Source: Phycomyces nitens
Taxonomy: Eukaryota > Mucoromycota > Mucoromycetes > Mucorales > Phycomycetaceae
Direction: 5' to 3'
DNA: 64,000 bases
NCBI GenBank assembly: GCA_022702545.1
Contig: JAHRBC010000007.1
Coordinates: 310,001 to 374,000, forward strand
The notes under the pieces were generated by a model. It searched no databases. It had not been told where the DNA came from and worked only from the letters and a program-made list of their open reading frames with translations. A program made the translations under genes and the position numbers. Shown piece after piece: positions 1 to 64,000 of this stretch (within the stretch, counting starts at the first letter, position 1; every line of letters begins with the position of its first letter).

Positions 1-2273
1 AAGAACCGCCTTTCCAGCTTGTCTGACGTCAAAAAGGCCATCAGTATCGACTGGAGTGCAATGAATATTAATAAATCACATTCAAAAACACTGAAAATGG
101 CTGTATTGTTGGAAATAATAGTTGTCAGATGGAGCCCGATCTGAATACGGTTTTGGATCCCAAAGATCCAGTACTTGGCTTATGGGTCATATTTGAGTTT
201 CAAAACTCTAAAGATATTTATCAAAAGAGCTGTCGATTACTGCCTTTATGTCATCAACTACAAAGTAGAGATCCAACCATTTTTATTCCTAGTATCGACA
301 TTTTACAGTCGCGTTTCAATCCATGAAGCACATTAAATAGACCAATAATTGATAATGTTGTACTATAATATTGTTTTTTCTTCTTCATTTTTCAACGTAC
401 AAAATGATATAGAGCTGGCAAAGTATCTTATCTAGCCCAATTCACTCTTACTCTTTGTCAATGTATTGCAGACAGTTATCTCATAAATCATTATACATCA
501 AAATGTACACTTTGGATCATCACAGTGATAGCTCGCTATTAATAAATAGATATTCATTCGCATTGGAATTCGAATAAAAGTCTAAACCCCATTTATATGT
601 CAGAATAACATTTTGGTCAAACTGTTCAAGACACTCGAATACAAATTATATGTTGGCTACTTCATCTTTTTATTTTATTTTATTTTTTTGCTTGGGCAGA
701 ATTGTAAAGTAGACTCTAAACACAGGAAACACTCTTTTATATTCATACATAATCTTTACCAGAGCCTCCTTTTCTTTACCCAGCTACGATGAATAATCTA
801 ATAAATACCCACAATTGGGTACCCACCCTACATTCCATCAGCAACCCGGCTGCCTTACGCCTAGACTCCTTTACCATTATTAAAGAATTTATTCACCCTT
901 TCTTTTTTGTTTCCTGTCTACACTCTTGCTGACAAACAATTCCAAAAAAAACCAGTTGACTAATACCCCAATATTGCCAATATTTCCAATCTTTACTATT
1001 AGTTCCCTAACACGGTTCCTATCGTTGCTCAAAAGCTGGATATAATTTAATTGAATTAGGCCATGTCGTTTAACCGAGTTCAATATTTATTTGAGATTTT
1101 GACTTTTGGACGGGCTAGGTTTAAATGCCAGTAAATAAACCATGGGAAAAAAACAACGTTTAATTGTGCCTCTTGGTGTCTAGGGATTGTTCCATCCTTG
1201 TTGAATATATTGATCCATATTAATGATTTACATATAAATTGCCTTTATACCCATTAACCCTATTTTCACATTCCCAAATAATATACTACTCAGGCCATCA
1301 AAAACCATGGTAACCTTGGTAATAAGAGATCTTTTAACCTTTAAAATCAATACCAATACAACCAGAAGCATCTCTTGGTTGTTCAACTTTATTTTCTTTT
1401 TTTTCAATTGGGTTCGTTCTCACGGTACGGCAATTATATCAACAGCAATAGCGACAACGGCCAAAAATAATAAGCGAATATCAGTCATTAGAAGCACAAT
1501 TGGATAAATATGATACCCGACATACATTCAACAGTCTACAAGACCTGTTACTCCATAGAGCATGCTGTAAACTGATGAGTTTGATCATAATTGCAAAAAA
1601 TATTCCATGTAAGATTCTCATAGTAATCAATTGGTGATACAAAGGTTGGGGTATCTTGGGAGGACAGTCGATTACAACAGATCTAGTCTTTTTCCTGCTT
1701 TGCTTGTCAATTATCCATTAAACACATACCCGGATGCTCGTGCTATAGGAAAATCCTTTGTTTCACACGCTATGAAATATTTAGGTCAATATGGCTTCTT
1801 TGTTGGCACTAAAAAGGTATCCAAAGACATGTTAAGCTTTGTAATTGGACTTTAAGACTTGATAGATATCATTTGAGAATATTCTCAATACTGCAGCAAA
1901 TAATATTGTACCAATCAATTCTCCTGGTATAGGAAAGGCCTATAAAGAAAAAAAAACTGATTATACATGCATGGGCAATTTTGTATTTTCATGAAATGTA
2001 CATATTTCAACTTGCGCAAATTGGCACCCGAGCCACTGAATCTAGCACTATAATCAAGATAGGTAACTTTGTCAAACAACCAATCTAAATGTCTCACGGA
2101 TTACAAATATAGTGTTACAGATCATTTTATAGGCTTCTTTCATGTTTTGCAGTGTAAACTACACTAAGATTCTCGAACCTGATTTATTTTACTTATATTT
2201 TTTATTATCAAAAGATAAGCTTAATCTACAGTACATAAATATATATATATTATTCTTTAAAGAATAAAGAAGT
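1..2273. other. Intergenic, no recognised gene
   Basis: About 2.3 kb of AT-rich sequence. Only short open frames (60-75 codons) are present, several without an ATG, and none resembles a family I know. The first 110 bases can be read in frame 1 as a short piece ending at a stop, which could be the tail of a gene or relic cut by the window edge, but I cannot identify it. Confidence 0.5.
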
Positions 2274-4220
2274 CTAGCTCATGGTGGGCATTGACACAGA
2301 GGAACGGGTGTGGGTAGAATCACTCTCCTTCCACAAGGAGGTGACAGTCTTGGGTTTGGTATAGAAGAGAAGACCGCTTCTGCCATAAAAGTTCATGTCA
2401 CCCAAAATGGATCCACGGCTGCCAGTCTATTATGAATAATGGTCAGTGTATGTATATGTATATATAGCCCAGGCATCAGATAGCTCTTCAACTTACGAAA
2501 GAAAAGGGAGGAACGGGGACTGGGATAGGAACATTGATGCCGACCTGGCCAACGTCAATCTCATGCTCAAACTTGCGAGCACTGGGACCAGAGTTGGTAA
2601 AGATGGCAGTGCCGTTACCATAGGGGTTGTTGTTGATCAATTCAATGGCCTCGTCAATGGTATCAACAGTCAAGCAGACCAAGACTGGGCCAAAGATCTC
2701 TTCACGGTAGCACTCCATATCTGGCTTGACGTCTGTGATGATGGTGGGTCCAACAAAGTTGCCCTTTTCGTAGCCCTTGACACTTACACCACGGCCATCG
2801 AGCAAGAGATTGGCACCTTCCTTTGCACCACTCTCGATCAGTCGCTCAACACGCTCGCGGGACTGGACGGTGATTACGGGACCAACATCAGTTTCAGGAT
2901 CCATTCCATAGCCAACCTTGAGCTGTTTGGCACGCTCAGCCAATTCAGGGAGCCATTCCTTGGATTCACCAACCAACACCAGTGTGCTGAGGGCCATGCA
3001 GCGCTGACCAGCTGCGCCAAATGCAGCACCAGCAATAGCATTCAGAGTTGCCTGCTTGTTGGCGTCAGGGAGGATGACGGCATGGTTCTTGGCTCCCAAG
3101 TTGGCCTGTACACGCTTGCCATTTGCATTGCCTCGGGTATAAATGTGCTCTCCAGCACGGTCAGAACCGACAAATGAAATAGCCTTGATACGGGGCTCGT
3201 CGCAGATGTAGTTGACACAGTCGACTGAACCATGGACCACATTGAGGACACCGTTTGGTACGCCAGCCTGGGCAGCCAACTTGGCCAACAACATGGTGGC
3301 TCCTGGGTCACGCTCAGAGGGCTTTAGGACCATGGAATTGCCGGCAGCAATGGCCAAGGGGAACATCCACAAGGGAATCATGGCTGGGAAGTTAAAGGGA
3401 CAGATACCAGCTACTACGCCCTATAATATCAGTCAGCAAAAGTACCGGTATCTTTGGTACAAGATAATTTACCAGTGGTTCGCGAAACATATCTGCAAGT
3501 AGGAGTTTGTAGATTAGCCACAGTTCACTGTTACACTAAGCTAAACAGAGTACTTGCATGTTTCCATATCCTTGGCAACGGTCAACTTTTCTCCCATCAG
3601 TTGGGTTGTCAATGCGCAGGCCTGTTCGACAACCTGAAGACCACGGAATACGTCGCCCTTTGCATCCACAAAGGTCTTTCCGGCCTCAGCTACAATGTTC
3701 TCGGCCAACTCATCGTGGTGTTGGCGGATCAGGAACTGAAAGTCCATCATAATGCGCTGACGAGCTAAAACACTTGTCTTGCGCCAGGTCTTTGCAGCTT
3801 CTGCTGCAGCAGTAGTTGCCTCATTGAGCTCTTCAGGGGTAGTCTCTGGGACCATGCAGAGGATCTCTTGAGTGGCCTACATTTGTGGTTTGGTTAATAT
3901 TTGGCAAGTACGTATGTATGTATGAATATATACATATATATATCTGTTCTACTTACAGGGTTACGGAGCTCAATCCACTTGTCAGTCTTTGACTCAACAA
4001 ACTCGCCGTTGATAAAGTTCTTGACGGTTGGAATTGACCCAGAGTTGGCAAGCTTCTGCAAGACAGGGAAGCTTGTCGAGAAGGCTCTTTTGGCAGGAAC
4101 TCTGGTTGCGCTATGATATTTGGCACTTCAATACATGCTTTCTCTAGTCGATAGTCTTGGTTTGCCTTTTTATAGCTGATCTTACCTCAAAAGAGTTCTG
4201 GATCTTATAAGAGAGAACAT
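2274..4220 (-). CDS. Methylmalonate-semialdehyde dehydrogenase (acylating), mitochondrial
   Basis: This enzyme oxidises methylmalonate or malonate semialdehyde to propionyl- or acetyl-CoA with NAD+ and CoA, late in valine and pyrimidine catabolism in mitochondria. Six exons: 4220-4186, 4110-3957, 3876-3558, 3492-3473, 3420-2497 and 2426-2274, giving 534 aa, the usual ALDH6 length. Exon 1 plus the start of exon 2 encode a basic, serine-rich transit peptide ([15 protein letters not shown]). Visible ALDH6 blocks include [32 protein letters not shown], the catalytic cysteine in [20 protein letters not shown] and [20 protein letters not shown]. Intron 3 must start with GC (GCAAGT) and is followed by a 20-nt exon. 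With these, the segment ETYMFREPLGV keeps the family's frame and length; a GT at 3553 would shift the frame. A TATA box lies 63 nt upstream. Family assignment is near certain and the exon borders are inferred. Confidence 0.97.
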
Positions 4221-4282
4221 GAAAAATAAAAAAGGAAGAGGGTATGAGATGGTCTGCTTACTGAATTACTCTCAGGTTTAGG

Positions 4283-4290
4283 TTTATATA
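4283..4290 (-). promoter_or_regulatory. TATA box of the dehydrogenase gene
   Basis: TATATAAA on the minus strand, 63 nt before the chosen ATG at 4220. The spacing fits a fungal core promoter and supports that start. Confidence 0.5.
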
Positions 4291-4499
4291 GCCGTACCGT
4301 GCGAAAATGAAAGTCTATATTTTAAGGTTGTTTTTAAACTATTTCCCGAATGAGTGACTGCTTTATTTTTCTCATTTTGGATTTCAAGTCATTGTGAGTA
4401 TATACGCCTTTATCAAAACACTTGTACCCATCAACTCAAACACTCGAACCACTACTGTAATTTGACAACAGTTTCCCAAGCCATGTAACGCTCTTTTGT

Positions 4500-5192
4500 T
4501 GCTGGGATAATTACAATGAACTTTTCAGCGATCAAGTCCAAACTTTTGAGTGGAACGAATGTCTAACAGAAATCGAGGAGAGCTTTGTGCTGTCAAGTGG
4601 ATTATCCGTAATTCTGGCAAGCAGCCAGCCAATATCACTGCAGAAGAAACAGAATCAATTTGCATTAGATTATGCATTTCACAAGAATACTCTTGTCATT
4701 GTGCCGGGAAATTGTGGATCAGATCTCTAGTTCGTGATAAAGAGATTGCTGAATGATGGCCAATTGTTCAATGGTTACAATCCCTAAAGTCGTCCTTTTT
4801 GGTTGTCAACCCTCAAAAATTCACAATTGATTGTTGTGCTGCCAAAGTTTATGCAATTAAGACATTATTTCCTAATAGTCAGATTTAGTATTGTATTTTT
4901 CATGTCACCCAAGCATGGAACAGAAAACTCTCTGATTCTGTGAAAGATCCTGGATCACTTTCTTCAGAAGCACGTATTTTACGTGGTGCAATAATGAAAT
5001 GACATTAGGAGATTAACTATAAAGAAGATATTGGTCAATTCCATCAAAAAATCGTCTAGTTCAATGCCTGAAGCGACAACAATTATACGACAGTGTATCA
5101 ATATCAGCCAAACTCTTTGATATTTAAATCAAGATTTTTTATGGGACAATACATGTCAGAAGATGAAGCCCAAATACTACTTGACTCATAGC
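4500..5192 (+). pseudogene. Decayed MULE-type transposase remnant
   Basis: Conceptual translation gives transposase-like pieces spread over different frames and broken by stops. One frame from 4757 reads WPIVQWLQSLKSS, then FTIDCCAAKVYAIKTLFPNS, a stop, then YCIFHVTQAWNRKL. The Asp-x-Ala-x-Ala run followed by C-x2-H and QAW is typical of MULE transposases carried by many fungi. An upstream piece (about 4505-4735) sits in another frame. At least four stops and one or more frameshifts make it non-functional. No terminal inverted repeats or target-site duplications were found by eye. It could be a related DDE element. Confidence 0.6.
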
Positions 5193-7441
5193 AGCCCTCT
5201 CTTTAAATATTTTAAGCTTAAAAAAAACAAATACAATGTTAATCTTTGCAGATCACATATGCAACAATAGAGCTATACTTGTTCTAATTTCTGAATAAAA
5301 AAAAAACATTTAAAATTGAAACAATTTCAAAAACAAAATAACTGGACTGGGATGTTTCCCCACTATTTTCTTGACTACACTTGTCATTACCGACCTCCAT
5401 GGTAATATCTCTTTAAAGACAAGATGCTGTTCATGTCTAAAGCACTATTATAACGATGGTCATTATTAAAAAACTTGTAGAATATGGGTTGCTTTGTATT
5501 GTCCTGGAACATGGATCATCATAAAGTGGAGGCTTCTGGGACTCTAAAACTATCTGGCAATGGGTATAATAGCTTCTCTGATTGTTTCGAGGTTGCCATG
5601 GTAAGATTAAAGGGAGACTTTAGTAAGCTACCTTTACTAGGATGCAAAATCGGGGTCAATTAGGCTGATATTCACAACTGTACTTCTTGCCATTCGACTC
5701 TTACAGTTGTCAGCCGATATATCTGTTACAAGACACTATTAACCGTGTAAATATAACAATATTCGATTATAATGAAATATAAAAAGTAGCAGTAACAGTA
5801 GTAGAATGCAAGGGTATTTTAAGTAATGCACGGTGAGGTTTAATAAAAGACAATCTCTGTGATCTATATCTTTCAATATTTCCAGGGCATACTGGTATCA
5901 ATAATAATAATAATATAATATAATATATAAAAGGTGGAACTATCGATTTGTCCGCATGGTCTGTGCACTCTGGTATATAAATAAATAAAATATGTGGGGA
6001 TGTAAGTGGTATTGTGGAAATCTTGGTATGATTTGTATTGTAGCGCTAGTGAACAACAAAGCCTTTGTGTCAGTTTAGATTTGAAGATTGAATAAGAAGA
6101 CAAGAAAACAAGCTCAGGGTCTAGGATGGACTATAATTTATCTTTCTCATTAGCCCTTTTAAGTTCAAGCCGTTTTTTTTTTGAAATGCAATATTACATA
6201 TGTAATGTAGGTGTAGTGTAAGATTCCAATGAACAATAAGTTTTTTCTACAAGTATTTATTTATTGAAACACTCTATCTTTGGGAATAGGTGTCCCTAGT
6301 GCCTCGATTGATCCTGTTTTATTGTTAGTCTTGCTAACCAAAGACAGAAATACCAGCCTCTTTCATCAGCCCCACCCTCTCCTGTCCTGTTTCTTGCATT
6401 CAAAACCATGATCTAGGAAAGTATGGGGGTTTCTTGTGTGTTTTAAAGTAGACAGGCAGCCAGAATCAAATAGCATTTGTAGTCTATTTATCTTGATACA
6501 TATAGATCCACAATTCAAAGTAATGATAAAAATAAGTATCAAAATTGCGTTTAAATAAATATTTTTTTTGTACTGGAAATTGCCTGTGATTTATAAATAA
6601 CTCATTGATAGTGATGTAGGCCCTTGCATAGACCAAGATTTTTTCTTTTAAAAAAAAACAATTGTACAAAACGATGGCAAAAGTACAAATATTATCTTAT
6701 TATATATGTATTGAGAACAATATATTTTTACTTCTCTAGACTTGGCAATGCCAAGGCAAAAGTGACCCACTGTGTTTTGTACACTGGAAATCAAAAAGAG
6801 AATCTACAGGCTAGTGGTACCCAGAGACTCCCCTTTTCCAAGGTACTAGTGAGTGAATGGTAGGCCCTGCAGATATAAAAACAAGAAAGCCAAGTTGTGT
6901 ATAATGCACAGGAATCAAATCTAACGATCTCTGGTTGTTTATGGCCCTTTTTAATAAAAAGGAAATTTGTGGCTGACATTGTTCAGTCCTGGCTCTTGCC
7001 TAGATCCAACAAGAGGCGCAGTGATATCCAAATAAGCTAGACGTAACACTCATAATGGGTGGAAATCACAAGAAGTATCAAAAACAGAAGATCAGGTGAT
7101 CAGTATCAGTTTGTCTTTACAAGTGAGGAGAGAACAGGCGCACTTGTTAATTTCTCTTCTCTTCTTCCTTTGAATACCATTCTCACAAGTAATTATTTCC
7201 TCGGCGACATCTCAAGATTCCGTTTGGCTTGCCATCACCTGAATCTCGGTCATCTCTTGTTTATTTGTTTCAATTTCCTCTGTCAATCACTATTTGATAG
7301 CAGTGCCTCGACTACAACAAGCACGCATATATATATATTTATATATACATATATACATATATATTCTTGGTTTTTGGTTTTTGATTTTATAGCCATATTA
7401 TCGCACACAATAGTACAAGACACCCAGACCTATTGTTTTAA
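5193..7441. other. Intergenic, no recognised gene
   Basis: AT-rich sequence between the dead transposase and the Ras gene. It holds short open frames only, an (AT)-rich run near 7328-7365 and a T-tract/A-tract junction near 6640-6658. The part just after 5340 might be more of the same relic, but nothing recognisable is left. Confidence 0.45.
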
Positions 7442-8420
7442 ATGGTATGCTCTTTATCATTGTCATGTTAGCTTGAAACACCAATTTACGTAACAGGCTC
7501 TCCAGATTCTATACAAAATTGTCGTTCTTGGTGATGGTGGCGTAGGAAAGGTAAAAGGGTGTTATGGGTGGATTAAGTTGATCTGGTATAAACATCATCT
7601 CCATTCAATCTCTCTTGACCTAGACGGCACTGACAATACAGGCAAGTGTCTATGGTTATTTTGACACAAAAAAAAAGAGCCTTACAAATAACCAACTACT
7701 TTATACACTTCTTAGCTGTGCTTGAATCATTTTGTTGGTGAGTGGTACAAAAGTGTTGTAATGATTTGGGTTTTTTTTGGGTTTTGTTTTTTGTTTTGTT
7801 TGATATTAAAGATATTTGGTATATGTATAAATCCTAATATTAGAGGTATGTTTTTGTACATTGAGTCTTGTAATCTGAATATTAATAACCATTATAGACA
7901 TACGACCCAACAATCGAAGATTCTTACCGCAAGCAGGTTGTGATTGACGATCACCCATGTGTGCTCGAGGTTCTCGACACAGCAGGTCAAGGCAAGTAAG
8001 CGGTTTTTGTGGCCCAAAGACACCATTCTGACTCTTAATCTAGAGGAATACACCGCATTACGCGATCAGTGGATCCGTGATGGTGAGGGGTTCTTGTTGG
8101 TCTATTCAATCACAACGCGCTCGACTTTTGAGCGTATCAGGCGCTTCCGTGACCAAATCTTTAGAGTTAAGGATCTTGATAATGTGCCGATTATTCTGGT
8201 TGGCAACAAATGTGACAAGGTGGCCCAGAGAGAAGTGTCCAGAGACGAAGGCCAGGCCATGGCAAAGTCGTTCAATTGCGAATTTATTGAAACATCGGCC
8301 AAGACATGTGTCAATGTGGAACGGTCTTTCTACTCCGTTGTCAGAATAATTCGAGCCTCACGCATGGGCACAACTGGAACCGAGGGAAAAAAGCAAAGAA
8401 AGAAATGCCTTTTTCTCTAA
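7442..8420 (+). CDS. Ras-family small GTPase, prenylated
   Basis: A membrane-anchored GTP/GDP switch. Proposed exons: 7442-7444 (ATG only), 7497-7550, 7624-7641, 7716-7737, 7844-7845, 7898-7991 and 8044-8420, giving 189 aa. All G boxes are visible: GDGGVGK|T (G1, split by an intron), switch [29 protein letters not shown] (Gln61 equivalent kept), NKCD and ETSAK. The tail [10 protein letters not shown] is a polybasic stretch plus a CaaX box; the terminal Leu favours geranylgeranylation. Introns 3 (from 7642) and 6 (from 7992) need GC donors (both GCAAGT). A 2-nt exon, AG at 7844-7845, is needed to read [11 protein letters not shown] in frame. The ATG-only first exon is the weakest part of the model. 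The sequence lies between the Ras and Rap/Rsr1 groups, so I do not name a subfamily. Confidence 0.92.
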
Positions 8421-10307
8421 ACTCTCTTTTTTTTATTACATACACACTCACACTCTTTTTATATATATATAATTATATATATAGTTATATCATACAATAG
8501 CACACTATAACATATTTCTATAATCTTATACACTCAATCACACCCAAAGTATACATATATTTATATCTATATAAATGCTTCAAATAAGTAGTATCATAAC
8601 CAATAAAAATTGATTTTCTGACCAATCATAACCAGGTTTGCATCTTCAAAATATATATATTTTCCAATAGAAAACCATTTACTGCTTTAGTACATGCTTT
8701 TTAGATTGTTTTTATTGGTCAGTAATACCAAGCTGCAGCATTTTCTGTGAGAGGCACCAGAGGAAATCTTAAATACATTACGTATAAACACCCAAACGTT
8801 TGACATTAAGGTTGTACATTTGATACTCTATTCTCTAAAATTGTTTTCGATACTTTTGAACCTTGCGCTCATTCAAAAACATTTAAGCGCCAGTTAAACT
8901 AAAAAACAGTATCTCCGACAGTCAAGATATACTTTTTTTTTTGGTTTTCGTATTCACAATTACTAGGTTGGATATATTTTTGTACATTTTATTTTAAAGT
9001 AATAAAAATTATGTATCTTTAGTGAATAAAAGTATACATCTTACTAGACTTTTTCAATGGTCCTAATTGTTTGCCTTTTACAAAGCAAATCCATCGTTAA
9101 GGAGCCGATATAAATGAATTAGAATTTATGCTTAAATAGGAAATATCCAGTATTGACGTTGTTAAATATGAAAAATATTGTAAAAAAGAATACGTTCTTT
9201 TTATTTAAAAAATAAATAGGGCAGACATGATAGTATATTCTGGTAGTTTGGAGCATTTATTCTAAACGATTATTCTCACTAATTAATTGAACCAGAGACG
9301 CCGATTCCCTCGTAGACCAAAAGTCTATTTCTTGCATCTCTTAAATAATAAAACAGTATATCTAACACACATACACACACACATACATATTTAAATTAAA
9401 TGGAAACTCAAAAGAAAAAAAGTTTAAAGGAGAGGAATTGAATTAAAAGGAGTCCACAATACGGATTGGCTTGAAAGCATGTTAGTATCCAAGGTTACAC
9501 ATCCTCTGTAAATATTAACTCGAGCCATTTATTTTGGTTGGACTAAACAAATGGCTGTTACAAGGGATTTATCCTTATTATCACAATCCTTTATGCCATT
9601 GATATTAAAGACTTCTGCCTATTTGAAATAGAACTCTTTGCGGCAAATGTCCTTTTTATATTTTAAATAAATAAAATATCAAGTCGAGACATGTATTGCT
9701 TGTCTTTTTCTATTTTGCCATGTAAATATAATCACAAACAAGAGTCTATGACCAGCGTATGTTATTCCAACCCCATAAATTGTAAAACACATGTAGTTAA
9801 ATTGTGCCCAGGTTTACTCATCACACGAAACTGCCCGGGCCATTTATAAAAGTTTCTATTCTCAACTGGATCTTCTGTTTCTCTTTTTTTAGAAAGATTA
9901 TACATATATATATATGATATAGTCGGCTACACTATTGTCCATGGTATAATCTTAAAGATGCCGTCTATATACCGAGACAAATGCCATATATAAATGTAGT
10001 TACTGGATTGAATCGATACCTTCAAACAATACAAACACTTGTTTCAAAACTCATCTTTGCATTAAATGAAACTATCCAGTTTCCAAAAATACCCTTCTTG
10101 ATCACAATTGCTTTTGGAGAATGCTCATCTTTCATTTCAATCATATGTATCATTATACACGCTGATTATCGTATTGCATTTATTTGTTTGAAATCCTACT
10201 CCTGGCATTTGCCAATATGTGTCATTTAAGTACATCTTGGTGCCAAATTAGACCAAGTCCTGTCTGAAATATTACATGACATGATAAATAAAGCCATGGC
10301 TAGGCTG
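8421..10307. other. Intergenic, no recognised gene
   Basis: About 1.9 kb of very AT-rich DNA between the Ras 3' end and the sulfotransferase promoter. It holds (AT)n tracts just after the Ras stop (8459-8490), a CA-rich run near 9366-9388, and short frames. I see no domain, RNA gene or mobile element. Confidence 0.5.
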
Positions 10308-10315
10308 TATATAAG
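10308..10315 (+). promoter_or_regulatory. TATA box of the sulfotransferase-like gene
   Basis: TATATAAG lies 62 nt upstream of the ATG at 10370, the same spacing as in the dehydrogenase gene, followed by a pyrimidine-rich leader. Confidence 0.5.
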
Positions 10316-10369
10316 CCTCTTTAAACCTCAATTCCTTTCTTATCGTCTTTTACTTTTATTCTTCTTGCC

Positions 10370-11169
10370 ATGACAAAAGATCAGTGTTTAGACAAGACAA
10401 ATGAACCTTTAATTCAGGTTCTTGGAGCAGGATATGGACGTACAGGAACACTCAGTCTGTGCTTGGCACTCGATCATCTAGGGTAAAGAACCCAAAGTTT
10501 TAATATTAGAGACATTTATATGTTATTATACAATATATGCATATCATTAGCTACAATACCCACCATATGGCCAAGGTCATTACCGATCCTACTCAAGACC
10601 CAGATCTCTTCCGTAACGCATATCTGTTCCCAGAAAATCCTGTAGACTGGGATAATGTATTCAAGGGCTATAATGCAGCAGTCGACTGGCCAGCCGTCGC
10701 ATTCTTTGAAAAACTTCTCAAAGAATACCCTGATGCAAAAGTCATTCTTACTGAGCGCGACCCCGAACAATGGTACACTTCTGCTTCAAAAACAATTCGT
10801 AATTGGCCTGGAGTGGACGATACTTGGCCAGAGCACATCCTCAAGGCAAGAAGAATGGCAAAGACTGTTGTGTGCGACGGTGAATTGCGTGGAGAAGGGT
10901 TTCTGGACAAACAGCAGATGATTGATCAGTTTATTCGCCACAGCAAACGAGTAAAGGAAATAGTCCGTCCCGAAAACCTATTAGTCATGCAGCTTGGTGA
11001 GGGATGGGAACGGCTTTGCGCTTTTCTCGAAAAAGATGTCCCTGATATTCCGTGGCCTCATGCTAACAAGGGCGATGATTTCGAAAGTCTTATTGCACTC
11101 AATAGATCTCAGTTCATGAAGAATATGGAGTTGGCTTCCAAAATCGAAGCATTAGATGTGGCTAAATGA
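10370..11169 (+). CDS. Sulfotransferase-like P-loop protein
   Basis: Two exons, 10370-10482 and 10551-11169, give 243 aa. Near the N terminus VLGAGYGRTGTLSLCLAL matches the 5'-phosphosulfate-binding loop of sulfotransferases. Further on, YPDAKVILTERDPEQWYTS matches the strand and helix that bind the 3'-phosphate of PAPS, where family members read R-D-P-x-x-W. The whole chain has the length and layout of the fungal family often annotated as sulfotransferase domain (Sulfotransfer_4) or as a hypothetical NAD-dependent protein. The acceptor substrate is unknown and catalysis has been shown for few relatives, so the name is a fold-level assignment. No signal peptide or membrane segment is visible; the protein is probably cytosolic. 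Confidence 0.88.
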
Positions 11170-12077
11170 TATATATATTTAAAAAAAATCAAATGAATAA
11201 ATAACTGTAGGCGTCAAAGCAGCCATAGTGGTGTGCTTTTTATGATTTGGGTTTAGGGGATGTTGCCTCAATATATACCAAAGGGTGCTTGGACAAAAAG
11301 CAAATAGGCAGGGGCCAACACTGGACGTGTTGTCTCTATGATTTGGTGTGTCAACTGCTGTCAATCTAATCGTAACAGAGCAAAATATATCATCGTCAGT
11401 GGCTGACCGATGAGTTACATGACTAAACCAGTAGAAGAACGAGAAGAGTCTGATGCAGGTGTCTTTCAAGTATTCGCGCCAAAGATAGAATAATGCAGGA
11501 TATTGCAGGACACTATATATACAAGCTACAAATCTATAATCAATAGAGCTTCTGAACTGTAGAAGCACATGTTGTTTTTCACGATAAACGCACATACACT
11601 CATGTACCTCTGGTAGCAAATAAGCAATCTTTGGCAGCAGAGTTCAATTAAATCCATCATGATATCTACTGGTATGTTTATCTTGCAAAAAAAAACAAAA
11701 TGCAAGCAAGTCTAGACTTGTGAGTAATGAATGTCTTGGGGCCAATTTTTACGTCTGCAATAAACATATAATTATAATTATCAAGTCCTCCTTAATCTAC
11801 CATACTATGATTTTTATCGTGTCTGGCTCTGTTTCTTTTCTTGTCTTTACAGTCACAGTTCTCCCCTCTAACCCCCTTACATGAGAGGGTATAGGCAAAC
11901 TATAACGTACAGCAGTTGTTGTGGTTGTGGTTGTTGCTCTTCTCGCCCATTTTTACACTGTTTCTACTGTGATTTTGCTTCTCTCTTTTTTTATTACTTT
12001 GTAGAATACCAGACCCCTTGCCTATTTGTTTCCTTGTGCTAAAAAGCCACGGATTCCATTAATCGATTAAGCAAACC
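11170..12077. other. Intergenic, no recognised gene
   Basis: Non-coding stretch between the sulfotransferase-like gene and the PH-domain gene. A 146-codon open frame on the minus strand (11179-11619) lacks an ATG start and looks like chance. The last 200 bases are pyrimidine-rich and probably form the leader of the next gene. Confidence 0.5.
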
Positions 12078-14930
12078 ATGTTATCTAGTCGAGTGAGTTT
12101 TTTTGCCATTAATAACCAAAATGTGCTATATTTTAGTGGGCGTCTGATATTTTTTATCTTACAATATACACTTTATAGAATTCAATCTCTTCTAATCATT
12201 CTCGGACATATCATCAGTCATTGTCAAGAGCTACAATATACGAAGGCACTGCCATGGTAAAAATGACATGCCTAGAATGTTTATCCACCTCTATTAAAGT
12301 GATAAACTAATGCTCTGTCTATTTAGGCTTGTAAAGGTTCTGCAATAATTTCTCCGGAAAATACATCCTCTACCCCCTCCTTTTCTCGATCACGTTCCAA
12401 GCGAAATTCACTACTATTTATCAACAGTGTAAATCTTGCTCCTTCACGGTCGTCTTCCACATCCTCTACTGCCTCTTACGGGCGTACTGCACCAGTCCTT
12501 TCGCCTAGTCCGTCTTCTAAACTCGCGTTTAATATGAGAAAAAGATTGCAAAGGTCTACATCAGAAGGTCCAGACGTAGACCGTAACGCAGCTGAGACGA
12601 TGCTGGGAAAGACGATTGGAAAGGAGTTTCTGACCGAAGTTCATAAAATCCAACGACTCTTGAAAGAGTCTCAGGAAAACTCTGCTCTTCTCGAGACTGA
12701 CAAGACAAACGGCCAACAAAAGATAGATTTTCTATCTCGACAGCTTCGACAAAAGTGCATAGCCGAAGGTTGTAAAAACAAAACTGCTATAATAATACTA
12801 ATATATATATATATAAAAGGGAAATTACTCATTAAATATATCAATATCAATTTTAGAGCGACTAAAGGAAGAAATCTGGGACCTTGAATTAGCAAAACAA
12901 GAGTTGACTCAACAGATACAAGAGCTGTCGCAAAGCCTGACACGATCACGACTAGACCAGGCTCGTGTTAAACGACAAGAAGGACTTATAAGCCAAGAGT
13001 TGGAGCTTCTCAAGGCTTCACATGAGAGCTGGTCCAAATCTATCGAAAAGACTCAACATGACTATGAGCATGAGCTGGCATCGCTGCGTCAGACTCTTGA
13101 AGGCGTCAGACAAGAGAGAGACAATCTTGCTCGAGAACTAGAACAATACAAGGCATCCATACCAGCCCCACCCAGTACACCAATACCACGATCTGTTCCA
13201 TCTGAAAATAACTCTACTGTATCTCACACACCAGATAAAGAAACGTTATCAACTACACCAAACAAACGACAGAACAAAAAGAGAACGAATTCAATACTCG
13301 AAGTAGAGACTCTGAGGGTTTCTTTAGCTCATTCGCACTCTGTCGTTCAGGCACTCCATCATAAACTAGAAAAGGAACGACTCGAGCGTTCAGAAATTGA
13401 TGCACTCTTGCGAGAGTCTCAAGAGACAATTGAGAACTTTTGCAAATTGCCAAGAACAACTAGATTGGAAAGCTGGACAGATTCGTCTGCAGATAGCACT
13501 GTTGAAGAACCTCTTAATGATACTTATACGCTTTCATATTACAATGATGACAATAACATGGATTCTTCTATCCCGCCACTTCTCATTCGATCTCGATCAC
13601 TAGGCGACGAACTCTTTATGGCAGATGCAATGTCTAGGAAACCAAAGTGTCCAGATGTTTCCGAGGTCGAAGCTATCTATGACCCGGAAGAGGAAACGTA
13701 CCGTGGAAGTGCAATTATAGAGCGTGTTAACTTTTCAGACCCAAAGGAAGCCAAATCTTGGACCCATTGCAAACTGCCGGCCATATCTCATCCGCCATCT
13801 CAAGTGGTGTACCCTCAGCCCTGGTTTGAGGGCAATCACTCTGTACAAGAGGAATGTGGCTCAGTAATAGTAGACCCTGGAACGTTTATGTATGGATCTG
13901 ACCAGATCTCCGAGCAAGATACCCACCCTGGCCCCAAGGCACGACCCAGAAAATATACACCACGTCCAGGAGTAGAAGAGCAAGAGAGTGTGCCCACACA
14001 AAGTATTCCCACCGTTGCACGCACGATGATTGGGGATTGGATGCTGAAATACACTCGTAAGCGTGTGGGTCAGGGTATTTCTGAAAAGAAACATCGTCGT
14101 TTCTTTTGGATCCACCCCTATAGTATGACGCTCTATTGGTCAACCCAAGAACCAGGCACTCGAGGAGGCCCATCTGATGCCAAGAGTGGTAATTCTTCAT
14201 ATCTATAGCATGGTTCTTGTGGCCTAATATACCCTTAATTGTTATCTATAGCTCTGGTCGAGTCCTTCAAGGTGGACACGAACCCTGTCGAGGCGCAGAC
14301 AAAGGAGCCACCAAGCCTGACCATCAACACCTTGACACGCAATCTCAAGATTCAGTGCTTGAGTCATGAGACACATGCAGTCTGGATAAAGGTAAATGGA
14401 TTCCTGGCTGTTGTGTAGATACATGTAAATGTTAAGAATGCTAAAATGAATACCAAACCTGGCTTGATTTGCATTTAATTTATTTTTCTAGTCTCTTTAT
14501 TACTTGTTAAACAAGACCCGTAAAAATGTAGGTACAAGTCTTTATCTGAATGCCATTAGATACAAGAGTTATATGGTACCCGTAGCTCTGACAACCTTTA
14601 TAGATTCCTTCTTGCACTCCTTCCTATCTTTTGCCCCCTACTTCAAAATCATCCAACGATTCCGACTACAATGACAAGACTCGTCGAGAGACACAGAGGC
14701 GAATACATACCCTATCTCAGTGCATTGAGGTTGAAGACATCCGCAAATCGATAGACTACAATTCGACCAGAGATACTGCAGAATCAGACTACATCAACAA
14801 ACAACTCAACAAACTTGCTGCATCTGATCCCATTCCGAGGAACCGCTCAAACGAAAAGAGTTTACGCTGTCGTCTATCTCGCCGATTCCAGGATATCAGC
14901 CTCCCTAAACAGTTTGAAAGGACCCTCTAA
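12078..14930 (+). CDS. Num1/Mcp5-type cortical PH-domain protein
   Basis: Six exons: 12078-12092, 12327-12768, 12857-14188, 14252-14391, 14492-14527 and 14604-14930; 763 aa. The N-terminal third is Ser/Thr/Arg-rich and looks disordered. Long heptad-rich coiled coils follow (roughly residues 110-250 and 290-340). A C-terminal pleckstrin-homology domain (about residues 525-665) begins near MIGDWMLKYTRKRVGQG, continues with RRFFWIHPYSMTLYWS and ends in a helix with HAVWIKSLYYLLNKTRKN. This pattern fits the PH_12 domain of fungal Num1/Mcp5 proteins, which bind PI(4,5)P2 at the cell cortex and anchor dynein or mitochondria. The first exon codes for only five residues and its choice is less certain than the rest. 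The tail after the PH domain is basic and polar. Confidence 0.88.
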
Positions 14931-15384
14931 TTGAACAACCAAAGGCACCCTTGCTATATTCTAAACTGTAGGCTAGGTTTGAAAGCCTACTCTTTCAAAC
15001 TGTCGTGTTGTTATAACTATCTTTTTCGACCCACAGTTTTTATTTTTCTTTATATTTAATCTATACAAACGCACATACACTTATTCACATACAATACGCA
15101 GCATAAAATATACTCAAAGCCTAGAAATCCCATCATTATCATAAAATATCGCAAAAATCAATCTTACAAAGACCAGTTTTCTCTGGGCATCGTTTGACTA
15201 TATCGTAACATTTGTGCCACAAATCGGACTGGGTTTGCTTTGTTTACCCCACCTTGTTAATTTGCACTAGAGAATCCAAACCTTTATATATATATATATA
15301 TATATTTGGTGGCAAGAAACCCTCGAGATTCATCACAGAATAAAACAACTGGGATTGTATATTTTTGGATTCCAATAAATCACA
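14931..15384. other. Spacer between PH-domain and MFS genes
   Basis: It holds the 3' region of the PH gene, with an inverted-repeat cluster at 14968-14999, then an AT-rich promoter region with a (TA)n tract at 15284-15305 before the MFS start. No gene was seen. Confidence 0.5.
14968..14999. repeat. Overlapping inverted repeats in a 3' region
   Basis: GTAGGCT (14968-14974) pairs with AGCCTAC (14984-14990), and TTTGAAAG (14978-14985) pairs with CTTTCAAA (14992-14999). The two stems overlap, so only one can form at a time. It lies about 40 nt after the PH-gene stop codon and could be a 3'-UTR structure or part of a termination region. Confidence 0.4.
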
Positions 15385-17207
15385 ATGAGCAGTAAAGCTG
15401 GTTCAATCATCACATCCGTGCGAGAGAACATTAGCCGATCGTCATCTAGATCAGAAGATCAAGAAAGCACTAGTCGGGCAGTCTCTCCTCGAGAAAAGAA
15501 ACTCTTGAGAAAACTTGATTGGCGTATTGTTCCCTGGATCTTTATTCTTTATTTTCTCAGTGTCGAAGACCGTGCGAATGTTGGTTATGCAATGACGATG
15601 AATAAACAAGCCGGCCACACCATGGCCCAGACAGCCGGTCTCGATGCCAGCCAGAACAATATTGGTCTGGGCCTGTTTTATGTGGCCTATATTGTGAGTC
15701 TTTAAGGAATGGATGATATGGATTGACGAAATAATACTATTTATGAATAATCTCTGTACAAACCAGCTCTTTGAAGTGCCTTCCAACCTTATCATGACAC
15801 ATGTGAATCCTGCTTTTTGGATTGCACGTATCATGATTACCTGGAGTATCGTAACTGGATGTATGGCAGCCATTACAAAGCCATGGCATTTTTATCTACT
15901 ACGATTTTTACTGGTAAGTCATGGACCTTTAAGCCATAATTTCCAACTATCCTTGGCTTGCTAGGGTGTCTTTGAGGCCGGATTCTGGCCAGGAATAGGT
16001 AATCTGAAAAGATTGCACAAGCGGTGGTCCTGATTGTTCTCCTTTAAAGCATACTACACAACCCTATGGTACCGTCCAAACGAAATATCCTCTCGAATTG
16101 GCGTCACGTACTTGGCAGGACCCGTATCAGGTTGGTCCACATCTTGATGATCTCCATGTTTATTTGCATTATTCCCAGGCGCCTTTGGTGGATTGATCTC
16201 TGCAGCAATTCAACTGATTGACACTCGGGGTGGTCTTTATGGCTGGCAATGGTAACACTATAGACCATCTATTGGTCTTTTTTTTTGCTTGCTTGGAATT
16301 GACCTTGGGTATCTGATCTAGGCTGTTTATCATATCTGGTATTCTGTCGGTAATATTTGGTGTGGCCACTATATGGTATCTGCCATCAAAACCAGAGACA
16401 TCGACACAGTTCTTGGATGAAGAAGAGCGTGCACTTATCAGACGCAGATTGGGAATGGTTCCTCAGGGCCTTGTTAATGACGAACCCCCTCAGCCCGTAA
16501 AGGGAGACCTGCAACAGATACTTATCCAATTGACAGATTACAAGGTCTGGCTGTTTTGTGTCTTGTACTTTACACCCGTCATGGCTGCTACTTCTCTTGG
16601 GTACTTTCTGCCAAGGATCGTACAAGAGATTGGAACATACACATCCATTCAAGTCAGTCTGATGAGCATTCCTCCCTATGTCTTTGGTGGTCTAATGGTC
16701 TATGCCATGACTCGCCTGAGCGATTACTATGGAGATCGTGGGTGGTTTATTATCGGAACCTCTCTTACATCCTTTGTCGGATTCACGATCCTCAGCTTTG
16801 GTGGCCCAGTTGGTCTGCGCTACTTTGGACTGATGATTGTAGCCGGCGGTACTTACCCAACCGTTCCATTGGTAAGTAGGACGACTAGATTATGTCCTAG
16901 AATCCAACTGTTTCTCTTTTAGAGTATGGCATGGACAGCCAATTCAAAGGAAGGAGCGACGGCTGTTGCTACTGCTACTGGAATCGTTTCCTCTATTGCA
17001 AACTTTGGTGCCCTCATCTGTACATTTGCACTCTATTCAGGCTGGCCAGCAGATGCACCACGCTATGTTGGATCAAACATGATTAATGGAGGTGCCATGC
17101 TTGTAGCTGCCATTTGTGCTCTGATCCTAAAGCTCAAATTCACTAGTCTGAACAAGCAGATTGATGCAGATGCAAATGTTGGTCGAGACTTCAAGTACCT
17201 TTTGTAA
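15385..17207 (+). CDS. MFS permease, Dal5/allantoate (anion:cation symporter) family
   Basis: Seven exons: 15385-15693, 15767-15913, 15965-15998, 16050-16130, 16179-16251, 16322-16871 and 16923-17207; 492 aa, normal for the family. After a polar N terminus, KLLRKLDWRIVPWIFILYFLS opens the first membrane helix, a hallmark of the fungal anion:cation symporter group. Other group signatures are the VEDRANVGYA-type loop after TM1, RFLLGVFEAGFWPGI at TM4, AYYTTLWYRPNEISSRIG, and the Gly-rich TM5 segment GAFGGLISAAIQ. About 12 helices are visible. Relatives carry allantoate, nicotinate, pantothenate, vitamins or sugar acids; the substrate cannot be told from sequence. All six introns have GT-AG borders. 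The gene converges on the orphan membrane protein downstream, 192 bp away. Confidence 0.93.
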
Positions 17208-17399
17208 ACTTATTATTTATTTATATTTATGTTAAATATACTAATCACTTGTAATTCTAAATGCAATTATTATATTATATATTATTATTATTATTGAGGA
17301 GTGAAAATGTATTTTAAAAAAAAAGTTCTCAAGTACAAAATTCATTTAAATTAATTCAAGCAAAAAATACAAAATGATTACAGATTATAAAAATCCTTA

Positions 17400-18494
17400 T
17401 TAATCTGTCTTCTTGACCATGTTTCTAGTGTCAAGAAGACGGTTCTCTCTATAAGCAGCATAGATACATGTTGCAGCACTGGGACCAACAATAGGACTAG
17501 TGATCAACAAGATTGCTACACCCTTGAATCCATCATCCATAGCAGCCCAGAGAACACATCCCAACAGGGTCGAGAAAAGGTCCATGAAGAATGTGTAAGA
17601 GGCCAAGAAACCACCGACTTGGAAGTAAGTCAGACCGGTTGGCAAGGTGACAGGAGCAGCAATGAGTTCCACAAGAGCATCCCAGAGATTTACGCCAGAC
17701 CAAGACAGATGGATGTAAGTACCATAGTAAACCATGATGCAGAGCACACCAAGGAAGAGGTAAAGACGCTCGACGGCATTCTTGCTATCTACAATAGCCA
17801 GACGCTCGGCAACGTCCTTGTCATTTGAGGCTGGGGTATAAGGGTTGATGATGTCAAGACCACGCTCGACGAGTTTGCCCAACGGTATGGTAAAGATAGG
17901 ACCAATCTGCCAGAGAGCAATAAAGGTCTCTTCAAGATGGGATTCGGGCTCAACACCAGCAATCATGTATGCAGTAGGAATAAAGTATCCAAAGAAGGTG
18001 GTGAATAGGATGGCATTGGCACGGTTGGGTGCAACGGTAAAGGCCTTGACGTTCTTGCCGTTTGGAACAGGCGAAAAGTAGAGGTAGATGGGGATATAGA
18101 CGGGGAAAATGGCCGAGACTCCACACATGTTACCAATCATTGCCCATACCATACTCCATCCCAAAGGAGTAGATGAGATCTGGCGACGGGAACCTTCGAT
18201 ATTCATAACAGCGAGAATAACACCACAGAAAGACAACATGACCTGATCGATTGCACGGCCGATTGGGATGCGGAATGAGAACTTGAAAAGACTGACGTAG
18301 AGAGTGGCAGCCATGTCAAGGTGCTTAAATCCAGTATATACACCACGGATGCCATTGTCGGCATCATGATAGACAGCATCAATGCACATTTCAATGAGAC
18401 CGACCATCCATTCTGCAAGTGTGTCCCAAATGTACTTTGTGGTAAAGAAGGCGAGTGGCGCACCCAAGGCAAGAGCGATCGCAAACTTGCTCAT
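17400..18494 (-). CDS. Orphan multi-pass membrane protein
   Basis: A single exon of 364 aa from the ATG at 18494; the open frame upstream of it has no ATG. I see about eight hydrophobic helices, beginning with MSKFAIALALGAPLAFFTTK, which could be a signal anchor. Others are SMVWAMIGNMCGVSAIFPVY, the segment around GYFIPTAYMIAG, LYLFLGVLCIMVYYG, and two C-terminal helices containing GGFLASYTFFMDLF and GVAILLITSPIVGPSA. The general layout (paired helices with polar loops, conserved P-x-Y near the third pair) recalls membrane proteins often found beside fungal terpenoid genes, but the resemblance is weak and no such cluster is present. No catalytic motif was recognised. An upstream 5' exon cannot be excluded. 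Confidence 0.75.
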   Translation of the reverse strand: MSKFAIALALGAPLAFFTTKYIWDTLAEWMVGLIEMCIDAVYHDADNGIRGVYTGFKHLDMAATLYVSLFKFSFRIPIGRAIDQVMLSFCGVILAVMNIEGSRRQISSTPLGWSMVWAMIGNMCGVSAIFPVYIPIYLYFSPVPNGKNVKAFTVAPNRANAILFTTFFGYFIPTAYMIAGVEPESHLEETFIALWQIGPIFTIPLGKLVERGLDIINPYTPASNDKDVAERLAIVDSKNAVERLYLFLGVLCIMVYYGTYIHLSWSGVNLWDALVELIAAPVTLPTGLTYFQVGGFLASYTFFMDLFSTLLGCVLWAAMDDGFKGVAILLITSPIVGPSAATCIYAAYRENRLLDTRNMVKKTD

Positions 18495-21281
18495 AATTAA
18501 AACAAGAAGAGGAGTATTGGATTTCACAGTTGGTTTCTCTCTCTTTTTTTGTATCTGAGCCGTGCTGGCTTCCAAATGGATGAAGCCGAGCTGTTCTGTG
18601 CGCTTCTGAGAATGCTTGTATTGCCTTTGTACTTCTTTACTAATCGAGATACAAGTCAGCTTGAATAAATACGAAGGAGAACGTGGGTTGGATATTACAA
18701 GTGTAAAGGATACAATGAGATCTGCCCGAGGAGCCTTGTTTACTGGATTTTATTTATTTATTTATTTATTTTTTAAAAAAAAGAAAGGAGTTTGGTGGCT
18801 GATAAACGAGATTCTGATAAAAACATTTGTTGGCCCAAAGACACCATGATAGATTCACTTGGATACAAAAACCCATTGTAATAAAAAGGTACTGAATGAT
18901 AAAGACATTATATCTTTACCGTACGTCAGGTTCAATAGTTTTCATGGCACATTTCTGTCAATTGATTAAAATACACCGCTCCAAACCTAAATACTTTTTC
19001 TGTGCACACTTGAATATTATCTGCCTTGAATTTCATTTGGCTTAATTATAAAAATAATATCGGCAATTATGGAGCATTGGGTGGGTAATTGGTATTTAGA
19101 GTTCCTTCCGAGAGTATATTATGCATAGTACATAGGAAAACATGGCATTGGAGCAACAAGAATCTACAAAGATAAGCTTGAAAGCATATAGAGCGGTAAT
19201 GAAATACGATTAGCTATTTCCAATCATTCAAGATGCTCTTCCAGTAAAACGAGATTATTGATTCATCTTCAAAAGCGTTTAATGCAACATTGTAAAATGT
19301 TAAAGATGTTTATAGCACATCTTTTATCCACTTTCTGTTGGCTCTGGATAAAAATAATATCAACTCTCTATCTTACACTCAGAATGCCTTGTACTCCGGA
19401 AATCATTTTTCCTGGCTACACGAGGATTCACAAAATCTTTACTCGTTTTCTTCTGATATTCTCGAGTCTTTTCTTTTTTTTTAAAAAAAAAATGAACCAG
19501 AAAGTAATTTTGATAAATAGCTTTCTTCTTCTTTACCATTGCTTCTTAAAGTGTGTTTCCAAGGTTGGTAGACATGCTACTATTGTCCAATAAGGTGTGT
19601 GTGTTTTTGAAACACACAAAGGAAATAGGCGTGGTCTTTGCAATTGGAGCATGTCTTGAACTATCGTGATACTTTCCTCATACCTTTATAGAAAGCTATC
19701 ATTCATTGGTATCTGGATATTCCAAATGATTTTTGTTTGCTTGAATTTCCAATAATTGTATATGTGTTTGGATTCCTTCCGAGCACAATGTACATTTATT
19801 CATATTACTTGGATGGTTACTGCGAGTATTTGTACTTTTAACTGATTAGATCCACATGCTGCAACTACAGATATTGTAGCCAATTCGCAATCCAAGAGTT
19901 TTTATTTCTTTATTTAAAAAGAAAGTATCTAGGGATAATGGACCTATTGGAATGTGGAGGAGTCTGGGAGATAAAGTATATGCTATTTCATAAAGTGGCA
20001 TAAATATGCTTCATAATAAAAATGTTTCAAACAGATATTGTTCTTTTCTTTTTCAAAATGTTCCATAGTTTGGGAACAAAATGATCCATGAATAATTTGG
20101 CTGTCTTGATTACAGTCCTATAGGTGCCTGTTGGGCCTCACGCGAGTGCCATTGTTCTGGTTTTGTTCTGTGTATTACACGGATTTGAACATTTGGTTGC
20201 TCCAGCCGGTATAACTCCAAGTTGATATAAAAATATAAAAAAATAGTCGCTACCGTTATCCGAATACAGTCTGGATAAACCAATTGATTCAAGAGTGTGA
20301 CCAATCAATCTCTTGTATTCCCTCGATTATTAATTACCACTGGATAACACTGTGATGCAAATATTATGGTTTATACAACGACCCACATAGAAATAGTTTA
20401 ATAATCTACTCAAATTACTGGCGGATCTTCAGAGAACTCTATATTTATTGGTCCCACAAAGACTTTGGCCTTTATAGGAATACCAGAAAGAAAAGAAAAA
20501 AAAAGATGTACAAAATGCTACAAGGACATTTATTCAAACCAATACAAAGGCAATTGTATAGCTGATATCAATAAAGGGCTACACAATCATACCAGTAAAT
20601 TGCTGTCAAGTCGAACGTGGATGGTTTGACATGCTTATTTCTTGAATTGAGTTGGGGCTCAGCGATACTTGTTATCAGATAATACATGATATGGCTTGGC
20701 GTCATTGTACAATCAATCGTCTAATGATCGTTGCAACCCTAATTATTCCTCAATTCCCAAGGCGTCTCAATTGAACTTTAAGATTATTGTATCCATGGTG
20801 AGAACAAATGCATTGGATCATTTGGGCAATTGCATTGAAAATTATACTTTTTTTAGAATGAATAGTTATTTGCTAAGCAACAAGTTTTTTTGTCAGACGT
20901 TGTGTGCATGCAGCCCACAGATTTTTACCTATATAAAGCAAAAAAAAAAACTAGATTATGGAAAGTTGGGTGGACAATTGATGATAACAATAAGGATCCC
21001 AATACCATAAAAGACATTGTATTTCTCTAGTCGGACGAATATTCTAAAGACTAATTTGGTATCAAGGAATCGTACAGATCCATGTCCCTTTTCCTAAACA
21101 CCGATTGTACTTGGACACGTTGTGGAGATCAAGAGATATCTTGGCGTACAGACCCTGTATGACCAAAGACTAGTTTTGCAAGAAATCCAAAAAAAAGGAA
21201 TTGTATTAAATGTGAATATGAACAATTATGTTTTCTAGTAAATTATACATGTAATTTCTATATTACTACAAGCTAGACCGT
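18495..21281. other. Intergenic, no recognised gene
   Basis: About 2.8 kb, AT-rich. It contains a T9/A10 junction near 19474-19492, an (ATTT)n run near 18748-18772 and scattered short frames. Those at 19258-19593 and 20696-21010 show no recognisable domain and biased low-complexity composition. It probably holds the promoter of the orphan membrane protein on the left and the 3' region of the F-box gene on the right. Confidence 0.5.
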
Positions 21282-23126
21282 TCAATAGAACCTTGGATTA
21301 TCAAAGACAAAGTTATTGATTGAACCACAGCGTATATCTACATAACCAAGAGGAAGATCGTCCATCCAGTTTATGGTGTTTGTATATTCCACTGACCCTC
21401 GACTGGCCTCTAGCTCTTCGTTTTGTTCGTCAGTCACGGGCTCATATTCAAACGATTTGAAATAGTCAACAGCGTACTCAATGTCATCCTCTTTTAGCTC
21501 TCGTAACTCGGTCGCCATGATGCTGTGGCACAGGGGACCATACCGGTGGTACCATCGTGTAGCAGATTTTGTACTAGGGACTGAATCAATTGTCTGTCTA
21601 CATTCTGACTCAAGTCCGGATTGTGGAAGGGTAGGATTGAGTTGTGTAAGAGCCAAGAGGCTCATTCTGGTGTTTTCATTGCAAGTAATACCATCGCTAG
21701 GAGAATAAAAGGCAACCCGGAACATTTCAAGGGTTTCAAAGTGGTTGTATGGCATATTGATCGAGATACTTCCAGCCTCCAGACACAGTACACCTGTCAC
21801 ACGCAAATTGAAGAGATTGAGGCGTGTGATCTGTCGACATCTTTGAGAGAGATAGTCAAACAGATGAATGTCTACTTTGGTATTGCAAATCTCAAAGCTC
21901 TCTAGGCCATGTTGGCTTGTCCACCCAAATGCCTCTGGACGTATGGACACTGTATTGGCAATCAGCCGCAGACTTTTTAAGGCACTGCATTTCTCCAAGA
22001 GAATGTCCAGGCCAAAGTCCATGTGGCATACGCTCAGGCTGAGATCGACCAAACGGAAGCAATACCCAATGGCTGTGGGAATAACTAGAGAATCGGGTAT
22101 GGAGTTGAGTATTTCCACATCAAGCGTCTTTAGTGTCGCAGAGGACGAGCGCATGATCCCCTTGATCAGGGTTGTCGTGAGAGCCGGGATACTTTCGTCG
22201 ACATGGGTGGTGTAGGTGAGGTCTTGGAGCGATACTTTCAGACTGGAGAGAAATTCAAAGAAGATCTGATGTATGGTACTCTTGTACTTCATGCTTCCAA
22301 TCGCAATCTTCTTTAGGTGCCCAAATGCGTTCTTTGGCACCGGAAGGTCCTTTGGTGTCAGACTGACATGCGTCTCGTCTCTTGGATTGTTTTCTGTTGG
22401 CCAGCTTAAAGCAGCTAGTTTTGGGTATTTTAATGCCCAGTAATAGATCCATAGACTGTCTGGTATGTTTTCAAACTCCAATGATGTCAGTCTGATTGCT
22501 GGTGTGGTCTGTAGGACAAGTGGGATATCGTTGGCTGATATACGATCGAATTTGACCTTCAAGGACAGAGATTCTAGCTTGGGTAGGCGTGTGTGGATTT
22601 CCTCAATGTCTAGGAAACTAAAGGTTGGGTTGGAGGCCCATTGGTATTGATGGAGTTCTAGGTGTTTAAGGGTGGGTGAAGATGATATGACGGCCAGGAC
22701 TTCTTGCTTTCCGAGATTGGCTTCGTTTATTGAAAAGTGCAATTTTGTTAGGGACGGAAGTATCAGCCAACTCGTGTTCTTTTGAAAGAAATACGGCGAT
22801 ATATTTCCGCCGTAAATCCACAGATAATCCAAGGACTGGAAATGGTTGCGTATCAAGCGAAACTGTTCGTTGCTGACCCGGACATTCGAGCGAAAGACCA
22901 GCTCCTTTACGAGATATCCGCATCTCTTGTGGGTTGGGGACGAAGAGAGCATGTTGCATAAATTATCCATGCTTCTCTCTGTGACAATGTCCAGTTTCTT
23001 CCAGACACTTTCGGTAAATGGCTGATGCCATGCCTGGCAGACAAGAGAGGCGTTGAGTCTGTGGTCGTTTGTGAGGTAAGAGGCAATGCAGGAAAGGATC
23101 TCAAAGGGTAAATCGGACGCCTTCAT
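21282..23126 (-). CDS. F-box and leucine-rich-repeat-like protein
   Basis: One intronless exon, 614 aa. The N terminus carries an F-box (about residues 5-45): LPFEILSCIASYLTNDHRL, then VCQAWHQPFTESVWKKLD. F-boxes bind Skp1 and make the protein a substrate receptor of an SCF ubiquitin ligase. The rest is a run of degenerate leucine-rich segments such as LPKLESLSLKVKFD, CFRLVDLSLSVCHMDFG, CSALKSLRLIANTV and RQITRLNLFNLRVTG, spaced about 25-50 residues apart. The C-terminal 120 residues are acidic and not repeat-like. This architecture is widely expanded in Mucoromycota genomes. The target is unknown. Start choice is secure because the F-box begins within a few residues of the ATG. Confidence 0.85.
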   Translation of the reverse strand: MKASDLPFEILSCIASYLTNDHRLNASLVCQAWHQPFTESVWKKLDIVTERSMDNLCNMLSSSPTHKRCGYLVKELVFRSNVRVSNEQFRLIRNHFQSLDYLWIYGGNISPYFFQKNTSWLILPSLTKLHFSINEANLGKQEVLAVISSSPTLKHLELHQYQWASNPTFSFLDIEEIHTRLPKLESLSLKVKFDRISANDIPLVLQTTPAIRLTSLEFENIPDSLWIYYWALKYPKLAALSWPTENNPRDETHVSLTPKDLPVPKNAFGHLKKIAIGSMKYKSTIHQIFFEFLSSLKVSLQDLTYTTHVDESIPALTTTLIKGIMRSSSATLKTLDVEILNSIPDSLVIPTAIGYCFRLVDLSLSVCHMDFGLDILLEKCSALKSLRLIANTVSIRPEAFGWTSQHGLESFEICNTKVDIHLFDYLSQRCRQITRLNLFNLRVTGVLCLEAGSISINMPYNHFETLEMFRVAFYSPSDGITCNENTRMSLLALTQLNPTLPQSGLESECRQTIDSVPSTKSATRWYHRYGPLCHSIMATELRELKEDDIEYAVDYFKSFEYEPVTDEQNEELEASRGSVEYTNTINWMDDLPLGYVDIRCGSINNFVFDNPRFY

Positions 23127-24741
23127 AGTAAAGAATAGAAGAGGAAAAGAAGAATATGCAATTGCTAATTCGGTTCAATTCAATGCTTATCAGCACTCTC
23201 TTAAATAGTGTACAACGTCGAGCTGTAATTGATTTAGAGTTGTGGTTTTTGTGTTTTCTGGCTCCAGATCTAGGTTTATGGTATACCTTTTGGCTGCCAT
23301 TACCATTTATGTGCGTTTGAGGGCATATCTTGGTCCGGTTCTTTACTATATCTCATTGTTAGAAAATGGCCAGATCCAGCCCTTGATAGGACCATCGACG
23401 TGTAACGCTTTGTGGGATGTTTTCACTTCCGCATTTATCTCGAGAAATAATCTCATATTTTATTACAATTAGTGTCTGTTCAAACACCTGTTTTCATAAA
23501 TATCAATCTCTCTATAATATTGCGCTTTAAATGGTGGCCTCATCTTTACCTTTGAGTTTTATTTAGGAAAAATCTCTTTTTTATTTCTCGGCCCTTTTGG
23601 TTGCCTAGAACTCGGGTCGTTTGGTACATTTACAGAATACCATCGTGTATCACTAGAATCCAATGGAGGTTTTCGTGAACCAAGCATCTTTAACCAATGC
23701 TCTGAGGGTTGATATTTCCCATGGGTCTGTGTAATTAAAGGGCGGAGATCATCTTCCCCAGGTCGTGTGGTTGCTCTATATAGTTTATTGTGAATCGACA
23801 GGTTTACGATATTCACAGGGCTAATACCAATTGCCATTATGGTCATAAACCAAGTTGCCTAGCAGCAGATCCTCCAAGGCATGTCGTTGTCAAGGAGTAT
23901 AACCAACACATGGTTTCATAGCGAGTTTTCAAACAGACATTTCTCCTAATCCATAAGAATTGCTTTCTACGGCACTTTCTTTGGTTCTATAGAGTTATCT
24001 AATATCAAATCAACTTTAGCCTGGATTTTTGTTTCCTAAAAAAGTATTGGGGGTGCTTGGGTTGCCTAAAAGACAAATCCAGAGGCTGTGAATCGAATTA
24101 AAGAAACTGGTGCCTATTTATATATATAAAAATACAATGTAGTTTGCTAGAGAATGCCCACAGGTATAAAATATGGTCTTGCATGTTCTCTGGTACACTA
24201 TTAAACCCATAATATCAAAATTATTATCTTGTCTTTGAGATTAGTGATTGTGAGAGCCCTCGAGTTGATTTATGAACCTAGATGATCTCTGGTCATGGAA
24301 ATATTGAGCTTTAGAATGGTCAGGTTCATTAATGTGTCTCATTTTTTGGTACTATACTTTTAAACATTTATTGACCAAAGATGATGCATTGAGAACCAAT
24401 ATATACATATATATATATATATTTGTAGGTTGAATCTGGGTAGGTTTGTGCCCAAATTTTACTCTATGATTCTATGACTTGTCAGCTATATTTTTTGGAT
24501 ATATTAGACATATAAAATATGCTCGTATTCCAAGTAGTATTTGGTTCAATATAAAGCCAAAAAGTAAGAGGTCTCAAACCAGGACCAAAAAGCCAATCAA
24601 TTAATTGACTAATTATTATTAAACCCCCGATCGTCTGTGCATGTGACCCCGAGGTGCAAGTCAGGGCAAGCAGGCTGAGCTTACAGGCCGATGAGCACCG
24701 TGGCCCGACAGTCCAGCCTCTTTTTTCTCTAATCCGTAACG
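23127..24741. other. Intergenic with one small open frame
   Basis: About 1.6 kb between the F-box gene and the uL23 gene, so a shared divergent upstream region. It contains the 95-codon minus-strand frame listed separately (23559-23846) and an (AT)n tract at 24400-24423. Nothing else was recognised. Confidence 0.5.
23559..23846 (-). CDS. Small hypothetical protein, 95 aa
   Basis: An ATG-initiated frame of 95 codons with a hydrophobic start (MTIMAIGISPVNIVNL) and a polar, basic, proline-containing rest ending in RQPKGPRNKKEIFPK. Its composition is less biased than other intergenic frames here, with balanced charges and few Ile/Lys/Phe runs, so it may be a real small gene or one exon of a spliced gene. 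I recognise no family. The case against it is its short length and the absence of any supporting splice or promoter signal. Confidence 0.3.
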   Translation of the reverse strand: MTIMAIGISPVNIVNLSIHNKLYRATTRPGEDDLRPLITQTHGKYQPSEHWLKMLGSRKPPLDSSDTRWYSVNVPNDPSSRQPKGPRNKKEIFPK

Positions 24742-25450
24742 ATGGCACCCAAGAGCAACGCTGGTGAGTATATCAAGGATAGATATAGATGGATGAATAA
24801 TACGTGTGGATGATACATGGATAGAGCATTATAAATGTGGATGGATCTAATTATAAAATTTCACCTTGCTAATCAAATGTCTTTTTTATCAAAGCTCCCA
24901 AGAACAAGGCTCTCGCTGCCAAGAAGGCTGCCCTCAAGGGCGTCAGTGGTCAGACCTCCCGCAAGGTCCGCACCTCTACCCACTTCCACATCCCCAAGAC
25001 CTTGAAGTTGGCACGCAAGCCCAAGTTTGCTCGCAAGTCTATTCCCCATGCTCCCCGCATGGACCAGTACCGTGTCATTCGTCAGCCCTTGAACACCGAG
25101 ACTGCCATGAAGAAGATTGAGCAGCACAACACCTTGACCTTCATCGTCGATGTCAAGGCCAACAAGGCTCAGATCAAGGATTCCGTCAAGAGACTCTATG
25201 ATGTCGAGGCTGCCAAGATCAACACCCTCATCAGGTAACAATTTGATACGACTTTTACGAGTGTTTTATGAACCCGAGAAACTAACATTTTATTATAGAC
25301 CCGATGGTTACAAGAAGGCTTTCGTTCGCTTGACCGCTGATTTCGATGCTCTTGATGTTGCCAACAAGGTAAAATGAAAAAATAAGATTGTGTATGCGTT
25401 GTATGTTGAGCTAAAGGTGTATTTTCAATTCTTAGATCGGCTTCATCTAA
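24742..25450 (+). CDS. Ribosomal protein uL23 (L23a/L25)
   Basis: A large-subunit protein at the polypeptide exit tunnel, and a docking site for SRP and nascent-chain factors. Four exons: 24742-24763, 24895-25234, 25299-25368 and 25436-25450; 148 aa. The eukaryotic basic extension ([14 protein letters not shown]) is followed by the uL23 core, with [60 protein letters not shown] and the C-terminal [20 protein letters not shown] plus IGFI. Codon use shifts to C-ending codons, as expected for a highly expressed gene. The last exon is only 15 nt. It converges with the eS12 gene, about 0.9 kb away. Confidence 0.98.
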
Positions 25451-26343
25451 AGAAACCGCTTGTTTGAGTAATGACCTTTTTATTTTTTATGAATTCCATT
25501 TTGGAAATACAATCAAATAAAAAATAAAGATCTCACATACAGTATATTATGATTTGATACTTGTATAATGAATAAGAGGGAAGATGAATATCGCGTCGAT
25601 ACAACCATTGTCTTTATAAAGCATGCGGCTTTAGAGTAGCAAAGGCAATAAATAATGGTAGTCTGTTGATTCCTTGGAAATGTGTCTCTCCAATGCCACC
25701 ATTATAGTATTGCTGGTAAATTTAATAAAAGACTATTTGCAAGTTTGTCTTTCTTAATATTTACAATTAGAATTGGTGATAAAAAAAGTTAAATATGCAT
25801 TTGTACTTTCAAGCATAATAAATAGCCAACCTCAGAGTACTATTAATTGTTACGATTATTGCAGGATAACCCCACTTTAATTGTCTTTATAATGTTGGCA
25901 TGCCCATATTACCATTCAAAAACAAAAAACAAAATAGCCACATGTTTTATTATTGATATTGATATAAATACAAGCAGTAATACCAGGTACAGCTACAAAT
26001 GTCCTTGGTATTTGACGCTGAAACGATACGAGTCTAGTTTCCAATCGCATAAGCATTAGTTTTTCAATATCTTTGAGAATAAGCAATCAATTTAAAGAAT
26101 AATAGATAGATAGGTTACAAAAAATAATCCAGGGCTCAAAAGTCATGATAATATTTAAAGAAATCACAAGCTAAGCCTTTTTTTTAAAAAAAAAAAAAGT
26201 TTATTCTATAATCTCAAAAATCGCATGTCTCTCTGCAAGCACATTTAGTGTTGATTAGGAATGACCAAGTTTGAAATGATGTTTTTGAAAGAGTTTACGT
26301 CAAGATTTTATTTTGAATTAAAACAAGTAACCAAGATGTCAAC
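25451..26343. other. Spacer between convergent ribosomal protein genes
   Basis: Both neighbours end here. The sequence is AT-rich with several AATAAA-like signals (for example near 25515-25530) and a T8/A13 junction at 26178-26198. A 70-codon frame at 25847-26059 looks like chance. Confidence 0.5.
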
Positions 26344-26924
26344 TTAACGGGTCTTGAAGTCTAGAAATAATAATAATAAAGTCAACAAAAAAAGAATTCC
26401 ATATTCACAATACACTGAAATACTTACAATCCAAGAGGACGTTCATGGCCTCAGACTCCTCTCCAAAGTCAGTGACAGCGACGCAGGAGCAGCCGACGAC
26501 CTTGCGGGCGTTACCCTCACGGTCGATCTTGCAGAGACCGGCCCACTCACCGAGCTTCTTGGCATCGGAAACCTTGATGAGGTTGATGTTGTGCTCGGCA
26601 CAGAGAGCCTCAACGAGCTTGATGTACTCAGACTCGGTGCAGGACTCGCAGAGGACAGCCAAATGGGCCTGACGTCTATTGCACATTATATTGTATATTA
26701 GAATCCAATCATACCATAAAGACACAACACAATGGATGATTGTCTTGTTATGTTTACCTGTCGAGGGCCTTGACGGCCTCCTTCAAACCACGGGCAAGGC
26801 CATCGTGAACAAGGGCACGACGGAGGACCTCCTGGAGGGCTTCCTCAACGGACATCTGGCCCTTGGAGACCTCGGCAACAACTTCGACTTCCTGGGTGTC
26901 AATGACGATTTCTTCGGCAGACAT
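26344..26924 (-). CDS. Ribosomal protein eS12
   Basis: A small-subunit protein located at the beak of the 40S head. Three exons: 26924-26758, 26675-26428 and 26360-26344 (17 nt); 143 aa, the family length. Clear eS12 sequence is visible: [24 protein letters not shown] N-terminal helix (here [20 protein letters not shown]), then [60 protein letters not shown] and the C-terminal VLLDYFKTR. An AG falls one base before the ATG and a GTAAG-like context with an (AGTC)n run lies upstream, so a 5'-UTR intron is possible. Codon use is biased like that of uL23. Confidence 0.98.
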
Positions 26925-28884
26925 GCTAATGTAAGTAATAAGTCAGTCAGTCAGTCAGTGATTTGATGGCTTTAGCGAGGGCGGAAGGTCGATTATTCTT
27001 TTTTGATGATCCAAGAAGAATAAATCCATCCATCCCCAGACGTCTGTATATGTTGATCGTCCGTATCTCATCGTATTGTATGATGAGGCTGTTACGTACA
27101 TTGCGATAGTTGATATTTCACAAAAGAGAAGGATTATATGGGTTGGCCTTATTGCCTCTCTTGAATGTTCTGCGTGGGCAATCCTCACCAGCTGCGAAGA
27201 ACGGTCACGTGGATCCTCTTACCGAACATAACGACTACCCGGTTTATTTAAAGACCGTTTATAAAGATGTTCTTTTAGGCAAAGCTAATTTAAATAAATA
27301 AAAAAAAGAGGATTTATTATAGGGTGTTATTGAAATACAAGCCGTTTTCATTGTATAATGGCCAATTGCTAGTATTCAATATAAACTAGAGAGAGATTTG
27401 TTGTATATTATAGTGATTAAAATCCAATTCTGATTTCATGTATAAAAGTAACAATAATTAAATACCACACTTTCAATAGACAAATGGTATTTTGGATGGT
27501 ACAAAAACTGCTTTTAATGATATTGATACCATGTATATTTATAAATGTGGAAATATGGTATTAGAGAAAAATAGGTTATACATTCATATAAAGCGATTTG
27601 TTTGGTATACTCGTCTTGACCTACTATATTCCCTTTAAATCATTAACCATTGACAATGGTCTTTAGCATTGAATGCTAATCCCAACAAACTCCAATCCTT
27701 ATAATGATGTCACTCGAACTTGGTTGTCCATGACTCTGTAGAAACAAGTGATTCATCTTTCTTGAATCTTGCAATGATCTTGACAGTTTTTTTTTATTTT
27801 ATTATTATTCACAAGACAATACAAGTCGAGCAGGCGACATATGATTCAAAGTGCCTGAGCTCTTTGGCTGTTTCGTAAAAAACGAGTGTCTGTTTTCTAA
27901 TGATATTTGCGAGAGAACCAGACTTTTAATGGCTAATCTACCAGGCCATAACACATTATAGGTGATTTGGCAAATATATTAATTTGGTATTCATAGTCAA
28001 GATGGCAAATAGACTGGTCAGGATCAGTCTATTTTATAAATGTGTTTTAGAAAAGTGAAATGGAAAATACATAAAAACCTTGTAACTGTTCATCATCATT
28101 TAAAAAAAAATGTTCTTTCTTGAACATTTAAACGTACAATTCAGCTATCAGTACTTTTTTTTTAATTGAAAATATTTGAACAAATACAAAAGTATAAATA
28201 TCAATGTCCTTGAGAAAGAGTTGGAATTATAATCCCATCAATTTGAACATTCAGAAAGATCATCGTGAACTGTAACTTATTTGGCGCTGCTTATTTGGAT
28301 GCCGCCAGCATTGCAGTTTTACGACCTCTTAATTTTCTTGTACATTTATTTTGAAAGACACTGTTGAATGACGCAGATGTGTCTAGTGCAACCCAAAATA
28401 CACATCTCTGGTCATCAGATAGTCAGATAATCAGATATTTGGCTACAGTCATTCCAGTGCCTACAAGATCCAGCATAAGAATTAAATATTACTGCGGTGT
28501 AGGTTGTTTGTACATCTAGTATAGAATCAATTTATTAATAATAATAATAATAATAATAATGATGATGATGATGTTAATTTGGGATCCTGACACTCTTGAT
28601 GCCACTATCAAGGGCCTCGGGTACCATATATTTCTAACAAGACAATCAGCCGTATTCAAACCAGTTTTCTAATGAACCATGTTTGCTAGTCACCAAAGCA
28701 GAGTTTCTTGTGCGATTATCTTGTGTTTTCTTGTTTTTGAATAGACCAACATTCTTTTAAAGATCTGTGTATTTTTTTTTGCTATAATATTCAATCGTTT
28801 TATTCTCAGTCAACGAAACAGCCTTTCTCTCTCTCTTTCTTTTTCTTAAACTTTATTCGTCTTTTTCTTTTCATTCTTTTACTA
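26925..28884. other. Intergenic, no recognised gene
   Basis: The divergent region between eS12 and the RRM gene. It contains an (AGTC)n run at about 26940-26959 in the probable eS12 leader, a trinucleotide tract (AAT)n then (GAT)n at about 28537-28572, and a pyrimidine-rich leader (28820-28884) before the RRM gene. No gene was recognised. Confidence 0.5.
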
Positions 28885-30350
28885 ATGACCACCACAACAG
28901 ACCCATTGCCAGCCTCATCTGTCATGGCTCCCTCATTCACTCAGGCCATCTCTCCACCCAGCCCATTAGTCCAGTTTCCAACTCCAGGCACAAGTAGTCT
29001 CATGGCCAGTGCTGTCGGGGAAGAAGTCTCGACGCTGTTTATAGTGGGGTTTCCAGACGATATGCAGGAGCGCGAATTCCAAAACATGTTTATCTTCTCG
29101 CCTGGCTTTGAGGCAGCTACTCTCAAGGTGCCTGCAAAAGATATGGAAGAGGACATCAACTACCAGGCCAAGAAACAGACGGTATTATATAAGAGTTGAC
29201 TGGGCAATGAATCGTTGCTTATAAAACTGTGTAGATTGGATTTGCAAAGTTCCGTACCCGGTCAGAAGCCCTCGAGGCGCGCGATGTGTTGAATGGACGC
29301 AAGGTAGACGCTGAAAAGGGATCGCTTTTAAAGGCTGAGATGGCCAAGAAGAACCTTCATACCAAGCGAGGACTATCCAATGAGCTCCAGGTCATTCTTC
29401 CTCTGACACCCAAGAGGTTCCTGCCTTCGTCTCAGACTGCATTCGAGGCATTTTACTCGGTTCCTATCAATGGTGGGGTGGCTGTTGTCAGCACCAGTAC
29501 GGCCGCTCCAGCTGCTGCCGTAAGTGGGGCTGGCGCTGGTGCCGGTACTAGTGCTAGTACAGGTTCTGGTGCTGGTGCTAGTTCTGGTACTGGTGCTGGT
29601 ACTGGTGGGGACGAGATGGATCTCTTTACACCCAGCCCTCTTCAGGCTGTGTTTCCGGACAGTTTTGCGTCTCGGGCACCGGCATTAGATAATTCGGTCG
29701 AGGAGCTGTATGGTCCGATCCCAGCATCGTCATCAGCCCGACTGTCATCTCACCTATATCCCCACCGCTATTCAAGACACGTCTTGGAAGAACATGGCTC
29801 AAAATCCACACCACTCCAGACAGACCGGGCTTCCTTTCGCCCCCCGCTACCAGACACCCCCAATCGCTTTGTTATCAAACCTCCCCGGTTCAATTTGGGT
29901 AACATAGCAGATCAAAACCCGCCTTGCAACACACTGTATGTTGGCAATCTTCCAGCCAATACTGACGAAGAAGAACTAAAGGCAATGTTTGCCAACTGTG
30001 CTGGCTACAAGCGACTGTCTTTCCGTAATAAGCCCCAGGGTCCAATGTGTTTTGTGGAATTCGAGCAGGTTGTCTATGCCACCAATGCTCTCCAGACCCT
30101 TCATGGAAACACGCTTTCGAATTCGGTCAAGGGAGGCATTCGACTGTCTTATAGCAAGAACCCACTGGTAAGCCATAAATATCATACCTTTTCATGCGCA
30201 TCTTTATTTTTTATATTATATTTTTACTAACATACTTGCAAGGGAGTACGCCAGCAGGGCCAAATGAGCCCAACTGCCATTGTACAGCCTCGCCCCAGTC
30301 TTCCATTTGATCCCCAGTTGGCGTCTCACCTGGCAAATTCCCATGCATAA
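28885..30350 (+). CDS. Two-RRM RNA-binding protein, Whi3/Scw1-like
   Basis: Three exons, 28885-29181, 29235-30167 and 30243-30350; 445 aa. RRM1 (about residues 48-130) starts [20 protein letters not shown], is split by intron 1 after KKQT and continues [23 protein letters not shown]2 (about residues 320-400) has RNP2 [10 protein letters not shown] and RNP1-like [20 protein letters not shown]. Between them lies a low-complexity Gly/Ala/Ser/Thr run (about residues 180-205) and Pro-rich disorder. The arrangement of a divergent first RRM, a long linker and a strong C-terminal RRM ending in [16 protein letters not shown] is that of Whi3/Scw1-type proteins, which bind mRNAs of cell-cycle and cell-wall genes and can form condensates. 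The orthology claim rests on this pattern. Confidence 0.9.
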
Positions 30351-30792
30351 AAAAAAAGAAGTTTATCATACAAATTCATTCTGTAATCCCAACCCATTCA
30401 AATAAGTATAAAAGACAGGTGTAACGAGCATTTCATAGGATCTGATAGGTGGTCAAGAACATCTTCTTTTCTGTCAAAGGGTCCGGCCCTTTACGGACAA
30501 ATAAAAACTCCGTCACTGCCTATTTGAAGCCGAACTCTGGCCTTGTTTTTTCTGCATTCTTTTGCGCGCTCCCACCTTTTTCCATTCTTGCCATTTTACT
30601 GAGAAGTGTTCCTTACGAAACACCTCAACAATCAAACAAGTAGAAAACGGTATGTATATCTGTTTAACGGCCACATGTTCCTGACCAGCCCCCACATACC
30701 ACACTAGTTTGCCAATCTCTTAGCCTCCACCCACAACCCATACAAAGGACACCGTCGCTGTAGTGACAGACCTAAAAAAGTTACCTAACAAG
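30351..30792. other. Spacer upstream of INO1
   Basis: It holds the 3' region of the RRM gene and the promoter and leader of the inositol-phosphate synthase gene. No gene was seen. I did not find a convincing inositol-response element (CATGTGAAAT-like) by eye. Confidence 0.45.
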
Positions 30793-32493
30793 ATGTCTCC
30801 TCCCCACAACGATACCTACCCTGCCCCTGCCTCTGGCTCTGCTTCTGCACCCACCCCTCCTCCTCTCTTCAAAGTGAGCTCTCCCAACGTCGAGTACACT
30901 GACTCCCACATCCAATCCAAGTACACCTACACCAACACCATCGTCTCCAAGAAGCCCGATGGCAGCCTTGTCGCCGAACCCGTCGAACAGGCCTTCCAGT
31001 TCAAGACCGAGCGCACTGTTCCCCGCGTTGGGTAAGTTTTTTTTTGGTTGATAAATGTCATGGGCTAACGTTCTCATAGTTTGATGATGGTCGGTTGGGG
31101 TGGTAACAATGGTACTACTCTCACTGCCTCTATCCTCGCCCACAAGCGCAACATTACCTGGCGCACCAAGTCTGGTGTCCAGACCCCCAACTACTTTGGT
31201 TCTCTCACCCAGGCCTCTACCGTCCGTCTTGGTGTAAGTGCCGAGGGTGAAGACATCTACGTTCCCTTGTCCCAGATGCTCCCCATGGTTAACCCCACCG
31301 ATCTTGTTATTGGTGGATGGGATATCTCCGGTCTTTCCATTGGTGATGCCATGGAGCGTGCTCAGGTGCTTGAGTACGACCTCCAGCGTCAGGTCCGCGA
31401 CGAATTGGCTGCCCTCAAGCCCTTGCCTTCCATCTACTACCCCGACTTTATTGCCGCTAACCAGTCGGATCGTGCTGACAATTTGTTGCCTGGCAACGAC
31501 AAGCGCCAGCACTGCGACAAGATCCGTAAAGACATTCGTGACTTCAAGACCGCCAACAGCCTCGACAAGGTTGTTGTTGTCTGGACCGCCAACACCGAGC
31601 GTTATGCTGATCTTATCGACGGTGTCAATGATACTCCCGAGAACTTCTTGGCTGCCGTAGCTTCCTCCCACCCCGAGGTTGCTCCTTCTTCCATCTTTGC
31701 TTTGGCTTGTATCGAAGAAGGCGTTCCATTTATCAACGGTTCTCCCCAGAACACCTTTGTGCCTGGTCTTTTGGCCTTGGCCGAGCGTGAGCGTGCCTTT
31801 ATCGGTGGTGATGATTTCAAGTCCGGCCAGACCAAGTTCAAGTCGGCCATTGTTGACTTTCTCGTGAACGCTGGTATCAAACCAGTCGCAATCACCTCGT
31901 ACAACCACTTGGGTAACAACGACGGTAAGAACCTGTCGTCGCACAAGCAGTTCCGCTCCAAGGAAATCTCCAAGTCCACAGTTGTGGATGATATGGTTGC
32001 CGCCAACCACTTGCTCTACAAGAAGGACGAACACCCCGATCACACTGTTGTGATCAAGTATGTTCCTTCCGTTGGTGATTCCAAGCGTGCCCTGGATGAG
32101 TATGAGTGTGATATCTTTATGGCCGGCCGTCAGTCCATCTCCATCTACAACATTTGCGAGGACTCCTTCTTGGCCTCTCCTTTGATCATCGATCTTGTTG
32201 TTATGGCTGAACTGATGACCCGTATCGAATACAAGACTGGAAACATGACAAAGTACAGCCGTTTCCAGAGTGTTCTCTCCATCTTGAGTTGTAAGTAAAG
32301 TTTTATTTGGTTAGATGCGCCTACTGACTGACTGTTTATCCTAGACATGCTCAAGGCTCCCCTTGTCACTCCTGGCACTCCTGTTGTCAATGCTCTCGGC
32401 AGACAGCGTTCTGCTATTGAGAACCTTTTCAGAGCCTGTGTTGGTTTGGCTCCCAACAACGAGATGGGTTTGGAACACAAGATCTGGAAGTAG
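30793..32493 (+). CDS. INO1: Myo-inositol-1-phosphate synthase
   Basis: It converts glucose-6-phosphate to inositol-3-phosphate with bound NAD+, the committed step for phosphatidylinositol. Three exons, 30793-31031, 31080-32290 and 32345-32493; 532 aa. The Rossmann nucleotide motif appears as [20 protein letters not shown], followed by the family blocks [80 protein letters not shown] and the lysine-rich active-site region around [10 protein letters not shown]. The ATG is the first in a frame that starts about 80 residues before the Gly-rich loop; its Pro/Ala/Ser-rich beginning is not conserved. Codon bias indicates strong expression. It converges on the Get4 gene, with 211 bp between stops. 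Confidence 0.98.
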
Positions 32494-32704
32494 TGATACA
32501 AATAGCTATAAAAATGAAAACCAAGACAGCTATCTTGGTTTGGCACAAGTAATAAAAGATACTTCTAGTTTGTGTACTTTGAGGGACATCAAGAGTGGTG
32601 CAATATTCCACAAGACATCGCTGGATCAATTAAATGTGTGTGTGTATAAATATAAATATATGTATAATATTTTTATATATATTTTTATAAATGTGTGATA
32701 GTTT

Positions 32705-34149
32705 TTAATCAAGTTCCATGCCAGATGAGCCAGATGCAGAAATGGCTGGTGCAGAAGGGGCATTAAAGAGACTACTCAGCATGTCCTGGAGAGAATTGGA
32801 TTGCTTGCGAGGTTTGGGAATGTCAAAAAAGACATTGCCAATGTCATCGAGCAACTTTTACAAATTAATTTTTTTTCAGGTTAGTTTTTAGATGATTTGA
32901 CCCAATATATATACAAAATATCCCAATCCTTGTAAAATTACCTCTTCGAAACCCTTGTGCTCACGGTACATCTGAGCGTATGTACTACGGAGACTCTGGA
33001 AGAGATCAGTAGCATCACGCTGTACAGTGAGGATCATCAACTGCAAAAAGTTCAGCCAAGGATCCTGATAGATAACAACAGGAGAAGGCTCTTCGGCAGG
33101 AGCACGACGAACTTGTGCATTTCCTGAGCGTGCCTGGTTGCCACACTTTAAAAAGTTTTCAAGTGCGAGGGTAGCATGGTGGATATTCTTCATGGCAAGA
33201 TATCTAAACAGCCGTTTAAAAGGCGGCCAATATCTCCCAGCCTACAACTTACTGCAATGCCCCACGAGCAATGTACAATCCCTGGTTTTGTGAGCCTTCT
33301 TCTACTGCCCAATCGTAGGCTAATTTACCCAACAATTCAGCGCTGTGATCTGTGCCAACCAAAAGATGTTCCTCTGCAGGAGCATAACGGCCCTCTATAT
33401 TACAGCATTAATGACACGTATATTTGGGGTTTATTCTTTACCATTGAAGAACATGGTTCCAACATAATCATGGAGTTCAGGATCTCCTTCTGGATACTGG
33501 CCATGCTTCTGGGTCCAGCTGAAATATAAGCATGTCATGTTGGTTACCATTCCCATTTCATGATATCCACTCTAGCCTTATTTTTTCCCACAAGGCTGAA
33601 CTATTACATGACAATTAAGGTGGCTTTACCTAAACGCATTATTGATAAATGATTTACGCCCAGGTTCATTTGGAGGATATAGACCCAAGATTTCTACCAC
33701 GCGATCTAAAATCACAATCATAATCATAATAATAAAAATGTCAAAATCTCTCCCAATGCATATCTGTATATATATGTATGTATATATATATATCTTTACC
33801 AAGCGATACATCATCCACGGGTATATTTGCAGTATTGTAGGTCTCGAGCATATAATTGGCCAGGTCAGAGCCAGATGCGCTCTGCTTATGGGTCATCAAA
33901 GACACAGCTCCGTCATGCAGCAGCTGAATGGCATGCTGATGTTTCTGTTGCTTATTATATCTGATCCATTGTCAGGGTTCAGCACTCAACCTTTAAAAGC
34001 CTTGGCACGTAAAAGATTTATATATATATATCTATAAAGATAGTTTACCTGCGTGCCACAGTGCGGTACATCTGGTGGGACTCATAATAGTTTCCACTAT
34101 TGACAGAGTCCTTTAGCTTCTGCAGCGTATTCTTGGTACCTTTGAGCAT
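32705..34149 (-). CDS. GET4: Get4, GET/TRC pathway adaptor
   Basis: Get4 pairs with Get5 to hand tail-anchored membrane proteins from Sgt2 to the Get3 ATPase in the cytosol. Seven exons: 34149-34049, 33960-33800, 33705-33630, 33518-33442, 33394-33253, 33203-32942 and 32854-32705; 322 aa, matching the family. All six introns keep phase. The start, LKDSVNSGNYYESHQMYRT, is the family's N-terminal helical-repeat motif. Further blocks are AYDWAVEEGSQNQGL-like (here LAYDWAVEEG), ALENFLKCG, and the PWLNFLQLMILTVQRDA helix that leads to the Get5-binding part. The C terminus (about 50 residues) is polar and probably disordered. Confidence 0.95.
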
Positions 34150-34452
34150 TATAAATCCCTAGAGATGAACTGGTTGAGAATAAAGTTTGGCAAGCTCTAC
34201 TTCATTCTGTCTTTGGACCCTCTGGGTAAGCGATCAATGCTCGTGACGTCACATGTCTGCGTCGCAATGCATGGATTTTGGTGCCCAATTCTCTTTATAT
34301 TTTATTTTATTTTTATTTAATTGGTTATCTATAATGTTAATGGAATCAAATGTTTGCATGAATTGCTCAGAGATATTTCTACACTTTCTTTTTTTTAAAA
34401 AGAAAAAAAAAACATCCTAGGGCATAAAGCATAGAGTAATTCATGGGCTATT

Positions 34453-34484
<32 letters not shown>

Positions 34485-34915
34485 TGGAATCATTCGATTA
34501 TTACAAGAGAAATGAGAATTTGTAATGTGTATTTGGCACTAGTAGGAAATCCAGTGTTTAATTAACCAAGAAACCTAAACATTTTTTTTATTACTGGGAA
34601 ATTGGTCTTGTCCCTCGGTCAGTAAAGAATAACTTCCATGCTTTATTTTATAATAATAATAATAATGATAATAATTCCATGAGAAACGGAAACCGTAGTT
34701 TGCCATTGAGCATTGGACAATAATGCTGAATATTTGCATATTAAACAAATAAATTTCTGTTTCAACTAGAGAGAAAACATTCTGACGCTTGATTATTTAA
34801 AAAGCAACAAGCCATGATATCCATTGGAGATGCCCACCTTCTTATTCTCAATCTCTCAAGTCGCCCTTTTTGTCTTTATTGCGTCCAGTAGTCTACTAGC
34901 CAGACTTTATCCAAC
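34150..34915. other. Intergenic, simple repeats only
   Basis: The divergent region between Get4 and the ankyrin gene. It contains an interrupted T-tract/A-tract junction at about 34386-34412, (AAT)n at about 34454-34484 and a shorter AAT run near 34650-34672. No gene was seen. Confidence 0.5.
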
Positions 34916-36046
34916 ATGCCTTCTGTATTCGCACGTACCTTTGCGGCCCTGAACGTGAGCAAACCACCCACAATAGCAGACGATGTTATTCTTCCCGTTG
35001 TCGATATAAAGGTCGCTGAATTTGAGGATGCCAACAGTGACGACAGTAATAGCGAAAGTGACGAGCCTGTCCTCAGATGCATCACCAACACACAACACAT
35101 CTCTACCCCCGAGCTATCTCCAAAGCCTTCTATTTCGATTTTTAAGGCTGCTGAAGAAGGAGATGTGGCAGCGCTTGCTTATTACATTGAACATGCCTCA
35201 CCAAACCCAGCAAATCTTCTCAATACACGAGATCCCGAAACAGACTGCACTCTTCTTCATCTCGTCGTGTCCCATGTCAGTAATCCTCTTACTGCCCTTA
35301 GGTTGCTTTTGTCCAATGGTGCGGACGTGTCTGCTCGCAATGTATACAACGTACAGGCAATCCACATGCTCCTACTCAACTGCCGCTCTCCCTTATCTTC
35401 CCTGACAGTCTTGCTGGAGCACAAGGCTAATCCCAATGCACGCGATGGCGATGGCTGGACACCCCTTCACTATTGTGCCCGGTTCTGTGATCCTTCTCTA
35501 CCAATTCTGCAAGCCTTGGTCGAACGGGGAGGAAATATCAATGCGGTCGATGCCAGCCAAAAGTCGCCTGTGTTTGGTCTACTGGCTCATGGCGATCATG
35601 CCGAAACACTAGACTGGATGATTCACCAGGCCAAGGCCGACCTGACCATCAAGGGAGACTTTTTGGATCCAAAGTCTCGAAAGACTAACAAGGGCTCAAT
35701 TGTCATGCAGGCCGCAAAATATGGACGGCTTGATTGTTTGATGATGTTGATTCATTCACCAGCATCAATGCAGATGCTTCGTAGCATTCTAGATCGCCAA
35801 GAGCTAACGTACTGCATTCAACTTGTACAGGATCAGATCCATTCAAGAGATTCTAGTGTTAAACATGGTCGACTGGAAACAGTGATGGAGACTTTGCAGT
35901 CATTGTTGCATTCCCTCGAATGTGATCCTGATTCTACCATCAAACCTCCTCAATCTCTCTTGTTTGCTGATAATGAGACAAAGAAACCTCGAAAGCAAAA
36001 GGCGTTTCTAAAGCGTATGAGCAATATTTTCAAGCCAAAAAAGTAA
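34916..36046 (+). CDS. Ankyrin-repeat protein
   Basis: An intronless frame of 376 aa. Ankyrin repeats occupy about residues 77-260: SIFKAAEEGDVAALAYYIEH, then TLLHLVVSHVSNPLTALRLL, LSNGADVSARNVYNVQAIHM, HKANPNARDGDGWTPLHYCA and VERGGNINAVDASQKSPVFG. These are partly degenerate, but the TPLH and GADV/N signatures are clear. The N terminus is acidic and Ser-rich (DDSNSESDEP), and the C terminus is basic (PRKQKAFLKRMSNIFKPKK), possibly a membrane- or nucleus-directing tail. Such proteins mediate protein contacts; no catalytic domain is attached and the partner cannot be inferred. Confidence 0.88.
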   Translation: MPSVFARTFAALNVSKPPTIADDVILPVVDIKVAEFEDANSDDSNSESDEPVLRCITNTQHISTPELSPKPSISIFKAAEEGDVAALAYYIEHASPNPANLLNTRDPETDCTLLHLVVSHVSNPLTALRLLLSNGADVSARNVYNVQAIHMLLLNCRSPLSSLTVLLEHKANPNARDGDGWTPLHYCARFCDPSLPILQALVERGGNINAVDASQKSPVFGLLAHGDHAETLDWMIHQAKADLTIKGDFLDPKSRKTNKGSIVMQAAKYGRLDCLMMLIHSPASMQMLRSILDRQELTYCIQLVQDQIHSRDSSVKHGRLETVMETLQSLLHSLECDPDSTIKPPQSLLFADNETKKPRKQKAFLKRMSNIFKPKK

Positions 36047-36118
36047 CAAGAACTTGATTTCCTGTGCAAGGCTTGTCTTGTATATTCCATCCTTACTCTC
36101 TAGTTTATAATGCCTTTT

Positions 36119-36150
<32 letters not shown>

Positions 36151-36226
36151 ATTATTTGTTATCCTGTAATTTTCTTTGTGTGTATAAGAGCAAATAGACG
36201 CATGTTAAAAAAAATCACTCTGTGCT

Positions 36227-38335
36227 TTACGGTGATGAGGGACGCATTGGGCCAGAAAGTGTATAGGCAATGGTATGAGAGTAGGTGGGTGTGATTTTAT
36301 ATTTGCCCACAGAATCCTGCCATGCCAGCCCACGAAGCAGTGGCTCAAGAGGAACAGGTGGATCATCACTAGTCAAATAGGCCTTTTTGGCAAGGTATTC
36401 AATCGCTTTTTTGGGTCTGACCTCACCAAATGTTGCGGTAGGGTGCTGACGGATATTTTCCAGCAAGTCTCGCCAGTCTGACGGACCATAGTATGGTATC
36501 AGGCAAATGGCAGTTATTTGAGCAGTTATCTCACTAGTATGAGGTGCTCATGGGTGATAAAAAGAGTCAGCAAGAAACAAGACTAAGAAAAAAGTCTTCT
36601 TGAAAATGACTGGCCTACCTTTGTGCCATCGAACGCTAAAGCCGTTTTGCACAATACGGTGGTCGGTTATTATATTGAACGTCGTTTCTGATTCTGAATT
36701 GTCATTTACTCTGATCTGTTTCTTGTAGCTCATAAGGCTCAACATGGTTTGGTAGTGTGAATCATATTCACTAAAAGGTCATTTAATGAGCTTGGATCCA
36801 AACCCACATTTAATCTTTAATGATAAAAAGCATCACAAACCTTTGTATTATAGTCAAAGGCGTCTCGAGAACAATATCACAATCAAGTTTCCAACTATTC
36901 ATTAGCTTGGAAAATTCATTGATGGATTGAGCTCTATTGTACATGGAAACAATACGATACAAATCAGCTGCCATTCACAACTCGTTGCTAATAAAAACAG
37001 GTTACCTCTTGATATCAATTATCCCAATTTGCTCGACACATTTTCCAAAGTGAAGCATCTCATAAAGCACATAGACTGAAAGCGATTGGCTTCTCAGCTG
37101 TGGACTGCTAAATAGCGCAATCGTGGACTGTGCAGTTGGCTCTGCGGGTGTGCAATAGTCCTCCATTGATCTTCGATGAAAATGTTTTCTTCTGTATTTT
37201 CCAAGCCGATACTTTGATTTCAGTCTTTCATAATCCACTTTTACTGTCATTTCATGATTAGCTGTATGGGTAGGGTGCGTTTGTGCTGGTTTAAAGATTT
37301 CTGATTGAAGATTGTCAGCACTATGGTGTCGTGGAACGCTGGCAGTGGGTGGTATTGGTCGGGAAGAAATATGACTGGGGTTTCTCAAGATTGATTCATT
37401 AGAAAGGTCCAAGGACCTTGCCCGGGGAACCTCCCATCTACTATAATCCATGTTCGAGGAATTTCTGCTGTCTCCATCGTCATTTGACGCAGTAAAAGAT
37501 ACATTTGGTCGCTTCTTATTTCGGCTATCCAGAATACCCGAGACTCGTTTGACGGGCATACGTGAAGATCCGCCTTTTTCAGAAGATGTTTGTCGTTTTT
37601 TGGGAGTAATGGGGTTACTGGGTGGAGTTGAAATAATATTCTTGTCATTTGTCCCACGATCCACACGATCATTAGATCTATCAGAGTTGATATCAATGTC
37701 CCACACGTCCAAACCTTGGAGTTCTTCAAAGAAAGATGGAGAATGTTCCAAAGTTTGTTTACTGCTGCTTGTTGAGGGCAACTCTATATGGTAAGGGGCC
37801 CAATGCACAGACTCGGAAGATCCTGTAGTAGATTCTAGCTCATATACTTCATCTTCTTCTGCAGAACTAAGCATAGTGAATTCCCAAGGGCTTGCTTTTT
37901 CTTCGTGATTAGAGTTATCAGTATAATCAGAGTCAGAATCAGAGCCAGGGTCAGGTACAGAGATGGAAGCACTGTCGTTTACTTCTTGGGCTGGAAAATA
38001 GAATAGTTTTTTTTTAAAAAAAAACTAGTTAATAACTTTGATGAATATATGCGTATATAGTTGCTTTTACTTGTAGGCAGGTCTTTTAAGCTAGGTTCTC
38101 TCTCAGAAATCCTATTCCAAAATAAAAATAGTTTTTAGATAAACACTCGGCTCAATTCTAGTCTTCTTACACTGAGGAAGCATTGCTCTCTGATGAGCTT
38201 AGTCTTATTCCAACGTATATCTTGTTGAGTAAGCTTTCCATAAGATTGATAATGGATTGTCGATTGTGAAATACAACGGCAGTCTTGTTTGGCTCAATAT
38301 TGACTTGAAATAAATCATAATAAACTCGCACGAGT

Positions 38336-38366
<31 letters not shown>

Positions 38367-39841
38367 GATAGAAACTTACCATCATACTGGTCTGGTCGAA
38401 CTTTGATATCGATATACATAAAAGGTGTTTTATTCTTTTCACCTGTCCACTTGTATCAGTCTATTGTACTAAACATTATTTACTATACTAATTGATTTAT
38501 ATACCATGTCCATGTTTCAATGTTTCATTGAATCTTGTTCGGACCAAAGCTACTAAATCACTCAATTCTGACTTTACGTGTTTAATTGGTCTCGAATTGC
38601 AATAGATAAAAACCCTATCGCCTTTGTATATCAATTTGGGATCTATAAAAAATACGGATTAATCTGTCAAAACCGTGCCCAGCAGCTTATATGTTTGACT
38701 CGCCTGCATTGGGTACAGGAAGTAGGCATTGGAGAGTAAGAGGTACTTCGTCTGTATTGGTGATTGTGTGATTCCTAACCATATCACTCAAACCGACACC
38801 ATAAACCAAAGTAATATTATCAAGGATATTCTTTGCGGCTGGTTTTATCCAGTGCTTTTTACGTGACATGTTTGAATTGTTGAATGATAGAAACGAAAAT
38901 CGGATATTTGGACGAGAAAGCGCCATGAATATCATCCAGTCTAGAATCTTTTTTACATTGACAGTGCTATTGTCTTGAGCAATCTAACAGATTGATATAT
39001 ATATACAACAAAATATGATGGTTTAGCCACTGGGTGTAGCACTTGGCGTATCCTTTTTTCTATACCTGTTTTCGCACGGGTATTCTGGAAAGTGGTTGAT
39101 TGACTACCACTATAGTCCCAGTATTGGAGATTGTAGAAGACGCAACGTCTCTAAAGACAAGCCAAAAATGAATAAATATTCATTGGATTGTGATTTTAAT
39201 ATTACTTTATGATATCGCCATTACTATTGCATGTATAACATCTTGCTATACTATCGCCCTTTGCTTTCGTAGTAATATCGACAGTATCGGCTGTAGCACA
39301 TATGGAATGGAGTGCCTCTCCTATTATACATCATCTCTTTAAGACCTATTTTTCGTGTTTTAAACAATGGGACCCAATGTATACGCGTTTGAAATCCACG
39401 CAAAATTTTGTACACGCTTGCCTTTAAATCCAAAAGTTCTGATATCATTAATATCTTCAAAGCAACTAATCTTTGAAGTCCAATGACATTTTGTCATATG
39501 CAATCGGTCCTCTTCGAGGATACCAGAACCATTATCTTTGACCTAAAGAAGAATTTCAGATGTAGTCAAAAAACTAAATGTACATCTTTTTTCTGTTTTG
39601 CCTGTATTTGCTCAATTCCGTGTTGAGATAATTGAACGTCGATGGATTGAGCATTAGCATCGATTGAATTCCTATTTTATTCCAATTACACTAGATTAAT
39701 ATTTTTCTATAGTGGACAGAATATCCTTGTAAACATCTAAAGTTATACGCACTCGACTAACTCTTTTACAATGGCACCCAAATCGACAATAATTTGGCCT
39801 GCATCAAGAGACCGAATAGTTTCTTTATCCAAGGCGTGCAT
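36227..39841 (-). CDS. MutL homologue, PMS1/MLH2 type
   Basis: A mismatch-repair GHKL ATPase, expected to pair with MLH1. Fourteen exons: 39841-39753, 39671-39602, 39542-39422, 39320-39206, 39150-39066, 38983-38704, 38642-38505, 38442-38380, 38303-38171, 38111-38071, 37990-37006, 36933-36841, 36770-36619 and 36546-36227; 894 aa with every phase consistent. ATPase motifs: KELVENSIDANA (I), VKDNGSGI (II), FGFKGEALHSIC (III) and the GTIVV...RIPVRKQ block (IV). FIYCNSRPIK and VRPDQYDVNIEPNK are further MutL blocks. The middle (exon 11) is a long polar linker. The C-terminal part contains EVRPKKAIEYLAKKA, similar to human PMS1, and lacks the DQHAxxERxxYE endonuclease motif of PMS2/Mlh3 types. Introns 2, 3 and 6 must start with GC. 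The assignment to the PMS1/MLH2 branch is inference. Confidence 0.93.
38004..38027. repeat. Perfect 24-nt palindrome inside a MutL intron
   Basis: TAG, nine T, nine A, CTA: a perfect palindrome within intron 10 of the MutL gene. Similar but less perfect T-tract/A-tract junctions occur between genes elsewhere in the window. Confidence 0.7.
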
Positions 39842-41949
39842 CTTTACACACTAAAGCTGTAAATAACAGATAGAAATAGAAAAAGGAATAAAGAGAGAGA
39901 TAGAGAAAAGACTATGGAGTAATTGTTAAATGCCAAAACTTTGGATCGCTTTGTTAAAAGTGATTGGATAAAAAGATGTTTCTAATTTTTTAATACATCC
40001 ACAAATTTATTTTTCTGGTAGAGATGTTTGCTTTAAAGAATATAATCAAATATTTGGAACCATATCACATTTTTTAAACGTGTATTATATCTGTAGCAGA
40101 TTGATTGTTCTTTTATGATTCATTCGAGGATTCAAAACTAAACATGAAACATATTAACCTAGAAAGTTCCTGAAAAGCTTTGTATTTGTCTAATTTTTAG
40201 CCTTTGCAAAAACAAAATCTACTGATATTGACCATTTAATCTACCATTTTTTATGGTCAAATGCCATAAAAAAAAAAGGCCATAGTATTTTTACTGTAAC
40301 GAGTGACTTGTTGAGTTTCTTGTATATCATGGGAGTATCAATAGGTATTGTTTGGTATAGGTTGATTAATTATCGCATACATTGTTGATGTCTTTACGAT
40401 TGGGTCTATCATTTTTAATAGAGATAAAGCCACAAGCACTTTCTCAGCCACGACTTGTTTAATGCCTGGAAATTAGAGTCGATAATGTCTAGAACCAACC
40501 AAGATTGCTACTTTTTTTTGTAAATTATAAAATGAAAAAAAAACTTGTTTTTCCAGTAGATTTATTATATTAAATAAATCCAGAAAAACGGACTAAGATG
40601 CAGAGTATATTTCTTTTGTTTTTTGTATCTCGAGAGAGAATAAAATTTATAAATCTTTATTGCAAAAAATTCAATGTTTTTCAATCTGATTTTCGATACT
40701 CGAGGCATTAGTTAATTTGTTCTATATATGTTTAAAAGAGGGCTCGAGATAGAGATACTGAATTTTTCAATTGTAAACAGCTTTGATCTTAAAGAACCAG
40801 TAAAGTATATATGTCTATAGCATTCATTTGAGAAAGAAAGAAAAACAATCGATTTACTTTGTAAAATTAATTCCAATTGATGTAAAATGAACATGTAAAC
40901 TAATGACTGTAGATCGCGGTAAATGTCTTATTTTGCTATAATATTTATCATTATTACTTGTTGCAAAGTACAGGGAGTCTATATTTTTTCTGAATAAAGA
41001 AAGAGTTTAATGTACTGTAGTATTGTCCTATTTTTTCTTTTTTTGAAAAAGCATCTCTTGTTTGATAAGTAATTTAGAGATAACATATCGAGAAGAATAA
41101 GCGAGGTTCGGCGCAAAGTACTGTGTCTTTTTGGGGGAATATACAAGCAAGATAGTATACAGATAGCTAATATCTGTAATACTACAAAACTGCTGGCTAT
41201 AAATCGTGCCGTAATATCCTTGTAGACACATTAGTTCTTGATTTTTACAAGGCATATAATCACTTGCCTAAATGTCTCCTGGGAAAAATTGTTGCTCCTG
41301 AAGAATTGGCTGTGTGTACATCGTGTAAAGTGCCAAGAATCCTTTGTGACCTTGAGCTTACTGGATAATGCAAAGTCTGGTCTGAAAAATGCAATAATAT
41401 TTCTAAAAACAGAAGATTATTTACTTGAAAAAGATAAAAGATTTCTAAACAGAGTGGGTTTTTTTGAAAGACAGAGTATTAATTATCAGTGCCTAGTAAC
41501 ATTACTTTTTGGAAATATTGGACTTTTATGGGCAATATATTAGAGTTACTCAAGCCAATCCTGGGTAGTCCCGATATCACGTATCTTGAATTTTTATTCA
41601 CATAATTTAATTTGTCCCAAGCCTTCAAGATACCAAGAGATAATATAGGAATCGCACTGTAGTTTCATAAAAAGTTATCCATGTGGTCCATAATTTCACT
41701 CTCTGATAGGCCCAAATGGTGACATGGAAAGTACAAGATCATTTAAGTATACCCATTAGTTATGCAAATATACATTTACATATCAGTCGCATGTCAGGGC
41801 CAATAGGACCACATTTGTCGATACACTGCCACATATCAAACTCTTGATCTTTCATCTAATTGCAACACGGAAGCGCATTGGTTGCTAAACATATCGATTA
41901 TTCCCCTTTTTAATTCAAGAAATCTACTATCAAAAGTCATAAAAGTTTG
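39842..41949. other. Intergenic, no recognised gene
   Basis: About 2.1 kb, AT-rich, upstream of both the MutL and RNase genes, which diverge here. A plus-strand frame at 41238-41543 (101 codons) has a Leu/Lys-rich composition and no domain I can name; it may be decayed mobile DNA or chance. Confidence 0.45.
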
Positions 41950-41957
41950 TATATAAA
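41950..41957 (+). promoter_or_regulatory. TATA box of the RNase T2 gene
   Basis: TATATAAA lies 43 nt before the ATG at 42001, followed by a short A-rich leader. It fits the expected strong promoter of a secreted nuclease. Confidence 0.5.
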
Positions 41958-42000
41958 CCCTGTGAATCTTGGGCTGCAAAAAAAAGAACTATACTCAACA

Positions 42001-42955
42001 ATGAAGCTTCTCGCCACTGCCACCAGTCTCTTTGCTCTCTCTTCTCTGGTATCCGCCAGCCCTCTTTTGAGAGCTAGAGCCGACACTTGCTCTCGTATGT
42101 GTATCTATTTGCTCAATTGGAACCTGTAGACTGACATTTTGCTATCTAGTCACTGCCCTGTCTTGCAGCACTTCTGCCGCTAGTGACTCTTGCTGTTCGC
42201 CTACTTATGGTCTTCTTGTCCTTGTCCAGCAGGTGTGTAGTTTATTATGAACGAAATGAACCAATAAACTTACCAAATGGTGCTTATAGTGGTTGACTGG
42301 CTATGGACCAACTGATGAGTTTACTCTCCATGGACTCTGGCCTGATACCTGCTCTGGTGCTCAGACATCTAGCAGTGGTTGTGACTCTTCTCGCGCCTAC
42401 TCTAATGTTGGCTCCATTGTAGAGAGCGGTAACTCTGATCTCTTTGACCAGATGAGCACATACTGGCCTTCTTATACCGGAGATGACAGTACCTTCTGGA
42501 CTCACGAGTGGGACAAGCACGGTAAATTTCACTCTCTCTCTCTCTCTCTTTTTACATATATAAAAGAAAAAGCATGTTATTGACATATTTTACACTTGAA
42601 AATAGGAACCTGTGTTACTACCTTGGACCCTGCCTGCTTTGGTGATTCTTACACCAAGTATCAGGATATGTACACTTACTTTGCCAAGGTTCTTGAGCTC
42701 CGTTCTACCTACAACCTCCACGATATTCTCGCAGATGCTGGAATCACTCCTGGTGGATCGTACAAGGCCACTGCCATGATTGCTGCCATCAAGAAAAGCA
42801 CTGGATTCACTCCCAGAATTACCTGCACAAGTGGTACCTTGAATGAAATCTGGCTTTACTTCAATGTCAAGGGTGCAAGCACCTATGTACCTGTCGCAGC
42901 CGTCAGCTCTTCCACTTGCTCTGGAACCGTTAAATACCCTGCCAAGACCGTCTAA
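42001..42955 (+). CDS. Secreted ribonuclease T2 (RNase Rh-like)
   Basis: Cuts single-stranded RNA via 2',3'-cyclic phosphates; secreted or vacuolar, used for nutrient scavenging. Four exons, 42001-42094, 42150-42232, 42290-42521 and 42606-42955; 252 aa. A clear signal peptide, MKLLATATSLFALSSLVSA, is followed by a short propeptide with LRARA. Both active-site segments are present: CAS I FTLHGLWPD and CAS II THEWDKHGTC, each with its catalytic histidine, plus the Lys and Glu of CAS II. At least ten cysteines suggest four or five disulphides. The spacing QQWLTGYGPTDEFTLHGLWP matches base-nonspecific fungal RNase T2 enzymes such as Rhizopus RNase Rh. The last exon ends in a short threonine/valine tail with no anchor. 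Confidence 0.96.
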
Positions 42956-44717
42956 AATACAGTCTTACGACTATACCATTTATTAACTTATTAACTTGAT
43001 TCTTTTTTTTTGTAAAAATAAATGAATTAACAAGCAAACAAATAAATAAATACGTTTTATTAATTATTCTAAAAGAACTGCTTGTTTGCTAAACTAAATG
43101 TGCTCTTAAAGGCAGTATGGCCTTGAAAAAATAATCAATCTGTTATTTTCACTTTATTTTTGAGTTGCTTGAAGATTATGATGGCAGCATGTTCTGGTGT
43201 CACATAGACAGGGAGACGCCAACGTTAAAAATACTTTTTTTTTGGTTGGTTGGTTGGTTGGTTGGTTGGTTGGTTGGTATAATTTGACACTGATAATTAC
43301 TTATCAGCTAGATTGTTTATATGTTTTGCCTACATTTCCAATTAAAATAAAATAAAATGGCTGGGGAAATTAGATTTAATTTTTTTTAATAATAGTGAGC
43401 AATTATGTTTTGTAGAGGCGGTTTTGAAATGCAAATTTTCCTGTTTGGTTTTGTCGATCATCAAGATTAAACCAAGTTTTTTCTTTGGTGGTGGTGGCCT
43501 TTAATGTGGTATACTTTTTGTTCATAAAAAAAAAACTTGGAGATAAAGAGATTAATTAAAAAATAAAATGTGAATGTGAATGCGAATGTGAATATTAAAC
43601 TATAAAAAATTGAAAACAGTATTCTTAGGGACACACTATTTTGTGGGCATTTATTATATATATATATATTACAAGCCCTCCCACAACCCCGCATTCATAT
43701 GTCAATAATTCTAGGTATTGTACATTGTAAATATCCCTAGAACAGACGACATTTTAATGCCAAAACCTCAATTAAGTTATGCCATGGTCTTGGTTTGTTC
43801 TCAAGGTCATTTATCAAGTGTGTAATGAAAAGAACAAAATAGTTCAAACGGCCGGCGTATCAACGGCGTATCAACATGGAAATGGAAGCAAGACTGCTTG
43901 TGGGACATACTTCTTCTTCTTGTGCGATCCAAAGTCTGATCCGTTGCTACACAAAGTCACTTTTTGGGGAAACTCGGTTTCATGTGTAATCCTGGAGAAC
44001 TGATAGGTAAACTTGATTATATTCGCGAATGCAAGGTAAAAGTATACATGAAATACCGGATTTAATTCCAGAAAGTCTAGATACACCTGGATTTTCTGAA
44101 TATTTTAGTGTTAAAATCCAAGGCCTTTTTTTGTTTTTTGATCGTATGATTCACACAATGACATTGGTAGTGACATATTCTCTCTTTAGTGTGTATTGAT
44201 CTGGATTGCTGTATACTGTACTAGTCTCCTGAGTTTCTTAAAATATTCCAAGCACCCAATTTAAACATTGCTAGTAAGCAATTATGTATATTCGCACCAC
44301 GCCATGTAAAATCCTCGTCTAATGCTTAGGTGGCTGTTAATACTAAATGTTTAGCCGCTCATTACAGCCCCAGTTTTTGGAATGACACTTCTCTCAAGAT
44401 ATTTGATCGGCATTTCTTGATATATGGCAGGGTGAGAAATTATATGTTCAAATGATTCTTACTTTGGTCAGCCCATGTTCATGGGAAAAGACAAGTAAAT
44501 GGAAAATTTAAGGGGAGAGCGTGTGTATATTTTTTTGTATTTTATATTTATATACATATTTATTTATTTTTGGCTCGGAATTTGCAGGAACAAGTTTTTT
44601 TTTCTTTTATTTCTGCGGGAGTCGGATAGGCCTATAAAGTGGATAAATTTTTCCATTAATTTTCTTGTTATTTTATTCTATTTTATTTTTAATATTCTTT
44701 GATCCACATTTATCATT
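42956..44717. other. Intergenic, no recognised gene
   Basis: AT-rich, with a (TTGG)n microsatellite and an (AT)n tract at about 43654-43669. A 74-codon frame at 43779-44003 has no recognised domain. Confidence 0.5.
43242..43278 (+). repeat. (TTGG)n microsatellite
   Basis: About nine perfect copies of TTGG directly after a T-tract, 290 nt downstream of the RNase stop. It is likely length-variable between strains. Confidence 0.9.
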
Positions 44718-45266
44718 ATGCCACTTCATCTTCAATCAGAACCTGCACATTTATTTAGACCTACTCCTTCTCAGGATTACCATTACCCTCATATATACAC
44801 CGGATCCTGTCCATATTGCTCTTCAACCACTGCCGAATACACCTATGGAGAAGATGGCTGCCCTGCTTCTTGTGGACAGCGCCTAGATGCCACAGCCCTC
44901 TCTAGATTTGATGATGACTATGGTTACAATGCTTTTTCAATGACAATTCCCACCCAACGGCCCTTCCAATATAACTACCTCCTGAATTTATTCACTGCGC
45001 CTGACATGAAAGCCTATCTGGCCCAAACTTCTTTTACAGAGGATGTGTATGGCCTCCCACTCCACCTTCAACGGCTGATTAGCGAGGCCAAAGAGGAAGT
45101 CGTCTTGGTCCAGACGACCGAGCAGACCAGCCTGGCCCTTGACAGACTGGAGCTTGTCCGCAAATATATCTGGATGCAATCAGACGGAGATGTCGCATCC
45201 CTCATAATGGCACTTGTTCAACTGGTGAGTGATGAAGACGACCTTGGACATATGCTTGATCAATAA
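44718..45266 (+). CDS. Hypothetical protein with Cys pairs, 182 aa
   Basis: One ATG-initiated frame with normal, GC-richer coding composition against very AT-rich flanks. The N-terminal half has GSCPYCSSTTAEYTYGEDGC and PASCG, that is, C-x2-C then C-x3-C, a possible metal site. The C-terminal half is helical and acidic, with LPLHLQRLISEAKEEVVLVQ and ending DEDDLGHMLDQ. No signal peptide or membrane segment is present. I recognise no family. A GTGAGT inside the last codons (45223-45228) could be a splice donor, so the true C terminus might differ. Confidence 0.6.
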   Translation: MPLHLQSEPAHLFRPTPSQDYHYPHIYTGSCPYCSSTTAEYTYGEDGCPASCGQRLDATALSRFDDDYGYNAFSMTIPTQRPFQYNYLLNLFTAPDMKAYLAQTSFTEDVYGLPLHLQRLISEAKEEVVLVQTTEQTSLALDRLELVRKYIWMQSDGDVASLIMALVQLVSDEDDLGHMLDQ

Positions 45267-45785
45267 TACATCCCCACCACCATCACTACCATCACTACCA
45301 CTACTACAATTCCCACACACACACACATACTGCATCATTTCATATTATCTTTCTTTCTTTTTTAAAAAAAACAAACAAACTCATCAATAAATACGCACAA
45401 TGTACATTTGGACACTCAATAAGAGGTTATACACAATCACCAATATCAGCCAAAAAGAGAATCGTTTTTGTTTGTAATATCCAAGCATCCAAAAACATAA
45501 ATATCTTCCAAGAATTCTTTGGCTGGCTGGCTCTCCGAATAAAACAACTCTAGAATTAGACGAGGTTGTTTTACAATAGAAACATTGGGATATTTTGAAA
45601 GCAAACATTATCCCATCTGTCAGAAATGATTAGATAGAGTATATATACTAGAGTTAAAATATAATCCTTATATATATATAATCACCGTTATATTTTATTT
45701 AGTTTAATGTTATTCACAAGCTTTCCCCCACCCCTGGAGGAGACCTGGATTTCGTGTGCTCATGCGTAGCAGCCATTTATTTAGG
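45267..45785. other. Spacer between convergent genes
   Basis: It contains short CA and ACC repeats, a T-tract/A-tract junction near 45355-45371 and AT-rich sequence. No gene was seen. Confidence 0.5.
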
Positions 45786-46642
45786 TTACCGTTTCTTTCC
45801 AGATTTCCCCAAGATACGTGAATTGAATGCATTGGCTGTATCGGTAGCCAACTGTTGCCAGCTAATCTGCGTAACTAGCGATGTGCTTTCTCCAGTGATT
45901 GGGTCAATGATTGGTTCTGGGTTGGCTATCCAATCCTCTAGTGCTTCTGCATTCCATAGATTGGCCTTGTAAAACATGTCCAGAAAACTACCAACAACTG
46001 GGATCAGACCGAGCATGAAATCTAAAACAAAAGTTTTAGCAGTGATGGGTGTCAAGCCAGATTACTTGCCAATAAACACGTTGAGAAGCATGCGCAAGAG
46101 AAGCCACAGAGGTATGCCAAATTGCGTGGACAGGTATACTAGAATATTCAAGTTTAATAAACTAGTCGATACTATTGATGTCATTCATTTACCTTGGTAC
46201 ATTGCCAAGGCTGAACCCAAGAAGCCTCCAATAAAAGGAATAAGGCTCTATGTCAAAAATTAGACTCTTATCGTTCTCTTTACTTTCATACCAAAAAGGG
46301 GTCGAGACCCAGCGGGACAGGCGAGCCAGGAACCGCATTATCTAGCCAGGTTGCAATCTGTTTGACATTTTTGAGCTTCCTGGTCTTTTGCTCTTTGCTC
46401 AGTGGCTGGTGTGGTGTGGTATAGTGTAGGTATGGATAGCTGATTTCGATAGCGGTGATCTTTGCAGAGCCTTTGAGCCGTATCTGCTCGACCTTTTCAT
46501 TGACGCCCATGTATTTGTAGGCCATGTTCTTCATCATTTTTGAGAGAGTAATAGAGTGATTGGGGAGGTTGGAAAGAGAGATAGGGTTGCAAGAAATCAT
46601 TGTAGATTTTTGTAGGTTTATCAGTGTATTTTCATGCGTCAT
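45786..46642 (-). CDS. DUF4112 small membrane protein
   Basis: Four exons, 46642-46292, 46247-46193, 46138-46070 and 46021-45786; 236 aa. After an N-terminal polar region the DUF4112 pattern is complete: VKQIATWLDNAVPGSPVPLG (with LDPFL), SLIPFIGGFLGSALAMYQ, PLWLLLRMLLNVFIDFMLG, LIPVVGSFLDMFYKANLWN. The two IP-x-x-G membrane hairpins and the K-A-N-x-x-N end are typical of the family, found in fungi and bacteria; its biochemical role is unknown. Intron 3 (46069-46022, 48 nt) needs a GC donor: only G|GCAAGT gives NVFIDFMLG, while the nearby GT would break the frame. The start could also be a later ATG (residues 15 or 36). Confidence 0.88.
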
Positions 46643-47401
46643 CAGAACAGAAGCACGCTTGATAAAAGGTGTGATTTTTTTTTATTATTATTATTATTAA
46701 TTATTATGATTTTGGGGGCACTCTGGGAAACATCACCATAAAAAGTGACATGCTAATATCCAGCCCAAAACTAACAGGAGATTATTAGAATTGTTTTCTA
46801 ATGTAAGAAGCCAGTTTATTGCTTGGGAAATGCAAATGATGAATTTTCTTTTTGAAATTACCCGAGTATTGTGTCTGCCATGGATTTTATTGACTTTTGA
46901 CAAGATTCAAATTACAAGCAGATTGATGATTTATGTGAATTTCGGCCAAATGGTGTGTTACTCTGATTCTTCAAAGTGAAACAAGAGATCGACTGTGGAT
47001 CAACGGTCTGTGGGTCCCCTTGTTTTACCATAAATTTATATTATCATTTGGTTCAAAGGGCGGAAGTGAGGGTCCAATAGATGCTTTGTTTGTTTGTTTG
47101 GTGAAGAACCCGACTTGAGATCTGGGTTGAACTGCTAATTAACTCTTGAAAACATAAAGATAATTATATCCCTAGATTAGATTTTTATTATTTGAATAAA
47201 TATTTTTGAAAGAAGAATTAATAAGGAAAGAGAGAGGGAGGGTTGGCATTAGGGGAAGAATGATTATTAAGAGCATTAAAGAGTAAGAAAAGGGTATTGA
47301 GGGAGGGATAAAGATTAAAGAGAATCATTCTTATTCTTCTTTTTCTTCTTCTTCTTCTCAGTATTATTATTATTGTTATTATTATTATTAGATTAATAAT
47401 T
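46643..47401. other. Spacer with simple repeats
   Basis: The upstream region of the DUF4112 gene and the 3' region of the Sec2-like gene. It contains (TTA)n at about 46680-46700 and a TTC/TTA-rich stretch at 47330-47400. No gene was seen. Confidence 0.5.
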
Positions 47402-49124
47402 TTAGGCCATGCTTGAGACGGTCGTAAAGGTAGATTCGGTAGAAGTGGACGAGCGGCCGTCGTCCAGGAAGCTGTGAGTATCCGGAGGCAGACCAACCGA
47501 GGCCTTGCCAACCGAGGAAGGGTCTAGCCCGATTTCTTGCAAGGTAGGAGCCAGAGAACCCATTCTAATGGTAAAAATTAGACTCAATTGTGCTTGGTAC
47601 TTTGTTGGTATAATCTAAAGCATACCTGGCCAAGAACATTTGTAGTTTTAACCTCATGCATTCTTCATAGATATCTTCCATGCGCCGTTCTCTATAGGAG
47701 CCCATACGAACCGCTCGAATGAACAAAAAGAACTCGATTACAGCCATCAATCTGTCGCGGCAATAACGATCGATACAGGTCCATGAGTCGAAATAAGAGA
47801 TACGGAAGCGATACTTCAACACCGCCTCACGTTCACTCAGAGGAACATGCCGCCCACACGCTCCGCATCCAGAAAAGCTGGGTGTTGTGTTACTAGCCGA
47901 GAATCGACTCCATAGTCGGGTAGTTGTAGAGACTGAGGGAACTGGACCAACCTCCATGGTGGCATGGGAATTGGCGAATCCTTTGGGACACACTTCGATG
48001 AAGCATGTCTTGACCTGAATAGACTCAATGATCTTCTTACTCGCCACCCGGGGCTGGTTTCCAAACCGTAAACAGGGTTCAATGTCTTCCCGCAAACAGT
48101 GCTTCATAAACGGGTCGGCGTACAGTCGGCGGAGAGAGATTGTGCCAAGGACACCCACAAAGCGCCCAAAATCATCTACCAGACTGGTGTCCTTGAAGTC
48201 CTGCATTTCTGTATACAGTTCAAGGTTGTGGAGTTCAGCTAGATCATGGTGGGCTCTAGCCATTGATGATAATGCAAACGCAGATGTATCGTGGGTATAG
48301 ACCCGCAGACACTCGGCATTTGTTGATACTTGATCGCCTACCAACGTCATCGCCTGACGTACGGTCTCCAGCTCATCAGTCACCAACTCTAGAGCATTCT
48401 GGGTTTCTTTTAGCTGGTCTGCAAGCTGATCGTGTGAGACCTGAAGAATTTTTTTTTCTGCTTGTTCGACTTGCATCATATTATGGACTTCTTCAAACAG
48501 ACGCTCTGACAAATCTTCCATTTCCAACTGGACAGCTTTGGTTGCCTGCTTAATGGTGTCAATCTTTGCTACTTCTGCCTGGTACTTTTGCTCGACCACC
48601 TTGAGGTCGTGCTGGAGAGAGTGCATCTGATCTATGCAGCTCACCAGGGCGTCTTGTTTGGTTTCATGACATTCTCTGAGATTTGTCAGCTCTGTTTGAA
48701 GTTGGTCTGTTTTTAGATTGAGATTGATAAGTTGAGCCTGGCAATCTTCAATTGCCTTTTTTTGTGATTGACGTTGTTGACGTGCAATGTGAATTGATTG
48801 AGGTAAGGGCTGGTCACATAGCCCACAATGGTTAGATTCTGAAGAGACAATGAATTGTTGGCATGCACAAATGATTATTTCGGGATGCTTGGGTGTAATT
48901 GGGCTGTCTGTGCTGTCTGTGCTAGAGATACTATAGGGGTCAGAGGATGTGGATGCCCTTGATGCTGGCTGGAGTGGGTGAGGAGGGATTCGAGCCTGTT
49001 TGCGTGTTCTCTGGGCTTGGTCAATGGCAGTCTGGAGTTGGCTGTAGAGCTGGGCAATGTTGCGATGGTGTTTGTTGTCGTCCTGATTGGCAGGCAGATA
49101 GGAAAGTTCATCTTGGGTGGACAT
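47402..49124 (-). CDS. Sec2/Rabin8-type Rab guanine-nucleotide exchange factor
   Basis: Two exons, 49124-47626 and 47564-47402; 553 aa. Residues about 110-270 form a long coiled coil, the site where Sec2/Rabin proteins activate Sec4/Rab8 GTPases on secretory vesicles. The C-terminal domain (about residues 300-500) follows the Rabin8/GRAB pattern: YADPFMKHCLREDIEPCLRF, C-x2-C in FSGCGACGRHVPLSERE, a CRDRLMAVIEFFLFIRAVR helix and EDIYEECMRLKLQMFLARYA-like end (LAR then the last exon). Before the coiled coil there is a Cys pair motif CACQQ...CGLCDQPLP, possibly metal binding. The likely role is polarised exocytosis at the hyphal tip; the specific Rab is inferred from the family. Confidence 0.85.
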
Positions 49125-49790
49125 GTAAATAATAGCAGTAGAAATATTAAGGGTAAAATAGAATCAATGTTCAAAAACCAGATATCCATCTATTTCTCTG
49201 TGTTTGTGTATTGGCGGGCGATTATTCTTAGTATTCCTTGTGTCCACAAATATTTGGCCGGCTTATTTTTCGCAAAAGGAATTCAACTGGCGCCACTTCA
49301 TGGGTTAATGCACCCGAACAGATAAAGAGGTCTTGTGCAATTATCAAGTATGTTTATTTATAGGGCAGTTGGACAACATTACACTACAAATCACGTGCAC
49401 AGACATAGAAACCAAAACCAAAATATACACATGTATTTAAAAATTAATCTTTATTACTCAATACTCGTTTCTCTGTTTGATATACAATGATATTTCTGAA
49501 AGGTCTTGATAGAAAATAACATGGATTTTCTCAAGATGTCTGAAGGTTTTATGTATCTGATCGAAAGAGTTGGGTGTACATGTGTGTGGGTGTTTGGCTG
49601 GATTGGTGGGTTGGTTTGGCTGGATTTGTGAATTGGTTGTGCTAAATAGATAGATATTCTTTAGTGGGACAAAAAAAAAGGGGGGGAGGGGAGGGGGGAT
49701 GAGGGGGAGGGTGGGTAAGGGTGGGAGAAGGGAGGGGCATTTCCGAGACTCTTAATCTCTTCTTCTTCTTCTTCTTCTTCTTCTTTGTTT
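49125..49790. other. Spacer with G-rich tract
   Basis: It lies between the start of the Sec2-like gene and the end of the nucleoporin gene. It contains the G-rich tract (listed) and a (TTC)n run at 49760-49783 just beyond the nucleoporin stop. No gene was seen. Confidence 0.5.
49680..49738 (+). repeat. G-rich tract with quadruplex potential
   Basis: Nearly 60 bases of almost pure purine with at least eight runs of three or more G. In the nucleoporin transcript (minus strand) this is a C-rich 3' region; the plus strand could fold as a G-quadruplex. Confidence 0.8.
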
Positions 49791-52207
49791 TTATTCATTG
49801 TAAATAGGTGGCTGGTTTTGGATAACCTTTTCCTGGATTCTGCGAGCCTCTTGTAACTTGGTCTGGAGTTGGGCAGACGCAGAATCGATCCATTGGAGCG
49901 AAGACAGATGAGAATTGAGGATCTTGACAACCTGTCCAACAGCATCTTCATCATTGTCTTCAGTGCCCTCGGGCTGGCTAGCAATACCCATTTGGTTAAT
50001 CTCCTCAATCATCACATTAAGGTTACGGTTGACATCGTCCAGCTGGCTGTTGACATTCTCTGCAACACCATAGGCATTTTCGCGTGTCAAATCAGCAGGC
50101 AAGAGAGAGTGCTGGACATAACCAGAGTCCATTGCATTCTGAAGCTGCTTCTCATAGTCATCCAACACACGGCTCAATTCGTCTTGGTGGCGATCGACCA
50201 AGTGCATCGTGTTGTCAATCTCGGAAAGAGACACTTCTACCTGACTCATGCTTCCATACAATTCGTTGATCTATTTACAATAAAATCCAGTTTTGGTATC
50301 ACATCACACATCACACATCACATTCAATTTGGGATCTTCAAAACTTACTGCTGAGCCATTCACAATCAATTGACGATCCCATTCAGACACTTGGGCAGCC
50401 TTTTTGTGGAATTCATTAGTCTGCTTGGTGAGCTCAGTTGTCCACATGTTCAGAATCTCCTCCATTGTCATGTTCTTCAATGATGAAGGGGTCTGGACAG
50501 TTACTTGGGTAGCAGGTGTGGTGGTTGTGGCAGAAACGGCAGGTTGGGTAGTCAGTGTAGGCACAGCAGCACCAAGAGTTGTGGGAGCTAAGATAAACAA
50601 TGTAAATTATCAATTATCCATTACTTTCCATTAGACAATGACTTGGACTCACTAGCACTAGAGGTGGCTGGTTTGGCACCAAATGAGAAACCACCGCCCA
50701 ATGAAGCAGCAGGAGCAGCCGACGAAGCAGCGGCAGCAGCGGCAGTGGCACCAAAGCCAGTGGCGCTGAAACCAGTGGCGGGTGCGGCTCCACCAAACGA
50801 GAAACCTCCAGCGGAAGTGGCTGGGGCTGCAGAGGCACCAAAAGACAGGCTGGCGGCGGGTGTGCTGGTTGCAGGAGCTGCCGCAGACGAAGCACCAAAT
50901 GAAAACCCTCCGGGAGCAGGTGCGCCACCGAATAGACTGCTAGAAGGTGTGCTGGCGGCGGGTGTGGCAGCGGCAGCGGGTGTGGAGGCAGCGCCAAATC
51001 CACCAAATCCTCCAGCAGCAGCGGCAGGAGCAGAAGCAGGTGTTGCGGCAGGAGCAGCAGAAGATCCACCGAAACCACCAAATCCTCCAGCAGCGGGTTT
51101 GGCAGCATTACCGAAACCTCCAAATCCACCAGTAGCGGGTGTGGGTGTGGCGCCGAATCCACCGGCAGCGGGTGTAGCAGCTGGGGCAGCATTACCGAAA
51201 CCTCCAAATCCTCCAGCAGTAGGAACAGCAGCAGGGGCAGCGGCACCACCGAATCCTCCGAATCCTCCAGCAGCAGGAGCGGCGGCTGGTGCGGCAGAAG
51301 CTCCACCAAATCCACCGAAACCTCCAGCAGCGGGTGTGGCAGCTGGGGCAGCATTACCGAATCCTCCAAATCCTCCAGCAGCAGGAGCAGCACCAGCAGC
51401 TGGGGCAGCAGCACCACCGAATCCTCCGAATCCTCCAGCAGCAGGAGCAGCGGCCGGAGCAGCGGCTGGAGCAGCAGAAGCACCACCGAATCCACCAAAT
51501 CCTCCAGCAGCGGGTGTGGCAGCGGGAGCAGCACCACCAAATCCACCAAATCCTCCAGCAGCAGGAGCAGGAGCAGCATTACCGAATCCACCGAATCCTC
51601 CAGCAGCAGGAGCAGGGGCAGCACTACCGAATCCTCCAGCAGCGGGTGCAGCGGGTGCACCACCAAACGAAAATCCTCCAGCAGCAGGAGCTCCGGCGGC
51701 GGGGGCAGCAGCGTTGCCAAACGAGAATCCACCAGCCTGGGGTTGGCCGAATCCTCCAGCAGCGGGTGCAGCAGGTGCACCACCAGCGTCTAATACAATA
51801 CAGCACAACAACAATGGTAAATAAATAAAATTCACGCCAGATTTGTTGGTTTGTCTGGTATTCTGTTTCCAATTTCTGACAAGTATACTCAATTGAAGAG
51901 TGTCCTCATTGATGAGTAGATTTCTAAAAGATAATCATTTAGGAATCAAACATACTTTGGGCACCAAATCCACCAAATCCACCAGCTGCTGGTTTATTTG
52001 CGTTGTTTCCGAATGAAAATGCTGCGGAATTTTGAGGAAAGGAATTAAGGATGATAATACAAAAAAAATACAGTGATTTGGTCAATATGCTGTTTGTTGA
52101 AAGGATTCATGGGTAGTTGTGGATTGACAGCGATGGGTCAATTATATTTTTTGAGTTTTTTGGGCCATTGTTCTCTAAACATCAGCCTTATCTATCAAAT
52201 TACCCAT
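49791..52207 (-). CDS. NSP1: FG nucleoporin Nsp1/Nup62
   Basis: A central-channel nucleoporin. Exons: 52207-52204 (start, inferred), 52021-51956, 51789-50653, 50587-50349 and 50270-49791; 641 aa. The first 400 residues are FG repeats (GGFGGFG, FSFG) separated by Ala/Pro spacers, forming the selective barrier. The C-terminal coiled-coil domain fits Nsp1_C: SLKNMTMEEILNMWTTELTK, VSEWDRQLIVNGSAINELYG, VEVSLSEIDNTMHLVDRHQD. It partners Nup57/Nup49 and Nup82 in yeast. The exon 3 donor is GTGAGT at 50652, which puts both halves in frame. The proposed first exon has only ATG plus one base (ATGG|GTAATT); it joins to give MAFSFGNNANKP, plausible but unproven. The repeat DNA is itself repetitive, so length may vary. 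Confidence 0.93.
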
Positions 52208-55200
52208 GTGCTTTCAGTAAGTCGTGTATGTATGTATGTGTGCGGGTGTTTGTACGTTCAAAGAAAAAACAAGTCGTGTTTTCCCTTGACACAAAGTGCA
52301 CACGCGCGCCATTGCAAAGCAGCCAAGCTATGTGACGTTGAATTGATGTGACTTTCTGTCAGATGAGCGGACAATTAACAGCTTGGTGGATTGGATTGGA
52401 TTGTAAGATTTGGGAATTGTATGTAGAATAGATTAGGATTGAAATTGGATTATATAGAGCCTGTAATGCGTTGATTAGAACAAATTATTATGACCTCCTC
52501 TACATGTCTTTTTGGATAATATAATGGTTAGGGCACCGCTCTATTTGAGCTTAGATTTGCTTTAGAAACAAGGTCTACATTAATGCCCTTGCACCTTTCA
52601 CTAGCTGGTCATGACCAGCAAATAATATATTTTACATTTTATTTTCTCTTGGTATTGATAATTTATAAGAAATGTATTATAGTGCTATTAGATAGTATGT
52701 GCTGGCAAAGTAGCATGTACAATCATTTCTTAATCATCCCAGTACATACCATATAATCAAAGTTTCAATGCTGTGTCCTGGTTCAAACTAAACCAAGGCG
52801 TCAACTACTCGACAACAATTGAGGATGTGGTATTCAATATTAAATCAGTCTCGGTTGGTTCCATCTTGTTTCTTTATGCGATTGATACCACCTTTGGAAT
52901 TGGCATTTCTTTTTGCTTATAAATCACATTATTATTATTATTATTATTATTATTATCATGGCCATTGGCATATAACTTATTCCCTCTACAAAAATAAATG
53001 AATTGCAGGTCCAAGACTATCTGTCGCATTACTTGACTTTATTTCAATGGAATCTTGCTTAACAGCAAACCAAATAAATGGCCCAACAGACGCTTGGCCA
53101 AGCAGAAAGTGGGACAACTGGACTGGTGCACTGGGTACTAAAAATAAAAGAAACGTTTTAAAATGCAGCCAATATATTCATGTTGGAACAGTTTACATTC
53201 TTTCTTTTTTTTTTGAAAGCAACACAACAATGACCTTTGCGTTATTATCTGAGCTCTTTTTTTTTCAAAGAAAAAAGATTAACAAGATTAGCTGCGCCAT
53301 TTACAGGTTTTGAGTAGGTTTCTGTGTGCAACATTGGTAGAAAACAAATATTCCAAAAAGTATGCTGTAATTATCGCAAAGAGGTATTAAGGGTCAGGGA
53401 CGATGAACATTATTATCAATATCAATTGATTAAAAACAAGGTATAATTAGAATGATATTTATTGTTTTTATTCTTGACGTCTTTTATATATGTATGCGTC
53501 TACTATACTATTCACTATGAAATTCTCAAGGCAAATTAGCTAGATGGTCAAGGGTTTGCCTTGCTCAAGGGCATTGTTAGGAAATCCTAAATGAACAATT
53601 ATGTTGCTTTTTGCAGGACTCTGTGGTCGAGCAAAGAGAAAAGAAAGAAAGGTACAGGCACACCGTTTCATATCTACTGCCTGTACTTTTACAATATTGC
53701 AGAAACAGCATTTGGTATCATAGTTCTTAGACAGTAAACGGTAAGAGCTATATACGAGCGAATATTGATATTGTACAGTTTTTTTTTTACCAATTGTATT
53801 TGCACAAACAAATCTCTCTCTCTATCTCTCTTTTCTAAACATATCGTGTCAGTTGAGGGTTGGTGGCAATCTCTTGATATTCACAATTGTCTTTTTAGAC
53901 GATTGCTTTCAGTGTCATTTCCAGACTCATTATATACTTGCTATGGATACGAGGAATTGAAGCAAGTGCTATGCTTTGTTGGGGCAGTTGACAGATCTTT
54001 GCATTAATGTCAATTCCCATCACAATTCCTCTCTTTATATTTATATATATTTATATATATAAAAGCATGTGGTATAAAATTGATACCGAGCTTGGGTCAC
54101 CATTATTTCCTTCCAGACCCTGTTGGTGGTTCTTTTAGAAAACCCTAGAGGTACAAAGTGGCTTATGTACACAGGGTATCTTTACAATATCAGTGACATT
54201 ACAAGTGCTGATAGCATGCCTTTGCCTTTACTTGCACTCTTTAAAGTGGTCGTTTATTTTTAAGAAAGAAATTGACTAGGATCTACATGGCGTACATAAA
54301 GTGATATTCGTGAGATTCTATTACTATCTTTATCAATGGACGGGTTGGTCAACATGAGAGGCAGGAAACTCAGATATTGAGAGTCCATGGTCCCTGAACA
54401 GCAGATCCACAATCACATCTTAATGCACATCACCCAGCCACTTGCTGCCTTTAAGATCTTTATCTCTGCACACCCAATAAGAATACATGCACAATCCCTG
54501 CTGAAAGCACGATGATTATCCAAAGACTGTCAGCCGCTGTTAATAACTACCCTGAATATTACAATGTTTATGTGATTTTCAAAAAAGAAAAGAAAAAGAA
54601 AAAAGGCATTTGCCCCCCTTTTTTTTATTATCATCATTCTATCTTGTGCATTATCCAAAGACGCCTTTTAACATTTTGTTTTTTTGCTTCAAAGGAATAT
54701 CCTTAAGAGTGAGAACATCACAACAGTTTGTTGCAAGTAAATTGGCTTTAAATTGGTAGCACAGTCATTTCCCTTTTTTTTCTGTTTGGTTTGAGATTGA
54801 GGTATTAAAGATATAAAGACAAGGTTGTCCAATTATTCTTCATGGATCTATCCAGAACTATGGCGTAGGGGTCAGTGTCCTCAAGTAGAACTGTGACACA
54901 ATTGTGGTAATAGTTTACCGTGGTTTCAATTGGATTCCGAGGATAAAGCCAAGACAGTCTCAAGAGTCCTGGGACATTCTTGATCGGTGGAGACCCACAT
55001 TGTTGTGTGAGAAATAAGACCATGGCCTGGAAATTATGTCTTTAAAATTAATAAAGAGAGAGAGATATATATAATGAGTGAGTGAGTGATTTTGCCAATA
55101 CAAAACCTAAATTGACATTTCTCTATTTTAGCTTTGAGAAATATTGAAATAACATTATACAAACCAATGATTCCCAACCGTTCTTTTGGTGGTTAGTCCT

Positions 55201-55767
55201 AAACCATTTGACTGTATATTTTTTGAGTTTCCATGGGATATATACTTGGGATTTATATTTTCTTGTATTTTTATTCTGCCCTAAACCCCTCAGTGTAGAC
55301 CAAATTTAATAATAGGATGATATACAAAGATATATTAGCCTTGGTGCAAATCTAGTATATTATTTATTCCTTATTTTAGATCCACTCGGCAAATATGTTT
55401 GGTGGCCATGGTAACTGATGTGTGTTAATATTGTTTGTGAAACAATAAATATGTTGCTATCCTCAACATTGAGTATATTCAAGATACCATTACTCTATAA
55501 TGGTGGTAATGATAAAGCTTGCCCTTGAACTTTTTACTCATCATTTCATGACAGCAGGCTCCTCCAATGCCATGTGCAGGTATATTATTAGACAAGAAAT
55601 AACAATAATAAGCTTTGGATAATTCACAAGACAAATAATTATTGCTCAAATCTACTGCTTTGATGTTTTTTTTTTTTTTTTTTACAAACAAAATGTATAA
55701 TACTCTCAAGATTAAACACTACTAGAAGAATATAAAGATGGAAAAGCAAGAGGTGTATATATTATTA

Positions 55768-55803
<36 letters not shown>

Positions 55804-55807
55804 TTTT
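52208..55807. other. Intergenic, no confirmed gene
   Basis: About 3.6 kb. Contents: tRNA-like remnants near 52514-52590 and 53535-53605, (ATT)n at about 52929-52957, a CT-rich run at 53811-53832, an (AT)n tract at 55773-55802, and short frames. The 72-codon ATG frame on the minus strand at 54805-55023 has balanced composition but no recognised domain. Further C-terminal exons of the copper-fist gene could lie at the right end, but I could not identify any. Confidence 0.4.
55773..55802. repeat. (TA)n tract
   Basis: Fifteen uninterrupted TA units directly downstream of the copper-fist gene's stop codon. Likely length-variable. Confidence 0.9.
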
Positions 55808-56395
55808 TTACATTAAGAGTGTCGCAATGGCCATTTTTTGCCTTGCTGTTAAGGGTTTTGACGGTTTTGACGGTTTTGATGGTTTTGACGGCTTTGACGG
55901 CTTTAATGGTTTGTGGTCCAAAGGCAGGCTGTCGGTTGAATTAAAGTAGATGGCTGGTTCCGTAGAGCCTTTTTTGTGACACGCGCACTTTTGATGGAGA
56001 CTCTTCTTCTGTCTTTGTTCTCTGCATTTTTCGCATTGACTCGCCGGTCTCCCTTTCCTCCGAATTGGGAGTAGATGGCGGTCAGTGTGGCAACACTGGG
56101 AAGAACGATGGCCCTGTAATATATAGATTTACACATATTTATATGTATATGTATATATACTTTTTAGTATGCATGATATCAGACCCAGAAGAACAATCGA
56201 TTCACTTTTTATGGCATGTATGGACCTTGATGCAGGCTGTTATTAGTGTTATTAATATTAATATTTTGTACAAATAAATAAATAGATAAATAGATAAATT
56301 TTTAAAAGATTAAAAATAATAACAATAATAAAAGCATAATATTGACTTGTAAACTCACTGGCACAGGCATATTTGACATTCTCAATCAGAATCAT
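55808..56395 (-). CDS. Copper-fist DNA-binding protein, short
   Basis: The copper-fist domain binds Cu(I) and DNA in regulators of copper or iron genes such as Ace1, Mac1 and Cuf1. Three exons, 56395-56359 (37 nt), 56236-56226 (11 nt) and 56113-55808; 117 aa. Joined, the start reads MILIENVKYACATCIKGHRS, then SQCCHTDRHLLPIRRKGRPA and SQCEKCREQRQKKS. The zinc site C11-x2-C14-x8-C23-x-H25 is exact, and the (K/R)GRP minor-groove motif and following cysteines (43, 46, 59, 61) are present. The 11-nt exon carries Cys14; both introns are GT-AG and the phase works only with it. After the domain come a (KPS)n repeat and a short tail with no cysteine-rich activation region, unlike full-length factors. 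The gene is invisible to simple ORF finding. More exons downstream are possible. Confidence 0.88.
55854..55908 (-). repeat. 9-bp coding minisatellite (Lys-Pro-Ser)n
   Basis: Six imperfect 9-bp units inside exon 3 of the copper-fist gene encode K-P-S (or K-P-L) repeats. Unit-number change would keep the frame. Confidence 0.75.
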
Positions 56396-58149
56396 AAGGA
56401 GTAAAATAAAGAGAAAAATAGGAGCAAAAGAGAATGAAAGAAAGAGAAAGAGAGAGAGAGATTAGGAATCGATAGCCAATTTTTTTCAGGCGTTTTTTTT
56501 CTTTTTCCTTTTTTTTTAGGAAGCCACAAAAGGAAAGCCGAGAGAGAAAGAAAGAGAAAGAGAAAAAGAGCAAGTAAGCAAGAGAGCAAGATAAGTCCCT
56601 TGATTATGATGGCTATGATTATCTGAGAAAGGGGTTTTTAATAATAAATAAATCATAAATAAATAATAAATATTAGCTAGAGGATCCAATTTTGTTTTTC
56701 ATCTTTGTTATACCAAAATTACAAATATTCAACTTTCTATTAGGAATGAATAAATCGCGCATTTAAGCTTATATACACAACGTTATGGTTAATACACATA
56801 TACACATTCACACACATATTTGAGGGATTTTCTTGCTAGTTTCTTTAGGCTTTTCAGTATGTTCAAATCCCAAATAAAAATAAAAATCAGCATATCAATG
56901 GGCTGCTTATTGAGGGTGGTTCTTGTATGCTTAAAGGATCTTCCAAACCAGAAGAATTACTAAAGGAGAGATAAAATGTATGCATATTATTTTGTACAGA
57001 GAATTCTTGTGCAAGAATTTTTTTTTGTTTTTCTGTGATTGATAAAATACAAGGGGTAATGATAAATCAAAAGGTAATCCAAGACTATTAGTGCTCTTCA
57101 TTAAAATGTCACGGTTAGTTATTTGCAAGGTATTTCTATATACACAAATCTGACTATTTAATTATCACACGGCATGTCTCCTTTGAAGCAAAATTTAAAG
57201 AGGATGAAAGGCAATGAAGACTGCTTATTGAACAAGTATTTTTTGATATTATAAAGAAAATTGATTAGATAATATGTAAAAATTCTCTTGAATTTTCTGC
57301 CATTGTATTCACAATAAATAAATAAATATATATATATATATATAAATATATAAATATATATATATTTCTATATCTTGGATATCGAGTATTCTGAAAATAT
57401 TTTTAGAGTGTTACATTGAAGAGCACTTTGTATCACATCTATTGTGTGGGTACAGAAGCCAACACATGTAAGCACAATCTTCAGCCCAAAGAAGTAGGCC
57501 AGATCTGAAAAAGAAGTGTTTAAGAAACGATGGTTGCTAGGGCGTTATTTAGACGCAGCAGGGATCATGATGACAGAATTTTATTTTTAATAATTAATGT
57601 TCAATTCTAAATATACTGATTGAGAACAATAAGGGGCGGGGTCATTCAGATGGGCCTTTAGATTATTTATTTTTTATTTTATTTTTTATTTTATTTTGAA
57701 AATAAGCATGGCGGTTGAGTTGAAAGTTTCAACAGATATACATCACCGCTTGGCTGGTAAAAATAGATAAAAGGTTCTGTACGTCTTCTTTAAATATTTT
57801 GTGGCGCGTGTGTGGAACATGGGCGTCTATTTTAATTCCACAGCCTATAGTATTGCTCACACTACTTTGGTTCGTTAAATTTGTATCAAATATGGGTGGC
57901 TCTGCTCTCCTAAATAGGCCGTCTTTAATGTCCTTTATCATTTTGGTTTCGGGAAGGTTGGTGTGTCTGAGCCAAGGTGTATACATATTTGAACAAAGCC
58001 TTGATATTTATAAAACACGATGACTCTATTTAAAAAAAAATCAAATATATATATAATATCAGTCGATAATCATAAGAAAACATCATTCTTCTGCAGCTTA
58101 GATCAACAAGAACTCAATTCAAAACAACCCACTATTCTTTCTCTCTACA
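56396..58149. other. Intergenic, no recognised gene
   Basis: The left part is purine-rich (GAGA tracts around 56420-56585) and is probably the leader or promoter of the copper-fist gene. (AT)n lies near 57325-57365 and (TTTTA)n near 57665-57695. An 85-codon ATG frame on the minus strand (57729-57986) is unassigned. No mobile element was seen. Confidence 0.45.
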
Positions 58150-58806
58150 ATGTCAATCAATCCCAGTATCAGGGTCCACTCACACGTGTCGCCGCCACTG
58201 CACTCAAGTCACTTTCATGAAATCATCAGTGATTTCCCAAAAATGACCGAATCCTCTCATACAGTGCCGCATTCTCTCTCTCCAGAGAATCACTCGGCCT
58301 ACCCTATCAACACAATGGGTACCCCGTTTTCATTCCAGCCATTCCAAGCATCCTATCCAGCTACCACTAGCTACAACACCCAGCCAATTCCAATCTCTCA
58401 GGATCCATTTATCTTTCAGCAACAACAATGGGCGTTTTCCCCTCAAGACCCTGCCCTAAAACACGAAAATGTAAGTAGACATCACAATTGAACCCATCTA
58501 ATAATCTCCTAGTCTCAGATCCTTACACCCGCCCCTCAACAGGAAGAATGGTACCCTCCCCTGGTAGACAGCATCCCCCAGGCCATTGTCCAGCCATCCC
58601 AGCAGTCCCAGCCATCCCAGCAGTCTCAGATTGAGAGTCTAAAGCGCCAATTGGACGAGTCAAAGTACCTGGAAGAACAGTACAGAATCCGTATGCAACA
58701 ATTGATGTCCATTGTTGATCGTCAGACCAAGAGGATCCTTGAATTAAGAGAAGAGGTCACAGTTCTCCGCCAGGGAGGACCCATGTCCATGGCATCTCCT
58801 CCATAA
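58150..58806 (+). CDS. Hypothetical coiled-coil protein
   Basis: Two exons, 58150-58470 and 58543-58806, give 194 aa. Two other AGs in the intron (exon start 58513 or 58519) also keep the frame and would add 10 or 8 residues. The first exon is Ser/Pro/His/Gln-rich and looks disordered (FQPFQASYPATTSYNTQPIP). The second has a QPSQQSQ repeat, then a coiled coil, SQIESLKRQLDESKYLEEQY followed by QTKRILELREEVTVL. There is no basic region before the heptads, so it does not look like bZIP. The composition suggests a regulatory or scaffold protein; I recognise no family. Two later in-frame ATGs (58243, 58315) could serve as starts. Confidence 0.7.
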
Positions 58807-61204
58807 TCATCTCCTTTATATTTTCATTCTATGCTCTATACTCTATACTCTATACTCTATACTCTATACTCTATACTCTTATCCATACACCCAGATTTCT
58901 ACTTGTTCATTGCTTTCATCAACTATGCTTAACCCTTTATTGCTGTATTTTATGCTACCTTATTTTGGCCAAATTATGTAAGCTCCACTTATTTATTTAT
59001 TCTATTGATTATACATCAATCCACGCAAATATTCTACATTTATTATAGTTCATTACAATCATTACAATCATTATTCTCATTATTCTCATTATTATTTTCT
59101 ACATTTTCCCTATTTATTACTTCTCTTTTATATATATATATATTCTGATTTGATGACAATAAAGAAAGATTAAAAAACTATCTCTGATATTTTAAAGTTT
59201 GCTAAATTTGGTTCCAGGTAAATTGTCCACAGACAAAGAAAGCTTGTGGTACAAATCCATAAATGGTACTTTTTTGAACAATACAAATATTTTTTTTTCT
59301 TTTTCTAAAATAACCAAAAATGGATCTGAATTATGGTTTCCTAGATATTCTTTTTTTATATGTATATAATTATATATAAGATCCAATTGTAACAATAATA
59401 AAGCGATTGTTGGCTTGTTTGGGCTTATATACATATACATACATATATATATATATATGTATATATCACTATTGCTGACAAACGACCATAGCCTTGGGAC
59501 CTTTGGGGGTGAAACAAAGAGTCGCATTAAAAATAGACAGAGGCATCTAAACAATGTGAAATCTAGATAACCAAGTCAAGGTCATGCATTTCTTGTCTGA
59601 TAAAGAAGTACAAAACTTGATTATCGAGAATATCATGGATTTCTTGTCCAATTGTAGTCTAAAAAATGTCCAGTCCATCAGACCTGGGGGACAATTGACA
59701 ATATGTATATATTTTTGTTCTTCTTTGTATGTCTTGGAACCCTTTGGTCAGTTTAAAGATTGGTATATATAATCGAAAGAATGTGACACGAGATTAAACG
59801 CGTGTAATCGTGGGTACAATGAAGAGGTATGCTTTAAAGACTATTGGCTGCCAAAAATAAACATGTTACACGTCACCAAAGAAATGTGTATGGGTGGAGA
59901 GGGTAGAGAGGATAACAAAGCCCTTTGTAAAAAATCTATTTAAATGGCTTATTAATATAATTTGGTTATATTCTACCAATGGACAAATAGAGGTCAGCTA
60001 TTCAGGACAGACCCATGAAATACAAGAGAATCAGGTGCCCAAAGGACAATATAAACAAACAGAAAGGTATTGGGTCTACCATGGCACCAAATCGACTTAT
60101 TTATAAATGTAGGTTTGTTGGTTCAAGAGTCTCATGAGAATATCAAGTACATCACATTATATTGTATTGTGAACATTTGCTAAAAATAATAACAAGATTG
60201 ACTAGTTGTTGAGTCATGATTTCACAACTATATCAAACAATGGCTTGTGTGGACCAGAACATTGGGTCAATCGATTGAATGTCTAGAATTCCTGCAGAAT
60301 TATATACATTTCCTAGATTGATAATTGTTGGTAATGTAATGATGTCAATTCTCATAATTATATAATTATATACAAACTATTTTTAAAGTTTATTGTACCG
60401 GGAATTTCCACAATATACTTTCTTCTTAAAAAACATCTGGATTGCTCCAAATCAAATGAGAAATTCAGACAATTATCCTTTTGCTGCATTTCTCTTACGG
60501 GCATTTTCCAGACAATGACATCGGATGTTTTTATGGTTTCTTGTATTCCAAGTATACCGGGCATGATGTTTACCGGCCTCGGACATTGACAGTCATGTTT
60601 AGTGCGTTCAGTAAAAAGCGTATTTGTATTTATAGAATATCCTTGTGGTGACCCAATTGTGGGGCAAGTGTTTTTTGTTTGTTTGTTTGATTAGAGATCT
60701 AAAGGTAATCAGGTTACCAAGTAGAAAATATAAATAGATATTTAATGTTCAACGTACGTAAGCCAAAGGAGCATTATATATATATATATATTATAATAAG
60801 AACAACAACAATATATAATGCGCTCAAGTTGACTTGAAATATGCCGCTACGTCACTATCGATGCTCATTTTGGTTCCTTTCAGAAAGGATTGAACGATGG
60901 GATTACAAAGGAAACCATTCTATTGTATTATTTATCATCCTTTCTACTCTACTTTATTGCTGATCCAACATACTTCTTTAACCCAAAAGAAAAAAAAAGA
61001 AAGATCAAGGAAAAAACCCAGAGTTTATTCTGTATCTGTAGATACATTGCATACACATACAAAGAAGAATACAACACTCCATCAATCTATACACATATCT
61101 AAATATAAATACTTTTTCTATTATATATATTTATATTTATATATATTTATATATATATAAATTTGTATATACCTCATCTTTCTATCTACAGCATCCTCGT
61201 CGTT
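58807..61204. other. Intergenic, no recognised gene
   Basis: About 2.4 kb holding the 7-bp tandem repeat listed separately, (AT)n tracts (59441-59465, 60774-60792, 61120-61160) and small unassigned frames (60358-60564 minus, 59894-60106 plus). The AT-rich stretch just before 61200 ends in CTACAG, which could be a 3' splice site of a 5'-UTR intron in the phosphatase gene. Confidence 0.45.
58834..58878 (+). repeat. 7-bp tandem repeat (CTCTATA)n
   Basis: About six and a half copies in the 3' region of the coiled-coil gene, starting 28 nt after its stop codon. Confidence 0.85.
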
Positions 61205-63668
61205 ATGCCTTCTCCTCTAGATCTTCCTTCTGTCAACTCTGATCTCTGTATGGCCTCACCAACCAGTGTAATCGACGTCCTTTCGGCTGCCTTTCAAACA
61301 CAAGCAGCAGTCGAAGGTTCTCATCAAAAACCACCAATGGCCAGATCGCCTCGTTCAAGCCGTGCCTTGCGCACTTCTCCTGTCTTGACATCCCGCCCCT
61401 TGTCTCTTCGAAGAAGATCGTCCAACAATCTAGGTCGATATCGCTCCAACGATGGCTTTGAAAAGTCTCGCAGGCGTGATTCAAACGGCATCATTCTCTC
61501 CCATCTCGTCTCAGCCGCGACAAACCCTGACCAATTGCGCTCTTTTGAATCATCACCCGTAGAAGCTAGCCACTATAGCCCCTACCATCATCACAACGCC
61601 AGTCTACCTGTCGTCTTGCCATCCATGGCCGATTTGCACATTCCCAACACAGCCCCAGACCATTCTCCGCCCTCGCCTGTCGTTCATTGCAACAGGCTCA
61701 CCACAAACTCCCTTCACAACTCTCGACACAACCACTCGCCCATCTCCCCAGGATCTCCACGCAAAATGGCACTAATAGGCACAAACTCTCACTCGATCAA
61801 CCGACCGTCTGGTAAAGTCAATAAACGAATTCCTGGCCTATCGGCAACCCCCTACAACCCTCACCACCTCTCCACAACCACATTAACCACTGAAAAACCA
61901 GTCCATGAAGCGATTGCTATCAAACCTGCCGGTCTGTCTGCACTTGGATCTCCTGCCGAACACCACTTGCAGCCCCTCTTTATTGATATGCGCAGTCTAC
62001 CCGAGTATGAAAAGTCGCATATCAACCAGGCAATCAACGTCAACCTGCCGACTCTCCTCATCAAACGATACCGTCGAGGCGCAGTGGCTAATTTTAGCCT
62101 AGAGAATTTTATCAGCACACCAGAAGGCAAGGAGTACTTTTGCGGGTGGAAGCAGCAATGGCTCAGCAGTGGTACGGAAGCCTCAATTGTGGTCTATGAT
62201 GAATGTATGGACGAGTCAGACCGGACCTCGTTTGCATGGACGCTTGTGGGTGTGCTGGAAAAGTGCTTTTTTGAATCCTCACCAAAGAGTCTAAAGACCA
62301 ATGGTAGTGGCTCAGCAAAGGGGCAGATTTATTGGCTTGAGGGAGGCTACGAGGCATTTAGGCAGTGGACTGAAACCATCTCCCCAAGTCGGGCAGAGAC
62401 ACCTCCCTTGCCCCTCCCACACAATTCCTTTCTCCAGACCGACCCGTCTCCCAAGCGTCCAAGCCGCACCCTTTTGCCCACCCAATCCCGTAGCGCAACC
62501 ACTCTCTCGAACCCACCGGTCAGCACCACCAATGTCCAGCGAAGGGCATCTCTTTTTAGTCTGGATACCTCAAATGTCCGCCCAAAGGCCAGTGTGGGCA
62601 ATAATCGACGCATTCACCCAAAGCCAATCATTCTTCCCTCAGTCTCATCGCAATTGGGATCATTAGAGCCAGAAAAGGCCACATCACAAGCACCTCAACC
62701 GATCACATCATCAAATCTGAGAAAGTCAACGGGTATTGGTGTTGCTAGGCAGACTTCCAAGGCAGCCTGGCCTGCGTCGGCCGACCAGCTGTCGAGTATT
62801 GCCGAGAGCAATTGCCACAAGGACAGGTCAATGGCAAAGAGAACGTTTAAAAAGGACAAGGACAAGGACAAGGCCAACGACGACGAAGACGACAACGACG
62901 ACGAAGAAGAAGAAGCAGAGGAAGCAGAAGAAGAGGATGAGACGCCTACCGAGATGTACATGACTGCAATGTCAGGGGAAGCGACTCCCGATAGTGAGTA
63001 TTCGTTTGTCGTGTCAGAGATTGTACCAGGGTTTCTCTATCTTGGACCCGAGATTACTACAGCCGATCAGGTTGCGCGCCTGGCCGGACGATCGATCCGC
63101 CGTATACTCAACATGGCCGAAGAGTGTGATGATGATGTACCAGGACTCAAGGAGAGATTTGTGTACACAAAGATTGCAGCACGCGACACGGTCGAGATGC
63201 GAAATGTAGACACTACCCTAAGAATGGCCGTGCATGTTATTGGTAGAGTGGGACTAGAAAGAGAAATGATTCGATTGGACGCTTGGATCATGTTGATTTA
63301 TTCGCGTTTTGGTGGTGTATTTATGAATTGTAGACAATGCAAAGGACCATCATGAGCCAATCTATGTCCATTGCAAGGCTGGTAAATCAAGGTCTGCAGC
63401 AGCTATTTTGGCGTATCTTGTATTATCTGAACAATGGACACTTAAACGGGCCTATCGACATCTTATCAAATCTCGGCCAACCGTCTCACCAAACATTGGA
63501 TTTGTGGCCGAATTGATGAAGCTAGAAGAAAGTGTACATGGCCAGGTCAGCAATTTTGCTGGTACAGATTGGCACCTAATCGATACCACCCACCCACCAA
63601 GTCCAGATTCTCAACGAGAAATTGGCAAGCTCCAAAAGTCCTGGAGAGAGCAATCTAATCGAAAGTAA
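61205..63668 (+). CDS. Dual-specificity phosphatase with rhodanese domain (MAP-kinase phosphatase type)
   Basis: Two exons, 61205-63242 and 63334-63668; 790 aa. The N-terminal 250 residues are Ser/Pro/His-rich and disordered. A rhodanese/CDC25-like domain (about residues 255-395) runs from LFIDMRSLPEYEKSHINQAI through ASIVVYDECMDE to YWLEGGYEAFRQW; its active Cys appears replaced, as in MKPs where the domain docks the kinase. A very acidic stretch (about 557-580) precedes the phosphatase domain: IVPGFLYLG, ILNMAEECDDDV, the general-acid region AARD, and the P-loop VHCKAGKSRSAAAILAYL (HC-x5-R-S). Rhodanese plus DSP is the layout of MAP-kinase phosphatases such as fungal Msg5/Pmp1 relatives, but the size and long disordered head are unusual. 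An in-frame upstream ATG at 61163 exists; I prefer 61205. Confidence 0.9.
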
Positions 63669-64000
63669 ATAGCTAAATATCCAAATACACACATACGCAC
63701 ACACATATACATATACACATATACATATATATCTTAATATATATACATGTATATATGTATACATTAATACTAGTATTCATTACAAAAATCCCAGTGATCC
63801 AAAGAAACAAAACAAAAAAATGGCATTCAAAGTTATAATGGGCTTGTGTCTTTATGGATCAATCAATATCTCGGTGATCAAAAAAACAAAATACACTCGT
63901 TTGTGCCCAAACCTAGGCTGAAAAGCCTATTATTCCAAATAAAGTAAAAAAAAGCAAAAATAATAATAATAATCTCACCAACATTTTCTTATCACCGCTA
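63669..64000. other. 3' region of the phosphatase gene to window end
   Basis: AT- and CA-rich sequence with (TA)n-like tracts. A perfect stem-loop TAGGCT-GAAA-AGCCTA lies at 63914-63929, followed by AATAAA at about 63938. No gene was seen. Confidence 0.5.

Follow-up and report, generated by a model that had tools for sequence, protein, structure and literature searches.

A probable two-nucleotide exon at the effector loop of Ras2-type genes in Phycomyces nitens

A Ras2-type gene of the fungus Phycomyces nitens very probably contains a constitutive exon of just two nucleotides, AG, lying between two ordinary small introns; judged from genomic sequence and predicted proteins, this reading is given a probability of about 0.95. 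The two bases (positions 7844-7845, plus strand) would supply bases 2 and 3 of the codon for Glu30, just ahead of the effector core YDPTIED, which puts it within the effector loop of a central switch in signalling. (Coordinates are those of the window, the whole stretch of 64,000 nucleotides that was analysed; it covers 310001-374000 of contig 9, in a genome of 49 Mb in 11 contigs. Slashes within motifs mark exon boundaries or, in proteins, joins.)

The gene and its reading frame

The gene lies entirely on the plus strand. Its first coding exon (7442-7444) is the ATG alone, which is required for an exact match to the public protein P0002 (MILYK...), and is followed by intron 1 (7445-7505, GTATGC...CTCCAG). 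Exon 2 (7506-7550) encodes the P-loop in its 15 residues, and exon 3 (7624-7641, 18 nt) encodes TALTIQ; the next intron (7642-7715) has GC-AG ends and begins GCAAGT. Exon 4 (7716-7737, 22 nt) encodes LCLNHFV and base 1 of the Glu codon, reading CATTTTGTTG up to the GTGAGT of intron A (7738-7843, 106 nt, GTGAGT...TATTAG). The AG, counted as exon 5, completes GAG and is followed by intron B (7846-7897, 52 nt, GTATGT...TTATAG). Exon 6 (7898-7991; 31 residues and one nucleotide) begins ACATACGAC; a further intron with GC-AG ends (7992-8043, GCAAGT...ATCTAG) separates it from the last exon (8044-8420), which finishes with the CAAX-like end KKCLFL and the stop codon. (Two minor features: two of this gene's six introns have GC-AG ends, both with GCAAGT, at places where the paralogs have GT; and the start codon makes up the whole coding part of exon 1, ATG/GTATGC, in the window gene only, the ATG being joined to exon 2 in the paralog models.)

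Spliced with the AG, the model is a Ras protein of 186 residues, identical at 186/186 to P0002, which NCBI names a small GTPase and assigns to Phycomyces nitens (Mucorales), and which is possibly the product of homology-guided gene prediction rather than of a transcript. The window protein matches Pfam PF00071 (Ras; 8.3e-58), possesses P-loop, switch I, NKxD and C-terminal CAAX-like box, and finds "Ras2" as the name of many of its top named matches (among the best 120 of 7320). By these features of sequence, the gene is a fungal Ras2-type GTPase. An earlier note on this DNA had called it a Ras-family gene, an assignment that stands and can be narrowed to the Ras2 type, with the ATG at 7442-7444 as exon 1 and exon 2 from 7506, in accord with P0002. 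The same note saw a match to Ras and Rap proteins residue for residue; this is true for fungal Ras2 (FVET) and fails for other genes of the same genome, those with FVDE, which we take to be Ras1-type, and those with FVEK or FVER, presumably Rap-like.

Why should so small an exon be needed? The letters and coordinates of the exon 4 donor (GTGAGT at 7738), of the exon start ACA TAC GAC after ATTATAG, and of TATTAG/AG/GTATGT in the gap between them, with AG at 7844-7845, are exactly as the earlier note gave them. Leaving out the AG does shift the frame, as it said: the direct join of 7737 to 7898 reaches a stop after 45 residues. Its further claim, that inserting AG makes GAG and yields a conserved Ras protein, is borne out by the identity with P0002 and by a scan for joins that use one intron (of at least 30 nt, with GT/GC-AG or AT-AC ends, donor within 7716-7897, acceptor up to 7929): 47 such joins stay in frame through the rest of the protein, and FVETYDPT comes from none of the 47. 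With candidate exons limited to 1-20 nt and at least 40 nt of intron required on each side, AG is the sole candidate of length 3n+2 in the gap; three candidates in other frames, of 7, 12 and 13 nt, exist within the same limits. Both introns flanking the AG have canonical GT-AG ends, and the chance of finding YAG/AG/GTR so placed in this gap is P = 0.0022 (20,000 shuffles). The two-nucleotide exon is supported as the only canonical solution found that would yield the conserved protein.

Four paralogs and their tree

Ras-family sequence is found at 122 places in the genome by Pfam search, and all four of the Ras2-type genes found there share TAG/AG/GTA. In the three paralogs the same AG falls in the same codon (L008, 1305-1306; L010, 1247-1248; L014, 1221-1222), within the common pattern GTN-G, intron, AG, intron, ACN-TAY-GAY; the contexts, in that order of genes, are TTTAG/AG/GTAATA, TGTAG/AG/GTAATA and TATAG/AG/GTATGC. 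The introns on either side are of GT-AG type and 52-63 nt long, and in each of the three gaps the AG is the only exon candidate between 1 and 20 nt long, whatever its frame, under the limits applied to the gap in the window gene. The Glu codon is GAG in all four genes, and the product of their four shuffle probabilities is 7e-12. The model of L014 equals another public P. nitens protein, P0012, at 192/192 residues (possibly a homology-guided prediction as well). Introns A and B have no convincing similarity among the paralogs in 12 comparisons (six pairs, 300 shuffles per comparison), the best of which beat about 88% of shuffles. An exon kept in four genes so diverged is presumably one that the spliceosome handles reliably.

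Five other Ras-type genes (L001, L004, L005, L015 and L030) have the site inside one exon, with no intron, and thereby fix the register FV-x-x-YDPT. A fifth Ras2 gene was not found by motif in 30 loci drawn from the Pfam search (both strands) and 17 further regions; a six-frame search of the genome with the exon 6 peptide hit the four Ras2 genes and three other places, seven in all.

In a tree of 53 rows, built without Ras1 rows, the window gene groups with Ras2 of P. blakesleeanus (98/87), inside a set of nine rows (95/80) that also takes in Spinellus, Pilobolus, Rhizopus, Mucor and Helicostylum. L010 and L014 belong to a second set, of 15 rows (100/100), with Radiomyces, Spinellus, P. blakesleeanus, Mucor, Rhizopus and Lichtheimia among others, and L008 is a long branch of unsure placement. 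The duplication behind the two sets seems, from this branching, to be older than the split of these genera. Since the AG exon is present in both sets it would, if inherited, be at least as old as the duplication, and it is probably older than the species.

Traces in protein models, and competing readings

Predicted proteins of other fungi carry what look like scars at the same place. A search with the intact protein gave 7320 matches; of the best 120, 39 are broken at the AG junction or next to it (38 if P0004 is set aside, which is continuous across the junction and faulty upstream of it). In about one third of the public Ras2-type proteins that match best, switch I or the segment ahead of it is partly missing or garbled. 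All 39 are among the 91 NCBI-named proteins of this best 120, the other 52 being intact models in which a correctly annotated tiny exon and a site with no intron look the same. The junction motif is kept by 29 of 29 non-NCBI proteins (from the same search, best 120 of 7320, together with one that used a broken query), and the difference between NCBI-named and non-NCBI proteins is marked, with the proviso that the sources may differ in taxa (Fisher test, p = 1.3e-7). The non-NCBI proteins come from source contigs mostly near 1 kb, three exceeding 10 kb, and we infer that they are mostly transcripts.

What do the broken models look like? Two of them, P0056 and P0073, served as queries in two added searches, which enriches for broken models and leaves 39/120 as the unbiased figure. 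The forms were counted in 132 proteins (the intact-query search and one with a broken query) by regular expressions that are rough. The commonest named form is HF/TYDP, with Val-Glu missing (13/132); TIQ/TYDP, with 24 nt missing, accounts for 8 and GK/TYDP, with 42 nt missing, for 5. Read-through of the donor (NHFVG...) is seen in 7 models, NHFVEVN in 2 and a join inside the next exon in 3, and 12 are disrupted in other ways. Forcing single-intron splicing on the window DNA gives HF/TYDP (donor after 7733) and FV/DSYRK (7737 to 7920), the latter found in one public model, P0086; the reproduction of public forms indicates that such errors would arise when a predictor that does not allow tiny exons meets this architecture.

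Some models bear on the splice sites themselves. The NHFVGKCIC of P0024 (Mucor circinelloides) implies GTN-GGN-AAR, which fits a G/GTAAG donor after base 1 of the Glu codon; NHFVEVN, in P0054 (Lichtheimia ornata) and P0114 (Mucor velutinosus), implies GAR-GTN-AAY, which fits a donor right after the AG and is equally explained by a fused GAG exon. Inconsistent annotation shows directly in Rhizophagus irregularis, whose entries P0027 and P0051 agree in 205 of 207 columns and differ only in that one has Val-Glu and the other lacks it. Of two Rhizophlyctis rosea entries (176/187 columns identical), one contains the eight residues LCLNHFVE and the other does not.

As a control, other junctions were compared in 115 NCBI-named proteins, pooled from the intact-query search and the two with broken queries. 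The motif at the place of the window gene's exon 6/7 junction is absent in one protein and that of the AG junction in 52; the motifs of the two upstream junctions are absent in 17 and 26 proteins, and 13 of the 17 and 22 of the 26 fail at the AG junction too. In the same comparison 34 of 36 non-NCBI proteins match the AG junction. One of the two misses, P0140, has a substitution (FMDG); the other, P0136, begins with unrelated sequence and resembles a reading frame taken from genomic DNA. (Another technical note: P0004, disrupted in the form count, is intact in this control, and P0025 has a substitution only at the junction, not a disruption.)

How do other explanations fare against these results? 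The one that is compatible with the AG exon takes the skipped forms at face value: skipping of exon 4 with the AG, in frame, or of the AG alone, with a frameshift, would be a regulated off switch for Ras2. Exons 4-5 sum to 24 nt (22 + 2) and exons 3-5 to 42 nt (18 + 22 + 2), so that joint skipping keeps the frame, and such forms make up 8 and 5 of the 132 models. They are, however, confined to NCBI-named models (0 of 29 from other sources) and therefore look like prediction errors; regulated skipping is accordingly considered unlikely. The second explanation dispenses with the exon and postulates one intron running to 7898 from a canonical donor moved back to follow 7733, within the Val codon, at the cost of both Val and Glu. 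It keeps the frame and gives exactly the form seen in 13 of 132 public models; but it removes two residues of switch I, and its donor, GTTGGT, is poor by the usual consensus next to the GTGAGT four bases on. The matching public P. nitens protein has VE, the 29 non-NCBI proteins all keep the motif, and R. irregularis is listed both ways in otherwise identical proteins. We regard a shifted donor as very improbable; a cDNA reading GTTGAGACA at the junction is what it would not give.

Less credible again is a single intron cut at a non-canonical 3' end two bases early, which leaves the final AG of the intron as exon sequence before ACA and in this way also makes GAG. Such a cut implies intron ends that are inconsistent across the four paralogs (AT, AT, CC, TT), and it leaves the internal TAG/AG/GTA of all four genes unexplained. 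That the assembly has lost two bases at the end of exon 4, making a tiny exon needless, can be dismissed almost outright: small indels are a common error in some assemblies, but the same gap exists at four separate loci, and the read-through in P0024 implies the same donor place in another species.

Three further constructions were rejected. A longer exon of 3n+2 nucleotides fails for want of any candidate but AG within 1-20 nt that leaves at least 40 nt of intron on each side; a stwintron fails because the two introns are each complete and have two coding bases between them. Ratchet points are not known to leave bases in the mRNA; a zero-nucleotide recursive splice site is rejected here, where the sequence is AG/AG/GT and the zero-base option breaks the frame.

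Splicing, precedents and age

How might an exon of two bases be spliced? Only two bases separate the intron A acceptor from the intron B donor, and the two could hardly both be occupied at once, given the size of splicing complexes. With splice sites that overlap to this degree, the introns would probably be removed consecutively, by intron definition. Removal of intron A would join G to AG and leave GAG/GTATGT as the donor of intron B; since intron A itself ends in G, that donor would read GAG/GT whether or not the first step has taken place. Within the AGAG tandem it is the first AG that would have to be used; the second AG, or skipping of the exon, would lead to the frameshifted 45-residue product. 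GAG acceptors are generally disfavoured, and as the second AG of TAGAG is one of these the frame would be protected. The use of GAG, and not GAA, in all four genes is what one expects if the donor favours a terminal AG. Splicing in vivo in this way, constitutive use and the order of the steps are what the sequence leads us to infer. Branch points were listed with a crude, hand-made set of motifs and a minimum distance that hides very close sites. By this listing the signal in intron A of the window copy is weak, with its best match 40 nt upstream, while CTAAT at 7834-7838 lies just under the allowed distance; intron B of L008 has no good match.

That exons can be as short as a single nucleotide is already known. 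The plant genes APC11 and VPS55 contain single-nucleotide exons, demonstrated by RT-PCR and RNA-seq (PMC4674806, PMC8831610), and for APC11 of Arabidopsis the authors propose intron definition with recursive splicing (PMC4674806). The plant exons resemble the Ras2 AG in being ultra-short, lodged between two introns, required for the frame and missing from annotation, and they are conserved across diverse land plants (PMC4674806, PMC8831610); they differ in being of 1 nt and in plants, while the Ras2 exon is of 2 nt, fungal, in switch I and known here from sequence. Another known case is the single-nucleotide exon of CYP621A in P450s of the Fusarium group, which was likewise found in fungi through frame and a protein motif conserved in orthologs, with a doubled intron length as a hint, and was confirmed by SRA reads (PMC12940212). 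It is again of 1 nt and comes with reads; the Ras2 exon occurs in four paralogs and probably in several phyla. The same paper cites exons of 2-5 bp for Arabidopsis, Drosophila and humans (PMC12940212), and the wording "exon of 2 bp" occurs in another (PMC8760474).

Fungal stwintrons also consist of two closely linked U2 introns removed in consecutive reactions (PMC5639578, PMC12403724), but in a [D] stwintron the internal intron splits the outer donor and leaves no exon (PMC5639578), whereas Ras2 would keep two coding bases. The ratchet points of recursive splicing share the juxtaposed acceptor and donor, with a donor at the junction after the first splice, and lie in long introns (PMC8605326); the Ras2 introns are both short, and the AG is retained. 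A study of ras2 expression in Mucoromycotina uses neither "exon" nor "intron" in its main text (PMC5705715), and no report of a 2-nt Ras2 exon was found among titles and abstract openings, a coverage that stops short of subscription papers and deposited gene records. What is new is the likely age of the Ras2 AG exon and the misannotation across the family.

How old might it be? HF/TYDP or skipped models come from Podila (Mortierellomycota), Gigaspora (Glomeromycota), Piptocephalis (Zoopagomycota), Rhizophlyctis (Chytridiomycota) and Violaceomyces (Basidiomycota; the one smut relative among the sources of broken models) as well as Mucorales. Further genera with such models, whose placement we take as given, are Rhizophagus, Glomus, Geosiphon, Martensiomyces, Basidiobolus, Powellomyces, Piromyces and Umbelopsis. 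Conversely, nine of nine named models examined that we take to be ascomycete (P0139, P0143-P0145, P0147, P0149-P0152) are intact, as are several basidiomycete ones; in these the exons have likely fused. Genome and viral contig collections yielded no relatives that would give Ras2 DNA of other fungi, by an alignment whose patterns partly span exon junctions and then by post-junction peptides. Broken models in several phyla point to an ancient exon. That the AG exon was present in the common ancestor of most fungal phyla, has since been kept with both flanking introns in many lineages, and is the cause of effector-loop mispredictions of Ras2 across fungal databases is a proposal we moderately favour; if true, the Ras2 AG exon would rank with the smallest and oldest known exons. 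The broken models would mislead alignments, structure predictions and expression constructs, and the exon itself offers a compact, testable case of the ordered processing of overlapping splice sites and of the error-free reading of an AGAG tandem acceptor.

Some minor observations concern the rest of the window; an Rfam scan of the window as a whole gave no match. A plus-strand frame of 409 residues at 31069-32298, with an antisense frame of 509 residues opposite, looks like inositol-3-phosphate synthase. Long, GC-rich repetitive frames are open on both strands at 50592-51934; the minus-strand one, with its GGFGGFG/GFSFG repeats (here the slash separates two repeat types), looks like an FG-repeat nucleoporin.
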